Below are positions 1 through 64,000 of a stretch of DNA of 64,000 bases, piece by piece. A program made the translations under genes and the position numbers. The notes below the pieces were generated by a model that did not search any database, had not been told where the DNA came from, and saw only the letters and a list, made by a program, of their open reading frames with translations. How positions within the stretch are numbered: the stretch's first letter is position 1; the number at the start of each line of letters is the position of its first letter. This stretch comes from Flagellimonas oceani (GTDB lineage Bacteria > Bacteroidota > Bacteroidia > Flavobacteriales > Flavobacteriaceae): positions 3,492,001-3,556,000 of the forward strand of contig NZ_CP049616.1 in NCBI RefSeq assembly GCF_011068285.1, read 5' to 3'.

Positions 1-1
1 A

Positions 2-340
2 ATGAAAAACAAGTGGCCATTTATTTTCCACACTTTGTTTATCTGGGCAGCCTATTTTGGCATGTTCTGGGTCATAAAATACACCGTGGAAGAAACCATT
101 CCCCTATCCCTTGGCGAATTGTTGGTCGCCTTTGTGGCCGGAGCCTTCGCCATGTCCACAACCAATGGCGGAATAGGTCTTTACCCTATTGCAGTAAGTG
201 CTGCACTGAGCATTTATGGCATCAGCTCCGTTTCCGGGGACGCATTTGGGTGGATCATGTGGATCGCCCAGACGTTTATGGTCGTAGTTTTCGGTACAAT
301 ATCCTTCCTAGTATTGCCGTTATTGAATAGAAATCGGTAA
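2..340 (+). CDS. C-terminal part of a YbhN/LPG-synthetase-TM-like membrane protein (5' truncated by window edge)
   Basis: The 112 visible residues are strongly hydrophobic, with about four membrane segments (roughly residues 6-26, 34-56, 60-76 and 84-107) and a short basic tail ending NRNR. The loop motif STTNGGIGLYP resembles the P-G-G-x-G-x-x-E/P motif of the lysylphosphatidylglycerol synthetase transmembrane/YbhN (UPF0104) family, whose members sit in the inner membrane and are linked to lipid flipping or cell-envelope lipid modification. The ATG at position 2 is almost certainly internal, because the family has about 300 residues and eight or more membrane segments. The gene ends 25 bp before the next one on the same strand. 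The family call is from a short fragment, so it is moderate. Confidence 0.6.
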   Translation: MKNKWPFIFHTLFIWAAYFGMFWVIKYTVEETIPLSLGELLVAFVAGAFAMSTTNGGIGLYPIAVSAALSIYGISSVSGDAFGWIMWIAQTFMVVVFGTISFLVLPLLNRNR

Positions 341-365
341 ACCCCGACCGCCTAAATCTTAACCA

Positions 366-1508
366 ATGAAAAAATGTCTATTTCTACTGATAGGCTTTAC
401 TTGCTTGAACCTTAGCGCTCAAGTAAAAAAGGAGATATTTGAATCCTTCAAACTGCAAGAGCGCAGAGATGTCTCCTACTATTTTCCCGAAGATTATTCC
501 GATGAAAAAACATATCCATTGATCGTGGTTTTGGATGCCGAATACTTGTTCGACCTTGTTGTGGCCAATGTAAAGTTCCAAAGCAGGTTCGATCGCATGC
601 CCGAAGCCATCGTGGTCGGGGTTCACCAACTCCAAAACGATCTTCGCTGGGAAGATTGTGCCTACGAAGAAGTCTCTGGACTGCCCACGGAAAAAGGCAA
701 AATGTTCTACGAATTTTTGGGAACGGAATTGATTCCCTACTTGGCCACCACATACAACATTGCACCCTTTAAAATGTTTGTGGGGTATGATATCACGGCC
801 AATTTTGGCAACTACTTTTTGTTCAAAGACCAATCCTTCTTTAATTCCTATATCAGTATTTCGCCCGTATTGGCCACCGAAATGGAGAGCAGGGTTCCCG
901 CCCGTTTGTCCGAGCTGGACCAGACCATCTTTTACAATCTGATCGTAGAAAAGCAACCTACGGATGATAGGCAACGTGTGCTTCAAATGAATACCAGCAT
1001 CAGCTCTATTACCAAAGAATCCCTGCATTACTTTTTTGATGAATATGAAAATGCCGACCACACCTCTATAGCAGCCTATGGCATAAGCAAAGCTTTTGAT
1101 AACGTTTTCAGTATTTACAGACCCATTACCCCTGCTGAGTACAAGTCGGATATTTTGACATCCGAAGAACCCGTGTTCAATTATTTGGAAAACAGATATC
1201 AGACCATAGAAAACCTGTTCGGGTTTGAAAAGCCTGTGGAACTCAACGATATTATGGCCATTTATGCCGCCTGCCTGAAAAAACAAGACTACGAATCGTT
1301 AAAGCCATTGGCCGAACTCTGCAAAAAACAATTCCCGGAAACCATGATGGGCTTTTATTTTGAAGCAGAACACTATGAGTTTATCGGAGAGCCCAAAAAA
1401 GCGTTCAAAACCTTCGAAAAAGCCTTCCAAATGGAAGAAATCGACTTTCTGACCAAGGACATGGCCCTCGAAAAAATCGATGCACTAAAAGCAGACTTCG
1501 GGTACTAG
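366..1508 (+). CDS. Exported esterase-D-like alpha/beta-hydrolase homologue lacking the catalytic serine
   Basis: A Sec signal peptide (residues 1-18, ending LSA/Q) is followed by an alpha/beta-hydrolase domain of the putative esterase (EsteraseD/Fes-like) type up to about residue 250, and by a C-terminal helical region (about 280-380) with a TPR-like pattern (FYFEAEHYEF...KAFKTFEKAF). The family normally carries a G-x-S-x-G-G nucleophile elbow. Here the aligned stretch is VGYDITANFG (139-148), so Asp142 stands where the Ser is expected and the following Gly pair is lost. The conserved late His may survive as His234 (NADHTS). The protein is probably periplasmic and either non-catalytic or binding-only. 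The reading frame is intact, so this is divergence rather than a broken gene. It is followed by an inverted repeat. Confidence 0.75.
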   Translation: MKKCLFLLIGFTCLNLSAQVKKEIFESFKLQERRDVSYYFPEDYSDEKTYPLIVVLDAEYLFDLVVANVKFQSRFDRMPEAIVVGVHQLQNDLRWEDCAYEEVSGLPTEKGKMFYEFLGTELIPYLATTYNIAPFKMFVGYDITANFGNYFLFKDQSFFNSYISISPVLATEMESRVPARLSELDQTIFYNLIVEKQPTDDRQRVLQMNTSISSITKESLHYFFDEYENADHTSIAAYGISKAFDNVFSIYRPITPAEYKSDILTSEEPVFNYLENRYQTIENLFGFEKPVELNDIMAIYAACLKKQDYESLKPLAELCKKQFPETMMGFYFEAEHYEFIGEPKKAFKTFEKAFQMEEIDFLTKDMALEKIDALKADFGY

Positions 1509-1510
1509 CT

Positions 1511-1590
1511 GGATGGATTCCCAGATTATTGGATTGTTAGATGATTTTCCTCTAAAATTCCAACTATCTAACCATCCAAATATCCAATCC
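1511..1590. repeat. Imperfect inverted repeat (REP-like intergenic element)
   Basis: Between the esterase-like gene and radA, the arms TTGGATTGTTAGAT (1529-1542) and ATCTAACCATCCAA (1566-1579) pair at 13 of 14 positions. Outer GGAT-rich arms (GGATGGATT at 1511-1519 and the complement near 1581-1590) extend the stem loosely. The repetitive GGAT/ATCC wording looks like the dispersed intergenic palindromes seen in some flavobacterial genomes. It could also act as a weak structural terminator, but there is no T-run. Its copy number cannot be judged from this window. Confidence 0.55.
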
Positions 1591-1631
1591 AACGTCTAAT
1601 TCCATATCTTTAGGCCCCTCATTTATTTTGA

Positions 1632-2990
1632 ATGGCCAAGACCAAAACAGCATTTTTTTGTCAAAACTGTGGAACCCAATTTCCAAAATGGGTCGGGCAA
1701 TGTTCCTCTTGCAAGGAATGGAACACAATTGTGGAAGAAGTGGTCCAAAAAGAGGACAAGAAAAATTGGAAAACCGATAAGGTTGCCAAACAGGCCAACA
1801 AACCCCTACGTGTTTCCGAAATTACCCAAGAAAAAGAACTCCGATTGGACACCAAGGACCAAGAGTTCAACCGCGTATTGGGCGGCGGACTGGTACCGGG
1901 CTCACTGACCTTGCTGGGCGGGGAACCGGGCATCGGAAAAAGTACGCTGTTGCTTCAGATTGCCTTGAAGCTACCCTATAAAATCCTATATGTTTCAGGC
2001 GAGGAAAGTCAAAGGCAGATAAAAATGCGTGCCGACCGTATTCAGCCCAACAGTGAAAATTGCTACATCCTTACCGAGACCAAAACACAGAATATTTTTC
2101 AGCAGATTTCAACCATTGAACCCGATTTGGTCGTCATCGATTCCATTCAAACATTGCACACCGATTATATCGAATCCGCTGCGGGGAGCATTTCACAAAT
2201 CCGAGAAAGCACTGCCGAGCTCATCAAATTCGCAAAGGAAAGCCACACCCCCGTTATTTTGGTGGGTCACATTACCAAAGATGGCACCATAGCAGGCCCC
2301 AAGATTCTGGAACATATGGTGGATACCGTCCTTCAATTTGAAGGCGACAGAAACTATGTGTACCGTATTCTTCGTTCGCTCAAAAACCGATTCGGCTCCA
2401 CTGCCGAACTGGGCATTTACGAAATGCAGGGAAGTGGATTGCGCGAAGTGAACAACCCTTCAGAAGTGTTGATCTCCAAAAATGACGAAGACCTCAGCGG
2501 TACCGCGATTGCAGCCACCGTGGAGGGTATGCGGCCCTTGCTCATTGAAATTCAAGCTTTGGTAAGCACCGCCGTGTATGGAACACCGCAACGTTCTGCC
2601 ACAGGATTCAATGCCAAAAGATTGAATATGCTCTTGGCCGTTTTGGAAAAACGTGCAGGTTTTAAATTGGGTGCAAAGGATGTTTTCTTGAACATCACTG
2701 GAGGAATCTCCGTGGATGATCCCGCCATCGATTTGGCCGTTATGGCCGCCATCCTATCCAGCAATTCGGACATCGCCATTGAAAAAGGTATCTGTTTTGC
2801 CGCAGAGGTAGGGCTTGCAGGGGAAATCAGGCCCGTGCAACGCGTGGAACAACGCATCCTTGAAGCCGAAAAATTGGGCTTCTCCAAAATATTTGTCTCC
2901 AAAAACAATAAGATTGCATTAAAGCAATCGGGCATACAGATTCAAAAAGTATCCAAGATTGAGGATGTCGTCGCACACCTATTTGGGTAA
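1632..2990 (+). CDS. radA: DNA repair protein RadA (Sms)
   Basis: RadA is a RecA-related ATPase that acts as a DnaB-like helicase at recombination intermediates and promotes branch migration during recombinational repair. All expected parts are present at the usual length (452 aa): the N-terminal C4 zinc finger (Cys10, Cys13, Cys24, Cys27), Walker A GEPGIGKST (97-105), a Walker B-like VVIDSIQ near 167-173, the RadA-specific KNRFG motif (251-255), and a C-terminal Lon-protease-like domain without a protease role. The start is the ATG directly before AKTKTAFFCQNCG, as in family members. It is probably monocistronic: an inverted repeat lies upstream and 51 bp separate it from the PQQ enzyme gene downstream. 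Confidence 0.97.
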   Translation: MAKTKTAFFCQNCGTQFPKWVGQCSSCKEWNTIVEEVVQKEDKKNWKTDKVAKQANKPLRVSEITQEKELRLDTKDQEFNRVLGGGLVPGSLTLLGGEPGIGKSTLLLQIALKLPYKILYVSGEESQRQIKMRADRIQPNSENCYILTETKTQNIFQQISTIEPDLVVIDSIQTLHTDYIESAAGSISQIRESTAELIKFAKESHTPVILVGHITKDGTIAGPKILEHMVDTVLQFEGDRNYVYRILRSLKNRFGSTAELGIYEMQGSGLREVNNPSEVLISKNDEDLSGTAIAATVEGMRPLLIEIQALVSTAVYGTPQRSATGFNAKRLNMLLAVLEKRAGFKLGAKDVFLNITGGISVDDPAIDLAVMAAILSSNSDIAIEKGICFAAEVGLAGEIRPVQRVEQRILEAEKLGFSKIFVSKNNKIALKQSGIQIQKVSKIEDVVAHLFG

Positions 2991-3041
2991 AATTACGTTT
3001 TGATGGTTTCTTTCTATATTTAGGAAACTTTCAAACTGCAC

Positions 3042-5198
3042 ATGAACAAAATTTTACCCCTGCTCGTTTTAGCCTTGATTTTTTCTTGCTCCGAACCAAA
3101 AATAAATACGGCCGACAAAGCTTATTTCACTACTTGGGAACATTATTTGGGCGACCCCGAACGAACACATTTCTCCAATCTTGATCAAATCGACACCACC
3201 AATGTTTCCCAATTGAAACTCGCTTGGAGCTATAAGAGTGGGGGTCTGCAAGAAGGAAGAACCACACAGATTCAGACAAGCCCTTTAATGATTGAAAATG
3301 TGCTTTACGGGGTAAATGCAGCCATCGAACTGTTTGCCATCAACGCGAAAACAGGAGAAGAAATCTGGAAGTTTTCACCAAAAACCAAGGATGAATCGGG
3401 CTTGGGGCTCAACCGGGGCTTGAATTATTGGAAATCCGAGGGTTCTGCTCCGAGTCGCATCTTTTTTTCATCAGGCCCAAGATTGTATGCCATCAATCTT
3501 AAAACGGGCCAGCCCATTAGTGCTTTTGGCAACAACGGAAGTATCGACCTTCGAGATGGTCTGGGCAGGGACCCGAACAAATTATCCGTGGTCTCCAATA
3601 CGCCGGGGGCGGTTTTTAAAAACATACTGATTCAAGGCACCCGAGTTGGCGAAGGTCCCGGTTCTTCCCCAGGGCACATCCGAGCCTTCAATGTGCTCAC
3701 AGGTGAAATTCTCTGGACGTTCCATACCATTCCACAGCCAGGAGAATTTGGTTATGAAACTTGGCCTGCCGAAGCATACAAAAAAGTGGGTGGTGCCAAT
3801 AGTTGGCCCGGTATGGCATTGGACAACGAGCAAGGCATTGTTTACATCCCCACAGGTTCGGCAGCATTTGATTGGTATGGCGGTGACCGCGAAGGGTCCA
3901 ACCTGTTTGCCAATTCCCTATTGGCTTTGAATGCCAATACCGGGGAGCGAATTTGGCATTTTCAAATGGTGCACCACGATATTTGGGACCGAGATTTACC
4001 GGCACCACCCAACATAGTTGACATTGTTAGGGATGGACAAACTATTCCTGCCGTGGCACAGGTGACCAAAAGTGGCCATGTATTTGTATTCAACCGAATT
4101 ACTGGAGAGCCACTGTTCCCCATTGAGGAAAAATCGTATCCGAGTTCCACATTAATTGGAGAAAAAGCATTTGAAACCCAGCCCTTGCCCTTAAAGCCTA
4201 GGCCGTTTGCACGTCAAATTTTGACGGAAGATGATCTATACGCTCCCAATCGAACTGCTTTTGTTGATGATTTGGTACAAGGGAATGAAAATGAAGGCAA
4301 TCCAACCGTATTGGAAAAATTCAACTCCATTACCTCACAAGGGCAATTTATACCTATGGACACCACTGGAGTGATTCTATTCCCAGGGGCCGATGGTGGT
4401 GCCGAATGGGGTGGAGCAGCAGTCGACCCACGGCACGGGGTGATGTACGTTAATGCCAATGAAATGGCATGGATCATAAAAATGACAGAGGTTGGAGGAG
4501 ATGAAGAGGGTGCAAGTGTGGGGCAAAGTTTGGCTCAAATCCATTGTGCCAGATGTCACGGTGGGGATTTGCAAGGCTTGAACGGAATTCCTGAGCTTCA
4601 AAACGTGAAGTTGCGACTGGAAACCGATTCCATAAAAAGCATCATCCAAAAAGGGCGAGGCGCCATGCCCGGCATGCCAAATCTGTCCGAAGAAGAAACC
4701 AATGCCATCACCAATTTTTTAATGGATATCGAAGAAGCAAAAGATCATAGAGTGGAAAAAACAAAAATCGATGTCCCCTATTCCATTTCAAGTTTTGCAA
4801 GGTTTAAAGATGATAGGGGTTATCCCGTGATAAAACCGCCGTGGGGCACCTTGAACGCCATCGACCTAAACACGGGCGAATATCTGTGGACTGTTCCTCT
4901 GGGACACGAAGAAAGTTTACAAGACCCCAATGTTCCTGTTTCAGGCTTGGAAAATTATGGTGGGCCTGTCATAACCAAAGGTGGTGTGCTTTTTATTGCG
5001 GCCACCAAAGATGAAAAAATCCGTGCGTTCCATATGCAAACAGGCAAGCAACTCTGGGAAGACCAACTGCCAGCTGGGGGGTATGCCACACCCATTACCT
5101 ATCAAATTGATGGGAGGCAATATTTGGTTATCTCTTGTGGGGGTGGCAAAATGGGCACACCTTCGGATGATGAGTACCGTGCCTATGCTTTGGAATAG
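3042..5198 (+). CDS. Lipoprotein PQQ-dependent dehydrogenase with an internal cytochrome c domain
   Basis: This is a quinoprotein of the glucose/alcohol dehydrogenase beta-propeller family. It oxidises an unknown sugar or alcohol outside the inner membrane using PQQ. The N-terminus is a lipoprotein signal (LALIFSC, Cys16). W-docking-type propeller repeats run from about residue 30 to 480 (for example ARNxGExIWxF-like blocks: NAKTGEEIWKF, NVLTGEILWTF, NANTGERIWHF). A c-type haem motif CARCH (502-506) follows, with MPGMP as a likely Met-ligand loop (about 543-547). The last blades come after it (NLNTGEYLWTV, QTGKQLWED). The haem domain is thus inserted before the final blades rather than appended. 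No PQQ biosynthesis genes are in the window. The gene meets the convergent aldo-keto reductase gene with no gap at 5198/5199. Confidence 0.9.
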   Translation: MNKILPLLVLALIFSCSEPKINTADKAYFTTWEHYLGDPERTHFSNLDQIDTTNVSQLKLAWSYKSGGLQEGRTTQIQTSPLMIENVLYGVNAAIELFAINAKTGEEIWKFSPKTKDESGLGLNRGLNYWKSEGSAPSRIFFSSGPRLYAINLKTGQPISAFGNNGSIDLRDGLGRDPNKLSVVSNTPGAVFKNILIQGTRVGEGPGSSPGHIRAFNVLTGEILWTFHTIPQPGEFGYETWPAEAYKKVGGANSWPGMALDNEQGIVYIPTGSAAFDWYGGDREGSNLFANSLLALNANTGERIWHFQMVHHDIWDRDLPAPPNIVDIVRDGQTIPAVAQVTKSGHVFVFNRITGEPLFPIEEKSYPSSTLIGEKAFETQPLPLKPRPFARQILTEDDLYAPNRTAFVDDLVQGNENEGNPTVLEKFNSITSQGQFIPMDTTGVILFPGADGGAEWGGAAVDPRHGVMYVNANEMAWIIKMTEVGGDEEGASVGQSLAQIHCARCHGGDLQGLNGIPELQNVKLRLETDSIKSIIQKGRGAMPGMPNLSEEETNAITNFLMDIEEAKDHRVEKTKIDVPYSISSFARFKDDRGYPVIKPPWGTLNAIDLNTGEYLWTVPLGHEESLQDPNVPVSGLENYGGPVITKGGVLFIAATKDEKIRAFHMQTGKQLWEDQLPAGGYATPITYQIDGRQYLVISCGGGKMGTPSDDEYRAYALE

Positions 5199-6239
5199 TT
5201 AAGGCGCCGGATTCGGAATAGCGTTGTGGATTTCCTCAATGCCTTCCAAAACCTCATCGGAAAGGTCCACATGGATACTTTCAATGTTTTCCTTGAGCTG
5301 TTCCATAGTGGTTGCCCCAATAATGTTACTGGTAAGGAAGGGCCGGGTGTTTACAAAGGCCAAGGCCATCTGCGCCATGCTAAGACCATGCTCCTGTGCC
5401 AATTGTGCATACATTTCCGTGGCTTGCACAGCGGTATCTCCGCTATATCTGTTGTAATTTGGAAACAATGTGATTCGTCCTTTTCTAGGAGGAACTTCCG
5501 TAAGGTATTTTCCGCTCAACACACCAAAGCCAAGTGGCGAATAGGCCAACAAACCAATCTGTTCCCGCATGGAAATCTCCGACAGACCCACTTCAAACAA
5601 ACGGTTCAAGAGGTTGTATGGGTTTTGAATGGTCTTCATTCGAGGCAATGACTGATGTACTTTGCTCTCTTCCAAATACCTCATAGCGCCCCAAGGCGTC
5701 TCGTTGGACAGTCCTACATGGCGAATTTTCCCTTCGGCAATCAAATCGCGGAGCGTTTCCAATACTTGATGGATATTATCATCCCAAACATCCACGGCAT
5801 GGGCATTGTACCCCCGTTGTCCAAAATAATTGGTGTTCCGCTCCGGCCAATGGAGTTGGTACAAATCGATATAATCTGTTTGCAAACGCTTTAAACTGCC
5901 CTCCACCGCGCTGATAATGGATTCCTTGCTGAATCCCGTACTGCGTATATGTTTTGCTGCATGACCAGGTCCCGCTATTTTGGAACCCAGCACTACTTTG
6001 TCCCGATTTCCTGTTTTTTTGAACCAATTTCCGATAAGCTCTTCGGTTACCGCATACAGTTCCTTCTTTGCGGGAACTGGGTATAGTTCTGCAGTATCGA
6101 AGAAATTCACTCCTTCATCCAGAGCATAATCCATCTGTTCGTGGGCATCATCCTCGTTGTTCTGACGTCCCCAGGTCATGGTGCCCAAGCAAATTTTGGA
6201 AATTCGGATATCGGTATGTGGAATTCTGGTATATTTCAT
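5199..6239 (-). CDS. tas: Tas-type NADP(H)-dependent aldo-keto reductase
   Basis: The 346-aa protein matches the Tas branch of aldo/keto reductases from its first residues (MKYTRIPHTDIRIS.. with LGTMTWG and a DAHEQMDYALDEGVN block). The catalytic tetrad is complete: Asp48, Tyr53, Lys87 and His130 (YQLHWPERN). Such enzymes are cytoplasmic TIM barrels that reduce carbonyls with NADPH. E. coli Tas is named for suppression of a tyrosine auxotrophy, but its real substrate is unclear. The last codon abuts the stop of the PQQ dehydrogenase on the other strand. No co-directional partner is close: exonuclease III ends 66 bp upstream. Confidence 0.9.
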   Translation of the reverse strand: MKYTRIPHTDIRISKICLGTMTWGRQNNEDDAHEQMDYALDEGVNFFDTAELYPVPAKKELYAVTEELIGNWFKKTGNRDKVVLGSKIAGPGHAAKHIRSTGFSKESIISAVEGSLKRLQTDYIDLYQLHWPERNTNYFGQRGYNAHAVDVWDDNIHQVLETLRDLIAEGKIRHVGLSNETPWGAMRYLEESKVHQSLPRMKTIQNPYNLLNRLFEVGLSEISMREQIGLLAYSPLGFGVLSGKYLTEVPPRKGRITLFPNYNRYSGDTAVQATEMYAQLAQEHGLSMAQMALAFVNTRPFLTSNIIGATTMEQLKENIESIHVDLSDEVLEGIEEIHNAIPNPAP

Positions 6240-6304
6240 TTCTTACAAGTTTTAGGACGCTTAAAGATAGTCAAACGGAAATATCGGACATTATGCGATT
6301 GTTA

Positions 6305-7066
6305 TTAATCCACCTCCAATAAAATGGGGCAGTGATCACTGTGCTTTGCCTCCGACAAGATCACGGAACGCTTTAGCCTATCCTTTAATGGTTCGGCCAC
6401 CATGCCATAATCCAAACGCCATCCCTTGTTGTTGGCCCTTGCATTGGCCCTGTAGCTCCACCAAGTATAGTTGTCCGGCTCTTTGTTGAAGTGTCTGAAG
6501 CTATCGATAAACCCACTGTCCATAAAACTTCCTATCCATTCTCGTTCCACAGGTAAAAATCCTGATACATTTTTATTTCGGACAGGATCGTGGATATCTA
6601 TGGCCTCATGACAAATGTTGTAATCTCCTAAAACAATCAGATTGGGACGTTCTTTTCTGAGCTCATCGGCGTATTTCTGAAAGTCCGCCATGTACATCAG
6701 CTTGTGGTCCAAACGTGCCAGATTGGTCCCGGATGGCAAATACATGCTCATAATGGACAGGTCCCCATAATCGGCACGAATGTTTCTTCCCTCAAAATCC
6801 ATATAATCGATTCCCGTTCCAAACTCCACATGGTCCGGCTGCTTTTTGCACAACAGGGCAACACCGCTGTACCCTTTTTTTTGGGCACTGAACCAGTAGT
6901 GATAAGGATAGCCCGCTTCCTCAAAAAGTTGGGTGTCCACCTGTTCTTCCATGGCCTTGGTTTCCTGAAGACAAATAATATCCGGGGATACGGCTTGCAA
7001 CCAATCCACAAAACCTTTGTTCATTGCGGCGCGGATTCCGTTGACATTGTACGATGCGATTTTCAT
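6305..7066 (-). CDS. xth: Exodeoxyribonuclease III (AP endonuclease)
   Basis: This is base-excision repair AP endonuclease/3'-exonuclease of the ExoIII (EEP fold) family, 253 aa from the ATG at 7066. Active-site residues are where expected: Asn7 (SYNVNGIR), Glu35 (LQETKA), Tyr109 (MYLPSG), Asp148 and Asn150 (GDYNICH), Asp244-His245 (HSDHCP). An in-frame TTG at 7084 would add MNKFDQ, but family proteins begin with MKIxSYNVNG, so I chose the ATG. The gene is divergent from the isochorismatase-like gene, with 134 bp between the starts. Confidence 0.95.
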   Translation of the reverse strand: MKIASYNVNGIRAAMNKGFVDWLQAVSPDIICLQETKAMEEQVDTQLFEEAGYPYHYWFSAQKKGYSGVALLCKKQPDHVEFGTGIDYMDFEGRNIRADYGDLSIMSMYLPSGTNLARLDHKLMYMADFQKYADELRKERPNLIVLGDYNICHEAIDIHDPVRNKNVSGFLPVEREWIGSFMDSGFIDSFRHFNKEPDNYTWWSYRANARANNKGWRLDYGMVAEPLKDRLKRSVILSEAKHSDHCPILLEVD

Positions 7067-7200
7067 TTGATCAAATTTGTTCAAAAATAGCTATTGTGGG
7101 CGGATGCCTAAAATTGATTTTGCCAATGGCTGCATCAACATTTGGAATCAAGACCTCCTTTCTTAAAGTTTTCCCGTAATTTTAGATCAAAATCAACCCC

Positions 7201-7761
7201 ATGACCGCACTCGTACTCATCGATATCCAAAAAGGGCTGGAAGAGACATCGTTTTATGGCACGGAGCGAAACAATTTGGATGCTGAAAAAAATTGTGGCA
7301 AATTATTACGATCATTCAGAAAAAAACAATGGCCCATTTTCCATGTAAAGCACAATTCCACAAATATCGATTCCCCTCTTTATCCCAACAAAATAGGAAA
7401 CGATTTTCGCCCAGAGGTACGCCCATTGATCAGTGAACCCGTTTTTGAAAAAAGTGTAAACAGTGCTTTTATCGGCACCAATTTAGAACACAGTCTAAAA
7501 GTTAAGGGAATTACCGATCTGGTCGTCGCCGGACTCACTATCGAGCATTGTATTTCCACTTCGGTACGCATGGCCTCCAATTTGGGCTTCAATGTGATTT
7601 TGGTATCCGACGCTACAGCTGCTTTTGATAAAATAGGGTACGATGGCAATAGATACAGTGCCGAGGTTATTTTTCATTCAGAATTGGCCAACTTAAAAGA
7701 TGAATTTGCCACGATCAAGGATACCCAAACCTTGATTGATGAACTTGATAAATCATTTTAA
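7201..7761 (+). CDS. Isochorismatase-like cysteine hydrolase
   Basis: A 186-aa cytoplasmic hydrolase of the isochorismatase fold with the catalytic triad Asp8 (LIDIQKG), Lys84 (VFEKSVNSAF) and Cys117 (GLTIEHCIST). The EHC-type active site is typical of the nicotinamidase/N-carbamoylsarcosine amidase-like group as well as of YcaC-like enzymes, so the substrate cannot be read off. Its stop overlaps the start of the downstream TonB receptor (TAATG at 7759-7763), so the two are co-translated. A true isochorismatase would fit siderophore metabolism next to a receptor, but no other siderophore genes are present, so this is only a possibility. Confidence 0.88.
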   Translation: MTALVLIDIQKGLEETSFYGTERNNLDAEKNCGKLLRSFRKKQWPIFHVKHNSTNIDSPLYPNKIGNDFRPEVRPLISEPVFEKSVNSAFIGTNLEHSLKVKGITDLVVAGLTIEHCISTSVRMASNLGFNVILVSDATAAFDKIGYDGNRYSAEVIFHSELANLKDEFATIKDTQTLIDELDKSF

Positions 7762-9833
7762 TGAATTTTATACAAAAAGGACTGCCCTTACTTTTTATCA
7801 TTTGTTCCATACCACAATTATTGGCACAGGACACCCAAAAAGATTCCATCACCCGTTTGGACGAGGTGGTACTGACCCAGGATGCCATTCCCAAAAAGGC
7901 CACGGGCATCACGGCCTCATCAAAAATAGCGGGACAGACCTTTGAGCGTTTCAATCCTACGGACATCCCATCAGCCATCAACCAGATTTCCGGAGTTTAC
8001 ATTCTATCCGGGACCATCAACACCAACAGGATTACTATTCGGGGCATTGGGGCAAGAACGCCCTACGGCACCAACAAATTACGGATGTACTTTAACGGTA
8101 TCCCCGTTACCAATGGCACTGGTTCTTCGACCATCGAGGCTTACGATTTTGAGAATTTGGGTGCGGTAGAAGTCATAAAAGGGCCCAAAGGCACGGCTTT
8201 CGGGGCGAATCTAGGCGGTGCGATCTTATTGGACACCAAGGCATCGGTCGAAGACAGAACGCAGCTTATCAATTCGTTCACGATCGGCTCGTTCAATATG
8301 CTGAAGGACAACCTGACATTCTCCCATTCGGAAGATGGCCTTGATATTTCCCTTAGCTACAACCACTTGGAAACCGATGGCTACCGACAGAACAGCCAGT
8401 TCCAGCGTGATGGCCTGCTGCTGAACACAAAGTTCCGAACAGGCCAAAAAAGTAGCATGGCACTTTTAGTGAACTATATCGACTACACGGCACATATCCC
8501 AAGTTCCATCAACCAAACCGATTTTGAGGAAGATCCTACAAGGGCGCCATCAAACTGGTTGGAGTCCCAGGGATACGAAGCAAACAAATATATTTTGACA
8601 GGTCTGTCACACACATATCAATTTTCGGAACAACTGCAGAACACTACCAGCATTTTCTACACCTATCTGGACCACTACGAACCGAGGCCTTTTAATATTC
8701 TGGATGAATTTACCAACGGATTTGGCCTACGAAGTCGATTCACAGGTAATTGGGGCAAAGCGGATTTCAGTTTTGGAGGCGAATTCTATAATGATGAATA
8801 CCACTGGGGCACTTTTGAAAACCTTTATGAAGAAAATGACGGCAACGGCAGCTTGCAAGGCACTCAACTGAGCGAAAACATCGAGTTTAGAAGGCAATTC
8901 AATCTTTTTGGGACGCTTACCTACCCCATCACAACCAAGTTTTCCGCCCAATTGGGCCTCAATTTGAACAAGACGAATTACGATTTCAGGGATTTGTTCA
9001 ATCAAGGAGCGGAAAACGCTTCCGCAGAGCGTGATTTTGATGCAATAGTGTTGCCAAACCTTGGACTGAGCTATCAATTGAAAAACGGAAACATCTATGC
9101 CAACGTAGGCAGGGGTTTTTCCAATCCCAGTTTGGAAGAAACACTTACCCCGGGAGGTGTCATCAACCCGGACATAGCACAGGAAACGGGAACCAACTAC
9201 GAATTGGGGACCGAATGGATGCTGTTCAACAAAAAATTGTCCGCCAATATGGTCCTGTACCGTATGGATGTAAAAAACCTTCTGGTTGCCCAACGTGTCG
9301 GTGAGGACCAATATGTTGGCAGAAATGCGGGGGAAACCCGCCATCAAGGTTTGGAACTGGACTTGCAGTATCGAGGTAGATTGTCTCGATCCCTCAGCTT
9401 TTCCCCCTATCTCAGCTATACCTTGAACGACCATAGTTTTGTGGACTTTGTGGACAATGACAACGATTATTCGGGCAATCCGCTCACCGGTGTCCCTAAA
9501 AACAGATTGAGCTCTGGAATAGATTTTAGGCATGCCAATGGCCTACGATTAAATTTGACCCATCAGTTTGTGGACGAGATTCCATTAACCGACGCCAATT
9601 CCTTAAACAGCGATGCCTTTAATGTGTTCCATGCCAAGTTGGGTTTCCGCACTTCACTTTCGCAGAATATCAGTTTGGGACTGAACGCGGGGGTCAACAA
9701 TATTTTTGATGCCAATTATGCACAATCTGTTTTGATCAATGCCGTAGGTTTTGGCGGAGCCCAACCACGGTTTTATTATCCGGGCAATGACCGCAATTAT
9801 TTTGGCGGGGTGCAATTGAATTATGTTTTTTAG
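7761..9833 (+). CDS. TonB-dependent outer-membrane receptor
   Basis: A 690-aa receptor with a Sec signal (cleavage near LLAQ, residue 22), a possible TonB box (RLDEVVLTQD, about 32-41), a plug domain with the usual ISGVYI, RGIGAR and EVIKGPKGTAFG blocks (about 60-160), and a long beta-barrel ending in an aromatic residue (LNYVF). There is no N-terminal carboxypeptidase-like domain, which sets it apart from the SusC/Oar receptors and brings it closer to FecA/BtuB-type metal-chelate receptors. It would import a large chelate or cofactor across the outer membrane with energy from TonB-ExbBD. It is translationally coupled to the isochorismatase-like gene. The ligand is unknown. Confidence 0.92.
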   Translation: MNFIQKGLPLLFIICSIPQLLAQDTQKDSITRLDEVVLTQDAIPKKATGITASSKIAGQTFERFNPTDIPSAINQISGVYILSGTINTNRITIRGIGARTPYGTNKLRMYFNGIPVTNGTGSSTIEAYDFENLGAVEVIKGPKGTAFGANLGGAILLDTKASVEDRTQLINSFTIGSFNMLKDNLTFSHSEDGLDISLSYNHLETDGYRQNSQFQRDGLLLNTKFRTGQKSSMALLVNYIDYTAHIPSSINQTDFEEDPTRAPSNWLESQGYEANKYILTGLSHTYQFSEQLQNTTSIFYTYLDHYEPRPFNILDEFTNGFGLRSRFTGNWGKADFSFGGEFYNDEYHWGTFENLYEENDGNGSLQGTQLSENIEFRRQFNLFGTLTYPITTKFSAQLGLNLNKTNYDFRDLFNQGAENASAERDFDAIVLPNLGLSYQLKNGNIYANVGRGFSNPSLEETLTPGGVINPDIAQETGTNYELGTEWMLFNKKLSANMVLYRMDVKNLLVAQRVGEDQYVGRNAGETRHQGLELDLQYRGRLSRSLSFSPYLSYTLNDHSFVDFVDNDNDYSGNPLTGVPKNRLSSGIDFRHANGLRLNLTHQFVDEIPLTDANSLNSDAFNVFHAKLGFRTSLSQNISLGLNAGVNNIFDANYAQSVLINAVGFGGAQPRFYYPGNDRNYFGGVQLNYVF

Positions 9834-9882
9834 TTATATGCTAGATGCAGAATAGACTATCTTTAAATTAAACATACTGACC

Positions 9883-10230
9883 GTGGGGAAAATAGAAGAA
9901 TACATTTCAAAATTTCCGAAAGAGGTGCAACTGCATCTTCAAGAAATTAGAACCATCATTAAGAAAACAGCTCCGATGGCCACGGAACAAATGGCCTATG
10001 GAATGCCCGGTTACAAAACCAATGGAAAGCCGCTTGTCTACTTTGCAGCGTACAAAAGTCATATCGGTTTTTATGCGACTCCGTCTGGACATGAAACGTT
10101 TCAAAAAGAGCTTTCAAAATACAAACAAGGAAAGGGTTCTGTGCAGTTTCCTTTGAACCAACCCATCCCTTTTGAACTCATCGAACAAATTGTTAGGTTT
10201 AGAGTTGAGGAGAATGCTAACCTAAACTAA
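9883..10230 (+). CDS. DUF1801 (YdhG-like) small protein
   Basis: The 115-aa product shows the DUF1801 pattern: EYISKFPKEVQLHLQEIRTII, then EQMAYGMPGY (about 37-46), YFAAYKSHIGFY (58-69) and a C-terminal RFRVEEN. The family has a frataxin-like fold (Bacillus YdhG has been called an iron chaperone), but its function is not settled. The start is GTG at 9883. No upstream ATG fits. The next gene begins 6 bp downstream, so the two form a small operon. It is probably cytoplasmic, as no signal peptide or membrane segment is seen. Confidence 0.85.
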   Translation: MGKIEEYISKFPKEVQLHLQEIRTIIKKTAPMATEQMAYGMPGYKTNGKPLVYFAAYKSHIGFYATPSGHETFQKELSKYKQGKGSVQFPLNQPIPFELIEQIVRFRVEENANLN

Positions 10231-10236
10231 AATTTA

Positions 10237-10722
10237 ATGACCCCAAGAATACAAACCCTACCCACAACCTTGTTGGTCGGCAAAAAATCAATCACCTCCT
10301 TCGCAGACAACAATACGTTTGAGCTATGGCACAGCTTTTCACCAAGAAAAAAGGAAATCAAGCATTCCATCAATGATAATCTCTATTCCGTTGAGATTTA
10401 TCCCAGCACTTCCTTTTTTCAAAATTTCAACCCCACCCAAGTATTTGAAAAATGGGCGGCCATTGCCGTTTCCCAAGTGGAAGAAATACCCGAGGAAATG
10501 CAAAGCTTGACCCTTCCCGAAGGATTGTACGCCGTGTTCTCCTACAAAGGAAAACCGAGTGAGGCTATGGAAACCTTCAAATATATCTATTCCGAATGGC
10601 TCCCCAATTCGGGATATGCAATGGATCACAGACCCTATTTTGCATTGATGGGGGCTAAATATAAAGGAGAACACCCCGAATCCGAGGAGGAGTTTTGGGT
10701 TCCCATCAATGCTGAACAGTAG
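10237..10722 (+). CDS. GyrI-like small-molecule-binding domain protein
   Basis: The 161-aa protein looks like a stand-alone AraC effector-binding/GyrI-like domain: an N-terminal strand with KKSITSF, a W-x-x-F helix (LWHSFSPRKKEI), YSVEIYP, a central EGLYAVFSYKG strand (about 103-113), a YSEWLPNSGY helix and a terminal EEFWVPI strand. Such domains (SOUL/GyrI fold) bind hydrophobic small molecules or, in E. coli SbmC, protect DNA gyrase. There is no HTH here, so it is not itself a regulator. It follows the DUF1801 gene by 6 bp, and the two are probably co-transcribed. The exact role is unknown. Confidence 0.82.
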   Translation: MTPRIQTLPTTLLVGKKSITSFADNNTFELWHSFSPRKKEIKHSINDNLYSVEIYPSTSFFQNFNPTQVFEKWAAIAVSQVEEIPEEMQSLTLPEGLYAVFSYKGKPSEAMETFKYIYSEWLPNSGYAMDHRPYFALMGAKYKGEHPESEEEFWVPINAEQ

Positions 10723-10768
10723 GTAATCTTTAGTGCTAGAATCACATTACTTTGAAATATCATTTTTT

Positions 10769-10788
10769 ATTTAGACATTTATCTAAAT
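10769..10788 (+). promoter_or_regulatory. Probable SdpR operator palindrome
   Basis: Perfect 7-bp arms ATTTAGA (10769-10775) and TCTAAAT (10782-10788) flank a 6-bp spacer, 16 bp before the ATG of the ArsR-family gene. This size and symmetry suit a dimeric winged-helix repressor, and SdpR is known to be autoregulatory. The assignment to this regulator is inference from position. Confidence 0.6.
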
Positions 10789-10803
10789 AACTAAACAACA
10801 AGC

Positions 10804-11058
10804 ATGAATTCGTTGTTCAAAGCCCTTAATGATGAAACGCGCCGACAGATTGTGGAACTGCTCAAGGAAAAAGATATGAATGCGGGAGAAATTGCCGAAC
10901 GGTTCCATATTTCCAAGCCAAGTATTTCGCATCACCTGGATATTTTAAAACAGGCAGACCTCGTCACCAGCGAAAAAAAGGGACAGTTTGTGGAATATTC
11001 CCTGAACACCACCATTTTAGAAGATTTGCTCAACTGGATACTAACCCTTAAAAAATAA
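10804..11058 (+). CDS. sdpR: ArsR/SdpR-family transcriptional repressor
   Basis: The 84-aa winged-helix protein begins MNSLFKALNDETRRQIVELL, the hallmark start of SdpR-like ArsR regulators. The HTH lies at about residues 27-50 (AGEIAERFHISKPSISHHLDIL) and the wing follows (EKKGQFVEYSL). The usual metal-binding ELCVC box of arsenic/zinc sensors is absent, as in SdpR. In Bacillus, SdpR represses the sdpRI operon and is held at the membrane by SdpI when toxin is present. Here the next gene, 3 bp downstream, is sdpI-like, so the pair is the same operon unit. A 20-bp palindrome just upstream is the likely autoregulatory site. Confidence 0.88.
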   Translation: MNSLFKALNDETRRQIVELLKEKDMNAGEIAERFHISKPSISHHLDILKQADLVTSEKKGQFVEYSLNTTILEDLLNWILTLKK

Positions 11059-11061
11059 ATT

Positions 11062-11703
11062 ATGAACCTTAAAAAAGAATTGCCGCTCATCGGGATTGTA
11101 TTGCTGCCCTTTCTCTATTTGGCCTACGTTTGGAACCAATTGCCCACCGAAGTTCCCTTGCACTGGAATATCAAGGGGGAAGTGGACCGTTACGGGGACA
11201 AATCGGAGCTTATCCTTATCCCCATTTTAACTTCCTTGTTGATTTATGTGATTTTCTTGGCGGTGCCCCATATCGATCCAAAAAAACAGATTCAAAAAAT
11301 GGGCAAGAAATACGATACCTTAAAATGGATTATTACCACTTTTATGTCCGTTTTGGCCTTGTTCATCATTTATACGGCAAAAAATCAATCCGTTGCCAAC
11401 CCCAATTACATTTTGTTGCTATGCGGAGTCCTTTTCATCATATTTGGCAACTATTTCAAAACAATCAAAGCCAATTATTTCATTGGTATCCGAACGCCTT
11501 GGACTTTGGAAAACGAAGTTGTTTGGAAAGAAACCCACAAATTGGGAGGCAAAATCTGGTTCGCTGGCGGTTTGCTTATCATTCTATCCAGCCTAATTTT
11601 TAATGAACAGACCAATTTTATCATTTTTATGACCTTAGTCGCAATAATGGTATTGGTTCCTGTCGTCTATTCTTATCTGTTGTTTAAAAAGAAAAAAGTC
11701 TAG
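11062..11703 (+). CDS. sdpI: SdpI-family (DUF1648) membrane protein
   Basis: The 213-aa protein has about six membrane helices. The N-terminal DUF1648 part is visible as LPTEVPLHWNIKGEVDRYGDK (about 29-49), and the SdpI part as NYFKTIKANYFIGIRTPWTL (130-150) plus the WKETHKLGGKIW stretch (153-164). Bacillus SdpI gives immunity to the SdpC peptide toxin and also senses it, taking SdpR out of action. No sdpABC toxin genes are nearby, so here the pair may guard against foreign peptides or another envelope stress. The gene is 3 bp after sdpR and clearly co-transcribed. The membrane topology is read by eye. Confidence 0.88.
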   Translation: MNLKKELPLIGIVLLPFLYLAYVWNQLPTEVPLHWNIKGEVDRYGDKSELILIPILTSLLIYVIFLAVPHIDPKKQIQKMGKKYDTLKWIITTFMSVLALFIIYTAKNQSVANPNYILLLCGVLFIIFGNYFKTIKANYFIGIRTPWTLENEVVWKETHKLGGKIWFAGGLLIILSSLIFNEQTNFIIFMTLVAIMVLVPVVYSYLLFKKKKV

Positions 11704-11771
11704 TTCGTCAAAAAAAGCTTTGAATGAGTTGGTGAGTAATCCGTATCTTAGTTATTCATATTTCAAGATAT

Positions 11772-12287
11772 ATGCTAAGTAAGTGGGTTCCTTTTGCTTT
11801 TTTACTATTGATTTTTTCATGTACTGAAAAAACCAAGAAAGGGGTGAGTTCTATCGATCCCGTAAATTGGAACAACAGGGTGGCCGCTATTTCCCCAACA
11901 GATTCCTTGATGACCGGTACCTCCTATCTCTCCGTATATTCCGAGATTTATAGCGAAACGGAACACCGTACACACAACCTTACCAGTACCATAAGTATGC
12001 GCAATACCAACCTGAAGGATACCATTTACATCACTAAAGCGGAATATTTTGATACCAAGGGCAATCCCATAAGAACCTATTTTGATGAACCCATCTACAT
12101 CAGACCTATGGAAACCGTGGAAATTGTGATCGATGAGAAAGACCGATCGGGCGGAACGGGTGCCAACTTTCTTTTTGATTGGTCCATAAAACCAGATTCC
12201 CACGAACCCTATTTTGAAGGGGTGATGATTTCCACTTCGGGATCGCAAGGCCTATCCTTTACCACCGAAGGCAAACGAGTGGAATGA
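11772..12287 (+). CDS. DUF3124 lipoprotein
   Basis: A lipoprotein signal (LLLIFSC, Cys17) precedes a domain of about 130 residues. It matches DUF3124 in its blocks YLSVYSEIYS, LTSTISMRNTNL.DTIYITKAEYFDTKG and PMETVEIVIDE, with a C-terminal GVMISTSGSQGLSFTTEGK. The family is widespread in marine bacteria and cyanobacteria and has no known function. The all-beta pattern suggests an immunoglobulin-like or copper-chaperone-like sandwich. It stands alone, 68 bp after sdpI and 107 bp before fhs. It is probably anchored in a membrane facing the periplasm. Confidence 0.85.
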   Translation: MLSKWVPFAFLLLIFSCTEKTKKGVSSIDPVNWNNRVAAISPTDSLMTGTSYLSVYSEIYSETEHRTHNLTSTISMRNTNLKDTIYITKAEYFDTKGNPIRTYFDEPIYIRPMETVEIVIDEKDRSGGTGANFLFDWSIKPDSHEPYFEGVMISTSGSQGLSFTTEGKRVE

Positions 12288-12394
12288 CATTGTCGGTCTT
12301 GCAATTGTCATAGTTTTAATCGCCCGATTATAGTATCTTGTATATCACTTTTAGGAAAAAATGATGCTTTCCCGTAAGCATAAAAAACAACACT

Positions 12395-14062
12395 ATGACC
12401 GATTTACAAATCGCCAAAGATGTTTCTTTACAGCACATCGCCACCATTGCAGAAAAATTTGGAATCGACCCCGAACACATAGAAATGTTCGGAAAATACA
12501 AGGCCAAACTTCCCTTAAAAGCCATAGACCGAGAAAAAGCCAAGGAAAGTAATCTTGTTCTGGTATCGGCAATCTCACCTACGCCCGCAGGAGAAGGAAA
12601 AACCACAATGTCCATAGGACTTTCCGAAGGACTCAACCGATTGGGCAAAAAATCAACGGTGGTTTTGCGGGAACCTTCCTTAGGCCCTGTCTTTGGAATA
12701 AAAGGGGGCGCCACCGGAGGCGGATACTCCCAAGTGATGCCCATGGAGGACATCAACCTGCATTTTACAGGGGATTTTGCCGCCATTGAAAAAGCGCACA
12801 ACCTATTATCGGCCATTATCGACAACAATATCCAGAGCAAGACCAATTCGTTGCTTTTAGACCCAAGAACCATAGGTTGGAAACGTGTTATGGATATGAA
12901 CGACCGCTCTCTGCGCCACATCATCGTGGGACTTGGCGGGACAACTTCGGGTGTGCCAAGGGAAACCGGTTTTGATATTACGGCAGCTTCAGAGATTATG
13001 GCCATCCTCTGCTTGGCGGAAAGTCTGAGCGACCTAAAAAAACGGTTGGGAAACATTTTTGTGGGGTATACTTTCGACAAAAAACCGATTTACGCCAAAG
13101 ATTTGAAAGCCGAAAGCGCTATGGCCGCTTTATTAAAAGATGCCATAAAACCCAATTTAGTTCAGACGATTGAGGGCAATCCCGCGATTATTCACGGTGG
13201 GCCTTTTGCCAATATTGCACAAGGAACCAATTCGGTAATCGCTACTTTAATGGGAATGACGCATTCGGACTACACGGTTACCGAAGCGGGATTTGGTTTT
13301 GACCTCGGAGCTGAGAAATTTTTCGACATCAAATGTCAAAGTGCCAACTTGAAGCCAAAGGCCGTTGTGCTCACAACAACCATCCGCGCGTTAAAATATC
13401 ACGGAGGTGCAGATTTAAAATCCTTGACAAAGCCCAACGTGGAAGCGTTGAAAAAAGGCCTTCCCAATTTGGAAAAGCATTTGGAAAACATTGCCAAATT
13501 CAAGGTTGTTCCGGTAATTGCCATCAACAAGTTCGTATCGGACACGGAGGAAGAAATTGCCGTCATCAAAGCATTGGCGGTGTCCAAAGGTGTTCGTGTA
13601 GCCGTTGCCAATGTATGGGCCAAAGGTGGAGAGGGAGCGGAAGACTTGGCCAAGGCTGTCATTGATATCGTGGAATCTAAAGCTTCAGAATTCAAGCCAC
13701 TTTATGATTGGAAATCCAGCGTAAAAGATAAAATCGCCAAAATCGCCACCGAAATATATGGTGCGGAACACGTGGACTATACTGCCAAAGCTAAAGCCGA
13801 TTTGAGAAAAATCACCGACCTTGGTTTGGATGATTTCCCCGTGTGCATAGCAAAAACACAAAAATCGTTATCGGACAACCCAAAATTATTGGGCAGACCC
13901 AAGGATTTCATCATCACGGTGCGAGAGATTGAAATTGCAGCGGGAGCAGGGTTTTTGATTCCGATTACGGGGGACATAATGCGTATGCCCGGATTGCCGG
14001 CACATCCTTCATCCGAAGGAATCGACATCAATGATGATGGTGAAATTACAGGCTTGTTCTGA
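12395..14062 (+). CDS. fhs: Formate--tetrahydrofolate ligase
   Basis: ATP-dependent ligase that joins formate to tetrahydrofolate to give 10-formyl-THF, feeding purine and formyl-Met synthesis in the one-carbon pathway. At 555 aa it has the family's normal length. It shows the P-loop TPAGEGKTT (63-71), the GLGGTTSGVPRETGFDITAASE block, NLVQTIEGNPAIIHGGPFANIAQG, and the C-terminal TGDIMRMPGLPAHPSSEGID signature. The ATG before TDLQIAKDVSLQ is chosen. It is convergent with glyS, with only 3 bp between the stops. A small hairpin (arms ATGCTT/AAGCAT at 12364-12381) lies in the leader, with no clear meaning. Another folate gene (5-formyl-THF cyclo-ligase) lies 29 kb away. Confidence 0.97.
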   Translation: MTDLQIAKDVSLQHIATIAEKFGIDPEHIEMFGKYKAKLPLKAIDREKAKESNLVLVSAISPTPAGEGKTTMSIGLSEGLNRLGKKSTVVLREPSLGPVFGIKGGATGGGYSQVMPMEDINLHFTGDFAAIEKAHNLLSAIIDNNIQSKTNSLLLDPRTIGWKRVMDMNDRSLRHIIVGLGGTTSGVPRETGFDITAASEIMAILCLAESLSDLKKRLGNIFVGYTFDKKPIYAKDLKAESAMAALLKDAIKPNLVQTIEGNPAIIHGGPFANIAQGTNSVIATLMGMTHSDYTVTEAGFGFDLGAEKFFDIKCQSANLKPKAVVLTTTIRALKYHGGADLKSLTKPNVEALKKGLPNLEKHLENIAKFKVVPVIAINKFVSDTEEEIAVIKALAVSKGVRVAVANVWAKGGEGAEDLAKAVIDIVESKASEFKPLYDWKSSVKDKIAKIATEIYGAEHVDYTAKAKADLRKITDLGLDDFPVCIAKTQKSLSDNPKLLGRPKDFIITVREIEIAAGAGFLIPITGDIMRMPGLPAHPSSEGIDINDDGEITGLF

Positions 14063-14065
14063 TCC

Positions 14066-15607
14066 TTATATTTTCTGCAACCAATAGCGCATATCCACCT
14101 CTTTGGAGATGATTTCCTTCACCTCTGAAAGTTTTACACGTTTTTGGTCCATAGTGTCCCTATGGCGAATGGTCACCGTATCGTCTTCCAAAGTTTGATG
14201 GTCCACGGTTACACAGAACGGTGTTCCTGCCGCGTCTTGGCGACGGTAACGACGGCCTACGGCATCCTTCTCATCATACTCTACATTGAAATCCCATTTC
14301 AGTTCGTCCACCAATTTTTGAGCCACTTCCGGTAATCCGTCACGCTTCAACAAAGGTAAAACCGCCACTTTGTTCGGAGCCAACACGGCCGGAATCTTAA
14401 GTACGGTACGTGTGGAACCGTTTTCCAACTCTTCTTCCTGCAATGCATTGGAGAAAACGGCCAAGAACATACGATCCAATCCTATGGAAGTCTCCAATAC
14501 GTAAGGAGTGTAGCTTTTATTTTCTTCGTGGTCGAAATATTGCAATTTTTTACCGGAGTATTCCTCGTGTTTGCCCAAATCAAAATCGGTACGGGAATGG
14601 ATTCCTTCCAATTCTTTGAAACCGAAGGGAAACTTAAATTCGATATCCGCGGCAGCATCCGCGTAGTGGGCCAATTTTTCGTGGTCGTGGAAACGATAGT
14701 TGTCCGCACCCATTCCAAGGGAAAGATGCCATTTCATCCGTTTTTCCTTCCAGGCTTCGTACCATTCCATTTGGGTACCCGGTTTTATAAAGAATTGCAT
14801 CTCCATCTGTTCAAATTCTCGCATTCGGAATATAAACTGACGGGCAACAATCTCATTACGGAAGGCTTTTCCTGTTTGGGCAATTCCAAACGGAATCTTC
14901 ATCCTTCCTGTTTTTTGTACGTTCAAAAAGTTGACAAATATACCTTGTGCGGTTTCGGGACGAAGGTACAGATCCATGGCACTGTCGGCAGAAGCTCCGA
15001 GTTTGGTGCCGAACATCAGGTTGAACTGTTTTACATCGGTCCAGTTTTTAGACCCTGAAAGTGGGCAGGCAATCTCCAATTCCTCGATCAACGCCTTTAC
15101 ATCTGCCAAATCCTCTTTGGCAAGGGATTGTCCCATACGCTTTAGGATACTATCGGCTTTTTCCTGATAGTCCATAACACGTTGATTGGTCGCCAAGAAC
15201 TGCTCTTTATCAAAGCTATCGCCAAAACGTTTTTCGGCTTTGGCAACCTCCTTATCGATTTTGGCCTCAATTTTGGCCACATAATCTTCGATGAGAACGT
15301 CGGCCCGGTATCGTTTTTTGGAATCTTTGTTATCTATCAATGGATCGTTGAAGGCATCCACGTGGCCAGAGGCCTTCCAAGTGGTGGGGTGCATAAATAT
15401 AGCGGCATCGATGCCCACGATGTTCTCATTGAGCTGCACCATGGCCTTCCACCAATATTCGCGAATGTTTTTCTTTAGCTCGGCACCGTTTTGACCGTAG
15501 TCGTAAACTGCACTGAGTCCATCATAGATCTCACTGGATTGAAATACATAACCGTACTCCTTTGCGTGGGAGATAACCTTCTTAAAAATGTCTTCCTGAT
15601 TTGCCAT
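14066..15607 (-). CDS. glyS: Glycyl-tRNA synthetase, homodimeric class II
   Basis: A 513-aa alpha2-type GlyRS (the eukaryote/Bacteroidota/actinobacterial form, not the alpha2beta2 form). Class II features include the N-terminal EIYDGLSAVYDYGQNGAELKKN, motif 2 around FGIAQTGKAFRNEI with RPETAQGIFVNF before it, and motif 3 GLDRMFLAVF. The C-terminal anticodon-binding domain carries APNKVAVLPL and DEKDAVGRRYRRQDAAGTP. The start ATG (MANQEDIF) agrees with relatives. It charges tRNA-Gly in the cytoplasm. It is followed on the same strand by no close gene; the coiled-coil protein gene lies 36 bp upstream and may be co-transcribed. Confidence 0.97.
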   Translation of the reverse strand: MANQEDIFKKVISHAKEYGYVFQSSEIYDGLSAVYDYGQNGAELKKNIREYWWKAMVQLNENIVGIDAAIFMHPTTWKASGHVDAFNDPLIDNKDSKKRYRADVLIEDYVAKIEAKIDKEVAKAEKRFGDSFDKEQFLATNQRVMDYQEKADSILKRMGQSLAKEDLADVKALIEELEIACPLSGSKNWTDVKQFNLMFGTKLGASADSAMDLYLRPETAQGIFVNFLNVQKTGRMKIPFGIAQTGKAFRNEIVARQFIFRMREFEQMEMQFFIKPGTQMEWYEAWKEKRMKWHLSLGMGADNYRFHDHEKLAHYADAAADIEFKFPFGFKELEGIHSRTDFDLGKHEEYSGKKLQYFDHEENKSYTPYVLETSIGLDRMFLAVFSNALQEEELENGSTRTVLKIPAVLAPNKVAVLPLLKRDGLPEVAQKLVDELKWDFNVEYDEKDAVGRRYRRQDAAGTPFCVTVDHQTLEDDTVTIRHRDTMDQKRVKLSEVKEIISKEVDMRYWLQKI

Positions 15608-15643
15608 TGGGCAAAAATAGAATTTTACCCAAAAAGTAGTATG

Positions 15644-16540
15644 CTATTTCAGCTGAAATTCCGTCGAGGCCAACAATCTTTCGTCCTCGAACACATTTAG
15701 GGTATAAATTCCCTCGACCAAAGAGCCCTCTGGAACGGTGATGGCATCACAAATACTGATTTCCTTTCCGGTATAAACGATCTCTACCTTTTTGCTGTAT
15801 GTGTTGCCACTTACGGAAATGGTATTGGCGTTATCCTCGATAATGGCCATATTCGGGTCCAAAAACTGTAGGTAGAGCACCTTAATGTCCCCTCTGGAGC
15901 TGGCGTCGCTCAAAATGGTAACGCACCCTCTCAATTTTTCGATTACGGAAGCCTTGTTGGTTTTAATGGGCCTGCCCGCCCTTAATCGAAATCCGCTTCC
16001 CTCGGCATCTTGGAGTTTCAGGTAGCTTTTGATACGAAGCTCCCTAGTGAGCTCCTTGTTGGTCTCGCGAAGCAACGATTCCGTGCGCTGCATATTGCTG
16101 GCCTTGCCCCGGAGTTCTTCCAACTGCTTGATGGTTTCATCGTATTTGCTGGCCAACAAACTATTATTGTAGCGCAAAAAGTTGTTCTTTAGCTTAAGAC
16201 TGTCAAATCGCAATTCGAGTTTCCGAAGTTCCTTTCTGGTATCCTTCAGTTTGGTGATACTAAAATTCAACCTTCCCACGGAGTCCAATAGTTGCTGTAC
16301 CCGAAAACGTGAGGTTTGCAGTTCAATTTCGTTTACCTCGTTCAATCCGGACAGCCGATCCACCTCTGTTCGCATCAATGTCAAATCCTTTACCAAAAGT
16401 GACTTCTCCTCTTCCAAATAGATCATTTGGTTTTTGGACTGTGCATAGCTGTAATAAAAGGCGATAAGTATACCCACGATGACCGCTGCCATTGCGGCAA
16501 AGATAATTTTGTAGTTGAAATTATTATCTTGGGAGTTCAT
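15644..16540 (-). CDS. Membrane-anchored coiled-coil protein of flavobacteria
   Basis: The 298-aa protein has one N-terminal membrane helix (about 11-33, IIFAAMAAVIVGILIAFYYSY), a long heptad-rich coiled coil (about 38-170, rich in Leu, Glu, Lys and Arg), and a C-terminal beta-rich domain (about 175-298) containing ISVSGNTYSKKVEIVYTG and ending STEFQLK. The architecture is that of an inner-membrane protein with a periplasmic rod. Relatives in flavobacterial genomes are sometimes labelled chromosome-partitioning ParA, but there is no Walker motif here, so that label is not supported. It is 36 bp upstream of glyS and divergent from the ComF gene. The function is unknown. Confidence 0.7.
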   Translation of the reverse strand: MNSQDNNFNYKIIFAAMAAVIVGILIAFYYSYAQSKNQMIYLEEEKSLLVKDLTLMRTEVDRLSGLNEVNEIELQTSRFRVQQLLDSVGRLNFSITKLKDTRKELRKLELRFDSLKLKNNFLRYNNSLLASKYDETIKQLEELRGKASNMQRTESLLRETNKELTRELRIKSYLKLQDAEGSGFRLRAGRPIKTNKASVIEKLRGCVTILSDASSRGDIKVLYLQFLDPNMAIIEDNANTISVSGNTYSKKVEIVYTGKEISICDAITVPEGSLVEGIYTLNVFEDERLLASTEFQLK

Positions 16541-16574
16541 GGGGTTGACAGACTACGCTAAAATTGTATAAGAT

Positions 16575-17285
16575 TTGACACCAAAAAGGTTGGCTAAGAT
16601 AATAAACGAGATTAACAACATCCTATTGCCAAGGGTATGTTTTGGATGTAATGCCCAATTATTTAGGGAAGAGCATATTTTGTGTGCCGTTTGTCGACAT
16701 GATGTGCCACTCACCGATCATAACTATCTGGAAGAAAACGCAGTGGACCGCATATTTTATGGTAGAATTCCGATAAAAAAGGCCGCATCTTTTGTTTTCT
16801 TCTCAAAAAATGGCCTTGTTAAAAATTTATTGCACTGGCTCAAATACAAAAATCAGGAACAGATAGGAGGCTTTTTGGGTGAATGGTGCGGCACCCTTTT
16901 AATGGAAAATGGGCAATTAAAAGACATTGATGTGGTGGTGCCTGTTCCACTTCACCCAAAAAAGTTAAAAAAACGGGGATACAACCAAGTGGCCCTTTTT
17001 GCCAAAACCATTGCGGAACAAATCGGCGCGGCCTATTGCGATGATTGGTTGATCAAAACAAAGAACATAAAAACACAGACCAAAAAAGGTAGACAGAGCC
17101 GTTGGGAAAGCTCCAAAGATGCTTTTGAGCTCAATGCATCAAACCGCCGAGATTTTAAGCACGTACTCTTGGTGGACGATGTGATCACCACTGGCGCCAC
17201 AATAGAATCGTGTGCACAAACACTTTTGCGTCAAAAAAACATAACCGTCTCCGTGTTGAGCATGGCCATGGTGCCAGAGGGTTAA
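16575..17285 (+). CDS. comF: ComF-family phosphoribosyltransferase-like protein
   Basis: The 236-aa protein has an N-terminal zinc-ribbon-like Cys set (Cys22, Cys25, Cys37, Cys40) and a C-terminal type I phosphoribosyltransferase domain with the PRPP loop LLVDDVITTGAT (198-209). The middle PVPLHPKKLKKRGYNQ is the other ComF signature (about 123-138). ComF takes part in natural transformation in competent bacteria, acting with single-stranded DNA uptake and PriA/DprA. Its role in Bacteroidota is less clear. The start is TTG at 16575, because no ATG precedes the zinc ribbon. It is divergent from the coiled-coil gene (34 bp apart), so promoters must overlap the short gap or the coding ends. Confidence 0.9.
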   Translation: MTPKRLAKIINEINNILLPRVCFGCNAQLFREEHILCAVCRHDVPLTDHNYLEENAVDRIFYGRIPIKKAASFVFFSKNGLVKNLLHWLKYKNQEQIGGFLGEWCGTLLMENGQLKDIDVVVPVPLHPKKLKKRGYNQVALFAKTIAEQIGAAYCDDWLIKTKNIKTQTKKGRQSRWESSKDAFELNASNRRDFKHVLLVDDVITTGATIESCAQTLLRQKNITVSVLSMAMVPEG

Positions 17286-17350
17286 ATTTTGCCAATGCGG
17301 CATCCCGTTTTTCAAATTAGTTGTTTCTTTGTCCCACATTATTTTTAGGC

Positions 17351-18970
17351 ATGGTGTACTTAAAAAAACTGTTGGGATTTCTTTTTGTTGCCTTTATGGT
17401 CCTAGCCCTATGGCAATGTGCCAAACGGGGTTCCCCGAGCGGTGGCCCCAAAGATATTACACCCCCTAAATTGGTACGGGCGGAACCGGAAAACTTCAGC
17501 ACAAATTTTAAGGCGAAAAAAATACGTCTCTATTTTGATGAGCTCATCAAATTGGAAGATGTACAGAACCAGTTGGTGGTCTCCCCTCCGTTTAAGAACC
17601 CCGCTACCATAACTCCTATGGGCGCTCCGAGCAAATATATTGAGGTGGTGATAAAGGACACACTACGGGAAAACACTACCTACACCATTAATTTTGGGCA
17701 AAGTATCGTGGATAACAACGAGGGCAATCCCAATAGCTTTTTGAGCTACGTTTTCTCTACCGGGGATTATCTGGATTCCCTTACCTTGAGCGGTGCGGTA
17801 AAAGATGCGATCAACAGAAAGGCAGATGAGTTTATAAGTGTAATGCTGTATGAAATTGATAGTGCCTACACCGATTCCACCATTTACAAACAGCCGCCCT
17901 TGTACATTACCAATACCGGAGATAGCCTTCCCTTTTTTGAGCTGAGGAACCTAAAGGCCGGAAAGTATGCCCTGTTCGGGTTGAAGGACGTGAACAAAAA
18001 CAACATGTTCGACCAGGGCCAGGATAAAATTGGTTTTATTGAGGACACCATTACGCTGCCAACTGATTCCATTTATGGGCTCAACCTGTTCCGTGAACAA
18101 TTAAATTACAAACCTTCTGTGCCAAGTCTGGCAGCCAAGAACAAGATTATATTTGGGTATCAAGGCGATTATAGGGACATGGTGATCGAAACCTTGACGA
18201 CCTTGCCGGACACGGTAAATACTACACTTTTAAAGGAAAGAAACAAGGATACCCTAAATTATTGGTTTACCCCTACAGATTTGGACTCCATCATTTTTAC
18301 CATCAGAAACGATAAAGTTCAGGTTTTGGATACGTTTACTGTGAAAATGCGGAACTTGCCCATGGATTCCTTAAAATTATCGGCCTCCGTGAACGGAAAA
18401 TTCAATTTTGAGGATACTTTCAGTATTTTGGCCAATACGCCAATTACTGCATTGGACACCAGCAATATCTCGTTAATGGTGAGCGACTCCATTCCTGCAG
18501 CCTATACCTACGAACTGGACACCCTTCAAAACAAAATAGATTTTGATTTTGAAACCGAGCCCAACCAAAAGTATTCCTTTTCGCTTTTACCGGGTTCGAT
18601 CACGGATTTTTTTGGTATCCAAAACGATACTTTGGCCTATAATCTATCCACCAGCAGCTTTGCAGATTATGGGAATTTGAGAATGATCTTGAGCGGTGAT
18701 GTCAACTTTCCCGTAATTGTTCAGCTGACCAACGAAAAAGGTGAGGTACAACGTGAGATTTTTGCAACAGAGCCCCAACCTTTCGAGTTCAACAACTTGA
18801 ATCCGGGTAATTATGTGGCCCGTGTTATTTTTGATGAAAACGGGAACGGCAAATTGGATACGGGAAATTATCTTGAAAAAAGACAGCCAGAGGACATTAG
18901 CTATTATCCTGGAACAATCGAAATCAGGGCCAACTGGGAAAAGGAGGAAACCTTTATCCTATCAAACTAA
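17351..18970 (+). CDS. Big_5 (Ig-like) domain lipoprotein
   Basis: From the ATG at 17351 the protein has 539 aa, with a lipoprotein signal ending LALWQC (Cys23) and then the flavobacterial marker RGSPSGGPKD-PP. A bacterial Ig-like (Big_5) domain fills about residues 40-140 (FSTNFKAKKIRLYFDELIK ... TTYTINFGQSIVDNNEGN). Later parts have prealbumin-like modules (LRNLKAGKYALFGLKDVNKNN and NLNPGNYVARVIFDENGNGKLDTG, around 200 and 490), which carry EF-hand-like Asp/Asn runs. It is likely surface or periplasmic, function unknown. An earlier in-frame ATG at 17321 would put ten residues before the signal peptide, so I rejected it. Its last 17 bp overlap the convergent omega-amidase gene. Confidence 0.82.
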   Translation: MVYLKKLLGFLFVAFMVLALWQCAKRGSPSGGPKDITPPKLVRAEPENFSTNFKAKKIRLYFDELIKLEDVQNQLVVSPPFKNPATITPMGAPSKYIEVVIKDTLRENTTYTINFGQSIVDNNEGNPNSFLSYVFSTGDYLDSLTLSGAVKDAINRKADEFISVMLYEIDSAYTDSTIYKQPPLYITNTGDSLPFFELRNLKAGKYALFGLKDVNKNNMFDQGQDKIGFIEDTITLPTDSIYGLNLFREQLNYKPSVPSLAAKNKIIFGYQGDYRDMVIETLTTLPDTVNTTLLKERNKDTLNYWFTPTDLDSIIFTIRNDKVQVLDTFTVKMRNLPMDSLKLSASVNGKFNFEDTFSILANTPITALDTSNISLMVSDSIPAAYTYELDTLQNKIDFDFETEPNQKYSFSLLPGSITDFFGIQNDTLAYNLSTSSFADYGNLRMILSGDVNFPVIVQLTNEKGEVQREIFATEPQPFEFNNLNPGNYVARVIFDENGNGKLDTGNYLEKRQPEDISYYPGTIEIRANWEKEETFILSN

Positions 18971-19730
18971 AGCGGTCCCGGTCTTCTAAAAATCGTAGTT
19001 GCTTTCTGGTGGATGTCACATGCTCTTTGTTCAGGGTGGCATACAGAATTTCTTCGTCTTTGGAGAAGGCCAATGGTTCGCCGAGCACATCGTAAATTCC
19101 TGAATGCCCCGGATATTCGTAATCCAAACCGTCCGTACCGGTCCGGTTTACCCCAACACAGTACGCCATATTCTCGATGGCCCTTGCCTTAAGCAGTGTA
19201 TCCCAAGCATTGATTCTTTTGCTTGGCCAGTTGGCCACATAGATCAGCACATCGTAGTCTTCCACATTTCTGGACCAGACCGGGAATCTAAGATCATAAC
19301 AGATCATTGGACAAATTTTGAATCCTTTGTATTCAAAAATGAGTTTTTCACTACCTGCCTCGTACACTTCATCTTCGCCTGCCAGCGTAAATGTGTGCTT
19401 TTTATCGTAGGCTTCAACTGTTCCGTCCGGTGATACAAAGAACAACCGGTTGAAGAACTTTCCGTTTTCTTGAAAGATAATGCTCCCAATTAGAGCCGTG
19501 TTGCTTTGTTGGGCGATCTTTTTCATCCAATCGAATGTTCCCTTGCTTTCGGAAAGTAAAATCTTCTCTGGCTTCATGGTAAAACCTGTGGTGAACATTT
19601 CGGGCAATACGATCAAATCCACATCGCTTGAAATGCCCTCTATCTTTTCTTCAAACATTTTTCGGTTGCTGACCGGGTCTTCCCAGTACAAATCGGTCTG
19701 AATCAAAGCAAGTTTCAAGGTGGTGGACAT
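18954..19730 (-). CDS. Nitrilase-superfamily omega-amidase (YafV-like)
   Basis: The 258-aa carbon-nitrogen hydrolase has its Glu44-Lys110-Cys144 triad in VLPEMF, YDKKH and MICYDLRFPVW contexts. The MFTTGF and ICYDLRFPVWSRN sequences are those of the YafV/Nit2 omega-amidase branch. These enzymes hydrolyse alpha-ketoglutaramate or alpha-ketosuccinamate, by-products of glutamine/asparagine transaminases, in the cytoplasm. The stop of the ankyrin gene is directly before its start (19731/19730), so the two are in one operon, downstream of katG. Its 3' end overlaps the Big_5 gene by 17 bp. Confidence 0.9.
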   Translation of the reverse strand: MSTTLKLALIQTDLYWEDPVSNRKMFEEKIEGISSDVDLIVLPEMFTTGFTMKPEKILLSESKGTFDWMKKIAQQSNTALIGSIIFQENGKFFNRLFFVSPDGTVEAYDKKHTFTLAGEDEVYEAGSEKLIFEYKGFKICPMICYDLRFPVWSRNVEDYDVLIYVANWPSKRINAWDTLLKARAIENMAYCVGVNRTGTDGLDYEYPGHSGIYDVLGEPLAFSKDEEILYATLNKEHVTSTRKQLRFLEDRDRFSLIG

Positions 19731-20207
19731 CTAGTATTTTTTTAAAAGTTCTTCCAATTCTGTGTTCCCCTGTTCCAAAACAAGATCCATTGCGGTTTTT
19801 CCCCTATTGTCTTTTATGGAGGTATCCGCTCCATGTTTTAAAAGCATTTCTGCAATCTCCTTACGGTTAAAGGTTACGGCATAGATAAGACAGGTGGCGC
19901 CCATGGCATTTTTTTGACTGACATTGGCCCCGGCATCTATCAATTTTTTTGCAATATCGGTGTAACCTTTAAAGCAAACGCCCATTAAGGCCGTGTTTCC
20001 AGATCCATCCAAGGCATCCACTGTGGCTCCGTGGTCCAACAAAAATTCCACCATGTCATCATGCCCATAATAGGCGGCCAACAACAATGGGGTAGAGCCT
20101 CTCTGGTCTTTGGTTTCCAAAAGTTTTGGATTGTTTTCCAATAGGTTGACAACGGTTTTCAGATTACCGTTGCGTATGTTGTCGAAGAGTTCTTCCTTAT
20201 TGCTCAT
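19731..20207 (-). CDS. Ankyrin-repeat protein downstream of katG
   Basis: From the ATG at 20207 the protein has 158 aa made of four to five ankyrin repeats (GSTPLLLAAYYGHDDMVEFLLDHGA, GNTALMGVCFKGYTDIAKKLIDAGA, GATCLIYAVTFNRKEIAEMLLKHGA, GKTAMDLVLEQGN). A longer frame reaches 20267, but its first 20 residues are coded by the terminator hairpin and are not convincing. There is no signal peptide. In Pseudomonas and Campylobacter, small ankyrin proteins (AnkB, Cj1386) encoded next to catalase genes support catalase activity, the latter through haem delivery. The same neighbourhood here suggests a similar job with KatG. An intrinsic terminator lies between katG and this start. Confidence 0.85.
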   Translation of the reverse strand: MSNKEELFDNIRNGNLKTVVNLLENNPKLLETKDQRGSTPLLLAAYYGHDDMVEFLLDHGATVDALDGSGNTALMGVCFKGYTDIAKKLIDAGANVSQKNAMGATCLIYAVTFNRKEIAEMLLKHGADTSIKDNRGKTAMDLVLEQGNTELEELLKKY

Positions 20208-20224
20208 AGGTGATTGAAAGTTAT

Positions 20225-20258
20225 AAAAAAACTGCCATAACCGAACGGGCCATGGCAG
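20225..20258 (-). terminator. Intrinsic terminator between katG and the ankyrin gene
   Basis: Read on the minus strand, arms CTGCCAT (20258-20252) and ATGGCAG (20238-20232) flank a 13-nt loop and are followed by seven T residues (20231-20225). It lies 45-78 bp after the katG stop and only 17 bp before the ankyrin ATG, so the ankyrin and amidase genes would depend on read-through or an internal start. Confidence 0.75.
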
Positions 20259-20302
20259 CATTTGCAATTAATTTTCCTTTTCTATTTTTTGCCTTGAACG
20301 GT

Positions 20303-22591
<2,289 letters not shown>

Positions 22592-22601
22592 TAGATAATC
22601 A

Positions 22602-22637
22602 ATATTAAAATACTATTAAATAATAGCTATAGTCTAT
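22602..22637 (-). promoter_or_regulatory. Candidate OxyR binding site upstream of katG
   Basis: On the plus strand the four tetramers are ATAT (22602-22605), CTAT (22613-22616), ATAG (22623-22626) and CTAT (22634-22637). They are separated by 7, 6 and 7 bp. The OxyR consensus is ATAG/CTAT tetramers in four successive major grooves with 7-bp gaps, so this is three perfect elements, one 3/4 element and one spacing shorter by 1 bp. The site is just upstream of the -33 element. The region is AT-rich, so a chance match is possible. Confidence 0.45.
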
Positions 22638-22802
22638 TTTGTTCCATTTGAATCTTACGTGTATAAAAGCACTTACTTGCTTTCCTAAATTTAATAATTT
22701 CTCGGTGCATTCAGGAATATATTCTTTGATATTGGTATTTAAATTACCTTTAAAACACTAATCATTAGGAAACTGTATTCTAAACATTAAACACAACTGC
22801 AC

Positions 22803-23411
22803 ATGAAAAAATTAATCTTTCCTCTAGTTATTCTTTTATTATTTAGCTTTTCCAAGGATTCCGGAACCAATCTCGATAAAAATGACAGAGAATGGATCAT
22901 GAAACATTTGACAGAGACACGGGAGCACATGAAACAGGTACTCGATGGACTCTCTGATGAACAGCTTGATTATAAGCCTGACCCTACTTCGTGGTCTATC
23001 GCCGAAAACGTGGAACATCTTGCCCTGACCGAAAAAATGTTTGTGGAAACGCTTCACAAAAGCGTGGCCGAAGGCCCCAAACCCGAACTAAAAGATTCCC
23101 TTGTTTTTAAGGACGACCAAATTATGCCCATGATAGCCGATAGGAGTCAAAAGGTTAAAACCGCAGAACCATTTGAACCAAGCGGACAGTATGGTTCCAC
23201 GGAGGAGACTTTGGCTGCATTGCTTGCCATACGCCAAGAACTTATGGACTATGTAGAAAATACGGATGATGATTTAAGAAACCGTTACGCCACTTTACCT
23301 TTTGGCACTGTTGATGCCGCCCAGCTCATCGTTTTTATCGCAGGGCATATGGAAAGGCACGTGCTACAGATGGAAGAAGTGATGGAAGACGAGGATTTCC
23401 CCGAAATGTGA
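22803..23411 (+). CDS. Exported DinB-like protein
   Basis: The 202-aa protein is a DinB/YfiT-type four-helix bundle. Its metal-site histidines are visible as His77-type ENVEHLALTE (about residue 69) and the C-terminal GHMERHVLQME pair (about 182-186). DinB-like proteins often act as thiol-dependent transferases, but many have no known role. Unusually, it begins with a clear hydrophobic signal segment (MKKLIFPLVILLLFSFSKDS), so it is probably periplasmic or membrane-tethered. It is divergent from katG, with 274 bp between. A possible promoter is TTG at 22726, 16 bp, then TACCTTTA at 22745-22752. A terminator follows. Confidence 0.85.
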   Translation: MKKLIFPLVILLLFSFSKDSGTNLDKNDREWIMKHLTETREHMKQVLDGLSDEQLDYKPDPTSWSIAENVEHLALTEKMFVETLHKSVAEGPKPELKDSLVFKDDQIMPMIADRSQKVKTAEPFEPSGQYGSTEETLAALLAIRQELMDYVENTDDDLRNRYATLPFGTVDAAQLIVFIAGHMERHVLQMEEVMEDEDFPEM

Positions 23412-23448
23412 TGGGAAAACTATAGGCTTTTCTTAACACTAATTAGCA

Positions 23449-23481
23449 AACCCTTTCCAGATTGGAAGGGGTTCTTTCTTT
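23449..23481 (+). terminator. Intrinsic terminator after the exported DinB gene
   Basis: Arms AACCCTTTCC (23449-23458) and GGAAGGGGTT (23464-23473) with one G-T pair close a 5-nt loop and are followed by a T-rich tail (TCTTTCTTT). It lies 38 bp after the stop and 31 bp before the next ATG. Confidence 0.75.
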
Positions 23482-23511
23482 AATTTTGAATAACCTAAAA
23501 AATGAGACACT

Positions 23512-24042
23512 ATGAAACGCATAAAATCTATTGTAACGCTTGCCCTTTTTTTGTTGACGATTTCCATATCAGCCCAAAACAAAAAGGACCAAAAAATAAT
23601 GGCCGATGCCGAAAAGGCCAAAACAACACTTTTGGAGGCCGCTCCCAACTTGGATGGATTTTTTGAAAATTCTGCCGGTTACGTAATTTTTCCCAATGTC
23701 GGAAAAGGAGGTTTTATCATTGGTGGTGCCTCCGGTAACGGTGTGGTTTATGAAAATGGCACCGCTGTGGGCATGGCCGACCTTAAAAAACTGAACATTG
23801 GCCTGCAAGCTGGTGGACAGGCCATCATTGAAGTAATTTTCTTTGAAACCGATGTTGACCTGGAACGCTTTAAGACCGAGAAGTTCCAGTTTGCTGCTGA
23901 AACCTCTGCCGTGGCTTTAAAATCTGGAATTGCATTCAATGCCAAATACAAAGATGGCGTGGCTGTATTTGCACTGCCCAAGGCAGGTCTTATGGCCGAT
24001 GCCTCGGTAGGTGGACAGAAGTTTGGGTATAAAGCGTTCTAA
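23512..24042 (+). CDS. SYLF (YSC84-like) lipid-binding domain protein
   Basis: After a Sec signal peptide (residues 1-22, ending ISAQ) comes the SYLF domain. It includes the DAEKAKTTLLEA helix, SAGYVIFPNVGKGGFIIGGASGNGVVYENG (about 54-83) and the typical AVALKSGIAFNAKYKDGVAVFALPKAGLMADASVGGQKFGY end. SYLF domains bind phosphoinositides in eukaryotes. In bacteria these proteins (BPSL1445-like) are exported lipid-binding proteins of unclear role. At 176 aa it is close to a single domain. It ends 4 bp from the stop of the convergent DUF5689 gene. Confidence 0.9.
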   Translation: MKRIKSIVTLALFLLTISISAQNKKDQKIMADAEKAKTTLLEAAPNLDGFFENSAGYVIFPNVGKGGFIIGGASGNGVVYENGTAVGMADLKKLNIGLQAGGQAIIEVIFFETDVDLERFKTEKFQFAAETSAVALKSGIAFNAKYKDGVAVFALPKAGLMADASVGGQKFGYKAF

Positions 24043-24046
24043 GAAT

Positions 24047-25411
24047 TTAATCCCGAACCCCTGGGGTAAAATCCTCGGGGGCATTTTGGGGTAAATCCGT
24101 GGTGCCAGCTTCACCCGAATCGTTAAAAATGTTCCATTCACTAAAAGTGTACACTGGATTTCCTTCCAAAATGTTAGGATTACGGATGGCACGTCCATCT
24201 TCGAACTCGTGATTGGTTCCTGAACCATCTTCTCCAATTACACCAAATACATCGATTACGGTCCCGAAGGGGTCCACCAACTCCAAATTATCATCCCCAT
24301 TGGAATCTGCGGGGCTATTGGTGGATACACCCAAATCGGGAGCAAAGCCATAGACCAGTTCAAACTCCGCTGCATTGGGAGAAATTACCAACGTACTCTC
24401 GGCACCGATAATGAAACCTGACAAATCAATTGTGGAGCTTACCTCAATATTATCGTTGGTATATCTGCGAAGCGTCCACAAGTTTAAATCCAATGGTTCG
24501 GATGATGCGTTATACAGCTCCACAAAACGGGCACCGGCATTGTTGTCCGGGTCGGCCAATTCTGAAATAAAAATCTGATTGGAAGTGAATTCCGTGATAA
24601 TCTCCGGACAACGCTCTTCGGTAAAGTTTACATCCTCCAAGGTTCTAATTATTAGTTGCTGCGTTTTACCATCTTTGGTCAAAATCGCGATTAGTGTACC
24701 GTTTGCTTCGGGCAATGCTTCCGCTTGAAAATCGGCATACCCGCTGTTCACAAGCGTAATCCCGTTTTCTTCGCAATCCACTAGTGTTCTTTCCGTTTCT
24801 TCTTGGGCAACAGCATAGGTTTCGCCCAAAATTTCTTCAACAAATTCAACACTTTCCAATTGCACCAATATGTTCGATGGCAAACTGTCCATTTCGGATA
24901 TGGTGGTAATCAATGGTTCTGTAGGCCCTGCGGTATCACAGGAAACCAAAAGATGATCAAACACTTTGCCCGAAGGCAATCTTCCTATCGAAAGATTTCC
25001 AAAAGACGAGAAAACGCTGCCGATTCTGATGTTGCTTCCTTTTTTGCCCAGATAAAGGTCTTTCAGTTTTACCAAAATTTTGCTCCCCTCCGGGAACTGC
25101 AAATGTGATTCCCTCAAATCAATTTCCAGCTGAATTCCGTTTGAAGGATTGCTCAATGCATCTTGCAGGTAAAGTACCCCGAAAAAATTTCCCGCTCGGT
25201 CGGATGAAATCACGTAGCCTTCCAAAATCAAATCTGCTTGAATCTGAATAACGTCATCTTGCACCAAGGAATCCAACTCGGCAAAAGTGATGTTTGCCTC
25301 CATTCCTGTTGTACAATCTCCTTCAATTTCATCAAACTCTCTTCCATCCACACAACATAAAAGGCTCATCACAACACCGGTTCCCAAAATTTTAAAAATC
25401 ACATTTTTCAT
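24047..25411 (-). CDS. DUF5689 plus lamin-tail-domain lipoprotein
   Basis: A 454-aa lipoprotein (VVMSLLCC signal, Cys19/20). Residues of about 40-260 match DUF5689, an OB-fold-like module (ITFAELDSLV...IQADLILEGYVISSDRAGNFFGVLYLQD...GIQLEID). Residues of about 280-420 form a lamin tail domain (IFISELADPDNNAGARFVELYNASSEPLDLNLWTLRRY...LVISPNAAEF). OB and LTD modules recur in secreted nucleases of marine bacteria, which suggests nucleic-acid binding at the cell surface. The receptor gene ends 10 bp upstream, so the two are co-transcribed, and an exported EEP nuclease gene is divergent. The molecular function is inferred. Confidence 0.82.
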   Translation of the reverse strand: MKNVIFKILGTGVVMSLLCCVDGREFDEIEGDCTTGMEANITFAELDSLVQDDVIQIQADLILEGYVISSDRAGNFFGVLYLQDALSNPSNGIQLEIDLRESHLQFPEGSKILVKLKDLYLGKKGSNIRIGSVFSSFGNLSIGRLPSGKVFDHLLVSCDTAGPTEPLITTISEMDSLPSNILVQLESVEFVEEILGETYAVAQEETERTLVDCEENGITLVNSGYADFQAEALPEANGTLIAILTKDGKTQQLIIRTLEDVNFTEERCPEIITEFTSNQIFISELADPDNNAGARFVELYNASSEPLDLNLWTLRRYTNDNIEVSSTIDLSGFIIGAESTLVISPNAAEFELVYGFAPDLGVSTNSPADSNGDDNLELVDPFGTVIDVFGVIGEDGSGTNHEFEDGRAIRNPNILEGNPVYTFSEWNIFNDSGEAGTTDLPQNAPEDFTPGVRD

Positions 25412-25421
25412 AAGAAGTAGA

Positions 25422-28157
25422 TTAAAAGCTAATGGCCAAATTCAAAAAGTAGGTTCTTCCGTAGCTGTACCAATATTTTGGGGCGAAAGAGGGCGAACCA
25501 CTTTGATTATCCTGTTTCAATTGCCCAAAATTTCCATTTCTGCTCTGCTCGTAGCCACCTGTGCGGAAAACCGTATCAAAAACATTGTTGATGCTGGCAA
25601 AGAAGCTGATGTACTTGCCATCAATCAGCCAAGATTTGCCCCCGACCAGATTGAGCAAATAGATATCGTCCAGTTTGTTTTGCTTGAGCAATTTGGAAAC
25701 ATTCTCTACCGAAGCATCAGGAAAGGGTTCGCCCGTTTCTGGATCCATCAGAAAACTGGAGGTTCTGGTAATGGTGGATAGGTTGCTATAATTGTTCGTG
25801 AGGTAATTGGTGGTCCCACTTATCCACCAATATTTTGGCGCTCTGTAGGAAACTCCCAATGCAAGGGCGGTTTGTGGCCCTTGGGCCAGTTTTAAATCCT
25901 TGAGCGTGGCAATGCCCAAATCTATGTTTCCTTCGGCAGCAATGAGGTCTTCCTCTGCACCTGCCGTATCAAAATTGATTTGTACGGATGGGTCGCTTGC
26001 ATATACATAATGGCCCACATTTCCTGCTGCAGTCAATTTTACGCTGGAAGATGTTTCGTATTCAAATCCGAACTCGATGCCTTTGTGAAGCCTGTCCAAA
26101 CCTGTAATCACTTCCTGCACAAAATCGGACCCCAGTCCTGAATCCACAAAAAAGAAATTGATATCGGTGGTATGCTGAAACCGCGTGTAAAATGCACTGA
26201 TTCGCCCCGTTAAGCTAGGTAGACGTACAAAATAGTTTACATCCGCACTGCTTACCACCTCTTTTTGAAGCTCGGGAACTATTTCGTTGTTTTCCCTTGG
26301 ATTGATGAATATGTTCTGAACAATGGGTGGTCGTTCCACCATTCCAGCATTGGTCGTAAACCAATGTCTTCCTGTCAAAAAATACGTGAATCCACCTTTA
26401 TATGCCAGATTGGAAAAAGATACTTTTTCTCCTGTTCCAAAGGAATTTTCCAAATAGCGCTCGTTTTTGAAGAGTCCATTGCGCTGCACATTGAAACTGG
26501 AATACGAAGCTGATACAAATCCATCCCATTTGTTGGAAGTCAGTTGTATTTGAGCGAAGCCATCCATTTGTGAGGCATCCAGATTGTAATGGTAATTGAA
26601 CTTTTCACCTTCGGTTTTCTGTAGTGCCCCGTCAACATCGTTCAAGGTGCTGGAGAAGGTGTCCATATCCTCGTGATATGTTGCTCCCAACAAATCTTGA
26701 ATCTCTGCATAGTTCTCCGATGTTGTGCTTCTGTAATTGCCGCCAAACCCTAATTTGATGAAATCGCTCATCACATAATTAAAGTTAGTCGCGCCTGAAA
26801 TGGTCGTGTTCTGGGCAACATCATCATAAAGTAAGTAGGCTGCTTTTTCGCCATTGTTGGCATTCGCCGTGTACAGTTGCCCCCAATCGAGCTGTGGATT
26901 TTCCAAAAAGGCTTCTTTTGCCAAGTTTGCATTGATAAAATCCGCTCCAATGGAACTGTTGATGTGGTAACTGGGCAAATAGCGATAATACGTCGGGTCG
27001 GGATTCGGCGCATTGTAATAGCCTAGCCTGCTTCTGGAATTGATTCCTGTTTGATAGGCCAGGCCTACATTAAGATTGAATTTCTTTTTTTCCAGTGAAT
27101 AATTGAGCAGAAACAGGGGTTCAAAAACCTCTCGCTCCCTAGAGTTACGAATTTTACCGTCTTGCTCGCCCCAATACGGGTTGTACTGTCCACCCATCAA
27201 ATCAAAAACCTCTTCGGTAAGAGCGGAAGAACGTCCCCGTCGGTTTCGCGCCAATATCGCCGTAAAAGTGATGCTGTTTTGTGGGTTGAACTGGTACTCT
27301 ATGGCTCCAAAACCCGAGTAGGCATCATACAAAGTGCCATCCACAAAACCTTCTTTGGCCCATCGTCGCGAAGCGGATACGGAATAGGCCAGCCCGCTTG
27401 GTTTCTCCCCTGAATTGTAAGTCGCCATCAACCTGCCGCGATAGGTTCTGTTGGACATTGATGAGGACAAACGCAATCCAGGCCTCATTCCAGAAGGTCG
27501 AGTGTTGATATTGGTGTTGCCCAAAATTCCACCAAAAGTGTATGGGTTCAAGGTTAGACTATTCGTAAATTCCTGATTTCGGACGACGTCGTTCAGCCCT
27601 CCCCAATTGTTCCATTGTGGCCTGCCATCAAAAAATTTGTTCATCGGAACGCCGTTGATCAACACGGTACCGTTTCGCGAATCGTAACCACGGATCTTAA
27701 AAAATGCCTGACCAAAATCAAAAGCGGCACGGTTCAGAAATATGTCCCTAGTGGATTGCAACAATCCCATCGAACTGGAAATGGATTCAAAATCATCGGA
27801 AAGATCACCATCCGTCAGTGAAATCAAATTATCCGTTTGTTCTCTAGCAATATCCCTTTCCAGATAAATGGTTCCCAAATCAATCGGGTTTCGGTCCAAA
27901 TAGACCGAGAATCGCTTCGAAACAAAATCCAGAGCGGAAATCTGGAGCATTTGCTCTCCGGTTGAAGTCAAATTGATTTCGAACCCGCCATTGGAGTCTG
28001 TTGCGAATTCTTGCAAACTACTCTCAAGGGTAATCGTAGCATTTGAAATAGGGGCATTCGAGCCCTTTTCCATCAATTGCCCTGTAATCCGGGTACTTTG
28101 TTGTCCACACAGCGATTTACAACAACAAAGCGCGGCCAATACTATGGCTAGCCTCAT
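25422..28157 (-). CDS. TonB-dependent receptor with carboxypeptidase-like N-terminal domain
   Basis: The 911-aa outer-membrane receptor has a signal peptide (ending CGQ), a carboxypeptidase-regulatory-like beta domain (about 22-100, RITGQLMEKGSNAPISNATITLES), a plug (about 125-230, FFKIRGYDSRNGTVLINGVPMN) and a barrel ending in FLNLAISF. There is no SusD-like partner next to it. Instead, the DUF5689/LTD lipoprotein follows after 10 bp and probably acts as its surface subunit. Conserved sequences such as RNGTVLINGVPMNKFFDGRPQWNNWGGLND occur in this receptor type near DUF5689 proteins. Its substrate is unknown; nucleic-acid fragments are my best guess from the neighbours. Confidence 0.9.
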   Translation of the reverse strand: MRLAIVLAALCCCKSLCGQQSTRITGQLMEKGSNAPISNATITLESSLQEFATDSNGGFEINLTSTGEQMLQISALDFVSKRFSVYLDRNPIDLGTIYLERDIAREQTDNLISLTDGDLSDDFESISSSMGLLQSTRDIFLNRAAFDFGQAFFKIRGYDSRNGTVLINGVPMNKFFDGRPQWNNWGGLNDVVRNQEFTNSLTLNPYTFGGILGNTNINTRPSGMRPGLRLSSSMSNRTYRGRLMATYNSGEKPSGLAYSVSASRRWAKEGFVDGTLYDAYSGFGAIEYQFNPQNSITFTAILARNRRGRSSALTEEVFDLMGGQYNPYWGEQDGKIRNSREREVFEPLFLLNYSLEKKKFNLNVGLAYQTGINSRSRLGYYNAPNPDPTYYRYLPSYHINSSIGADFINANLAKEAFLENPQLDWGQLYTANANNGEKAAYLLYDDVAQNTTISGATNFNYVMSDFIKLGFGGNYRSTTSENYAEIQDLLGATYHEDMDTFSSTLNDVDGALQKTEGEKFNYHYNLDASQMDGFAQIQLTSNKWDGFVSASYSSFNVQRNGLFKNERYLENSFGTGEKVSFSNLAYKGGFTYFLTGRHWFTTNAGMVERPPIVQNIFINPRENNEIVPELQKEVVSSADVNYFVRLPSLTGRISAFYTRFQHTTDINFFFVDSGLGSDFVQEVITGLDRLHKGIEFGFEYETSSSVKLTAAGNVGHYVYASDPSVQINFDTAGAEEDLIAAEGNIDLGIATLKDLKLAQGPQTALALGVSYRAPKYWWISGTTNYLTNNYSNLSTITRTSSFLMDPETGEPFPDASVENVSKLLKQNKLDDIYLLNLVGGKSWLIDGKYISFFASINNVFDTVFRTGGYEQSRNGNFGQLKQDNQSGSPSFAPKYWYSYGRTYFLNLAISF

Positions 28158-28258
28158 AGCTTATTGTAGGTTAAGTAATAAAAAAGGGGTTGTAATTGCT
28201 GTACAAACTGCGAAAAAGCGAACAATTCTACATATTTTAGCTACAAAATCAAAATAAA

Positions 28259-29296
28259 ATGCGATTATTAATATGCCTACTTGTATTAATATCGACCTCA
28301 CTTTATGGACAAAAGTCCAAGACATACACCTTAAGAACGATTGCTTTTTACAACTGTGAAAACTTGTTCGACACGGTAAACGATTCGCTCACTTTTGATG
28401 ATGATCGCACTCCCGAGGGAAGTTATCATTGGACGCGGGAGCGATATCTTCAAAAAATTGAAAACCTATCCAACGTCATCTCTAAAATTGGAGAAGACAC
28501 CTCCAAAACCTCACCGGACATTGTGGGGCTTTGTGAAGTGGAAAATCTGGATGTGCTTGAAGATTTAGTGCAACATCCCAATTTAAGGGAGAAGGATTAT
28601 GGTATCATCCATTTTGATTCCCCAGATGCGCGCGGCATTGATGTGGCGCTACTTTACAAAAAGGCAGCGTTTATCCCATCGTCGTTTAAAAGTCATCGGC
28701 TATTATTGTTTGATGAAATGAGCGAAAGGAAGTACACCCGTGATCAATTGGTGGTGGGTGGCACTATGGACCGTGAAAACATCTATTTTATCGTGAACCA
28801 TTGGCCCTCCCGAAGAGGCGGGGCTGCGAAGAGTTCGCCATTGCGGGTAAGGGCGGCTTTGCTGAACAAACGTATCATAGATTCCATTCAAGAATTGGAT
28901 TTGGATGCAAAAATCATAGCTATGGGCGATTTAAACGACGACCCAATCGATGACAGCTTGAAAAAAATCCTGAAAACCAAGGGCAAAAAACGTCAGTTGG
29001 ATAGTATCAGCCTGTACAACCCTATGGAAGCGATGTTCAAAAAAGGAATTGGTTCATTGGCCTACCAAGACAAATGGAACCTGTTCGACCAACTATTTAT
29101 GACGTCCAATTTGGTGACTGAAGACAGAACTACCCTCTCCTTCTGGAAAGCGGGCATTTTTGCACCTGAATTTATCCGAACGGACAAAGGACGCTTTAAG
29201 GGCTATCCCTTGCGTACCTACTCGGGCGGCAGTTATACGGCCGGGTATAGCGACCACTTTCCTGCGTATTTATTTTTGTTGAAGGAGGTGGAGTGA
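28259..29296 (+). CDS. Exported endonuclease/exonuclease/phosphatase (EEP) family enzyme
   Basis: After a signal peptide (residues 1-17, ending LYGQ) comes the EEP metal-dependent phosphoesterase fold: TIAFYNCENLFDT (Asn/Asp start of the fold), IVGLCEVEN (catalytic Glu), VNHWPSRRGG (His), AMGDLNDDP (Asp/Asn) and the final YSDHFPAYL (Asp-His). Relatives are DNase I-like nucleases and sphingomyelinase-type phosphodiesterases. The set NCENLFD and NHWPSR is that of bacterial secreted nucleases (ExeM-like). At 345 aa it is the catalytic domain only. It is divergent from the receptor-DUF5689 operon with 101 bp between, and is likely part of the same locus. The substrate is not proven. Confidence 0.88.
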   Translation: MRLLICLLVLISTSLYGQKSKTYTLRTIAFYNCENLFDTVNDSLTFDDDRTPEGSYHWTRERYLQKIENLSNVISKIGEDTSKTSPDIVGLCEVENLDVLEDLVQHPNLREKDYGIIHFDSPDARGIDVALLYKKAAFIPSSFKSHRLLLFDEMSERKYTRDQLVVGGTMDRENIYFIVNHWPSRRGGAAKSSPLRVRAALLNKRIIDSIQELDLDAKIIAMGDLNDDPIDDSLKKILKTKGKKRQLDSISLYNPMEAMFKKGIGSLAYQDKWNLFDQLFMTSNLVTEDRTTLSFWKAGIFAPEFIRTDKGRFKGYPLRTYSGGSYTAGYSDHFPAYLFLLKEVE

Positions 29297-29329
29297 CAGC
29301 ACAAACAAAACATTTTCTATCTTTAACTC

Positions 29330-29731
29330 ATGACAGTACGACTTCCCAAAGACGAGGACAAGCATATATCCGGCACCGATGATATTGCCCGTATTAGGCA
29401 GAAGGTATTGTGGCGACAAAACAAGCTCCACAGGCAAAAAGAATATTTTTGGACCATTGGGCTCAATGTGGCAAATGACATTGAGTACATCGAATTGGTG
29501 ACCATTGGCACAAGCAACCGAAATATTGTTGATCCTGTAGATGTTTTAAGCATGCCTGTCTCCAAAAAATGCAAGAAGATAATTCTCTGTCATAACCATC
29601 CTTCTGGCAAATTAGAGCCAAGTGAGGCGGACATCGCATTTACGGAACGTATGGAAAAAGCTGCTGCAATAATGAAAATAAATCTCCTAGATCACATAAT
29701 AATCTCGGAGGTTAATTACGTGACCATTTAA
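29330..29731 (+). CDS. Short RadC-family JAB-domain protein
   Basis: The 133-aa protein is the JAB/MPN metalloprotease-like domain of RadC with a full set of metal residues: His88 and His90 (CHNHPSG), Asp101 (PSEAD) and an N-terminal Glu (about 38, QKEYFW). The usual N-terminal helix-hairpin-helix part of chromosomal RadC (about 90 residues) is missing, and the C-terminus ends at ISEVNYVTI instead of the common DGYYSF tail. Short RadC-like JAB proteins are frequent in mobile elements, but nothing else mobile is seen here. Despite the name, RadC has no established repair role. A perfect palindrome follows the gene. Confidence 0.82.
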   Translation: MTVRLPKDEDKHISGTDDIARIRQKVLWRQNKLHRQKEYFWTIGLNVANDIEYIELVTIGTSNRNIVDPVDVLSMPVSKKCKKIILCHNHPSGKLEPSEADIAFTERMEKAAAIMKINLLDHIIISEVNYVTI

Positions 29732-29759
29732 GGAAAAGTTACTTAGTAAACTGTATAAG

Positions 29760-29779
29760 ATTCCCGCCTCCGCGGGAAT
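29760..29779. repeat. Perfect short palindrome ATTCCCGC-CTCC-GCGGGAAT
   Basis: Eight-base arms with a 4-nt loop lie between the RadC-like gene and the convergent membrane-protein gene. GC-rich elements of exactly this form are repeated in many bacterial genomes (for example the ATTCCC-N8-GGGAAT dRS3 elements of Neisseria). The tail TACTTTAT is weakly T-rich, so it may also terminate both genes. Confidence 0.55.
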
Positions 29780-29783
29780 TACT

Positions 29784-30221
29784 TTATGCAAACCATTGTC
29801 CCCAAGGAATACGGCTTAAAATCAGTAGCAATCCAAGTCCATAAAAAATAGAGATGGTCTTAAACTTTCGCTCGCTTTCCATCAATTTTTTGTGACGGGA
29901 CCAACCTATGGTGATCAAAACCAAAGCTATGATGTTGATAAAGGGGTGCTCCACGGCCAACAAACGCGCAGGAGCATTCAACCCGCCCATGCCCAAGGTC
30001 TTAATTGCTTTAAAACCATTACCAGAAGTAAAATACAACAGTAGCCCTACCACCAATTGAATATGGCTTAAAATAAGCGCAAATAAGCTAATACGAAGGT
30101 CTTTTTGTAGGGTGAAGTCCTTTTTGCCCAACCAGCCAGCTATGGCGTTGATTACGGCAATTACTAAAACGGCCAGCACCACATAGGCCAAATACGAGTG
30201 TAGGTTCTTTATGATTTCCAT
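29784..30221 (-). CDS. Small four-helix integral membrane protein (possible haem-binding)
   Basis: The 145-aa protein has four hydrophobic segments (about 10-32, 43-64, 88-107 and 120-137). Histidines lie near the membrane borders (LHSYLAY His8, LSHIQLVVG His54, VEHPFINI His92, WSRHKK His107). The helix number and spaced histidines recall small cytochrome b-like or DoxX-like proteins, but I cannot assign a family with certainty. In some flavobacterial genomes this protein is labelled cytochrome B or, wrongly, ribosomal protein L27. It is separate from the Oar-like receptor by a terminator. The function is unknown. Confidence 0.7.
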   Translation of the reverse strand: MEIIKNLHSYLAYVVLAVLVIAVINAIAGWLGKKDFTLQKDLRISLFALILSHIQLVVGLLLYFTSGNGFKAIKTLGMGGLNAPARLLAVEHPFINIIALVLITIGWSRHKKLMESERKFKTISIFYGLGLLLILSRIPWGQWFA

Positions 30222-30264
30222 TAGGTAAAGTTTGTGTGGTCTAAAAATACGGAATTTTGGGCAT

Positions 30265-30292
30265 AAAAAAACCCTGCCGTATGGCAGGGTTT
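30265..30292 (-). terminator. Intrinsic terminator after the Oar-like receptor
   Basis: Perfect 10-bp arms AAACCCTGCC / GGCAGGGTTT (30269-30278 and 30283-30292) close a 4-nt loop and are followed on the minus strand by a run of seven T residues (30271-30265). It lies 18 bp after the receptor's stop codon. Confidence 0.85.
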
Positions 30293-30310
30293 ATAGAAAA
30301 TCATTGAATA

Positions 30311-33300
30311 CTAGTTAAAGCTATACCTAAGCCCTAACTGCATCTGCCATCTTGATGATTGCAATCCAGTATCATCAATAATATTTCTTGTTTCTTCAAC
30401 ACCTGGGTCAAAAGTAAACTGAGGTGTTGTACCGTCATCGGCAAAACCTTCAAAATTCAACAATTGTACTTGGTTAAAGTTAGAAAAAGTTCTTACGCCC
30501 CATTCCTTGTTCAATAAATTGGTAAAGTTGAAGATGTCTGCAGTAAATTCCAATTTATGGGTGTTCTCGCCAAATTTGATTCCAAATTCTTGTGCAAATT
30601 TCAAATCAATGATGTGGGTCCAATCCGAACGGTCAGCATTACGCTCTGCAAATTTTCCCCTTCTGCTGCTCAAGTAATCATCTCCTTCAATAACTGCATT
30701 TAATGCGCTCCATTGTTGTGCTGCACTCAGGTCATCAGAATCAATCAAATTGGCCTCTGCTTCATTGGCAGGCACATAAATTAAAGCTGAGAATGATCCT
30801 GTATCGGATAATAAACCACTTCCGTTATAAACATAGCTAAATGGCGATCCTTCAGCTCCTTCATAAAATAGGCCCAATCTTGTCTTAAGGTTATCTGACC
30901 ATTTAAACTCAAAAGTAGAATTTGCAATTACACGATGTCCAGGAGAAAAATCCGAAATAGATAAATCAGGTCTGTTTGATCCATTAACCGTTTCCAAGTT
31001 TCTAAATTGGGAACTGTTTTGGGAAGAAGTACCATCTAAAATCCCATCTGCTTCTCCGTAGGAATAAGATGCCTGGGCAGTAATATCCAATTTTGGACTG
31101 TAAAAGTTCTTTGACAATGTACCTGTTATGTTATAAGAACTTCCTGCTCCTGTATTGGTGGCCAAATATATATCACTATAAGTGTTGTCTATAGACGCAT
31201 AACCATAATTAGGTCTTGATCCAGCTCCTGTAGTAATGAACTGAGGACCTCTAAGATTTAGGTTTTCATAGGCAACTGCTGTAATATTATCATTCCAGAT
31301 AAAGTCCGCTGAAAAGATTACATCACCTGGCAATCTTTGGTCAACAGCAATATTTGTTTTGAAAACCTGAGGCAGCTTGAAATCAGGAGCAAATAGGTCG
31401 ATTTGTCCACCAACAGATCCAGTACCTGGTTCTGGTATGGCCAATTGACCTGTAGGGTCCGGGTTGAAATCCGGAACATCATCTCCTGTAAGCTGGATGA
31501 ATCCTGCAGTAATACCATTGTTATTATATGTTCCTCCTGGCCATACCAAAGGAACTCTGGAAGTAAATATTCCCAAACCACCTCTTATCTGCGTAGTTCT
31601 ATCTCCCTTTACATCCCAATTAAAACCTACTCTTGGTGAAAAATGTGCGTTTGGATCAATTCCTTGACCTACTCTTGCACCTTGCAGGTCTTTGCCTGCA
31701 GCTTCCAACAATGCAACGGTTCTTGTGTTGAAGTCTTCATTTTCAAGACCATCTTCCCAATAAGGAATGTCTATCCTTGCACCAATGGTGAACTTAAAAT
31801 TATCAGTAATATCGATTTGATCTTGTACATAAACTCCAAATTGGAACAAATCAAACTCTGCTGCTCCTTCGGAATCATCACCAAAACCTCCCAATAGGGA
31901 GTATCCATACCTATACCTATTGGCAGACTCACCATTTAAGAAATCACTAAGACTGTCGAATCTGTAATCTCCAAAATTCTGACGAAAGAAAACATTCTTT
32001 GCAGAGGAGAATTCATTGTTAGTACCTATGGTTATGGTATGTCTTCCTGAATAGATTTGGAAATTATCGGTAAGAGTCAATACTTTCTGTTCCAATAGGT
32101 TAGCTGTTGAAAATGCCTCTGAACCAAAGTATATTGAACTTCCTCTTGCATCAAAAATCTGAACTGCAGGGAAAGGGCTCCCGGCTGGATCTCTATCATC
32201 ATTTACAGTTGTATAACCAACTACTAAATTGTTGGACATATTGCTCCCGATTTGGGAGTTCAGTTCCAAAGCTGTTGAATTTGTAATCGATTCAAAATTG
32301 ATAGCTCCGTTGATAAAACTAATGGCCCCCGTGTTGGAAGAAGGTGCATCAAACTGAATAGCCTTAACATAACTGTGCTTAAGCGAAAGTTTGTTCTTCT
32401 CGTTGATGTTCCAATCAATCTTGGCAATCAACTTATCACTCTCCAAGCTAGAGGTATTGTTTGCATAACCTCCTGGGTTGTAACCATAATTGTTCACCAA
32501 AAAATTGGACAGGTTATCTAAGTCCGCCGCTGTGGCATCACCTCTATATGTTGAAATATTAAAGGGTTGTGGAGTTTCATTTTCTTGTCTCTCATAATTG
32601 ATAAAGAAAAACAACTTGTCCTCAATAAGGGGACCTCCCAATCGTACTCCATAAGTTTTTGCAGAAAATTCATCCAATTTTTCTCTTTCTTCATCTTCAC
32701 CAACCAAACCTACAGGAGTCTTGCCTGCAAAACTCTCGTTTCGTAAAAAACCATAGGCTGACCCTATAAATTTATTAGTACCGGATTTGGTAATAGCATT
32801 GATACTACCTCCTGCGAAACCAGACTGACGAACATCAAAAGGGGCAACGTTTATTTGAAAAGACTCTATGGCATCCAAAGAAATAGGGCTTACACCTGTT
32901 TGTCCTCCATTTGTACCATTTGCTGCAAGGCCAAAAACATCGTTATTTACGGCTCCATCAATATAAATGGCATTGTACCGGTTGTTTTGACCACTTATTG
33001 AAACCACATCGTCCCCAGTCACTTTAGCTTGTGGTGTAAGTCTAGCAAAATCCGCAATATTCCTGGATATTGTCGGCAAATTGTTCACTTGTCTTTGGCT
33101 TACATTGGTCTCGGCTCCAGTTTTCCCAGGATCAAAAAGGCTTCCTGCGGCTCCTCCAGTAACTACGACCTCTTGTAGTGCGGTCGCCGATTCCGATAAT
33201 TCAGAGCTTATTCTTTCCGCTTGACCTAAATTAAGGTATATTCCTTCTTTAACATCCTCGTTAAATCCTACATAAGAAATTGTCACCTTGTATGGTCCCC

Positions 33301-33517
33301 CCGTCCTCATACCTGAGATACGATAAAATCCATCAAAATCAGCTGCTGCTCCATATGTGGTTCCCGAAGGAATATGAACAGCTACTATACTCGCCCCAGG
33401 AAGTGGTTCCCCAGTTTCGTCTGTTACCTTACCTCCCATAGAAGAAGTAGTAACCCCTTGTGCAAATGCCATCGCGGAAACCAAAATAGCCGCAATAGCC
33501 AAGTAGATTCTTTTCAT
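30311..33517 (-). CDS. Oar-like TonB-dependent receptor
   Basis: The 1068-aa outer-membrane protein has a signal peptide (MKRIYLAIAAILVSAMAFAQ), a carboxypeptidase-regulatory-like domain (about 27-110, GGKVTDETGEPLPGASIVAVH...PYKVTISYVGF), a plug (about 130-240, EVVVTGG...VNNLPTISRNIADFARLTPQ...GGSINAITKSGTNKF) and a barrel ending LGLRYSFN. This is the Oar family described from Myxococcus and common in Bacteroidota, without a SusD partner. Oar in Myxococcus has been tied to PopC protease secretion, so export of proteins is possible as well as import. The gene is monocistronic with its own terminator. A TAACTTTG -7 box lies 70 bp upstream. Confidence 0.92.
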   Translation of the reverse strand: MKRIYLAIAAILVSAMAFAQGVTTSSMGGKVTDETGEPLPGASIVAVHIPSGTTYGAAADFDGFYRISGMRTGGPYKVTISYVGFNEDVKEGIYLNLGQAERISSELSESATALQEVVVTGGAAGSLFDPGKTGAETNVSQRQVNNLPTISRNIADFARLTPQAKVTGDDVVSISGQNNRYNAIYIDGAVNNDVFGLAANGTNGGQTGVSPISLDAIESFQINVAPFDVRQSGFAGGSINAITKSGTNKFIGSAYGFLRNESFAGKTPVGLVGEDEEREKLDEFSAKTYGVRLGGPLIEDKLFFFINYERQENETPQPFNISTYRGDATAADLDNLSNFLVNNYGYNPGGYANNTSSLESDKLIAKIDWNINEKNKLSLKHSYVKAIQFDAPSSNTGAISFINGAINFESITNSTALELNSQIGSNMSNNLVVGYTTVNDDRDPAGSPFPAVQIFDARGSSIYFGSEAFSTANLLEQKVLTLTDNFQIYSGRHTITIGTNNEFSSAKNVFFRQNFGDYRFDSLSDFLNGESANRYRYGYSLLGGFGDDSEGAAEFDLFQFGVYVQDQIDITDNFKFTIGARIDIPYWEDGLENEDFNTRTVALLEAAGKDLQGARVGQGIDPNAHFSPRVGFNWDVKGDRTTQIRGGLGIFTSRVPLVWPGGTYNNNGITAGFIQLTGDDVPDFNPDPTGQLAIPEPGTGSVGGQIDLFAPDFKLPQVFKTNIAVDQRLPGDVIFSADFIWNDNITAVAYENLNLRGPQFITTGAGSRPNYGYASIDNTYSDIYLATNTGAGSSYNITGTLSKNFYSPKLDITAQASYSYGEADGILDGTSSQNSSQFRNLETVNGSNRPDLSISDFSPGHRVIANSTFEFKWSDNLKTRLGLFYEGAEGSPFSYVYNGSGLLSDTGSFSALIYVPANEAEANLIDSDDLSAAQQWSALNAVIEGDDYLSSRRGKFAERNADRSDWTHIIDLKFAQEFGIKFGENTHKLEFTADIFNFTNLLNKEWGVRTFSNFNQVQLLNFEGFADDGTTPQFTFDPGVEETRNIIDDTGLQSSRWQMQLGLRYSFN

Positions 33518-33586
33518 TTAATTCAGTGTTTAAGTGTTTAATTAGCGCTGCAAATGTGATTCATTTTTGACACTCTGCGATTAAGT

Positions 33587-33594
33587 CAAAGTTA
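33587..33594 (-). promoter_or_regulatory. Candidate -7 element (TAACTTTG) of the Oar-like gene
   Basis: A perfect match to the Bacteroidota -7 consensus TAnnTTTG on the minus strand, 70 bp before the ATG at 33517. No TTG lies at the ideal -33 distance, so this is one weak line of evidence. Confidence 0.35.
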
Positions 33595-33689
33595 AAATCG
33601 CACAAACATGGTTAACACTAAATTAACAAAACAAATTATCTGAAAGACAATTGTTTAGGGTTTTTAATTGGATTTGAGCAGATGGCAAT

Positions 33690-35327
33690 TTACTTCTTAA
33701 AAAAATGCAAAAGGTTCAGTGTTGAACTGTCATGCTTGCCAATATCTGAATTCTCAATGTCGTTCAGTATATTTTTGGCCAACTGTTTGCCCAATTCCAC
33801 CCCCCATTGATCATAACTGAAGATGTTCCAGACCACGCCCTGAACAAATATTTTGTGCTCGTAAAGTGCAATCAGTGCGCCCAAGCTTTTAGGGGTCAAT
33901 TGCTCTATTAAAATGGAGTTGGTGGGTTTGTTGCCCTCAAAAATCTTAAAAGGAAGGAGTTTTTCCAGCTCTTCGCCAGATAATCCTTGTGATTCCAGTT
34001 CCTGTCTTACCTCTTCCGCGGTTTTACCGTTCATCAAGGCTTCGGTCTGTGCAAAATAGTTTGCCATCAATTTATTATGATGGTCCACATCGCCGTGCAA
34101 CGATTTTTTGTATCCAATAAAATCGGTTGGTATCAATTTGGTGCCTTGATGGATCAACTGGAAAAAGGCGTGCTGTGAATTGGTACCCGGCTCACCCCAA
34201 ATAATGGTACCGGTTTCGTGACCGACCCTGTTTCCGGCCCTGTCCATGCTTTTGCCATTGCTCTCCATGATGCCTTGCTGCAAGTATGCTGAAAAACGGT
34301 GCAGGTATTGGGTGTATGGTATGATGGCCTCGGTCTCTGCCTTATAAAAGTTATTGTACCAAACGCTGATGAGTCCAAGGATTACAGGAATGTTCCCGTC
34401 AAATGGGGTTTCCTTAAAATGTACGTCCATTTCGTGGGCGCCTTCCAGCAGTGCCTCAAAGTTTTCGTAGCCCACAGAAAGTGCTATGGACAAACCTACG
34501 GCGCTCCAAAGGGAGAACCTGCCTCCGACCCAATCCCACATGGGGAACACATTGTCATCTGCAATACCAAACTCCTTGATTTTTTCCAGATTGGTGGAGA
34601 CCGCCACAAAATGATCGGCCACATCCTTTTCTGATGCTGTCTTCAAAAACCACTTTTTTATGGTCAGTGCATTGCTCAAGGTTTCCTGCGTAGTAAAGGA
34701 TTTGGAAACGATTACGAACAATGTGGTCTCAGGGTCGAGTTCTTTTAATACTTCATGAACCAGATCACCGTCCACATTGCTTACAAAATGTGTTTTTAAA
34801 TCATTTTGATAAAATTTCAATGCTTCGGTCACCATCACCGGTCCCAAATCGGAACCGCCGATTCCAATATTGACTATATCGGTAAAGGCTTTGCCCGTAT
34901 GCCCTTTACGCTCTCCAGATATAACGGCTTCGGAGAAAGATTTGATTTTTTCTTTTACCTCAAAAACCTCATCCACAATGTTTTCCCCATCTACAAAAAC
35001 CGCTGTGCCCTTTTTGGCGCGCAAGGCGGTATGCAGCACTGCCCTGCCTTCAGTCTGGTTGATGAGCTCTCCATCAAAATAACTTTTTATGGCATCCTTT
35101 AATCCTACCTCATCGGCAAGTTCCAACAACAACTTCAAGGTTTCATTGGTGACCCTATTCTTAGAATAGTCCACCAAAAAATCCTGCCAGTGTATGGATA
35201 ATTTTTTACCTCGATCCTCTTCTTTGGAAAATAGTTCTCTTAAGTGGGTGTCTTTGGTGTCTTGGTAATGTTTTTGAAGTTTTTTCCAGGTTTCGGTCTT
35301 TGTGGGATCTATTGTGGGTAGTGCCAT
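33690..35327 (-). CDS. pgi: Glucose-6-phosphate isomerase
   Basis: Interconverts glucose 6-phosphate and fructose 6-phosphate in glycolysis. From the ATG at 35327 the protein is 545 aa, the usual length for a large-type GPI. It has the phosphosugar-binding SIS features [46 protein letters not shown] and [15 protein letters not shown]. The frame stays open to 35525, but that part is only the M23 gene read in another frame, and family proteins start about MALPxIxPTxTxxW. The start overlaps the M23 stop (TAATG), so translation is coupled. It is the last gene of the DUF3108-TDO-M23-pgi operon. Confidence 0.97.
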
Positions 35328-36607
35328 TACTGGGTGTATGATATTAAGGTTTCTTCGGGTTCTGCTGGGGTCGGGTCCATAAATTCTATGCAGTCCAACT
35401 GTTCTTTTAGGGGGGCAATATGTGCCATATAATCCATTCGCAACGAATCGGCTATGGGCTCGGCCGTGGGCAGTTTTTCCTTTAAGGGATCCACTTGTCT
35501 TCCATTTTTCCAAAAACGGTAGCATACATGGGGACCTCCTGTATTACCGGTCATTCCCACCCAACCGATAACATCTCCTTGCCGCACAAATTCTCCTCTT
35601 TTCACCTTTTGCGCCTTCATGTGGAGGTATTGCGTGCTATAAATGCTGTTGTGCTTTATTTTTACGTACTTCCCGTTACCGCCCCTTCGTGTGGATTCTG
35701 TGACGGTTCCGTCTGCGGTGGCTACAATCGGGGTTCCAATAGGTGCAGCGTAATCGGTTCCTTTATGAGGTCGCACTTTGTAACCGTAGTAGGCAATCCT
35801 ACGTTTTAGGTTATATCTGGACGACAGTCTGTAACCAAATTTTATGGGTGCTCTAAGGAATGTACTTCTCAGATTATTGGCATCTTGGTCAAAATAATCC
35901 AATATATTGTTCACGGTATCGGCCACATAGGGGAATGCGTAGACGGTTCTTCCCTTGTGCTCAAAAAGAGCGGCTTTAATGGGGCCACGACCGGCATATA
36001 CGGTATCGTTGATATATCGTTCATCAAAAATGACCTTGAACTTATCCCCTTTTTCCAATCGAAAGAAGTCAATGGTCCAAGCGTAGATCTCGGAAAGACC
36101 TATGGTTACCCCGTAATCGACACCTAGGTTGTCCATGGTCTCTGACAGGTTACTATTGATGATGCCACCTACTTCGCGCTCCCTTAAAGTGACTTTTTTC
36201 TTGTTCTTGTATGCCACTGCCGTATCGCGCAGATCCACCACGGTATAGTTTATTCTATCGTTTTGGTAAATGAACACTTCCGCGACCTCGGAGGTATCTT
36301 TGGATTTAAGAATGAGGTATGGCTTGCCGACCATGATTTTGCGGACATCAAAAGTATCGCGATAGTTTTCTGAAATTGCGGCGATTTTAGGGTAGTCCAC
36401 CTTGTTTTTGAGCATTAGTTCCCCGAAACTATCGCCATTGCGAACAGTATCCCGCACTACGTTGAACTCTTCAAAATTAAACCCATAGTGAAGCTCGGGC
36501 AGCTTTTCTATGATTTCTTCCTTGGCCACCTCATCTACTGGCTCCTTAGTCTGTTTGCATGATGCCAGCACGGCCAGCGTCAAAATTGCCCCAATAATTT
36601 TCCGCAT
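35327..36607 (-). CDS. M23 peptidase-family lipoprotein with a Cys in place of a zinc-site His
   Basis: From the ATG at 36607 the protein has 426 aa, with a lipoprotein signal (LAVLASC, Cys17). A long N-terminal part (about 30-270) resembles LysM/OapA-linked domains of Bacteroidota murein hydrolases. The LytM/M23 domain covers about 275-385. The first zinc ligands are His281 and Asp285 (HKGTDYAAP). The H-x-H motif of the family reads PHVCYRFW, so His360 is kept but the second ligand is Cys362. A related PHVCYRFW form may be usual in this lineage, and Cys could still bind zinc. It likely trims peptidoglycan or regulates another enzyme. The first 27 residues of a longer frame were rejected because they precede the signal peptide. 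Confidence 0.88.
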
Positions 36608-36614
36608 CGTTCTT

Positions 36615-37589
36615 CTATTCCTTGTATTCTTGTTTTTCGGGATTAAAAATATGGTCCACCCATTCTTTCCCCCAATTATCCAACTCATCTTTGGTATGCA
36701 AAGTTGGGAAAAAAATTATTTTCTGAAAACTGGGCGGCAAATAGTCTTTCCAATTGGTGCCCCCGGTCGCATCAACATCCTTGCCCTCTCTTGCCAAATA
36801 CCTATGGGCGGAACCCATGTGCATCAACGGCCAGTTTACATTTGCATTCAAATCTAACTCTTTTAACGCTGAAATCAGCTCTTCATTGTGCCGGGATGCA
36901 TCTGGCAGTTGCAAATATTTTTGGTAAATGGTACTGTCCTTCACCTGATTGGCTATCCGAAGCAATCTTGGCGTGTACCTTACCTCAAATTGTTTTAAGG
37001 TCAGTGTTTTTTCGCCGGTCTCCAGATCCGTGGCCCCTTTTTTCCAATACATGTGTTCAAATAGTTCCTCTATGCTATTTTCGGAGGAAAACGAGCCCCT
37101 TACGGATGGATGCACCATATTTTCCAATGGTGTGGCATAGAATTCTATCATCCTGTATTGTGCGGACTGGAACCCGCTCGCTGGAAGCAAGGCCATGCGG
37201 TAGCGGAGGAATTGTTCCCGCTCCATGCCCTTGATCATAATGCTAAAGGAAGATATGAGTGCTTTGAAATAGCTGTTGATGCGCCTTACTTTTTCTATAA
37301 AAAAGGCAACATCCTGTGATTTATCCGCTACAATCTGCTTTTCTTCATGCAGGATGAGCTTAAAGTACAGCTCGGTTATTTGATGGTACATGATGAAGAT
37401 TTCCTCGTCCGGGAAATGCGTTCTAGGCACTTGAAGGCTGAGCAGGGTATCCAAGTGGATATAGTCCCAATAGGTAAGATACCTTTCGTAAAGCAGCCCG
37501 TCCAAGTAAGAGCTTAAATCCTGACCCGAGTTTTTGTACTTTTCCTCTAACTTATTGATTTGGGAAGCGATCTTTGCATCCTTATCCAT
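36615..37589 (-). CDS. kynA: Tryptophan 2,3-dioxygenase
   Basis: Haem enzyme that opens the indole ring of L-tryptophan to N-formylkynurenine, the first step of the kynurenine route. The 324-aa protein from the ATG at 37589 matches the family over its full length: YWDYIHLDTLLSLQVPRT, EIFIMYHQITELYFKLILHE, a GFQSAQYRMIEF block, and the late WPLMHMGSAHRYLAREGKDVDATGGTNW with the haem-ligand His. An in-frame GTG two codons upstream is less likely. It lies 11 bp after the DUF3108 stop and 7 bp before the M23 start. No kynureninase, kynurenine formamidase or monooxygenase gene is within the window, so the rest of the pathway must be elsewhere. Confidence 0.95.
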   Translation of the reverse strand: MDKDAKIASQINKLEEKYKNSGQDLSSYLDGLLYERYLTYWDYIHLDTLLSLQVPRTHFPDEEIFIMYHQITELYFKLILHEEKQIVADKSQDVAFFIEKVRRINSYFKALISSFSIMIKGMEREQFLRYRMALLPASGFQSAQYRMIEFYATPLENMVHPSVRGSFSSENSIEELFEHMYWKKGATDLETGEKTLTLKQFEVRYTPRLLRIANQVKDSTIYQKYLQLPDASRHNEELISALKELDLNANVNWPLMHMGSAHRYLAREGKDVDATGGTNWKDYLPPSFQKIIFFPTLHTKDELDNWGKEWVDHIFNPEKQEYKE

Positions 37590-37600
37590 TAACACCTGTA

Positions 37601-38389
37601 CTAATCCATTATTATTTTAAACTGGTTCCTTAGTCCATTGTACCCGTCCAGATCCGCTTTTAAAGATCCCACGGCCAAATCCGCCTTTATACGTATGGGT
37701 ATTTTGTTCCAATCGTTGGATACCCAAAGGGTAAGGCTCTCTTTTTCCTTAAAGACACGACCGGACTGAACCAAAGGCCTAAATTTAAGACATTCTACCT
37801 TTCCAAACTTGGTCTTGAGGATTTCTTTTCCCAAATATTTCAACTGGAACTTAAAAACGCCATCGTCGTCAAAGAGCAAATCCAAGTTAATGGACTCGCC
37901 TTTTTTAAATTCTTCCAAATTATAGTTGCTCCTTAAAAAATAGGAAGCAGAAATTAGGTCCTGTATTTGGCCATGTATCTCAAAATCCTGTTTTGTCCCG
38001 TTCTTGTTGTCGATCAAAACCGCTCTGTCCTTTTTGTAGTCAAAGTCAATTTCAATGTCCTTGGTATATCCGCCCTCGTCTATTTTTCTGATAAACTTGT
38101 ATGGTTTGCCGTTTTCTCGGTTAAAATAGCTTTCGTAGGTATCGTCCACCTTAAAAAAGATGCTCGCAAACCCAGTGGTCTTTCCTTCTCCCACAACATG
38201 GTACACGGGAAGGTTGTCCAAAGTTTCCGAGGTAAGGTGCAATGTGGCATAGCTTGCATTCAAAAACCCATAATGAATCCTAAACTTTAACCATTCGCCC
38301 GATTTAAAGGCCGGTCGTGCGCTTTGCCCCATTGCAGAGATTGCAAAAAGAAGGCCCAGCATGGATATTATTATCTTTTTCATGTGCAT
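37601..38389 (-). CDS. DUF3108 periplasmic protein
   Basis: The 262-aa protein has a Sec signal peptide (ending AMGQ) and then a DUF3108 domain that fills the rest: FKSGEWLKFRIHYGFLNASYATLHL, FKVDDTYESYF, GGYTKDIEIDFDYKKDRAVL, and QIQDLISASYFLRS. DUF3108 proteins are thought to be periplasmic beta-sheet proteins. Their function is unknown. It is the first gene of a tight operon with TDO, the M23 lipoprotein and pgi (gaps 11, 7 and -1 bp), an order that I recall being conserved in flavobacteria. A link with peptidoglycan or envelope upkeep is more natural than one with tryptophan. Confidence 0.87.
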   Translation of the reverse strand: MHMKKIIISMLGLLFAISAMGQSARPAFKSGEWLKFRIHYGFLNASYATLHLTSETLDNLPVYHVVGEGKTTGFASIFFKVDDTYESYFNRENGKPYKFIRKIDEGGYTKDIEIDFDYKKDRAVLIDNKNGTKQDFEIHGQIQDLISASYFLRSNYNLEEFKKGESINLDLLFDDDGVFKFQLKYLGKEILKTKFGKVECLKFRPLVQSGRVFKEKESLTLWVSNDWNKIPIRIKADLAVGSLKADLDGYNGLRNQFKIIMD

Positions 38390-38719
38390 TTTATTGGTAT
38401 AAAATTAGTAAAATCAGTTTAGGGGCTACACTGTTCACATTTACTTAAACAAAACTTATTCCAAAATAGTATAAACAAAAAAAAGCCCAGTCTCGAGACT
38501 GGGCTTTTCCTAAATAACCAACCAAACTTTAAATTATGAAAAACCAATACTTAAAGTTATAAGGGAACCACCCCTTATGTGGCGTAAAGATACGGCAAGG
38601 TTTTGTAGGAAAAATTGTTTTTAACGGACTTTAACTAAACCCCTGTATTATTGATTGGTTTTGGCTATTTTTTTGACAAATTATTAAGAAAACCGACCCA
38701 GATGATCGAGTAATTTTTA
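38390..38719. other. 330-bp gene-free region with hairpins; possible small RNA
   Basis: No open frame of note crosses this stretch between the DUF3108 gene and the patatin gene, both on the minus strand. Besides the terminator it holds an A/C-rich AACCAACCAAACTTTAAATT stretch (about 38517-38535), an 8-codon ATG frame at 38536-38562, and a second hairpin with perfect arms ATAAGGG (38559-38565) and CCCTTAT (38572-38578). The run of structured elements followed by a terminator on the minus strand is what a short RNA of about 100-200 nt would look like. Nothing identifies it with a known family. Confidence 0.35.
38477..38508 (-). terminator. Strong intrinsic terminator built on a perfect 28-bp palindrome
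   Basis: The sequence 38481-38508 is a perfect palindrome with arms AAAAGCCCAGTCTC and GAGACTGGGCTTTT. On the minus strand it is followed by eight T residues in all (38484-38477). On the plus strand four T residues follow the G-C stem. It therefore suits a bidirectional terminator and would end transcripts coming from the patatin gene side, or a small RNA in the gap. Confidence 0.8.
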
Positions 38720-40987
38720 CTAAAACCAATACCCTACGCTAAAGAAAAAATTGCCTTCACTGATCTCTGGCGACCAGGAATAATAAATTTGGACGGGACC
38801 CATAAAGGATTCAAAACCGTAGCCCAGACCATAGCCCGAAAAACTCGGTTCCTCGAACCAGTCCCCCGTGCGAAAAAGGTCATCGGCCACATTGGCATAA
38901 TTCGCCGAAAAAAGAAAATGGTGCTTTGGCGCAAAACGGTAATCCAGCCTACCAAAACCCTTGACGTAGCTGTTGCCGGGCAAACTAAGGAAGTCGTACC
39001 CAAAAAAGGGCACAAAATTATTAACGAAATCGTTTCCGAACCCTCCTAGGACGAAATCAAAAGAGGCCACCTCGGAAACTCCCAGTTTAAACCCGCCTTC
39101 GGTTTCCAATTTAATGCTCAAATTATTTATCGGGGAGAAAACTCCACCAAATTTTGCCTTGGCCACGGCAAACTCCGAAAAGTTTTCGTTGTAGTCGGAT
39201 GAGAATGCATAAAAATGAAAATCCCCGTCAAAAAACAATCCCTTGGTAGGAAAATATTTATCATCGTAGGTGTCCAATTTGATTTGGGAAAAGGCATTGA
39301 AATAATTCGAATTTTCGAAGTCGGTCCTTAGGTTCGTGCTCGAGTCGTTGTTTTCATCCTCCATATCCACTTGCCCCAGGGTCCTTGTGCTATAATTCAA
39401 AAATTTGTGTTCCGCGCCTATGGTAAATGCAAACTCTTCCTTTAACACCGTTTGAAGATATATTTGGTTGGTAAGGTCCGTCACATCCATGTTTATTCTC
39501 TGGATGTTGGGGTTAACGGGCACATCAAAGTTTCCTTGGATCAGGGAAAAATCAATTTCCGAATCAAAATCCGTCAATGTGGAATTGACGCCAAAGCTCC
39601 AATAATAGCCTTTGTCCAAATAATATTGCATGTTATACCTAATGTGGTCCCCCAGGATAAAGTCGAAGGAAGCCACATCATCCTTCATTAAAAAGTTCTT
39701 TTTGGTAAGGTTGATAAGTGCCGCGCTTTTGTAAAGATCATCATAATGGGCCGCCATTTTGATGTACATTTTGGTCTGGTTCTCCTTTAACTTCAAAATT
39801 AAATCGGTACCCAGCCCGTTGGATATCAAATCATAACGTATGGCCTTAAAGTTTCCTGTGGCGGAAAGGTTGCTCATACCCTGTCGCAGCTCGTCAAAAG
39901 AGATTTTTTCCGCCAGATCGAACCTCAGCTTCCCTTTTATGTAACCCCTAGTGTACTGGTCATTTCCTTCAATGATCATTCTATTCACGGTTAAACTGTC
40001 CACCACGTTGATTCCTTTTCTGGCCTTGGGCGGTTCATTTTGGCTCTGGGCTATTTGCCTTAGGTCGTCCAACTTTTTCTGTGCTGCTTCTTCCCCGCTT
40101 ATTATGATCTGCTTTCCCTTGTCAAAAGCGATCACGGAGAACTGGTCAATGTCCGGTCTTATGTATACATCTGTGGTTTTTGACTTTTTCTTCATATCGT
40201 TCACTGTACGGTAATTGTTGATCTGCAACAAAATTTCCGTAGCTGATGAAAGGGACTCCCTTGTGGCCAGATCGTGCTGCACATCCACCCCTATAATAAT
40301 GTCCGCCCCCATGGCCCTTACTTGTTCAATGGGATAATTGTTCACCACTCCACCATCTATCAAAATCTGTCCGTCTATCTCCGCGGGCTCAAATAACGAA
40401 GGAAATGTTCCACTCGCCACGATGGCTTCTGGCAAATAACCTTTGTTCAACAGTACTTCCTCCCCTGTTTCCACATTGGTGGCCATACAAAGAAATGGGA
40501 TGGGCAGTTTGCTAAAGTCCTCCACATCCTTTACATGGAACAATAGCTGAACCAACAGGTTGTATATGTTTTGCCCTCCCGATATGGCCTGCGGAAACGA
40601 TACCTTAAAGTTTTCGAAGGGAAGGGTAAGCGCGTAGCGTTCGGAGTCTTCTTTTTCATAAAATGTTTTGGCGCTCCTCGGCACATTGTCCTGTATCAAA
40701 TTGGTAAAATCGGTGCTTCTAAAAATGGAGTCCAATTGCTGGGAGGTATATCCGGATGCATAGAGCGCCCCTACAATGGCCCCCATGCTGGTCCCGCCGA
40801 TATAATCTATTTTAACGCCCGCTTCCTCAATTTTTTTTAAGGCCCCGATATGGGCCAAACCCTTGGCACCCCCACCACTGAGCACAAGGCCCACTTTTGG
40901 CGGTCTGTTTTCTGGAGAGTTCTGGGCGATTCCCTCCGAACAGAGCAAAGCAATCAGGACTGCGAATAGTATTGCCTTGTTTCCCAT
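38720..40987 (-). CDS. Patatin-like phospholipase with outer-membrane barrel (PlpD-like, type Vd)
   Basis: The 755-aa protein has a signal peptide (ending GIAQ), a patatin domain of about 32-230 with oxyanion box SGGGAKG (37-43), catalytic Ser67 in GGTSMG and Asp211 in DGGVVNNYP, then a POTRA-like region (about 330-400, VNRMIIEGNDQYTRGYIKGKL) and a C-terminal 16-strand-type barrel related to BamA/TpsB (ending EGNFFFSVGYWF). This is the layout of PlpD/FplA type Vd autotransporters, which display a lipase on the cell surface. No passenger cleavage site can be read. The stop-to-start distance from uvrC upstream is 3 bp, so it is co-transcribed with uvrC. Confidence 0.9.
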   Translation of the reverse strand: MGNKAILFAVLIALLCSEGIAQNSPENRPPKVGLVLSGGGAKGLAHIGALKKIEEAGVKIDYIGGTSMGAIVGALYASGYTSQQLDSIFRSTDFTNLIQDNVPRSAKTFYEKEDSERYALTLPFENFKVSFPQAISGGQNIYNLLVQLLFHVKDVEDFSKLPIPFLCMATNVETGEEVLLNKGYLPEAIVASGTFPSLFEPAEIDGQILIDGGVVNNYPIEQVRAMGADIIIGVDVQHDLATRESLSSATEILLQINNYRTVNDMKKKSKTTDVYIRPDIDQFSVIAFDKGKQIIISGEEAAQKKLDDLRQIAQSQNEPPKARKGINVVDSLTVNRMIIEGNDQYTRGYIKGKLRFDLAEKISFDELRQGMSNLSATGNFKAIRYDLISNGLGTDLILKLKENQTKMYIKMAAHYDDLYKSAALINLTKKNFLMKDDVASFDFILGDHIRYNMQYYLDKGYYWSFGVNSTLTDFDSEIDFSLIQGNFDVPVNPNIQRINMDVTDLTNQIYLQTVLKEEFAFTIGAEHKFLNYSTRTLGQVDMEDENNDSSTNLRTDFENSNYFNAFSQIKLDTYDDKYFPTKGLFFDGDFHFYAFSSDYNENFSEFAVAKAKFGGVFSPINNLSIKLETEGGFKLGVSEVASFDFVLGGFGNDFVNNFVPFFGYDFLSLPGNSYVKGFGRLDYRFAPKHHFLFSANYANVADDLFRTGDWFEEPSFSGYGLGYGFESFMGPVQIYYSWSPEISEGNFFFSVGYWF

Positions 40988-40990
40988 GGT

Positions 40991-42784
40991 CTATTTATGA
41001 AATGTTTTATAAATCTTCTTTGCTTTTGACGCCCCGACCGAAGCCGTGAGTGTCTCAAGGGATGCTTCTTTGATTCGTTTTACGGATTTAAAGCTCTTTA
41101 ACAATTGCTGGGCGGTTTTTTCCCCTACTCCTTCAATATTAACCAATTCCGAGCTAATTGCGCCCTTACTTCTTTTGTTTCTGTGATGGGTGATCCCGAA
41201 TCGGTGCGCCTCATTGCGCAACTGCTGGATTATTTTCAGGCTTTCCGACCTTTTGTCCAAATACAGCGGAACGGGATCATCGGGAAAATAGATTTCCTCC
41301 AAACGCTTTGCAATGCCTATAATGGCAATTTTTCCGCGAAGTCCCAGTACTTCCAAACTCTTTAATGCCGACGACAACTGTCCCTTTCCACCATCGATTA
41401 CGATGAGTTGGGGCAAAGGTTCCTCTTCGTTCAACAACCTTTTGTACCTCCTAAAGACCACTTCTTCCATACTTGCAAAATCATCGGGGCCATCCACTGT
41501 TCTTATGTTGAAATGGCGGTAATCCTTTTTGGAAGGCTTGCCGTCCTTGAAAACCACACATGCAGCAACGGGATTGCTCCCCTGAATGTTGGAGTTATCA
41601 AAACATTCTATGTGCCGTGGCTCTTCCGATAAGCGCAAATCCGACTTCATTTGGGCCATGATACGTTTGGTATGTCGGTCGGGGTCGGTAATCTTGATCT
41701 GTTTCAGTCTATCCTGTCTATAATATCTGGCGTTGCGTTCGGACAAATCAAGAATTCTACGCTTGTCGCCCAGTTTGGGCAGGGTCACCTTTACCTCGTC
41801 CTCTACGGTAACCGGGAAGGGCAGGTACACTTCCTTTGATGTTGAGCCAAAACGTTGCCGGAGTTCCGTCAACCCCAATTGCAACAGCTCTTCGTCGGTT
41901 TCGTCCAGCTTCTTTTTTATTTCCAAAGTATGCGACCTTATTATGGCCCCGTGGGAAATCTGTAAAAAGTTTACGTAACCGTGCGTTTCGTCAGAAACAA
42001 TGGTGAACACATCCACATTGTTGATCTTGGGGTTCACCACCGTTGATTTGGCCTGGTAATTCTCCAGCACATCAATTTTATCCTTCACCTTTTGAGCTTT
42101 TTCAAACTCCATGTTCTGGGCATAGTCTTGCATCTGTTGTTTAAAGGTTTGTATGGAATCCTTTAAATTGCCCTTGATAATCTGCCTGATATCTTCGATC
42201 TGATCTTGGTACGCTTTCTCCGTTTGAAAACCTTCGCAGGGTCCCAAGCAATTGCCCAAATGATAATCAAGGCACACTTTGTACTTGCCGGCGTCTATTT
42301 TTTCTTCGGACAGATCATAATTACAAGTGCGCAATGGATATAGGCTCTTGATCAAATCCAAGAGCGTCCGTACAGTTTTCATGCTGGTATAGGGCCCAAA
42401 ATACTCCGAGCCGTCCTTGATCAGCTTTCGGGTGGAGAACACTCTCGGGAAACGTTCATTTTTGATACAAATCCATGGATAGGATTTATCGTCCTTAAGC
42501 AGCACATTGTATCTGGGAAGCAATTTTTTGATCAAATTGTTTTCCAGCAGCAGTGCATCCGACTCGGTAGGCACCACTATATGCTTTATCGCGTCGATTT
42601 TTTTGACCAGAACACGGGTCTTGCCGTACTCTTGCTTTTTATTAAAATAGGAGGATACCCTTTTTTTTAAGTTCTTGGCCTTGCCCACGTACAGGATTTT
42701 TCCGTCCGCATCATAGAACTGGTACACCCCCGGGTTGTCGGGCAAGGCACTCAACTGTACTTTTAAGGATGCAGATTTGGACAT
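40991..42784 (-). CDS. uvrC: Excinuclease ABC subunit C
   Basis: Makes both incisions around bulky DNA lesions in nucleotide-excision repair together with UvrAB. The 597-aa protein is complete: an N-terminal GIY-YIG nuclease (NPGVYQFYDADGKILYVGKAKNLKKR, about 17-42), the UVR motif (DYAQNMEFEKAQKVKDKIDVLENY), the RNase H-like second nuclease with HIECFDNSNIQGSNPVAACVVF, LIVIDGGKGQL, and the C-terminal (HhH)2 region (LVNIEGVGEKTAQQLL). A TAACTTTG -7-like box lies 39 bp before the ATG. The patatin gene follows after 3 bp. Confidence 0.97.
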   Translation of the reverse strand: MSKSASLKVQLSALPDNPGVYQFYDADGKILYVGKAKNLKKRVSSYFNKKQEYGKTRVLVKKIDAIKHIVVPTESDALLLENNLIKKLLPRYNVLLKDDKSYPWICIKNERFPRVFSTRKLIKDGSEYFGPYTSMKTVRTLLDLIKSLYPLRTCNYDLSEEKIDAGKYKVCLDYHLGNCLGPCEGFQTEKAYQDQIEDIRQIIKGNLKDSIQTFKQQMQDYAQNMEFEKAQKVKDKIDVLENYQAKSTVVNPKINNVDVFTIVSDETHGYVNFLQISHGAIIRSHTLEIKKKLDETDEELLQLGLTELRQRFGSTSKEVYLPFPVTVEDEVKVTLPKLGDKRRILDLSERNARYYRQDRLKQIKITDPDRHTKRIMAQMKSDLRLSEEPRHIECFDNSNIQGSNPVAACVVFKDGKPSKKDYRHFNIRTVDGPDDFASMEEVVFRRYKRLLNEEEPLPQLIVIDGGKGQLSSALKSLEVLGLRGKIAIIGIAKRLEEIYFPDDPVPLYLDKRSESLKIIQQLRNEAHRFGITHHRNKRSKGAISSELVNIEGVGEKTAQQLLKSFKSVKRIKEASLETLTASVGASKAKKIYKTFHK

Positions 42785-42822
42785 AGGTAACGCTAAAAGG
42801 AGCTTCTTTTTTGACTTTGCAA

Positions 42823-42830
42823 CAAAGTTA
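42823..42830 (-). promoter_or_regulatory. Candidate -7 element (TAACTTTG) of uvrC
   Basis: A perfect TAnnTTTG match on the minus strand, 39 bp upstream of the uvrC ATG, within a short palindrome ACTTTG-CAA-CAAAGT. No matching -33 TTG is at the normal distance. Confidence 0.35.
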
Positions 42831-43137
42831 TATTTTAATTGTGGTGATTATTGTTAAACTTGATGAATTCCAGTTTTACATTGACGGATGACCCTTCTCG
42901 ATTTATAATTTTTTGAATGTCCCTAAAAAGATGTAAGATTTCATCAAAATATTCCATCTCGATCAAAACTGGGGATTTACCATAAAATAAGTATGGAAAA
43001 CCCATAGTCAACCATCTGATAGTCAATGTAATTTGTTAAACTGTTACTAAAAATGATGTATTTCATCGATAAAAAGTGCATTTCATGGTAAACTTATCAA
43101 ATGATTTACTTACATTTAACGATATAATTACAATCCT

Positions 43138-43227
43138 ATGGAAAACTATATCATCGTTTTGGGAATGTACCTGATTTTGATGCTTTTCTTCAAAATCTTT
43201 TTCTCCGTTGCAACAAAAGGAGAGTAG
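43138..43227 (+). CDS. Possible 29-residue single-helix membrane peptide
   Basis: A short open frame starts with ATG and reads MENYIIVLGMYLIL..., ending ATKGE before two successive TAG codons. Residues of about 4-25 form one hydrophobic helix (rich in Ile, Leu, Phe, Met), with an acidic N-terminus and a Lys-containing C-terminus. That is the profile of bacterial small membrane proteins. It lies 42 bp upstream of the 5-formyl-THF cyclo-ligase gene on the same strand. TACATTTA (one mismatch from TAnnTTTG) is found about 20-27 bp before its ATG. Such frames also occur by chance in AT-rich DNA, so this is a candidate only. Confidence 0.35.
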   Translation: MENYIIVLGMYLILMLFFKIFFSVATKGE

Positions 43228-43269
43228 TAGTCCATTGCCCCGAAACAACCCCAAAATCTTCAACAGTCA

Positions 43270-43833
43270 ATGTTGAAACATGAACTAAGAAAAAAATACA
43301 AAAATCTGAGAGCGGGAATTTCTCCAACAAAAGCTTCGGATTTAAGTTTGGCCTTGGCCAACAGTTCACTTCAAATCCCTATCTGGGATTTTTTTTATTA
43401 CCATATCTTTTTAAGCATCGAGGACAAAAACGAAGTGGATACCCTACCCTTGATCACCTTGTTACAGGGCAAGGATAAAAATATAGTCATTCCCAAAGTC
43501 GTTGGTTCCAATAGCTTGGAAAATTATTTGCTTACGGATACCACTGCCTTTAAAAAAAGTGCCTGGGGAGTGCCAGAGCCGGTTGAAGGCATAGAGGTCC
43601 CCGAAAACAAAATCGATGTGGTTTTTGTTCCCTTGTTGGCTTTTGATGAAGCAGGAAACCGCGTAGGTTATGGCAAAGGATTTTATGATGGCTTTTTGGG
43701 CAAATGCCCCAAGGAAACACGTAAGATAGGATTATCGTTCTTCGCTGCCGAACCAGAACCTATAACCGATGTTCATGCAAACGACGTGAAACTGGACTAC
43801 TGCATCACCCCGGAAAAGGTTTATGCGTTCTGA
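43270..43833 (+). CDS. 5-formyltetrahydrofolate cyclo-ligase
   Basis: ATP-dependent enzyme (MTHFS/YgfA) that returns 5-formyl-THF to 5,10-methenyl-THF in one-carbon metabolism. The 187-aa protein shows the family's N-terminal KHELRKKYKNLR (substrate/ATP lysine and arginine), KDKNIVIPKV, and the C-terminal signature VPLLAFDEAGNRVGYGKGFYDGFL, followed by VKLDYCITP. It is cytoplasmic. Its last 13 bp overlap the 3' end of the convergent lspA gene. In some bacteria this gene lies beside 6S RNA, but I see no clear 6S-like structure here. Confidence 0.93.
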   Translation: MLKHELRKKYKNLRAGISPTKASDLSLALANSSLQIPIWDFFYYHIFLSIEDKNEVDTLPLITLLQGKDKNIVIPKVVGSNSLENYLLTDTTAFKKSAWGVPEPVEGIEVPENKIDVVFVPLLAFDEAGNRVGYGKGFYDGFLGKCPKETRKIGLSFFAAEPEPITDVHANDVKLDYCITPEKVYAF

Positions 43834-44471
43834 TCAGCGTCGACTTCGTTTTTCTCATCCTGCTTAGGGAATGCCTTTTTATTGAATACGATCAAAATAC
43901 CAACGCCGGTACTGATCGCCGTATCCGCAATATTAAAAACAGGCTCAAAAAATCGGAAGCGTCTTCCTCCCACCGATGGAACCCAATCGGGCCAAGTAGT
44001 ATCCACCAAAGGAAAGTACAGCATATCCACCACCTTGCCATGGAAAAGACTTCCGTAGGGCTCATCGGCAAAAAGGGTGGCCACCTGCCCATTGCTATGG
44101 TCAAATATAATTCCGTAGAAAACCGAATCAATAATGTTTCCAACAGCACCTGCAAAAATCAGGGAGACCGCCAAAATCAAGGTTCGCGGCGACTGTTTTT
44201 TAATGATGTCCCACAGCCAGTAGCCTATCCCAAAAACGGCAAAAATCCTGAAAATGGTCAATATCAGTTTTCCGACCGGTTCGGATATTGGCAACAAGTC
44301 GCTCAACTTGGTCCCCCAAGCAGCCCCCTCGTTCTCTATAAAAAGAATTTTGAACCAACTGAACACTTCGTGGGCCTCTCCCAATATAAAACTGGTCTTT
44401 ATATAGACTTTGCTGATCTGGTCCACAACCAAAATCAGTACTATGATAATAAGGGACTTCTTTAAACTCAT
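43821..44471 (-). CDS. lspA: Lipoprotein signal peptidase
   Basis: Inner-membrane aspartyl protease that removes the signal peptide of prolipoproteins after diacylglyceryl transfer. The 216-aa protein has four membrane helices and the catalytic Asp pair Asp115 (GAVGNIIDS) and Asp183 (FNIADTAIS). The early VVDQISKVYI and NEGAAWG (about 47-53) are family motifs. It is somewhat longer than the E. coli enzyme through a periplasmic loop (about 120-165), as in other Bacteroidota. Many of the window's proteins are its likely substrates. It is the last gene of the ileS-dksA-DUF4097-lspA set and overlaps the cyclo-ligase gene by 13 bp. Confidence 0.95.
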   Translation of the reverse strand: MSLKKSLIIIVLILVVDQISKVYIKTSFILGEAHEVFSWFKILFIENEGAAWGTKLSDLLPISEPVGKLILTIFRIFAVFGIGYWLWDIIKKQSPRTLILAVSLIFAGAVGNIIDSVFYGIIFDHSNGQVATLFADEPYGSLFHGKVVDMLYFPLVDTTWPDWVPSVGGRRFRFFEPVFNIADTAISTGVGILIVFNKKAFPKQDEKNEVDADQNA

Positions 44472-44504
44472 GCTGTTATTAAAAGGACTGCAAAAATATG
44501 TATA

Positions 44505-45125
44505 TTATTTTGTTTTCATCAGTAAGATATCACCTTCCACCGACTTTAGAACAAATTGGTCATTACCAAAAGGGATATGCTCTCTTCTCACGGTACCATA
44601 TACACTTTCTGCAGATACCTCTCCGCGTGGGACCGAAAGGACAATATCCCCGGTCTGGGTGGTCACTTTTACCGACTGGGAAATATTTTGCAGGGAGCAG
44701 CGACCATTGGACAAGGCAACGGTCAAATGCTCATACGTTCCCGTGGCAAATACATTGGTCCCGGTTCCGAATACTTCAACGTTCTTGTACTCGGGCACAC
44801 GTATTTCCAAAGCTATGGAGACAACTTTGTGAGCGCTGAGCTTATCGTTTGGGTTTATAAAGTTGGGGTGAAATTCCGAGCTGATCATGGCAGTGGCCCC
44901 ACTCTCGGTGATGGAAACCAAAAGGTCTTTGGCGTACTCTCCTTCCATGGTTGCCGAAACATGGATCTCATTGATCGGCTCCGTCTTTAAATCGATGCGA
45001 TAACAATATTGGGCATCAATTTGTATGGTTTCGGTACGAGGATCAACAAAGGCCTTCCTCACCAATTTTTGCCCTTGGACATTGACCAGTGTAAAAACAA
45101 ACAACAAGAACACCAATGCCCTCAT
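44505..45125 (-). CDS. DUF4097-like beta-repeat exported protein
   Basis: The 206-aa protein begins with a signal peptide (ending NVQGQ) and continues as short beta-strand repeats of the DUF4097/head-GIN type (VEVFGTGTNVFATGTYEHLTVALSNGRCSLQNISQSVKVTTQTGDIVLSVPRGEVSAESVYG). This predicts a right-handed beta-helix-like solenoid in the periplasm or on the surface. The function is unknown. It sits between the dksA-like gene and lspA on the same strand. An intrinsic terminator lies immediately before its start codon, so its expression is probably lower than, or separate from, ileS-dksA. The gap to lspA is 33 bp. Confidence 0.72.
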   Translation of the reverse strand: MRALVFLLFVFTLVNVQGQKLVRKAFVDPRTETIQIDAQYCYRIDLKTEPINEIHVSATMEGEYAKDLLVSITESGATAMISSEFHPNFINPNDKLSAHKVVSIALEIRVPEYKNVEVFGTGTNVFATGTYEHLTVALSNGRCSLQNISQSVKVTTQTGDIVLSVPRGEVSAESVYGTVRREHIPFGNDQFVLKSVEGDILLMKTK

Positions 45126-45128
45126 AAC

Positions 45129-45152
45129 AAAAAAAACGCCCGTAGGCGTTTT
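45129..45152 (-). terminator. Intrinsic terminator between dksA-like gene and DUF4097 gene
   Basis: Perfect 8-bp arms AAAACGCC (45133-45140) and GGCGTTTT (45145-45152) with a 4-nt loop are followed on the minus strand by eight T residues ending at 45129. It begins 3 bp after the dksA-like stop and ends 4 bp before the next ATG, leaving almost no leader for that gene. Confidence 0.8.
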
Positions 45153-45154
45153 AC

Positions 45155-45538
45155 TTATTTTTGCATATTCTTAGCCTCAATGCTCAACGTAGCATGGGGC
45201 ACAAGCTTTAAACGCTCTTTATTGATGAGCTTTCCTGTTACCCTGCAAATGCCATAGGTCTTGTTCTCGATTCGCAACAAAGCGTTTTTAAGGTCACGGA
45301 TAAATTTTTCCTGGCGGATGGCCAACTGTGTGTTCGCCTCTTTGCTCATGGTCTCGGAACCTTCCTCGAACGCCTTGAACGTTGGCGAGGTATCATCGGT
45401 TCCATTGTTGCCATCGTTCATGTAAGAGCTCTTTAAAAGCTCCAAATGATTTTTGGCCTTTTCCATTTTCTCCTCGATCAATGTTCTGAATTCCGCAAGG
45501 TCCTTGTCGGAGTATCTTACTTTTGAATCTTCTGCCAT
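45155..45538 (-). CDS. DksA/TraR-family RNA-polymerase regulator with degenerate zinc finger
   Basis: The 127-aa protein has the coiled-coil stem of DksA-like secondary-channel factors (about 12-95) and the C-terminal globular part YGICRVTGKLINKERLKLVPHATLSIEAK. Of the usual four zinc cysteines only Cys98 is left. Thr101 stands at the second place, and no Cys is found at the other two. Similar single-Cys forms appear in other Bacteroidota, so this is a lineage feature rather than decay. It may modulate transcription at rRNA or stress promoters, with or without ppGpp. The gene is 4 bp downstream of ileS and ends at a terminator. The acidic tip residues cannot be mapped with confidence. Confidence 0.88.
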   Translation of the reverse strand: MAEDSKVRYSDKDLAEFRTLIEEKMEKAKNHLELLKSSYMNDGNNGTDDTSPTFKAFEEGSETMSKEANTQLAIRQEKFIRDLKNALLRIENKTYGICRVTGKLINKERLKLVPHATLSIEAKNMQK

Positions 45539-45542
45539 TTTC

Positions 45543-48500
45543 TTAATGTTTTTGAATAAACAATTTTGTGTTCACCTCATCAAAGGCTATTGCAACACCA
45601 TCTTCAAGTTTCTCTTCAAAGTTGAGCTCGGCGGTCAACGTTTCCGTTTTGATATAATCCTCATTACTGGAAACCGCATTTTCCACTAGGCCGTCCTTCA
45701 ATATTTTAATGTCGATTTTATCGGTTACCTCAAATCCGGATTCTTTTCTCAGGTTCTGGATTCGGTTCACCAATTCCCGGGCAATTCCCTCCTTTTTCAA
45801 GTTTTCGTCTATGGTAACATCCAGTGCCACAGTCAACGGACCGGAACTGGCTACCAACCAACCCTCTATATCTTGGGAACTTATTTCTACATCGGTTAAC
45901 TGTAAATTAACGGTTTTATTTTCCAACTGTAGCAATAATTCTCCTTCATGTTCCATTTTTTGGATATCCTCTTGACCCAAGTTTGATACTTTGCCGGCAA
46001 TTGCCTTCATATCCTTACCAAATTTCGGGCCCAACACCTTAAAATTGGGTTTAATTTGCTTTACAAGTACGCCCGAAGCATCGTCCAACATTTCAATCTC
46101 CTTCACATTGACCTCGGATTTCACCAAATTGGATACAGATTCAATGTCCTTTCTTTGCTCATCGTCCAATACGGGAATCATGATTTTTTGAAGCGGTTGG
46201 CGCACCTTTATTTTTTCCTTCTGACGGATGGAAAGCACCAAAGAGGAAATCTTTTGGGCCAATTGCATCTTACGTTCCAAGTCCTTGTTCACCATACTGG
46301 AATCATAAACTGGGAACTCTGCCAAGTGTACGCTTTCAAAACCTTCTTTTTGTGAAGTAGCATCTAAATCCCTGTACAATTGTTCCATAAAGAACGGTGC
46401 AATCGGGGCGGATAATTTGGCCACTGTTGACAGACAGGTATAAAGGGTTTGGTATGCGGAAATCTTATCCGTTCCGTAATCCCCTTTCCAGAAACGTCTC
46501 CTACACAAACGCACGTACCAGTTGCTCAAATTTTCTTGAACGTAGTCAGAAATCATTCGAGCGGCACGGGTAGCCTCGTAATCATTGTAGGCTTCATCCA
46601 CATTTTTGATCAAGGTGTGCAACTCGGACAAAATCCATTGATCGATCTCTGGTCTTTCATCCAAAGGAATATCGGCCTCGGAATAATCAAACGCATCAAT
46701 ATTGGCATAAAGCGCCATAAAGGAATAGGTGTTGTAAAGTGTTCCGAAGAACTTTCGCTTTACCTCCACAACGCCTTCTATATCAAATTTAAGGTTGTCC
46801 CAAGGATTGGCATTGGAAATCATATACCAACGCGTGGCATCGGGTCCATGCTCTGGCAACACCTCGAAGGGGTCTACCGCATTGCCCAATCGTTTGGACA
46901 TTTTTTTGCCTTCCTTGTCCAAAACAAGTCCGTTGGAAACCACATTTTTATAGGCAATGCTATCAAAAACCATGGTTCCAATAGCGTGCAGGGTATAGAA
47001 CCAACCACGGGTCTGATCTACACCTTCGGCGATAAAGTTGGCTGGGAACGCAATGCCGTCATCAATCAGTTCCTTGTTCTCAAAAGGGTAGTGCCATTGC
47101 GCGTAGGGCATGGAACCACTATCGAACCAAACATCGATAAGGTCTGCTTCACGCTTCATCGGCTGCCCTGATGGCGAAACCAAGGTGATGCCATCCACAA
47201 TATTTTTGTGCAAATCGATTTTATCGTAGTTCTCCTCGCTCATATCGCCCACTACAAAATCTTCGAAAACGTCTTTGTCCAAAACTCCAGCCTCAACTGC
47301 CTTTGCCATTTCAGATTTCAATTCCTCCACGGAGCCGATGATCAATTCTTCCTTCCCATCATCGGTTCGCCAGATAGGCAACGGAATACCCCAATATCTT
47401 GATCTAGAAAGGTTCCAATCGTTCGCATTGGCCAACCAGTTGCCAAATCGGCCCTCTCCAGTGGATTTTGGTTTCCAGTTAATGGTCTGGTTCAACTCAA
47501 ACATACGATCCTTGACATCGGTCACCTTAATGAACCAAGAGTTCAACGGATAGTAGAGGATGGGTTTGTCCGTACGCCAGCAATTTGGGTAGCTGTGCAC
47601 GTATTTTTCGACCTTAAAGGCCTTGTTCTCTATTTTTAGTTTGATGGCAATCTCTACATCGACGGACTTTTCAGGTGCTTCGCCCTCATCGTAGTATTCG
47701 TTCTTCACATATTTGCCACCAAACTCTTTCAGTTCAGGTCTAAATTTACCTTGAAGGTCCACCAACGGGACCGGGTTGTCATTTTCATCCAAAACCAGCA
47801 TCGGCGGTATCTCCGGCGTTGCCTGTTTTGCCACCAAGGCATCGTCCGCACCAAAGGTGGGTGCCGTATGCACGATTCCCGTACCGTCCTCGGTGGTTAC
47901 AAAATCACCTGAAATTATTCTGAAGGCATTCTCAGGATTTTGGTAGGGCTGCACGTAATCGATCAGCTGCTCGTACTGAATGCCGACCAAATCCTTGCCC
48001 ACAAAAGATTCTCCTACCAAATACGGAATCTTTTTGTCACCTTCCTTAAATGCTTTCAACTCTTCCTCGGTTTCAACCTGTTTGAACTTCCCAGAAAAAT
48101 TGTAGTTGACCAAGTTTTTGGCCAGCACTACATTTATGGGCTCGAACGTGTATTGGTTGTACGATTTTACCAGTACATATTCAATCTTCGGCCCAACGGT
48201 CAATGCCGTGTTGGATGGAAGTGTCCAAGGCGTGGTCGTCCAAGCCAAAAAGTGAATGTCTCCCTCTATTTTCTTCAAAAATGCTGGAAGTGAATCGGTT
48301 TTGGCCTTGAACTGTGCGGTAACCGTGGTATCCGTCACATCTTGATAGGTACCAGGTTGATTCAACTCGTGGGAACTTAATCCCGTACCCGCCTTTGGCG
48401 AATAGGGCTGAATGGTGTATCCCTTATAAATAAGTCCTTTGTCATAAATCTGTTTCAGCAGCCACCAAACGGATTCCATATACTTGGACTTGTAGGTGAT

Positions 48501-48944
48501 GTAGGGGTCTTCCATATCCACCCAATAGCCGACTTTCTCGGTCATCTCGTTCCACACGTCCGTGTAGCGCATTACCGCTTTTTTACAGGCCGCATTGTAA
48601 TCCTCTACCGATATTTTTTTGCCGATATCCTCTTTGGTGATGCCGAGCTCTTTTTCCACACCGATTTCCACAGGAAGGCCATGGGTGTCCCATCCGGCTT
48701 TTCTTTTTACCTGAAAACCCTTCATGGTTTTGTACCGTGGAAAGATATCCTTGATGGTACGCGCCATTACGTGGTGAATCCCGGGCATTCCGTTTGCAGA
48801 TGGAGGGCCTTCAAAAAACACATAGCTCTCTTTGCCTTCCCTAGTGGAAACGCTTTTTTCAAAAATCTTTTTATCCTTCCAAAAGTCAAGAACATCCTCC
48901 GATACCTTTGGCAAATCCAATCCCTTATATTCCGCAAACTTCAT
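45543..48944 (-). CDS. ileS: Isoleucyl-tRNA synthetase, type 2, with GIHH signature
   Basis: The 1133-aa IleRS is long and eukaryote-like (type 2), with the CP1 editing domain (TTPWTLPSNTAL, TWDTHGLPVE), the KMSKR loop (GKKMSKRLGNAVDPF) and a long C-terminal part. The HIGH signature normally reads H-x-G-H. Here it is Gly55-Ile56-His57-His58 (codons 48771-48782), that is, the first and third residues are exchanged. I recall published work that links this GXHH form to very high mupirocin resistance in some IleRS2 enzymes. The dksA-like gene follows after 4 bp. The leader has a TAATTTTG -7 box and a perfect palindrome CTTGAATTCAAG (48960-48971). Confidence 0.97.
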   Translation of the reverse strand: MKFAEYKGLDLPKVSEDVLDFWKDKKIFEKSVSTREGKESYVFFEGPPSANGMPGIHHVMARTIKDIFPRYKTMKGFQVKRKAGWDTHGLPVEIGVEKELGITKEDIGKKISVEDYNAACKKAVMRYTDVWNEMTEKVGYWVDMEDPYITYKSKYMESVWWLLKQIYDKGLIYKGYTIQPYSPKAGTGLSSHELNQPGTYQDVTDTTVTAQFKAKTDSLPAFLKKIEGDIHFLAWTTTPWTLPSNTALTVGPKIEYVLVKSYNQYTFEPINVVLAKNLVNYNFSGKFKQVETEEELKAFKEGDKKIPYLVGESFVGKDLVGIQYEQLIDYVQPYQNPENAFRIISGDFVTTEDGTGIVHTAPTFGADDALVAKQATPEIPPMLVLDENDNPVPLVDLQGKFRPELKEFGGKYVKNEYYDEGEAPEKSVDVEIAIKLKIENKAFKVEKYVHSYPNCWRTDKPILYYPLNSWFIKVTDVKDRMFELNQTINWKPKSTGEGRFGNWLANANDWNLSRSRYWGIPLPIWRTDDGKEELIIGSVEELKSEMAKAVEAGVLDKDVFEDFVVGDMSEENYDKIDLHKNIVDGITLVSPSGQPMKREADLIDVWFDSGSMPYAQWHYPFENKELIDDGIAFPANFIAEGVDQTRGWFYTLHAIGTMVFDSIAYKNVVSNGLVLDKEGKKMSKRLGNAVDPFEVLPEHGPDATRWYMISNANPWDNLKFDIEGVVEVKRKFFGTLYNTYSFMALYANIDAFDYSEADIPLDERPEIDQWILSELHTLIKNVDEAYNDYEATRAARMISDYVQENLSNWYVRLCRRRFWKGDYGTDKISAYQTLYTCLSTVAKLSAPIAPFFMEQLYRDLDATSQKEGFESVHLAEFPVYDSSMVNKDLERKMQLAQKISSLVLSIRQKEKIKVRQPLQKIMIPVLDDEQRKDIESVSNLVKSEVNVKEIEMLDDASGVLVKQIKPNFKVLGPKFGKDMKAIAGKVSNLGQEDIQKMEHEGELLLQLENKTVNLQLTDVEISSQDIEGWLVASSGPLTVALDVTIDENLKKEGIARELVNRIQNLRKESGFEVTDKIDIKILKDGLVENAVSSNEDYIKTETLTAELNFEEKLEDGVAIAFDEVNTKLFIQKH

Positions 48945-48975
48945 ATACTGCTTCTTCTACTTGAATTCAAGTTTG

Positions 48976-48983
48976 CAAAATTA
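48976..48983 (-). promoter_or_regulatory. Candidate -7 element (TAATTTTG) of ileS
   Basis: A perfect TAnnTTTG match on the minus strand, 32 bp before the ileS ATG. A 12-bp palindrome CTTGAATTCAAG (48960-48971) lies just downstream, at or after the start of transcription. No -33 TTG is at the standard distance. Confidence 0.35.
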
Positions 48984-49124
48984 TAAATTTAGATGGAATT
49001 AAGCCCTGCCTTTTAGCATTAGAATTCACATAAATCCCTTAACCTAAATATGATAAGCACCACATCACTTATTTACATTAATTTGTCTATATTTCCTTTT
49101 GATTAACACTTAACCATCAAAAAC

Positions 49125-49418
49125 ATGAAAAAAGTACTGTTTACCGCAATGGCATTGACCTTGTCACTGTCTGTAATGACATCTTGCAAGGATGCACAGA
49201 GCAAAACCGAAGAGGCAGCGGAAGAAGCCGCCGAAACATTGGAAGATGCGAGCGAAGGCATAGAAAAAGCTGCCAAAGATGCCGCCGACACCATGAAAAA
49301 AGCTGGTGAAGACGCGAAGGAAATGGGCGAAAAAGCTTTGGATAGCATAGAAAAAGCCGGAAAAGAAACCATGGATGCAGCAAAAGAAGCTACCAAAAAG
49401 GCAATTGATAGCATTTAG
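49125..49418 (+). CDS. LEA-like helical lipoprotein
   Basis: A 97-aa lipoprotein (VMTSC, Cys21). The mature part is almost only Ala, Glu, Lys, Asp, Thr and Met in an amphipathic, roughly 11-residue rhythm (EAAETLEDASE, EKAAKDAADTM, KKAGEDAKEMG, EKALDSIEKAG, KETMDAAKEAT). There are no aromatic residues and no further Cys. This is the composition of group 3 late-embryogenesis-abundant proteins and of apolipoprotein-like helices, which coat membranes or protect them in drying and osmotic stress. It stands alone and shares a bidirectional terminator with the convergent receptor gene. The function is inferred from composition only. Confidence 0.75.
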   Translation: MKKVLFTAMALTLSLSVMTSCKDAQSKTEEAAEEAAETLEDASEGIEKAAKDAADTMKKAGEDAKEMGEKALDSIEKAGKETMDAAKEATKKAIDSI

Positions 49419-49441
49419 GACAAACCCTTGCTAAAAAGCAA

Positions 49442-49473
49442 AAAGGCTCGGAAAATCCGAGCCTTTATTTTTT
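49442..49473 (+). terminator. Bidirectional terminator between the LEA-like and haem-receptor genes
   Basis: Perfect 10-bp arms AAAGGCTCGG (49442-49451) and CCGAGCCTTT (49457-49466) close a 5-nt loop and are followed by TATTTTTT on the plus strand. On the minus strand a shorter T-run follows (complement of 49444-49440). It serves both convergent genes. Confidence 0.85.
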
Positions 49474-51892
49474 AAAAGACGTAGCCCAGCCCCAGAATAA
49501 GGTTGGTGCCCGGGGCGGCAATTCCCGAGGAATACATCCTGTACCGTTGATTGGTCATATTTTCCAGGCTCACGGATGCCTTCAACGCATTGGTGATTTG
49601 GTACTGCGACCTAAAGTTTAGGGTATACCACGATGGCGAATAGGGGTTTCCGTTGGCGTCGCTGGCATACATATAGGTCTTGCTCTGTTCGGAAAGTGCC
49701 AAATCATCATTGCTTACCTCTCCGTTATAGTTGACAAACACGTCTGCTTTCAACCTTTGGTTGTCCCAAATCAAATGAACATCGCCAAAGGTGGGTGCAG
49801 CATGGCGTGATGGGCTATCGGTACCATCATCGTCCTCCTCGACGCCTTCGGTCAAGGTAAGGTTGGAATTGAGGGATAGATGCTCGTTAAAATAAGCTTC
49901 CACACCAAATTCAAAACCATACACATAGGCCTTTGCCGCATTTTGAATGGCCTGTACATTGCTCGGTTCGCCATTGTATTCTATCTCTGTTTGACCTCCA
50001 AAGGAAAAATCCCTTCGGACCAAAGCATCGACCAAGTAGGTATAGTAGGCAGCTCCTTTCAAAACCAGCACATCGTTGAAGTTTTTTCTGAGGCCCAACT
50101 CACCATTATAGGCATACTCTGGTTCCAAATCGGGATTGGGCACTACCACCGACCCTGGTTCCGAGTCGAATATCTTCCCGATGTCATCAATATTAGGCGC
50201 CCTAAAACCTGTGGAACCGTTCAATGTTACCTGAAGGTCGGACCTTGGAAACCAGCTTAGTCCCAAACTTCCGGTAAGCGCTCCCGTTACAATATCGGCT
50301 TCATCAAACGGAAAAGGGTAATAGGTGCTCTCAAACGTGGCGTCAACCCAAACTTGACTATATCGAATTCCAGATAGCAGCGAAAGGTTGGGCTTTAACT
50401 GGTACTCGCCATTAATGTATCCGGCCAGGGTCTGCCAGGTGGAGCCATCGGGATATCTGGATGCGGTCTCATCAACTTCATCGGTTTCAATATTGCGCAT
50501 ACTGCCCATGGAACGCACCTTGTTAAAAACGTATTCGGCACCATAATACAGGTTGAGCGCCCCGATTTTTCTGTTCTCAAAATCCAGGTTAACGGACAAT
50601 GCATCCACTTTTTCGCGAGTGGAATACAGTTCTACATCCTGAAAACCGCGATCGTGCCTGCTTTCTTCAAAAAATTGATAGGCCGTGGTGAGTTTTACGC
50701 CATCATAAAACTTGTTTTTCCCTTTTTGGGTGATTTGAAAGTTTCCCATGAACCATTTTTGTGGACCGTAGTACCATTCCGCGGAACGAAGTCCTTCACC
50801 GTCGCTTGTTGGACGAATCAATCTATCATAACGTGGAAAATCCGATGTTTCGGAATAGTACAGTCCCAAATCGTAGTTCCATGTACTATTGGGACGGTAA
50901 GTAAACTTTTGGAGAAAATTGATCTGGTCATAGCCAGACTCGACCTGTTTTTTGGGATTATCGTTGGCCACCAGCACATCGGTACCGTTTTCACGGATAA
51001 CATAATTGGGCCGCAAGTAGGATTCCGGGCCATGTTCCCCCATTTTTAAGTCATCAAAATTGTTATAGGTGAAACTGGTGTACGATGCCCATTTTTGTTT
51101 GCCAAGATTAAAATCGACATGGGCGGTGTTTTCATTATTGGCCGATGAATATCTATAATTGATGTTTCCGGAGAATGCCAAGCTATCCGCAAATGAAAAA
51201 CGGGGACTTTGTGTATAAAAGTTCATTACTCCCCCTATGGCATCACTACCGTAGATCACCGACCCCGGACCAAAGGTCACCTCTGTTTTTTTGATGGTAA
51301 ACGGGTCCACCGATATTACATTTTGAAGGTTCCCGCCCCTGAAAATGGCGTTGTTCATCCTAACGCCGTCAACAGACAATAAAATTCTATTGGTAGCAAA
51401 TCCCCTGATCATGGGGCTACCTCCACCGAGTTGACTTTTCTGTACAAATATCTTTCCGCTGCTTTGCAACAGGTCCGCAGAGGTCTGCGGTGCCGTGAAT
51501 GCAATATTGCGGGCATCAAAGGTTTCTATTTTTTGCGGGATGTGCTTTTTCTGCTGTTCCCATTTGGAAACGGACATCACCACTTCTTGAAGCTCTTCGG
51601 TTTTCAACAATAGATACACCCTGTTGCCTCGCCGTTCTATTTGCTCCTTGGTGGTGGTGTAGGTTTCGTAGCTAATATGTTTAAAGGTGATCCTTTCGTT
51701 CGACGAAAAAATGTCCAAATCGCCTTTTCCGTTGACGTCTGTTACGGTGGACTTGGTCTGGTCCTTGTTAAAAATTGCAATGTTGTCCACAGGAATTCCT
51801 GTATCAACATCCAAAACGGTTACTTCTTGGGCATAAAAAGTCAGTGTAAATAATAAAAGAATTAAAGTTAAGGTTGGTTTTAGGCTTTGCAT
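49472..51892 (-). CDS. TonB-dependent receptor, haem/haemoglobin type
   Basis: From the ATG at 51892 the receptor has 806 aa: a signal peptide (ending FYAQ), a carboxypeptidase-like N-terminal beta domain (about 25-95), and a plug with GGGSPMIRGFATNRILLSVDGVRMNNAIFRGGNLQNV (about 155-192), FGPGSVIYGSDAIGGVMNFYTQSP, then a barrel ending NLILGLGYVF. The GSPMIRGF-x-x-NR-x-LL-x-VDGVRMNNAI wording is that of TonB haemoglobin/transferrin/haem receptors (HmuR-like). The longer start at 51910 lies inside recO, so I rejected it. It follows recO by 1 bp. No HmuY-like lipoprotein or haem transporter is near. Confidence 0.9.
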   Translation of the reverse strand: MQSLKPTLTLILLLFTLTFYAQEVTVLDVDTGIPVDNIAIFNKDQTKSTVTDVNGKGDLDIFSSNERITFKHISYETYTTTKEQIERRGNRVYLLLKTEELQEVVMSVSKWEQQKKHIPQKIETFDARNIAFTAPQTSADLLQSSGKIFVQKSQLGGGSPMIRGFATNRILLSVDGVRMNNAIFRGGNLQNVISVDPFTIKKTEVTFGPGSVIYGSDAIGGVMNFYTQSPRFSFADSLAFSGNINYRYSSANNENTAHVDFNLGKQKWASYTSFTYNNFDDLKMGEHGPESYLRPNYVIRENGTDVLVANDNPKKQVESGYDQINFLQKFTYRPNSTWNYDLGLYYSETSDFPRYDRLIRPTSDGEGLRSAEWYYGPQKWFMGNFQITQKGKNKFYDGVKLTTAYQFFEESRHDRGFQDVELYSTREKVDALSVNLDFENRKIGALNLYYGAEYVFNKVRSMGSMRNIETDEVDETASRYPDGSTWQTLAGYINGEYQLKPNLSLLSGIRYSQVWVDATFESTYYPFPFDEADIVTGALTGSLGLSWFPRSDLQVTLNGSTGFRAPNIDDIGKIFDSEPGSVVVPNPDLEPEYAYNGELGLRKNFNDVLVLKGAAYYTYLVDALVRRDFSFGGQTEIEYNGEPSNVQAIQNAAKAYVYGFEFGVEAYFNEHLSLNSNLTLTEGVEEDDDGTDSPSRHAAPTFGDVHLIWDNQRLKADVFVNYNGEVSNDDLALSEQSKTYMYASDANGNPYSPSWYTLNFRSQYQITNALKASVSLENMTNQRYRMYSSGIAAPGTNLILGLGYVF

Positions 51893-51893
51893 T

Positions 51894-52613
51894 TTAAGTG
51901 AATACTGCATTTAATACGGCGAGAGACTTTGGTTCTCGAAATCCATGTACATGCAGACCATAATACCGGACCATCGTTTTCAAGAGTTCTCGCCTGTTAG
52001 ACTTAGTTAGTTGGATTGATTGTAATGCCTCAAAATCCGTGCCTAAAAATTTCTTGAAACTTTCCAGATTTTCACTTTGAATCAATGGGTTAAGGGACGG
52101 TGTTTTACTAAAGCTCCCTTCCAATAAATCAAAAAAAGGCGAGTTTTTACAGGACGTATCAGGGTAAAATCCGAGATACTTGGTCAAATTAAGTAAAAAT
52201 AAGATGTGGAAATTGGGTGATAATTGATGAACATCCATCCATTGCAGCGCATATTCCAGATAATTGAACAAGCTTTCGTCCTGCTCTTGCTCCTGTATGC
52301 TGTTGCCCAACATTTCGGCCAAAAAAAGGACCACACTGTTCTTTATTATATCCGTGTGCAGGGTTTGATAGGGAATGGCCACCTTCACATCGCGCATACT
52401 TTCCAAGGTTCCTTTGTTCTTATGGTTTGCCACGATTTCCAGTTGCATCAAAGGAAGAAAATAGGCCGGTCGGATTTTTGCCTTTTTTGAGGCAAGCACT
52501 CCTTTCAGCAAATAGGATTTTACGCCATCCGATTGCGTAAAGGCCCTAACGATAAGACTGGTATCCCCATATTTTAGGGAGGAAAGTACGATGGCTTTTG
52601 TTGTGACTTGCAT
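51894..52613 (-). CDS. recO: DNA repair protein RecO
   Basis: RecO works with RecF and RecR to load RecA on SSB-covered gaps. The 239-aa protein has the N-terminal OB fold (KAIVLSSLKYGDTSLIVRAFTQSDGVKSYLLKGV, about 6-39) and a helical C-terminal domain. The zinc-finger cysteines found in some RecO proteins are reduced here to one Cys (TSCKNSPFF). It is the first gene of a pair with the haem-type receptor, with one base between the stop and the next ATG. A terminator of gdhA lies just upstream of its start. Confidence 0.93.
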   Translation of the reverse strand: MQVTTKAIVLSSLKYGDTSLIVRAFTQSDGVKSYLLKGVLASKKAKIRPAYFLPLMQLEIVANHKNKGTLESMRDVKVAIPYQTLHTDIIKNSVVLFLAEMLGNSIQEQEQDESLFNYLEYALQWMDVHQLSPNFHILFLLNLTKYLGFYPDTSCKNSPFFDLLEGSFSKTPSLNPLIQSENLESFKKFLGTDFEALQSIQLTKSNRRELLKTMVRYYGLHVHGFREPKSLAVLNAVFT

Positions 52614-52621
52614 GGGCTAAT

Positions 52622-52672
52622 AAAAAAGCAGTTACCAGAAGTGTAAATGTAACCACTCCTTCCGGTAACTGC
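52622..52672 (-). terminator. Intrinsic terminator after gdhA
   Basis: On the minus strand a stem GCAGTTACC (52672-52664) and GGTAACTGC (52636-52628), extended inward by imperfect pairing of GGAAGGAGTG with CACTTCT, is followed by six T residues (52627-52622). It lies about 30 bp after the gdhA stop and 9 bp before the recO ATG. Confidence 0.8.
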
Positions 52673-52701
52673 CAACCAAAAACCATTCTAGATGGCCTAT
52701 G

Positions 52702-54054
52702 TTATATCACTCCTTGGGCCAACATGGCATCTGCGACCTTAACAAAGCCGGCGATATTGGCTCCTTTTACATAGTTGCAATAGCCCTCTTCCTCTCCGTA
52801 TTCAACACATGCGTCATGAATATCGGACATGATTCCTTTCAATCGTTTGTCCACTTCCTCCCTGGTCCAGCTGATACGCAAAGAGTTCTGCGACATTTCC
52901 AATCCTGAAGTGGCCACACCACCCGCATTGGAGGCTTTACCTGGTGCAAACAAAATCTTGGCATCATGGAAGGCATGTATCGCTTCTGGTGTTGATGGCA
53001 TATTTGCGCCTTCAGCAACCGCGATGCAACCATTTTTAATCAATGCTTTGGCATCGTCTCCGTTCAGCTCGTTCTGAGTGGCACATGGCAAGGCAATATC
53101 ACACTCAACTTTCCATGGGGTCTCTCCTTGGTAATATTCTGCGGATGCATATTTATCTGCGTATTCTGAGATCCTACCGCGCTTGTTGTTTTTCAAATCC
53201 ATCACAAACGCCAGTTTTTCCTCATCGATGCCATCCTTGTCGTAAATGTATCCGGCAGAATCAGAAAGGGTCAAAACCTTGCCTCCTAAATGCAATACTT
53301 TTTCTGCAGCGTATTGGGCCACATTACCGGAACCTGAAATCACGACTTTTTTACCTTCAAAAGTTTCGTTTTTGGTCTTTAGCATGCTGTCGGCGAAGTA
53401 AACCGTACCGTAACCGGTAGCTTCGGGACGGATCAACGAACCTCCCCAAGAAAGCCCTTTTCCGGTCAACACCCCGGTAAACTCATTACGGATTTTCTTG
53501 TACATCCCGAAAAGGAATCCGATTTCGCGGGCACCAACACCAATGTCTCCTGCTGGAATATCAGTATTTGGACCAATGTGTCGGCACAATTCCGTCATAA
53601 AGGCGTGGCAAAAACGCATGATCTCGTCATCCGATTTACCCTTTGGGTTAAAGTCGGAACCACCTTTACCACCACCCATGGGCAGCGTTGTCAAACTGTT
53701 CTTGAACACTTGCTCGAACGCCAAGAATTTAAGGACACTGGCATTTACAGTTGGGTGAAAACGAAGTCCTCCTTTGTAAGGGCCAATGGCAGAGTTCATT
53801 TGAATACGGTATCCACGGTTAACGTGAATTTCCCCATCATCATCAACCCATGCCACACGGAATGAAATCAATCGCTCTGGCTCCACCATTCTTAAAAGAA
53901 TGTTCTTCCCGTGGTAGATGTCGTGCTGAACAATATAAGGTATTACCGTTTCGGCCACCTCTTGCACTGCTTGGATGAATTCCGGCTCATGTCCATTTCT
54001 GGAAATCACCTCATCCATAAACACTTTTATTTTATCTTCTATTCTTTCTTCCAT
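52702..54054 (-). CDS. gdhA: Glutamate dehydrogenase, NADP-type hexameric
   Basis: The 450-aa enzyme interconverts 2-oxoglutarate plus ammonium and glutamate. The class is the small hexameric (about 450 aa) type. Motifs seen: PYKGGLRFHPTVNASVLKFLAFEQVFKNSLTTLPMGGGKGGSDFNPKGKSDDEIMRFC with the catalytic lysine, DIPAGDIGVGAREIGFL, RPEATGYG, and a Rossmann GSGNVAQYAAEKV. The ALPCATQNELNG and GANMPST blocks are of the NADPH form. It is monocistronic, with its own terminator. A TAATTTTG -7 box lies 72 bp before the ATG. Confidence 0.96.
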   Translation of the reverse strand: MEERIEDKIKVFMDEVISRNGHEPEFIQAVQEVAETVIPYIVQHDIYHGKNILLRMVEPERLISFRVAWVDDDGEIHVNRGYRIQMNSAIGPYKGGLRFHPTVNASVLKFLAFEQVFKNSLTTLPMGGGKGGSDFNPKGKSDDEIMRFCHAFMTELCRHIGPNTDIPAGDIGVGAREIGFLFGMYKKIRNEFTGVLTGKGLSWGGSLIRPEATGYGTVYFADSMLKTKNETFEGKKVVISGSGNVAQYAAEKVLHLGGKVLTLSDSAGYIYDKDGIDEEKLAFVMDLKNNKRGRISEYADKYASAEYYQGETPWKVECDIALPCATQNELNGDDAKALIKNGCIAVAEGANMPSTPEAIHAFHDAKILFAPGKASNAGGVATSGLEMSQNSLRISWTREEVDKRLKGIMSDIHDACVEYGEEEGYCNYVKGANIAGFVKVADAMLAQGVI

Positions 54055-54125
54055 ATACGGATTAAAATTTTAGTTGTCTTTCCGCTTGCGAAAAGCATTT
54101 TTTTATTGAATTGTTATTATGAGGG

Positions 54126-54133
54126 CAAAATTA
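54126..54133 (-). promoter_or_regulatory. Candidate -7 element (TAATTTTG) of gdhA
   Basis: A perfect TAnnTTTG match on the minus strand in a very AT-rich gap, 72 bp before the gdhA ATG. No -33 TTG is at the standard distance, so support is limited. Confidence 0.3.
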
Positions 54134-54184
54134 TATTATTTCGATAATTTGAATATTTATTTTTTATAAATTTTTCAAAATATT

Positions 54185-55339
54185 TTAGTTAAGCGCCTGT
54201 TTCAAATCATTTATTAAATCTTCTGCGTCCTCAATACCGATACTCAACCTGATCAATGCATCTACCACCCCGTTTTTTTCGCGCTCTTCTTTTGGAATGC
54301 TTCCGTGCGACATACTTGCCGGATGGCCCACCAAACTCTCGACACCCCCTAACGATTCGGCAAGAGTAAACAGTTGAAGGTTCTCCACAATTTTGATGGC
54401 TTCTTCATAGTTTCTGCCCTTGGGCACGAAGGAAATCATTCCGCCAAAACCTTCCATTTGCTTTTTGGCAACTTTATGATTTGGGTGATGCTCGAAACCT
54501 GGCCAATATACTTTATCGATTTTGGGATGGTTCTCCAAATATTTCGCCACCAATTCCGCGTTCTCACAATGGCGCTGCATGCGCACATGAAGTGTTTTAA
54601 TACCGCGAAGGGTCAAAAAACTGTCCATGGGGCCACAGATACCTCCACTCGATTTTTGAACGAAATACAATTGGTCGGCCAATTTTTCATCCTTTACCGC
54701 CAAGGCTCCGACCACCACATCGCTATGGCCCGCCAAATATTTGGTGGCAGAATGCATCACAATATCGGCACCCAAGTCCAATGGCCGCTGTAGGTAGGGA
54801 GTAGCAAAGGTGTTGTCCACCGCCAACAATAAATTATGTTGTTTGGTAATCTTGGAAACGGCCTCGATATCAATAATGTTCATCATGGGGTTGGTAGGCG
54901 TCTCCACCCAGATCAACTTGGTGTTTTCGGTGATTTGCGAAGCCAGTTCTTCCATGTCCACCATATCGGAAAAACGGAACTTGACCCCATATTTTTCATA
55001 AACGCCCTTAAAGAGTCGGTAGCTGCCTCCGTAAAGGTCACTGGTGCAGATTACCTCATCACCGGGAAGCAATAGTTTCAGCACAGCATCTATCGCTGCC
55101 ATTCCACTACCGAAAGCCATACCAAAACTGCCATTCTCCAAACTTGCCACGGCATTTTCCAAAGCGGTCCGCGTAGGGTTGCCCCCCCTGGAATATTCGT
55201 ACCCTTTGTGTGCGCCGGGAGTGGGCTGTGCATAGGTAGAAGTTTGATATATGGGCGGCATTACCGCTCCGTAAGCGGCATCGGGCCGTTGTCCTCCGTG
55301 GATTGCTTTACTGTTGAATTTTAACTCTTTTTTGCCCAT
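54185..55339 (-). CDS. metB: Cystathionine gamma-synthase/lyase (Cys/Met PLP enzyme)
   Basis: PLP-dependent enzyme of the transsulfuration family, 384 aa from the ATG at 55339. The PLP lysine is Lys200 (HSATKYLAGHSDVV). Other marks are YEYSRGGNPTRTALE, FGSGMAAI, SDLYGGSYRLF and SLGGVESLVGHPASMSHGSIP. The family includes the synthase (MetB), the gamma-lyase and methionine gamma-lyase, which are hard to separate by eye, so the symbol is tentative. The in-frame ATG at 55360 is less likely, because family proteins start close to KFNSKAIHGG. It is divergent from the DUF4163 lipoprotein, and a TACATTTG -7 box lies 19 bp before the start. Confidence 0.9.
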   Translation of the reverse strand: MGKKELKFNSKAIHGGQRPDAAYGAVMPPIYQTSTYAQPTPGAHKGYEYSRGGNPTRTALENAVASLENGSFGMAFGSGMAAIDAVLKLLLPGDEVICTSDLYGGSYRLFKGVYEKYGVKFRFSDMVDMEELASQITENTKLIWVETPTNPMMNIIDIEAVSKITKQHNLLLAVDNTFATPYLQRPLDLGADIVMHSATKYLAGHSDVVVGALAVKDEKLADQLYFVQKSSGGICGPMDSFLTLRGIKTLHVRMQRHCENAELVAKYLENHPKIDKVYWPGFEHHPNHKVAKKQMEGFGGMISFVPKGRNYEEAIKIVENLQLFTLAESLGGVESLVGHPASMSHGSIPKEEREKNGVVDALIRLSIGIEDAEDLINDLKQALN

Positions 55340-55357
55340 GTTAAAACTATCTACATA

Positions 55358-55365
55358 CAAATGTA
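55358..55365 (-). promoter_or_regulatory. Candidate -7 element (TACATTTG) of the Cys/Met enzyme gene
   Basis: A perfect TAnnTTTG match on the minus strand, 19 bp before the chosen ATG. It would give a very short leader. Choosing the downstream ATG at 55339 rather than 55360 agrees with it. Confidence 0.35.
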
Positions 55366-55385
55366 TCGTTATCTTTCCGAAGTAT

Positions 55386-55393
55386 TAATTTTG
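55386..55393 (+). promoter_or_regulatory. Candidate -7 element (TAATTTTG) of the DUF4163 lipoprotein gene
   Basis: A perfect TAnnTTTG match on the plus strand, 20 bp before the ATG at 55414. With the box for the divergent gene it would make back-to-back promoters in a 74-bp gap. Confidence 0.35.
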
Positions 55394-55413
55394 ATGACAC
55401 AAAACCTCAGATC

Positions 55414-56154
55414 ATGAAAAAATATATCGTCGTTATACTTTTCCTTGTTGTATTGATGGGTTGCCAAACGGAGAGCAAACTTACTTTTGAGCCGACGCAA
55501 CTGCTGGGCGAGACCTGTGCCGATTGTCCAAAAATAGCCATCAATATTCCAAATGCATTGGACGATTCTCCGGTTTCCGAAGCCATAAACCGTTCGCTCA
55601 GGGAAGAGATCATAAGCATCATGTCCTTTTCCGAAGATAGGACCATTGACACCATGGACAAGGCTTTGCAGTCTTTTACGGATAGCTACAAGGAGCTAAA
55701 GACCAAATTTCCCGATGAGATCCAATGGGAAGCTACGATTGATGGCGAGGTAATCTATGAAGATGAGAACGTAGTGACCTTGAGACTAAACTCCTACTCT
55801 TTTACCGGAGGTGCCCACGGCTACGCATCCACATCTTACTTAAATTTTGACAAGAAGACCGGTAAAGAGCTCGAAAATGCTGAACTTTTTAATGATTTGG
55901 ACGACTTTGAAGATTTTGCCGAGGCAAAGTTCCGCAATCAAGAAAGCGTGCCGCAGGACAAAAACATAAATGCCACCGGGTTTATGTTCGAAGGAGACTC
56001 GTTCCATCTACCCAACAACTTAGGCTATACCAAAGACGGAGTGGAACTTATTTACAACCAATACGAAGTCGCCTCCTATGCCGATGGCCCCATTGTTCTG
56101 GTTTTGCCGTACAATGAAGTCAATCCGTACCTCAAACGAAAGGTCGAGCTTTAA
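55414..56154 (+). CDS. DUF4163/DUF3298 lipoprotein
   Basis: The 246-aa lipoprotein has a signal ending LMGC (Cys17). A DUF4163-like part (about 30-130) is followed by a DUF3298 (RsiV-type heat-shock cognate) part with its SFTGGAHGYAST, YLNFDKKTGKEL, and the final TKDGVELIYNQYEVASYADGPIVLVLPYNEV. In Bacillus, RsiV with this fold binds lysozyme. In Gram-negatives these are envelope proteins with unknown ligands. No sigma factor gene is adjacent. The convergent TraO-like gene ends 6 bp downstream. Confidence 0.87.
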   Translation: MKKYIVVILFLVVLMGCQTESKLTFEPTQLLGETCADCPKIAINIPNALDDSPVSEAINRSLREEIISIMSFSEDRTIDTMDKALQSFTDSYKELKTKFPDEIQWEATIDGEVIYEDENVVTLRLNSYSFTGGAHGYASTSYLNFDKKTGKELENAELFNDLDDFEDFAEAKFRNQESVPQDKNINATGFMFEGDSFHLPNNLGYTKDGVELIYNQYEVASYADGPIVLVLPYNEVNPYLKRKVEL

Positions 56155-56160
56155 TTTGCC

Positions 56161-56712
56161 TTATTTAAAATAATACCGCAGTCCGGCTCCCAAAAGCAGC
56201 GTGGAATCATTGAGGTCGCTATTAAAATGGTAGTATCCATTTATAGGAATGATCAAAGAAAAGGCATCGGAAACAAAAAAATCCATTTCAAACGAGGCAT
56301 AGGCACCATATATAAAACTGCTCTCTGCATCCAAGGCATCAAAGGGAAAATCAGTTTCTCCATTGTTGATGTACTTGTAGCCCACCGATGGTCCACCTCC
56401 AAAATAAAAGGAAATACCACGCTTTGGCGACGTTAAAATAGTGGTAAAATAGCCAAGGTTCAACCAGTAGTCATCATACGGGAATTCTACGCCAGAATTT
56501 GGTTTTTCCTTGGAAAAAGTGGCCACTAGGGATACTTGAAGATAATCCGTGGTGCTATGATAATGGTTTGCATTGAGCTGAATGCCATACCCGTCCGTCT
56601 TATACGTAGGAACCGCTCCGATGGATAAATAACTCCTTTGGGAAAAACATTCTTGTACAGAAAGGATTAGGGCAGCCAATAGCAGCCCGAAGCATAAATG
56701 GTAGTGTTTCAT
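56161..56712 (-). CDS. TraO-like outer-membrane beta-barrel protein
   Basis: The 183-aa protein has a signal peptide (ending CFSQ), then alternating beta-strands of amphipathic type (YGIQLNANHYHSTTDYLQVSLVATFSKE, YWLNLGYFTTIL, ISFYFGGGPSVGYKYI, FIYGAYASFEMDFFVS, LLLGAGLRYYFK) with a terminal aromatic-Lys end. The pattern predicts an eight-strand outer-membrane barrel. It loosely resembles TraO proteins of Bacteroidetes conjugative elements in length and in the YFGGGPSVGY block, but no other tra genes are here, so a role in conjugation is not supported. The function is unknown. Confidence 0.62.
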   Translation of the reverse strand: MKHYHLCFGLLLAALILSVQECFSQRSYLSIGAVPTYKTDGYGIQLNANHYHSTTDYLQVSLVATFSKEKPNSGVEFPYDDYWLNLGYFTTILTSPKRGISFYFGGGPSVGYKYINNGETDFPFDALDAESSFIYGAYASFEMDFFVSDAFSLIIPINGYYHFNSDLNDSTLLLGAGLRYYFK

Positions 56713-56817
56713 TGTGATTAAGATTTGGGTTCTTAATATAATTTACCACCAAATATAACTGATTTCCTTTGTGTTAGAGCTACAGGGTCGATTTTTGGAA
56801 AATGCCAAAAGAAAAAA

Positions 56818-57282
56818 CTAACCGCTGGCCAAGGCCTTTTTTAAGGCGAGAATGGCCCCAAGGTGGAGCCCTTCGTGGAAAACATTAAAGGAAAGGGCAT
56901 CCTCAGGAGTACTTAGACCAATTTTTGGCGTGGTCATATATTCCTGAAAATTTTTGAACTTGCCCTGTTCATAGTCGTGTTGAATTTGTTCGACCGTACT
57001 AAAAAGGTAGGTCTTTATTTTCTCCAACTCTTCATTTGATGGTTCGCCTTGTGGAAAGGTTCCTTTTTTGTATTTGTTGACCAACTCCTCCTCAATGGTA
57101 AAGTCCAGGCCGCTCAATTTGTACATCAACAATTGGGGCGTTACCACCACATGGGCAATGTTCCACCAAATATTATTGTTGAAACCCGCCGGGATCCTGA
57201 ACAAATCTTCCTTTGGGATGTCCTGCAAAAAGCTTTGAAATATCTTCCTGTTCTTAAGAATAATGTCAAATGTCTTTTCCAT
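56818..57282 (-). CDS. DinB-family protein
   Basis: The 154-aa cytoplasmic four-helix bundle of the DinB superfamily has its three metal histidines as His44 (WNIAHVVVTP), His136 and His140 (NVFHEGLHLGAIL). Proteins of this type include thiol (bacillithiol or mycothiol) S-transferases, and many remain uncharacterised. It has no signal peptide, unlike the other DinB protein at 22803-23411, and the two share little beyond the fold. It has no close partner: 105 bp separate it from the TraO-like gene, and the ArsC-like gene is divergent at 178 bp. Confidence 0.88.
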   Translation of the reverse strand: MEKTFDIILKNRKIFQSFLQDIPKEDLFRIPAGFNNNIWWNIAHVVVTPQLLMYKLSGLDFTIEEELVNKYKKGTFPQGEPSNEELEKIKTYLFSTVEQIQHDYEQGKFKNFQEYMTTPKIGLSTPEDALSFNVFHEGLHLGAILALKKALASG

Positions 57283-57460
57283 AAGTATTGGCAGTTTTGT
57301 TCCAATATTCGTTCATAACAAAACTAATCCTAAAATCCGAAACCGTTTTACATACCGGGCATTTAAAAAACAACAACACCCGCAAAAGCTGTTGAATTTA
57401 CATGTTGGTAATGTATTTTGATGGATTTTTAACGTCCTTTGTCCATCCAACACCACAGTA

Positions 57461-57811
57461 ATGAAAAAAATATACCATTTGGGCAGTTGCTCTACCTGTA
57501 AACGCATTTTAAAAGAATTGGAACCTTTGGATGGAGTAGAGCTGCAAGAAATCAAGTCCGAGTCCATTACCCCCGAACAATTGGAGCAAATGGAGGCATT
57601 GAGCGGAAGCTACGAATCCCTTTTTAGCAGAAGGGCCATGCTTTTTAGGCAAAGGGGACTGCACGAAAAGGAGCTTTCCGAAAAGGATTATAAGGATTTG
57701 ATCTTGGAACATTACACCTTCCTAAAAAGACCTGTAATTATAGTGGACGACCAGATTTTTGTGGGCAACTCAAAAAAAACGGTCGAAGCCGCCAAGGAAG
57801 CCTTGCATTAA
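57461..57811 (+). CDS. ArsC/Spx-family thioredoxin-fold protein
   Basis: The 116-aa protein has a CxxC pair at Cys10-Cys13 (GSCSTCKRIL) in place of the single-Cys arsenate reductase motif, the Arg-rich LFSRRAMLFRQRG segment (about 54-66) and the KRPVIIVDDQIFVGN cis-Pro region (about 88-102). This places it in the ArsC/YffB/Spx family, but a true arsenate reductase role is uncertain, since no ars genes are nearby. Its stop overlaps the start of the EamA transporter gene (TAATG at 57809-57813), so the two are co-translated. Confidence 0.87.
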   Translation: MKKIYHLGSCSTCKRILKELEPLDGVELQEIKSESITPEQLEQMEALSGSYESLFSRRAMLFRQRGLHEKELSEKDYKDLILEHYTFLKRPVIIVDDQIFVGNSKKTVEAAKEALH

Positions 57812-58701
57812 TGAACAAAAGGACCTTGGCCATTTTGGCCGCCATTGGCGCCACCGTAATCTATGGTGTAAACCACACTGTGGCCAAAGGCGTAATGCCC
57901 ATACATGTTAAACCCTTTGGGTTTATCTTTTTAAGGGTCGGGGGTGCCGCCATTCTCTTCTGGCTGATTTCCTTTTTTGGGCCAAAACAAAAAATTGATA
58001 AGAAGGATTGGGGACGTTTGTTGGTATGCGCCCTTTTGGGCATGTCCATAAATATGCTCTCCTTTTTTAAGGGACTACAACTGTCCACGCCCATTAACAG
58101 TGCGGTTTTGGTGACCATGGTGCCCATTATTACCGTTATGGTCTCAGCACTGTTTTTGAAGGAGAAAATTACATTGAACAAGGGGTTCGGTATATTTCTG
58201 GGTTTTGTAGGAGCAGTTGGGCTCATTCTTTTTGGAGCGGAAACCCAAAAAAATGCACCGAATATACCTTTGGGAAATTTTTTGTTCATCATAAACGCTC
58301 TTTCCTACGGTTCCTACCTCGTTGTGGTAAAAAAACTGATAGAGAAATACCATCCCTTCACATTAATGAAGTGGCTTTTCACCATCGCCATACTTGTTAA
58401 CCTTCCCATTACCCTTCCACAGGTTATGGAAACAGAGTTTTCCAGCATACCGCTATGGGCATACGGTTCCATCGCATTTGTGGTGATTGGCACTACTTTT
58501 TTGACTTATCTCTTCAATATTTTTGCACTTACCCAACTCAAGGCCTCATCGGTAGGCGCATTTGTTTATATGCAGCCGTTGGTAGGTATTCTTTTTGCCC
58601 TGTTTTCTGGCAAGGACAACCTAACCTTGGTGAAGATCACAGCCATGTGTTTTGTTTTGGTCGGCGTATATCTGGCCAGCAAAAAGCCGAAAAAAAAATA
58701 G
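57811..58701 (+). CDS. EamA/DMT-family membrane transporter
   Basis: The 296-aa protein has ten membrane helices in two EamA repeats (about 5-135 and 150-290), each ending in a conserved block (NSAVLVTMVPIITVMVSALFLKEKITLNKGFGIFLGFVGAVGLI; SSVGAFVYMQPLVGILFALFSGKDNLTLVKITAMCFVLVGVYLASKKPKKK). Members export metabolites, amino acids or purines across the inner membrane. The substrate cannot be predicted. It is translationally coupled to the ArsC-like gene and ends with a basic tail. No terminator is obvious. Confidence 0.92.
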   Translation: MNKRTLAILAAIGATVIYGVNHTVAKGVMPIHVKPFGFIFLRVGGAAILFWLISFFGPKQKIDKKDWGRLLVCALLGMSINMLSFFKGLQLSTPINSAVLVTMVPIITVMVSALFLKEKITLNKGFGIFLGFVGAVGLILFGAETQKNAPNIPLGNFLFIINALSYGSYLVVVKKLIEKYHPFTLMKWLFTIAILVNLPITLPQVMETEFSSIPLWAYGSIAFVVIGTTFLTYLFNIFALTQLKASSVGAFVYMQPLVGILFALFSGKDNLTLVKITAMCFVLVGVYLASKKPKKK

Positions 58702-58816
58702 TCCGCCAATTGGTATGGGGCATTCGTCAACTCAACCGGTGCATCCATCAATTTAAGGGGTTTGGTACGATACCGACCTAGTATCTTTATCGGGTTATCT
58801 TCTTTAAAGCTACATT

Positions 58817-59206
58817 ATGATTTTAATCGGTATTCTTATTGGACTGTTCATTTTTGCATTGTATCTGGCTATTTTTGCTGTCCTTGAAAAGGCATATAAA
58901 ATAAATCCCCTATTACATTTGGGCGGCTTGTACTTATTGATCGAGGTTTTTGACAAAGCAATTCTTAAAGTCATCCCCGAAAGCTATAAAATCAAGCAAA
59001 TTGACACCCCTTTTCAGCTTGATGGCCCTATTGGGTCTCTTTTTAAATTGGACCAGCCCAAAATGACTGTGCATGATATTGCAATGTCAGTTTTTCTGAC
59101 CTGCTTCATCCTCCTCTTTATTTATAATATCGGAGTAAAACCATACATCAAAAAGAAGAACCTTCAAAAGAAACCAAATCAAACGCGAAACGACTTTCCC
59201 TACTAA
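58817..59206 (+). CDS. Hypothetical two-helix membrane protein
   Basis: I do not recognise this 129-aa protein. It has a first membrane helix (about 2-24), a weaker hydrophobic stretch (about 31-52) and a last helix (about 84-107). A hydrophilic, Pro-rich middle (ESYKIKQIDTPFQLDGPIGSLFKLDQPKMTVHD) and a strongly basic C-terminus (KPYIKKKNLQKKPNQTR) suggest a cytoplasmic tail. The SMI1/KNR4 gene starts 11 bp downstream. As SUKH proteins are often toxin-immunity partners, a shared operon is worth noting, but nothing here looks like a toxin. Confidence 0.7.
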   Translation: MILIGILIGLFIFALYLAIFAVLEKAYKINPLLHLGGLYLLIEVFDKAILKVIPESYKIKQIDTPFQLDGPIGSLFKLDQPKMTVHDIAMSVFLTCFILLFIYNIGVKPYIKKKNLQKKPNQTRNDFPY

Positions 59207-59217
59207 AATTATCTTCT

Positions 59218-59895
59218 TTGAAAACAATCGATTACACTATGTACCACGAACAGCTGGTTCGCCTTAAAGAAAAACTACAACAGGCTAAACAAAAAGATGC
59301 CCTTTTTAAAGTATTCGGGGCCGGTAGCCACCGATATGAATTAAATGCTCCCACAACCGTTTCCCATATCGAGGCCCTTGAACAACATTACGGAATACAA
59401 TTGCCAGAGTGCTACAAGTCGTTCGTGCTCCATATCGGTAATGGGGGAAGGTCCTTCCTCAGCTCTGGTGCGGGTCCTTTTTTTGGTATTTATCCGTTCG
59501 GGGAGAATTTGGACGATTTGATTCACGGCAAAGTTGAGGAACATTTAAATAAACGATGTTCCCTTCACCCGAACATGACTACGTCTCAATGGGACGAATT
59601 GACCGACCTGCTCTACCAGGATGGTATTTCCGATGAGGATTATGAAGATTTGAACGGCAACCTTTACGGTGGCCTATTGCCCATTGGTTCGCAGGGCTGC
59701 TCTTACATACATGCCCTTGTTTTGAACGGCCCTTACAAAGGCAGGGTGGTGAACATGGATAGAGGTGAACAAATACCTCCACGATTTTCCGAATACAACA
59801 ATTTCTTGGATTGGTACGAGGGCTGGCTCGATGAGATTATCTCGGGAAAATTGATAACAATCACCCCGAGCTGGTTCGGCTATCCCAAGCATTGA
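59218..59895 (+). CDS. SMI1/KNR4 (SUKH)-family protein
   Basis: The 225-aa protein has the SUKH fold: PTTVSHIEALEQHYGIQLPECYKSFVLHIGNGG (about 46-78, the I-x-x-x-E-x-x-x-x-x-x-LP-x-x-Y-x-x-F-x-x-x-x-N-GG signature), GPFFGIYPFGEN, then GLLPIGSQGCSYIHALVLNGPYKGRVVNMDRG and a C-terminal FLDWYEGWLDEIIS. SUKH proteins commonly serve as immunity proteins for polymorphic toxins, though many are stand-alone. I keep the TTG at 59218 as start; an ATG seven codons later (59239) would also do. No toxin or Rhs gene is nearby. Confidence 0.87.
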   Translation: MKTIDYTMYHEQLVRLKEKLQQAKQKDALFKVFGAGSHRYELNAPTTVSHIEALEQHYGIQLPECYKSFVLHIGNGGRSFLSSGAGPFFGIYPFGENLDDLIHGKVEEHLNKRCSLHPNMTTSQWDELTDLLYQDGISDEDYEDLNGNLYGGLLPIGSQGCSYIHALVLNGPYKGRVVNMDRGEQIPPRFSEYNNFLDWYEGWLDEIISGKLITITPSWFGYPKH

Positions 59896-59904
59896 CCCGT
59901 GGAC

Positions 59905-60387
59905 CTATAAAATTTCTATATCCTTTGGCACTTGAACATGCTTTCGGGTATCTTTTTTGGTCAAGATTTTAAAATCCTCGGCCTTTTCCATCGATTCAAA
60001 AGAATTCAAAAATTCATCGGGCAGGCCAGTAAGTTTTCTGCTCTTTAAGTCGATCCAAGCACCCATCATCTCGCAACGGGCAAAATTTTTACCGTTGTGA
60101 TCATAAAAGTTGTGCCTAAACTCAAAGAACTTCCCATCCTTGCTCATCCCAACAAACTCCAATGATACTCTTACGGGCATACCCGGAAAAGCCTCTTTAA
60201 AATAATATACGTGCTCATAAAACACAACCGGGCCAATATTATGGGCGCCCATACTTTTTTGGTTAAAGCCGAGCAATCCCAAATAAGCCATTCGGGTATG
60301 GCTCATAAAATTGATATAGGCCGAATTCGCCAAGTGTCGATTAGCGTCCGTATCGCTCCATCTGATCTCAAATTCTTTAAAAAACAT
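59905..60387 (-). CDS. Acyl-CoA thioesterase (4HBT hot-dog fold)
   Basis: The 160-aa protein is a hot-dog thioesterase of the YbgC/4-hydroxybenzoyl-CoA type: IRWSDTDANRHLANSAYINFM (about 8-28) with the general-base Asp near residue 14 and an Asn/His pair in the catalytic loop, then FYEHVYYFKEAFPGMPVRVSLEFVGMSKDGKFFEFRHNFY and ARCEMMGAWIDLKSRK. It would hydrolyse acyl-CoA or acyl-ACP in the cytoplasm; the chain length preference is unknown. It lies convergent with the SMI1 gene (9 bp) and divergent from the nitronate monooxygenase gene (117 bp). Confidence 0.9.
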   Translation of the reverse strand: MFFKEFEIRWSDTDANRHLANSAYINFMSHTRMAYLGLLGFNQKSMGAHNIGPVVFYEHVYYFKEAFPGMPVRVSLEFVGMSKDGKFFEFRHNFYDHNGKNFARCEMMGAWIDLKSRKLTGLPDEFLNSFESMEKAEDFKILTKKDTRKHVQVPKDIEIL

Positions 60388-60504
60388 AGTGGGTTATTTT
60401 GTTATGCACGCATAATAATTGTAAAAATACCATAGTTTTGATAACTGATTCCAATCCGGATGAAGAATTGTTCCTATTTTTAAACATAGTTTAACACAAG
60501 ACCC

Positions 60505-61479
60505 ATGAGCCAAAAAGCTGAATTTATCAAAAATCTATCACTACCCGTAATTGCCGCTCCAATGTTCCTGATTTCGGGACCAAAGTTGGTAGTGGAGTGT
60601 TGCAAAAATGGCATTGTGGGCACATTTCCTGCATTAAATCAGCGTACAAGTGAAGGTTTTGAGGAATGGCTCATCCAAATAAAATCAGAATTAAAAGCAT
60701 TTGAAGAGAAAAGCGGGAAAAAAGCTGCTCCGTTTGGCGTGAATTTGGTGGTTCACCCCACCAACCCGCGATTGGAAGCCGATGTAAAGTTGTGCATCAA
60801 ACACCAAGTCCCTTTGGTCATTACTTCTTTGGGGGCTGTCAGTCAGGTGGTGGACGCCATTCACAGTTATGGAGGTCTGGTCTTTCACGATATCATTAAA
60901 AAAAGACATGCCGAGAAAGCGGCAGAAGCCGGTGTGGACGGACTTATCCTTGTATCCGCCGGAGCAGGTGGCCATGGTGGGAACATCAATCCTATGAGCT
61001 TGATTGCGGAAGTGAAAAAATTCTTTGACAAGACCATCATTCTTTCCGGGTGCATCAGTACAGGAAGGGATGTAGCTTCTGCAATGCAAATGGGGGCCGA
61101 CCTTGCCTATATGGGCACCCGTTTTATCAATACCGAAGAAAGCAAGGCCACGGAAGAGTACCGAAAAATGATCATTGATGCGGGCGCCAGTGATGTGGTC
61201 TACACTGCTGCCATTTCCGGAGTGCATGCCAATTTTTTGGCCGCAAGCTTGCAGGCGGCCGGAATTACCGAAGAGGATTTGAAAAAAGACACAAAAATCG
61301 ATTTTGGAAAGGAACTCGACACCGAGGCCAAGGCATGGAAAACCATTTGGTCGGCCGGACAAGGTGTAACTACCATTGATAACGTATTACCGGTATCCGA
61401 ACTTGTCGGTAATTTGAAAAAAGATTTCAAAATGGCCATTGAATCGCAGGCACAGCTCTTAAAAATATATCCAAAGTAA
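60505..61479 (+). CDS. Nitronate monooxygenase (2-nitropropane dioxygenase) family
   Basis: A 324-aa FMN-dependent TIM-barrel enzyme. The marks are an early LPVIAAPMFLISGPKLVVECCKNGIVGTFPA, SLGAVSQVVDAI, VDGLILVSAGAGGHGGNINP (about 142-163) with the catalytic His of the family, and IILSGCISTGRDVASAMQMGADLAYMGTRF as the phosphate-binding end. Family enzymes oxidise propionate-3-nitronate or other nitronates, though some act in fatty-acid synthesis (FabK-like). It is followed after 6 bp by the YheT hydrolase, probably in one operon. Confidence 0.92.
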   Translation: MSQKAEFIKNLSLPVIAAPMFLISGPKLVVECCKNGIVGTFPALNQRTSEGFEEWLIQIKSELKAFEEKSGKKAAPFGVNLVVHPTNPRLEADVKLCIKHQVPLVITSLGAVSQVVDAIHSYGGLVFHDIIKKRHAEKAAEAGVDGLILVSAGAGGHGGNINPMSLIAEVKKFFDKTIILSGCISTGRDVASAMQMGADLAYMGTRFINTEESKATEEYRKMIIDAGASDVVYTAAISGVHANFLAASLQAAGITEEDLKKDTKIDFGKELDTEAKAWKTIWSAGQGVTTIDNVLPVSELVGNLKKDFKMAIESQAQLLKIYPK

Positions 61480-61485
61480 TAATCA

Positions 61486-62445
61486 ATGCCCCAACTTACT
61501 TCCAATTATCTACCCCCGTTTCTTTTTAGAAGCGGTCACTTTGCGACTATTTATTCGGGCATTGTACGTTCGGTGAACGGAGTTGTTCAGAAAAGAGAAC
61601 GAATGGTGCTCTCGGATGGCGATTTTTTGGATCTGGATTGGAGCGATTCGCCCACACCCACCCAAAAATTGGTGATTTTGCTCCATGGACTGGAAGGAGA
61701 TGCCCTACGCCCTTACATTACGGGGAGTGCCAAAATTCTCAACCAAAACGGGTATGATACCTGCGCCGTGAATTATCGGGGCTGTAGTGGGGAACCCAAT
61801 ATAACGTACCGCTCCTATCATTCTGGGGCCACTGAGGATTTAATTGAAGTGGTCGACCATATTCTGAACACTCGAAACTATACGGAAATCTATTTGAAAG
61901 GATTTAGTTTAGGGGGCAACTTATTGCTCAAATATTTGGGCGAAGGCAATAATGTTCCCAAGCAATTGAAGGGCGCCGTAGCGGTTTCCGTTCCATGTAA
62001 TCTTCACGACTCCTGTAAGCAACTGCTCAGTCCAAAAAATATATTGTACGCCATAAGGTTCAAGGGGAATCTTTTGGAAAAACTACGGCAAAAACAACAG
62101 CTATTTCCAAATAAAATCACGGATTCCGATATCAAAAAAATTAAGACCTTAAAAGATTTTGATGACATCTACACCAGCCGGGCCCATGGTTTCAAAGATG
62201 CTCTTGACTATTACCAAAAATCCAGTTCGCTCCAATTTTTACCTACCATCCAAGTTCCAAGCCTGATCATCAATGCAAAAAATGATTCGTTCTTGGGCAA
62301 AGAGTGTTATCCTTTTACAGCAACGGAAAACAATCCTTCACTTTATTTGGAAACCCCGACATTTGGTGGCCATGTAGGATTTTGGGGCAAAAACAACATT
62401 ACTTACACCGAAAAAAGGGCCTTGGATTTCTTCGATTCCCTATAA
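61486..62445 (+). CDS. YheT-family alpha/beta hydrolase
   Basis: The 319-aa protein is an alpha/beta hydrolase of the YheT/ABHD1 (UPF0017) group. The triad is Ser141 (LKGFSLGGN), Asp267 (INAKNDSFL) and His296 (FGGHVGFWG). The early PPFLFRSGHFATIYSGI is a hallmark of the group, as is VNYRGCSGEPN (oxyanion/RGCS box). There is no signal peptide, so it is cytoplasmic. The substrate is unknown, though a lipid or ester is usual for the family. It starts 6 bp after the nitronate monooxygenase stop. Confidence 0.92.
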   Translation: MPQLTSNYLPPFLFRSGHFATIYSGIVRSVNGVVQKRERMVLSDGDFLDLDWSDSPTPTQKLVILLHGLEGDALRPYITGSAKILNQNGYDTCAVNYRGCSGEPNITYRSYHSGATEDLIEVVDHILNTRNYTEIYLKGFSLGGNLLLKYLGEGNNVPKQLKGAVAVSVPCNLHDSCKQLLSPKNILYAIRFKGNLLEKLRQKQQLFPNKITDSDIKKIKTLKDFDDIYTSRAHGFKDALDYYQKSSSLQFLPTIQVPSLIINAKNDSFLGKECYPFTATENNPSLYLETPTFGGHVGFWGKNNITYTEKRALDFFDSL

Positions 62446-62562
62446 CTCAAACGTTTTCAGAAGCCCTGATGTGATGATCTACACAAAAACACCGGGAATA
62501 TTAATCGCTAATTACCTATCTTAGTGCCTCAGATTACACAAACAAACTTCAATAGAATTAGA

Positions 62563-63042
62563 ATGAAAAAAATTGTAATGTTCTTGGCCATAGGGGCCTT
62601 GATAGCGAGCTGCGGCGGCAAAAAGGAAGAAAAGAAAGATGGTTTTGAAGTAAGCCGCACCAAAACTGAAGACACCAAAAAAGAAGCCAAGGAAGGTGTT
62701 CCTGTTGATTTGGACAACAAAGGAGTTGGACCGATAAAGAATTTGGAGTTCCCCGATGAAATAAACGAAGAAATGGCTGCTAGGGGCAAGGCAAAATACG
62801 ATGCCATTTGTGTGGCTTGCCATATGATCGACCAACGTATGATCGGCCCGGCCCTAAAAGGTGTTTACGACAGAAGAAGTCCGGAATGGGTAATGAACAT
62901 GATCCTGAACCCTGATGGAATGTTGAAAGAAGACCCTATTGCAAAAGCTTTGCTAAAAGAGTACAACAACGCTATTATGCTCAATCAAAATCTTACCGAG
63001 GACGAAGCTAGGGACGTTGCCGAATACTTGAGAACGTTGTAA
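62563..63042 (+). CDS. Lipoprotein mono-haem cytochrome c
   Basis: From the ATG at 62563 the protein has 159 aa. It has a lipoprotein signal (ALIASC, Cys17), a charged linker (about 20-60, rich in Lys and Glu), and a class I cytochrome c domain with the haem motif CVACH (83-87). The fold follows with GPALKGVYDRRSPEWVMNMI and a C-terminal helix LTEDEARDVAEYLRTL. The likely axial Met is Met139 (AIMLNQN). It would shuttle electrons at the outer face of the inner membrane. The earlier GTG at 62524 was rejected because it puts 13 residues before the signal peptide. A strong terminator follows. Confidence 0.92.
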   Translation: MKKIVMFLAIGALIASCGGKKEEKKDGFEVSRTKTEDTKKEAKEGVPVDLDNKGVGPIKNLEFPDEINEEMAARGKAKYDAICVACHMIDQRMIGPALKGVYDRRSPEWVMNMILNPDGMLKEDPIAKALLKEYNNAIMLNQNLTEDEARDVAEYLRTL

Positions 63043-63067
63043 CAAACCAACTCTATTATATGTAAGG

Positions 63068-63102
63068 GCTGCTGTTTTTTTAGCAAAACAGCAGCTTTTT
63101 TT
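63068..63102 (+). terminator. Intrinsic terminator after the cytochrome c gene
   Basis: Perfect 11-bp arms GCTGCTGTTTT (63068-63078) and AAAACAGCAGC (63085-63095) with a 6-nt loop are followed by seven T residues (63096-63102). Confidence 0.88.
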
Positions 63103-63127
63103 ATTACCTTGATACAAACTTTTGATC

Positions 63128-63835
63128 ATGAAAAAGATTTTCCTTTTGGTGTTATGTTTGTTAACAGGTCCTATGTTACTGGCCCAAAATATACTTGGTG
63201 CTTGGAGTGCCACAGGGTCGGGCGATGATGGACAAGAAGTTGAACATGTTCTTATTTTAACGGATGATTTTTTTTCCGAGGCCTTTTTTGAGAAAGCCGA
63301 TGGAAAATTCTTGGGAACCAAAGGTGGCACCTACACGGTAACGGATGAAAAAATCGATTTCACTTACGAGTTTTCCACGCAAAACCCGGAAATCGTCGGG
63401 AAAATGGAATCTAAACCATATAAGTTGATCGGGAACGCTCTACAAACCGATGGAACAACTTGGAGCCGTGTGGATGACGGAACCCCGGGAAACCTTTTTG
63501 GTGCTTGGCTGATATCGGGCAGAAAACGCAATGGGGAAATTGTGAAACGGGATACCTCCGGACCACGCAAGACCCTTAAAATTTTGTCCGGCACCCGATT
63601 TCAATGGATTGCGTACAACACCCAGACCAAGGAGTTTATGGGAACCGGAGGCGGCACATACTCAACCGTCAACGGAAAGTATACAGAAAACATTGGCTTT
63701 TTCTCACGCGACGATTCAAGGGTCGGGGCGAGCTTACAGTTCGATTATACGTTAAAAAACGGAGATTGGCACCATTCGGGCTTGAGCAGCAAAGGAGACC
63801 CTATTTACGAGGTCTGGAGCAAAAGAGTACAATAA
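63128..63835 (+). CDS. Secreted protein with two lipocalin-like repeats
   Basis: From the ATG at 63128 the protein has 235 aa. A signal peptide ends at LLAQ. The mature part is an internal duplication of about 100 residues. The first copy reads NILGAWSATGSGDDGQ...KFLGTKGGTYTVTDEKIDFTYEF, and the second reads NLFGAWLISGRKRNGE...EFMGTGGGTYSTVNGKYTENIGFF. Each ends with a Trp-containing strand (TTWSRV; YEVWSKR). Beginning with G-x-W and having a GGTY turn, each copy resembles a lipocalin/META-like beta-barrel of Bacteroidota. It is probably periplasmic. The ligand is unknown. An in-frame TTG two codons earlier is less likely. The gene lies alone after a terminator. Confidence 0.78.
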   Translation: MKKIFLLVLCLLTGPMLLAQNILGAWSATGSGDDGQEVEHVLILTDDFFSEAFFEKADGKFLGTKGGTYTVTDEKIDFTYEFSTQNPEIVGKMESKPYKLIGNALQTDGTTWSRVDDGTPGNLFGAWLISGRKRNGEIVKRDTSGPRKTLKILSGTRFQWIAYNTQTKEFMGTGGGTYSTVNGKYTENIGFFSRDDSRVGASLQFDYTLKNGDWHHSGLSSKGDPIYEVWSKRVQ

Positions 63836-63934
63836 ACTATGTTGTTTTTATAGTTTTAATTACGCTGCCCATATAGGAATCGCATCGATTTTTTTAGTAT
63901 TTTTCTTATACATTAACCATTAATTTCTGTAAAA

Positions 63935-64000
63935 ATGAAAACCTCGATCATCCTCTTTTTTGCCGTAATTGTACTGGCAGAATCCTGTGGCGGGCCAAAA
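63935..64000 (+). CDS. Start of a lipoprotein gene (3' truncated by window edge)
   Basis: Only 22 codons are visible: an ATG followed by MKTSIILFFAVIVLAESCGG. This is a clear lipoprotein signal peptide (lipobox LAESC, Cys18, then GG). An AT-rich leader of 99 bp precedes it. The product cannot be identified. Confidence 0.6.
   Translation, partial: MKTSIILFFAVIVLAESCGGPK

What the first reader, a model, noticed from the sequence alone, without database searches (positions are those of the whole stretch)
48771..48782. IleRS carries the swapped GXHH form of the HIGH signature
Residues 55-58 of the type 2 isoleucyl-tRNA synthetase are Gly-Ile-His-His where nearly all class I synthetases have His-x-Gly-His. 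The KMSKR loop and the rest of the enzyme look intact, so this is a working enzyme with an altered signature. From memory, this exchange of the first and third signature residues has been described in a group of IleRS2 enzymes with extreme resistance to mupirocin. If so, this marine organism is naturally insensitive, and the enzyme is this genome's main or only IleRS.
Basis: partly seen in the sequence, partly recalled or inferred. Interest (0 to 1): 0.75.

Follow-up and report, generated by a model that had tools for sequence, protein, structure and literature searches.

The report
Isoleucyl-tRNA synthetase with swapped signature motif
This bacterium's only isoleucine-loading enzyme carries a known swapped active-site motif tied to very strong mupirocin resistance, but every relative read across its phylum has the same swap, so it looks like an ordinary inherited trait.

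Summary
Window 48771-48782 (minus strand) encodes Gly-Ile-His-His, residues 55-58 of a 1133-aa type 2 IleRS (45543-48944). It is the only IleRS found in a one-contig 4.61-Mb genome. ValRS, LeuRS and MetRS of that genome have HMGH, HVGH and HIGH.

Insensitivity of this strain is likely but inferred.

What I add: the swap does not single out this organism. It is in 223 of 223 genomes of the phylum whose motif could be read (118 in a phylum draw, window included, plus 105 more in a class draw) and in 80 of 80 named genome records. One carrier is a single 489,825-base contig. The residue matching E. coli Tyr59, needed there for pre-transfer editing, is Ser in 134 of 134 class genomes and Thr in 89 of 89 others. 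This predicts phylum-wide intrinsic resistance, old and fixed rather than locally selected. Known kind; low interest.

The parts
45543..48944 (-). ileS, type 2 isoleucyl-tRNA synthetase, 1133 aa
   Evidence: TIGR00392 989.6 bits, cut-off 621.4; Pfam tRNA-synt_1, Anticodon_1, DUF5915; only IleRS found in the genome
48771..48782 (-). G-I-H-H, residues 55-58, swapped form of the HXGH signature
48798..48800 (-). Ser49, position matching E. coli Tyr59
   Evidence: Ser in 29 of 118 phylum-draw genomes (the 29 of the class), Thr in the other 89; Ser in 105 of 105 further class genomes
46890..46904 (-). KMSKR, residues 681-685, second class I signature
47079..47093 (-). HYPFE, residues 618-622, type 2 IleRS mark
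   Evidence: translation, alignment; mark named in PMC4861432
48222..48239 (-). TTTPWT, residues 236-241, conserved stretch of the CP1 editing domain
   Evidence: invariant in 117 of 117 readable phylum-draw rows; placing it in CP1 is recalled
47841..47885 (-). GTGIVHTAPTFGADD, residues 354-368, CP1 editing-site stretch
   Evidence: Asp368 in 117 of 117 readable rows, facing Asp in E. coli; placing it in CP1 is recalled
45155..45538 (-). DksA/TraR-type zinc-finger protein, 127 aa, 4 bases downstream of ileS
   Evidence: PF01258; match in 79 of 80 relatives' loci
43821..44471 (-). lspA, lipoprotein signal peptidase, 216 aa
   Evidence: PF01252; match after the zinc-finger gene in 68 of 80 relatives' loci, some of which are cut short by contig ends

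Best explanation
This is the housekeeping type 2 IleRS of a bacterium close to Flagellimonas/Allomuricauda (Muricauda), carrying the already described G/AXHH form of the class I signature. [quoted passage not shown] Shown here: the motif, the single gene, its conservation and its purifying selection. Inferred: catalysis through His57 and hyper-resistance of this enzyme and strain. The motif is a fixed trait across the phylum in my samples, not a feature of this lineage. Ser49 in place of E. coli Tyr59 suggests, weakly, that proofreading rests on the intact CP1 editing domain.
For: Motif and frame. Type 2 marks: HYPFE present, no Tyr59, no NKIL, no cysteine after residue 940. Only IleRS found in the genome. 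Best PDB match by sequence is 8c8w, which shows GVHH at this place. Published kinetics: natural ALHH enzyme Ki 6.6 mM, dropping 823-fold when made canonical; GVHH raises Ki in two canonical IleRS2; S. griseus IleRS Ki 10 mM. G-x-H-H in 223 of 223 readable phylum genomes. dN/dS 0.025, 0.032, 0.035.
Against: No Ki, MIC or activity datum for this enzyme or its genus was found in the searches (capped listings). The motif alone does not fix the size of resistance: Ki 35 uM in GVHH Thermus IleRS2. In other class I synthetases loss of the first His costs about 1000-fold in rate, so activity through His57 is by analogy.
Confidence: 0.88

Rival explanations
1. The enzyme is a normal IleRS2 with the swapped motif, but its resistance is only moderate (micromolar Ki), because the motif's effect depends on the rest of the active site.
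For: GVHH put into Thermus IleRS2 gives only 35 uM and into Priestia IleRS2 460 uM.
Against: Both natural G/AXHH enzymes with a reported Ki that I saw are millimolar: Deinococcus 6.6 mM, S. griseus 10 mM.
Confidence: 0.2
2. The swap is kept in this lineage by exposure to mupirocin-like antibiotics; in the sea, thiomarinols of Pseudoalteromonas would be the selecting agent.
For: Thiomarinols are made by marine Pseudoalteromonas and act on IleRS; MupA and MupM protect only partly and TmlM nearly fully (PMC3069032, passages). PMC10485003 proposes antibiotic selection for the motif.
Against: The motif does not vary in 223 of 223 phylum genomes and is kept in a genome of one 489,825-base contig, where exposure seems unlikely (inference). 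The motif of TmlM could not be read.
Confidence: 0.2
3. The gene is a defective or neofunctionalised paralogue and a conventional ileS elsewhere does the work.
For: The first His of the signature is normally essential.
Against: The only other hit in the genome is valS. Signature and editing stretches are intact, selection is strong, and natural G/AXHH enzymes are active.
Confidence: 0.02

Closest known systems
G/AXHH type 2 IleRS (Deinococcus radiodurans, Streptomyces griseus), PMC10485003 and PMC4861432
   Same: Type 2 IleRS; first and third signature residues swapped; single housekeeping gene as in most IleRS2 bacteria described there.
   Different: Ki and activity not measured here; Ser rather than the Phe or Thr named in PMC4861432 at the Tyr59 position.
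Priestia megaterium IleRS2 and its GVHH mutant (PDB 8c8u, 8c8v, 8c8w)
   Same: Best sequence matches among solved structures; 8c8w shows GVHH at the motif.
   Different: The wild type is canonical HVGH; the mutant was made in the laboratory.
MupA/MupB acquired IleRS (NCBIfam NF000257, NF000258)
   Same: Related type 2 IleRS; 734 bits to each model.
   Different: Far below the 1900-bit cut-offs; here the gene lies in the main contig and is the only ileS.
Type 1 IleRS (E. coli)
   Same: Same reaction and overall class I architecture.
   Different: E. coli has HIGH, Tyr59 and NKIL; the paper found no IleRS1 with the swapped motif.

Membership tests
G/AXHH IleRS2 | Gly or Ala first and His third in the class I signature | tested here: met
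   GIHH, residues 55-58
G/AXHH IleRS2 | Type 2 IleRS: HYPFE present; no Tyr59, no NKIL; no C-terminal Cys cluster | tested here: met
   marks from PMC4861432 (passages)
G/AXHH IleRS2 | Intact KMSKS-type loop | tested here: met
   KMSKR, residues 681-685
G/AXHH IleRS2 | Serves as the housekeeping IleRS | tested here: met
   only IleRS found in the genome
G/AXHH IleRS2 | Mupirocin Ki in the high micromolar to millimolar range, dependent on the motif | not testable with these tools
   needs purified enzyme
G/AXHH IleRS2 | Same clade as the published G/AXHH enzymes | not tested
   no tree with non-Bacteroidota IleRS2 was built; source data of PMC10485003 not seen
MupA/MupB | Score over the NCBIfam exception cut-off (1900 bits) | tested here: not met
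   734.4 and 734 bits

The most novel reading that the evidence does not exclude
The whole phylum has been locked since its ancestor into the swapped-signature IleRS, without reversal even in a very small genome. Phylum-wide mupirocin hyper-resistance would then be a by-product of an ancient alternative active site, not an adaptation to the antibiotic; [quoted passage not shown] griseus IleRS does.
Probability: 0.3. Interest if true: 0.45.

Novelty: new member of a known kind. Interest (0 to 1): 0.2.

Why it matters
It recovers a published resistance mechanism from raw sequence and shows that, in the samples read here, it is the rule in a major bacterial phylum. Mupirocin should then spare that phylum at the level of the target. 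The Ser/Thr split beside the motif gives a clean comparison for asking how the signature and proofreading changed together.

Tried and rejected
Considered and rejected: chance or sequencing error (motif invariant in the relatives read); pseudogene or paralogue (single gene); a general quirk of this genome's class I synthetases (ValRS, LeuRS and MetRS canonical; the other class I synthetases were not checked); MupA/MupB membership; a trait of this lineage or of marine life (phylum-wide).

Led nowhere: plasmid searches did not show TmlM of the thiomarinol producer among the rows listed (30 of 177 and 45 of 217 records), and the accession given in PMC3069032 is not held. The paper searches (full listing for 14, 42, 43; 20 of 31 and 20 of 198 listed for 18 and 34) showed no title or abstract start that reports mupirocin Ki or IleRS2 typing in this phylum; I did not open most of these papers. 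PMC13085705 (passages) has only a model prediction, from two infants, that mupirocin in plates raises Bacteroidaceae diversity. No structure was predicted and no family tree was built.

Rows dropped: dN/dS was tried on 7 relatives; L003, L004 and L005 are usable, L006 was saturated, L012 was out of register and L007 and L008 differed in length. In the class draw of 129 genomes, 5 had no IleRS2 match and 3 (G137, G201, G204) lack the N-terminus, leaving 121. None of the 5 has an IleRS over the TIGR00392 cut-off, so they look like missing genes, not canonical replacements; G156, scored 99% complete, stays unexplained. In the phylum draw, L177 (an in-frame stop) counts for the motif but not for the KMSKR and editing-site columns. 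The 240 proteins were chosen by similarity and are weak evidence for fixation. The lists rank matches; one search was cut, with unlisted rows below about 250 bits.

Full report
Observation. The minus strand at 48771-48782 encodes Gly-Ile-His-His, residues 55-58 of a 1133-aa ORF at 45543-48944. The protein matches TIGR00392 (ileS) with 989.6 bits, cut-off 621.4, and has Pfam tRNA-synt_1, Anticodon_1 and DUF5915. Aligned with E. coli IleRS, the four residues face His-Ile-Gly-His. The second signature is KMSKR (681-685), and the stretches TTTPWT (236-241) and GTGIVHTAPTFGADD (354-368) are present.

Only IleRS. In the one-contig genome of 4,610,330 bases the protein finds itself and one 21% match, which lies inside valS. 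The ileS profile finds one gene over its cut-off here and, among the rows listed, one in each of the 118 phylum genomes; in two of them the gene is listed as two pieces of one frame. In this genome ValRS has HMGH, LeuRS HVGH and MetRS HIGH, each with KMSKS, so the swap is not shared by these three relatives.

Organism. The nearest named proteins and loci belong to Flagellimonas, Allomuricauda and Muricauda; the nearest listed proteins are 95-97% identical. The window's genome itself is unnamed. That these genera are mostly marine, and that their phylum is Bacteroidota, is recalled.

Type and mechanism. The enzyme meets the type 2 marks of PMC4861432 (passages and section 24 seen): HYPFE present, no Tyr59, no NKIL, and no cysteine after residue 940 in the translation. 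The best sequence match among solved structures is 8c8w, which shows GVHH at this place; the related entries 8c8u and 8c8v are Priestia megaterium IleRS2 (PMC12945691, passages). PMC10485003 (abstract, introduction, results, discussion and one methods section seen, figures not) gives 77 HXGH and 86 G/AXHH IleRS2 in its tree. Its Table 1 gives Ki 6600 uM for ALHH Deinococcus IleRS2, falling to 8.1 uM when made canonical, and rises from 0.20 to 35 uM and from 1.08 to 460 uM when GVHH is put into Thermus and Priestia IleRS2. GXHH mutants of two IleRS1 made no product. In the Priestia mutant the third His stands where the first His acts, and by modelling it clashes with mupirocin. S. griseus IleRS has Ki 10 mM. 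All of this is carried over to the present enzyme by inference.

How widespread. G-x-H-H is in 80 of 80 loci of named genome records, by their titles mostly flavobacteria. It is in 118 of 118 genomes of a draw from the phylum, the window's included (67 genera). In a draw of 129 genomes of the class, 124 had a match, 121 a readable motif, and all 121 are G-x-H-H; 16 are in both draws, so the union is 223 of 223. No canonical or intermediate motif was seen. One carrier, G139, is a single contig of 489,825 bases, scored 93% complete. The main text of PMC10485003 does not hold the words Bacteroidota, Bacteroidetes or Flavobacter, but its tree figure and source data were not seen and may already show this distribution.

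Neighbouring residue. Position 49 matches E. coli Tyr59. It is Ser in the 29 class genomes of the phylum draw and in 105 of 105 further class genomes, and Thr in the 89 genomes of other classes. [quoted passage not shown] coli, while S. griseus IleRS lacks that activity and yeast IleRS keeps it (passages). The yeast case shows that loss of Tyr59 alone does not settle the matter, so my inference that the class relies on CP1 editing is weak. Asp368 is kept in 117 of 117 readable rows.

Selection and neighbours. dN/dS against three close relatives is 0.025, 0.032 and 0.035. A DksA/TraR zinc-finger gene follows ileS after 4 bases and lspA lies further downstream. The first is matched in 79 of 80 relatives' loci and lspA after it in 68 of 80; some loci end too early to show it.

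Against the local reading. Thiomarinols of marine Pseudoalteromonas act on IleRS (PMC3069032, passages), so a marine selecting agent exists. But the same motif throughout the phylum, and in a very small genome, argues that it is old and fixed. I built no tree, so 'ancestral' is inferred from uniformity alone.

Verdict. What stays open is why no reversion was seen in this phylum, although PMC10485003 reports one in the Deinococcus-Thermus clade.

Noticed in passing
44505-45125: A 206-aa ORF on the minus strand between the zinc-finger gene and lspA has no Pfam match.
   Followed up: no
45546-45608, 47259-47279, 47664-47699, 47763-47801, 48030-48044, 48087-48104, 48135-48149: Short stretches of the IleRS (among them residues 382-394 and 416-427) are present in most class genomes and absent from most others of the phylum draw.
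   Followed up: partly
P0198: A metagenomic 1340-aa protein joins an IleRS to a C-terminal lipoprotein signal peptidase domain (PF01252), as if ileS and lspA had fused.
   Followed up: no
H1-H4: Four records of 102-105 kb labelled as Riemerella anatipestifer plasmids carry an ileS 66.8% identical to this one; not checked whether they are true plasmids.
   Followed up: no
G156: A class genome scored 99% complete in 30 contigs shows no IleRS over the profile cut-off, only a ValRS-sized frame.
   Followed up: partly
   Followed up: no
1-64000: No tRNA or tmRNA gene was found in the 64-kb window.
   Followed up: no
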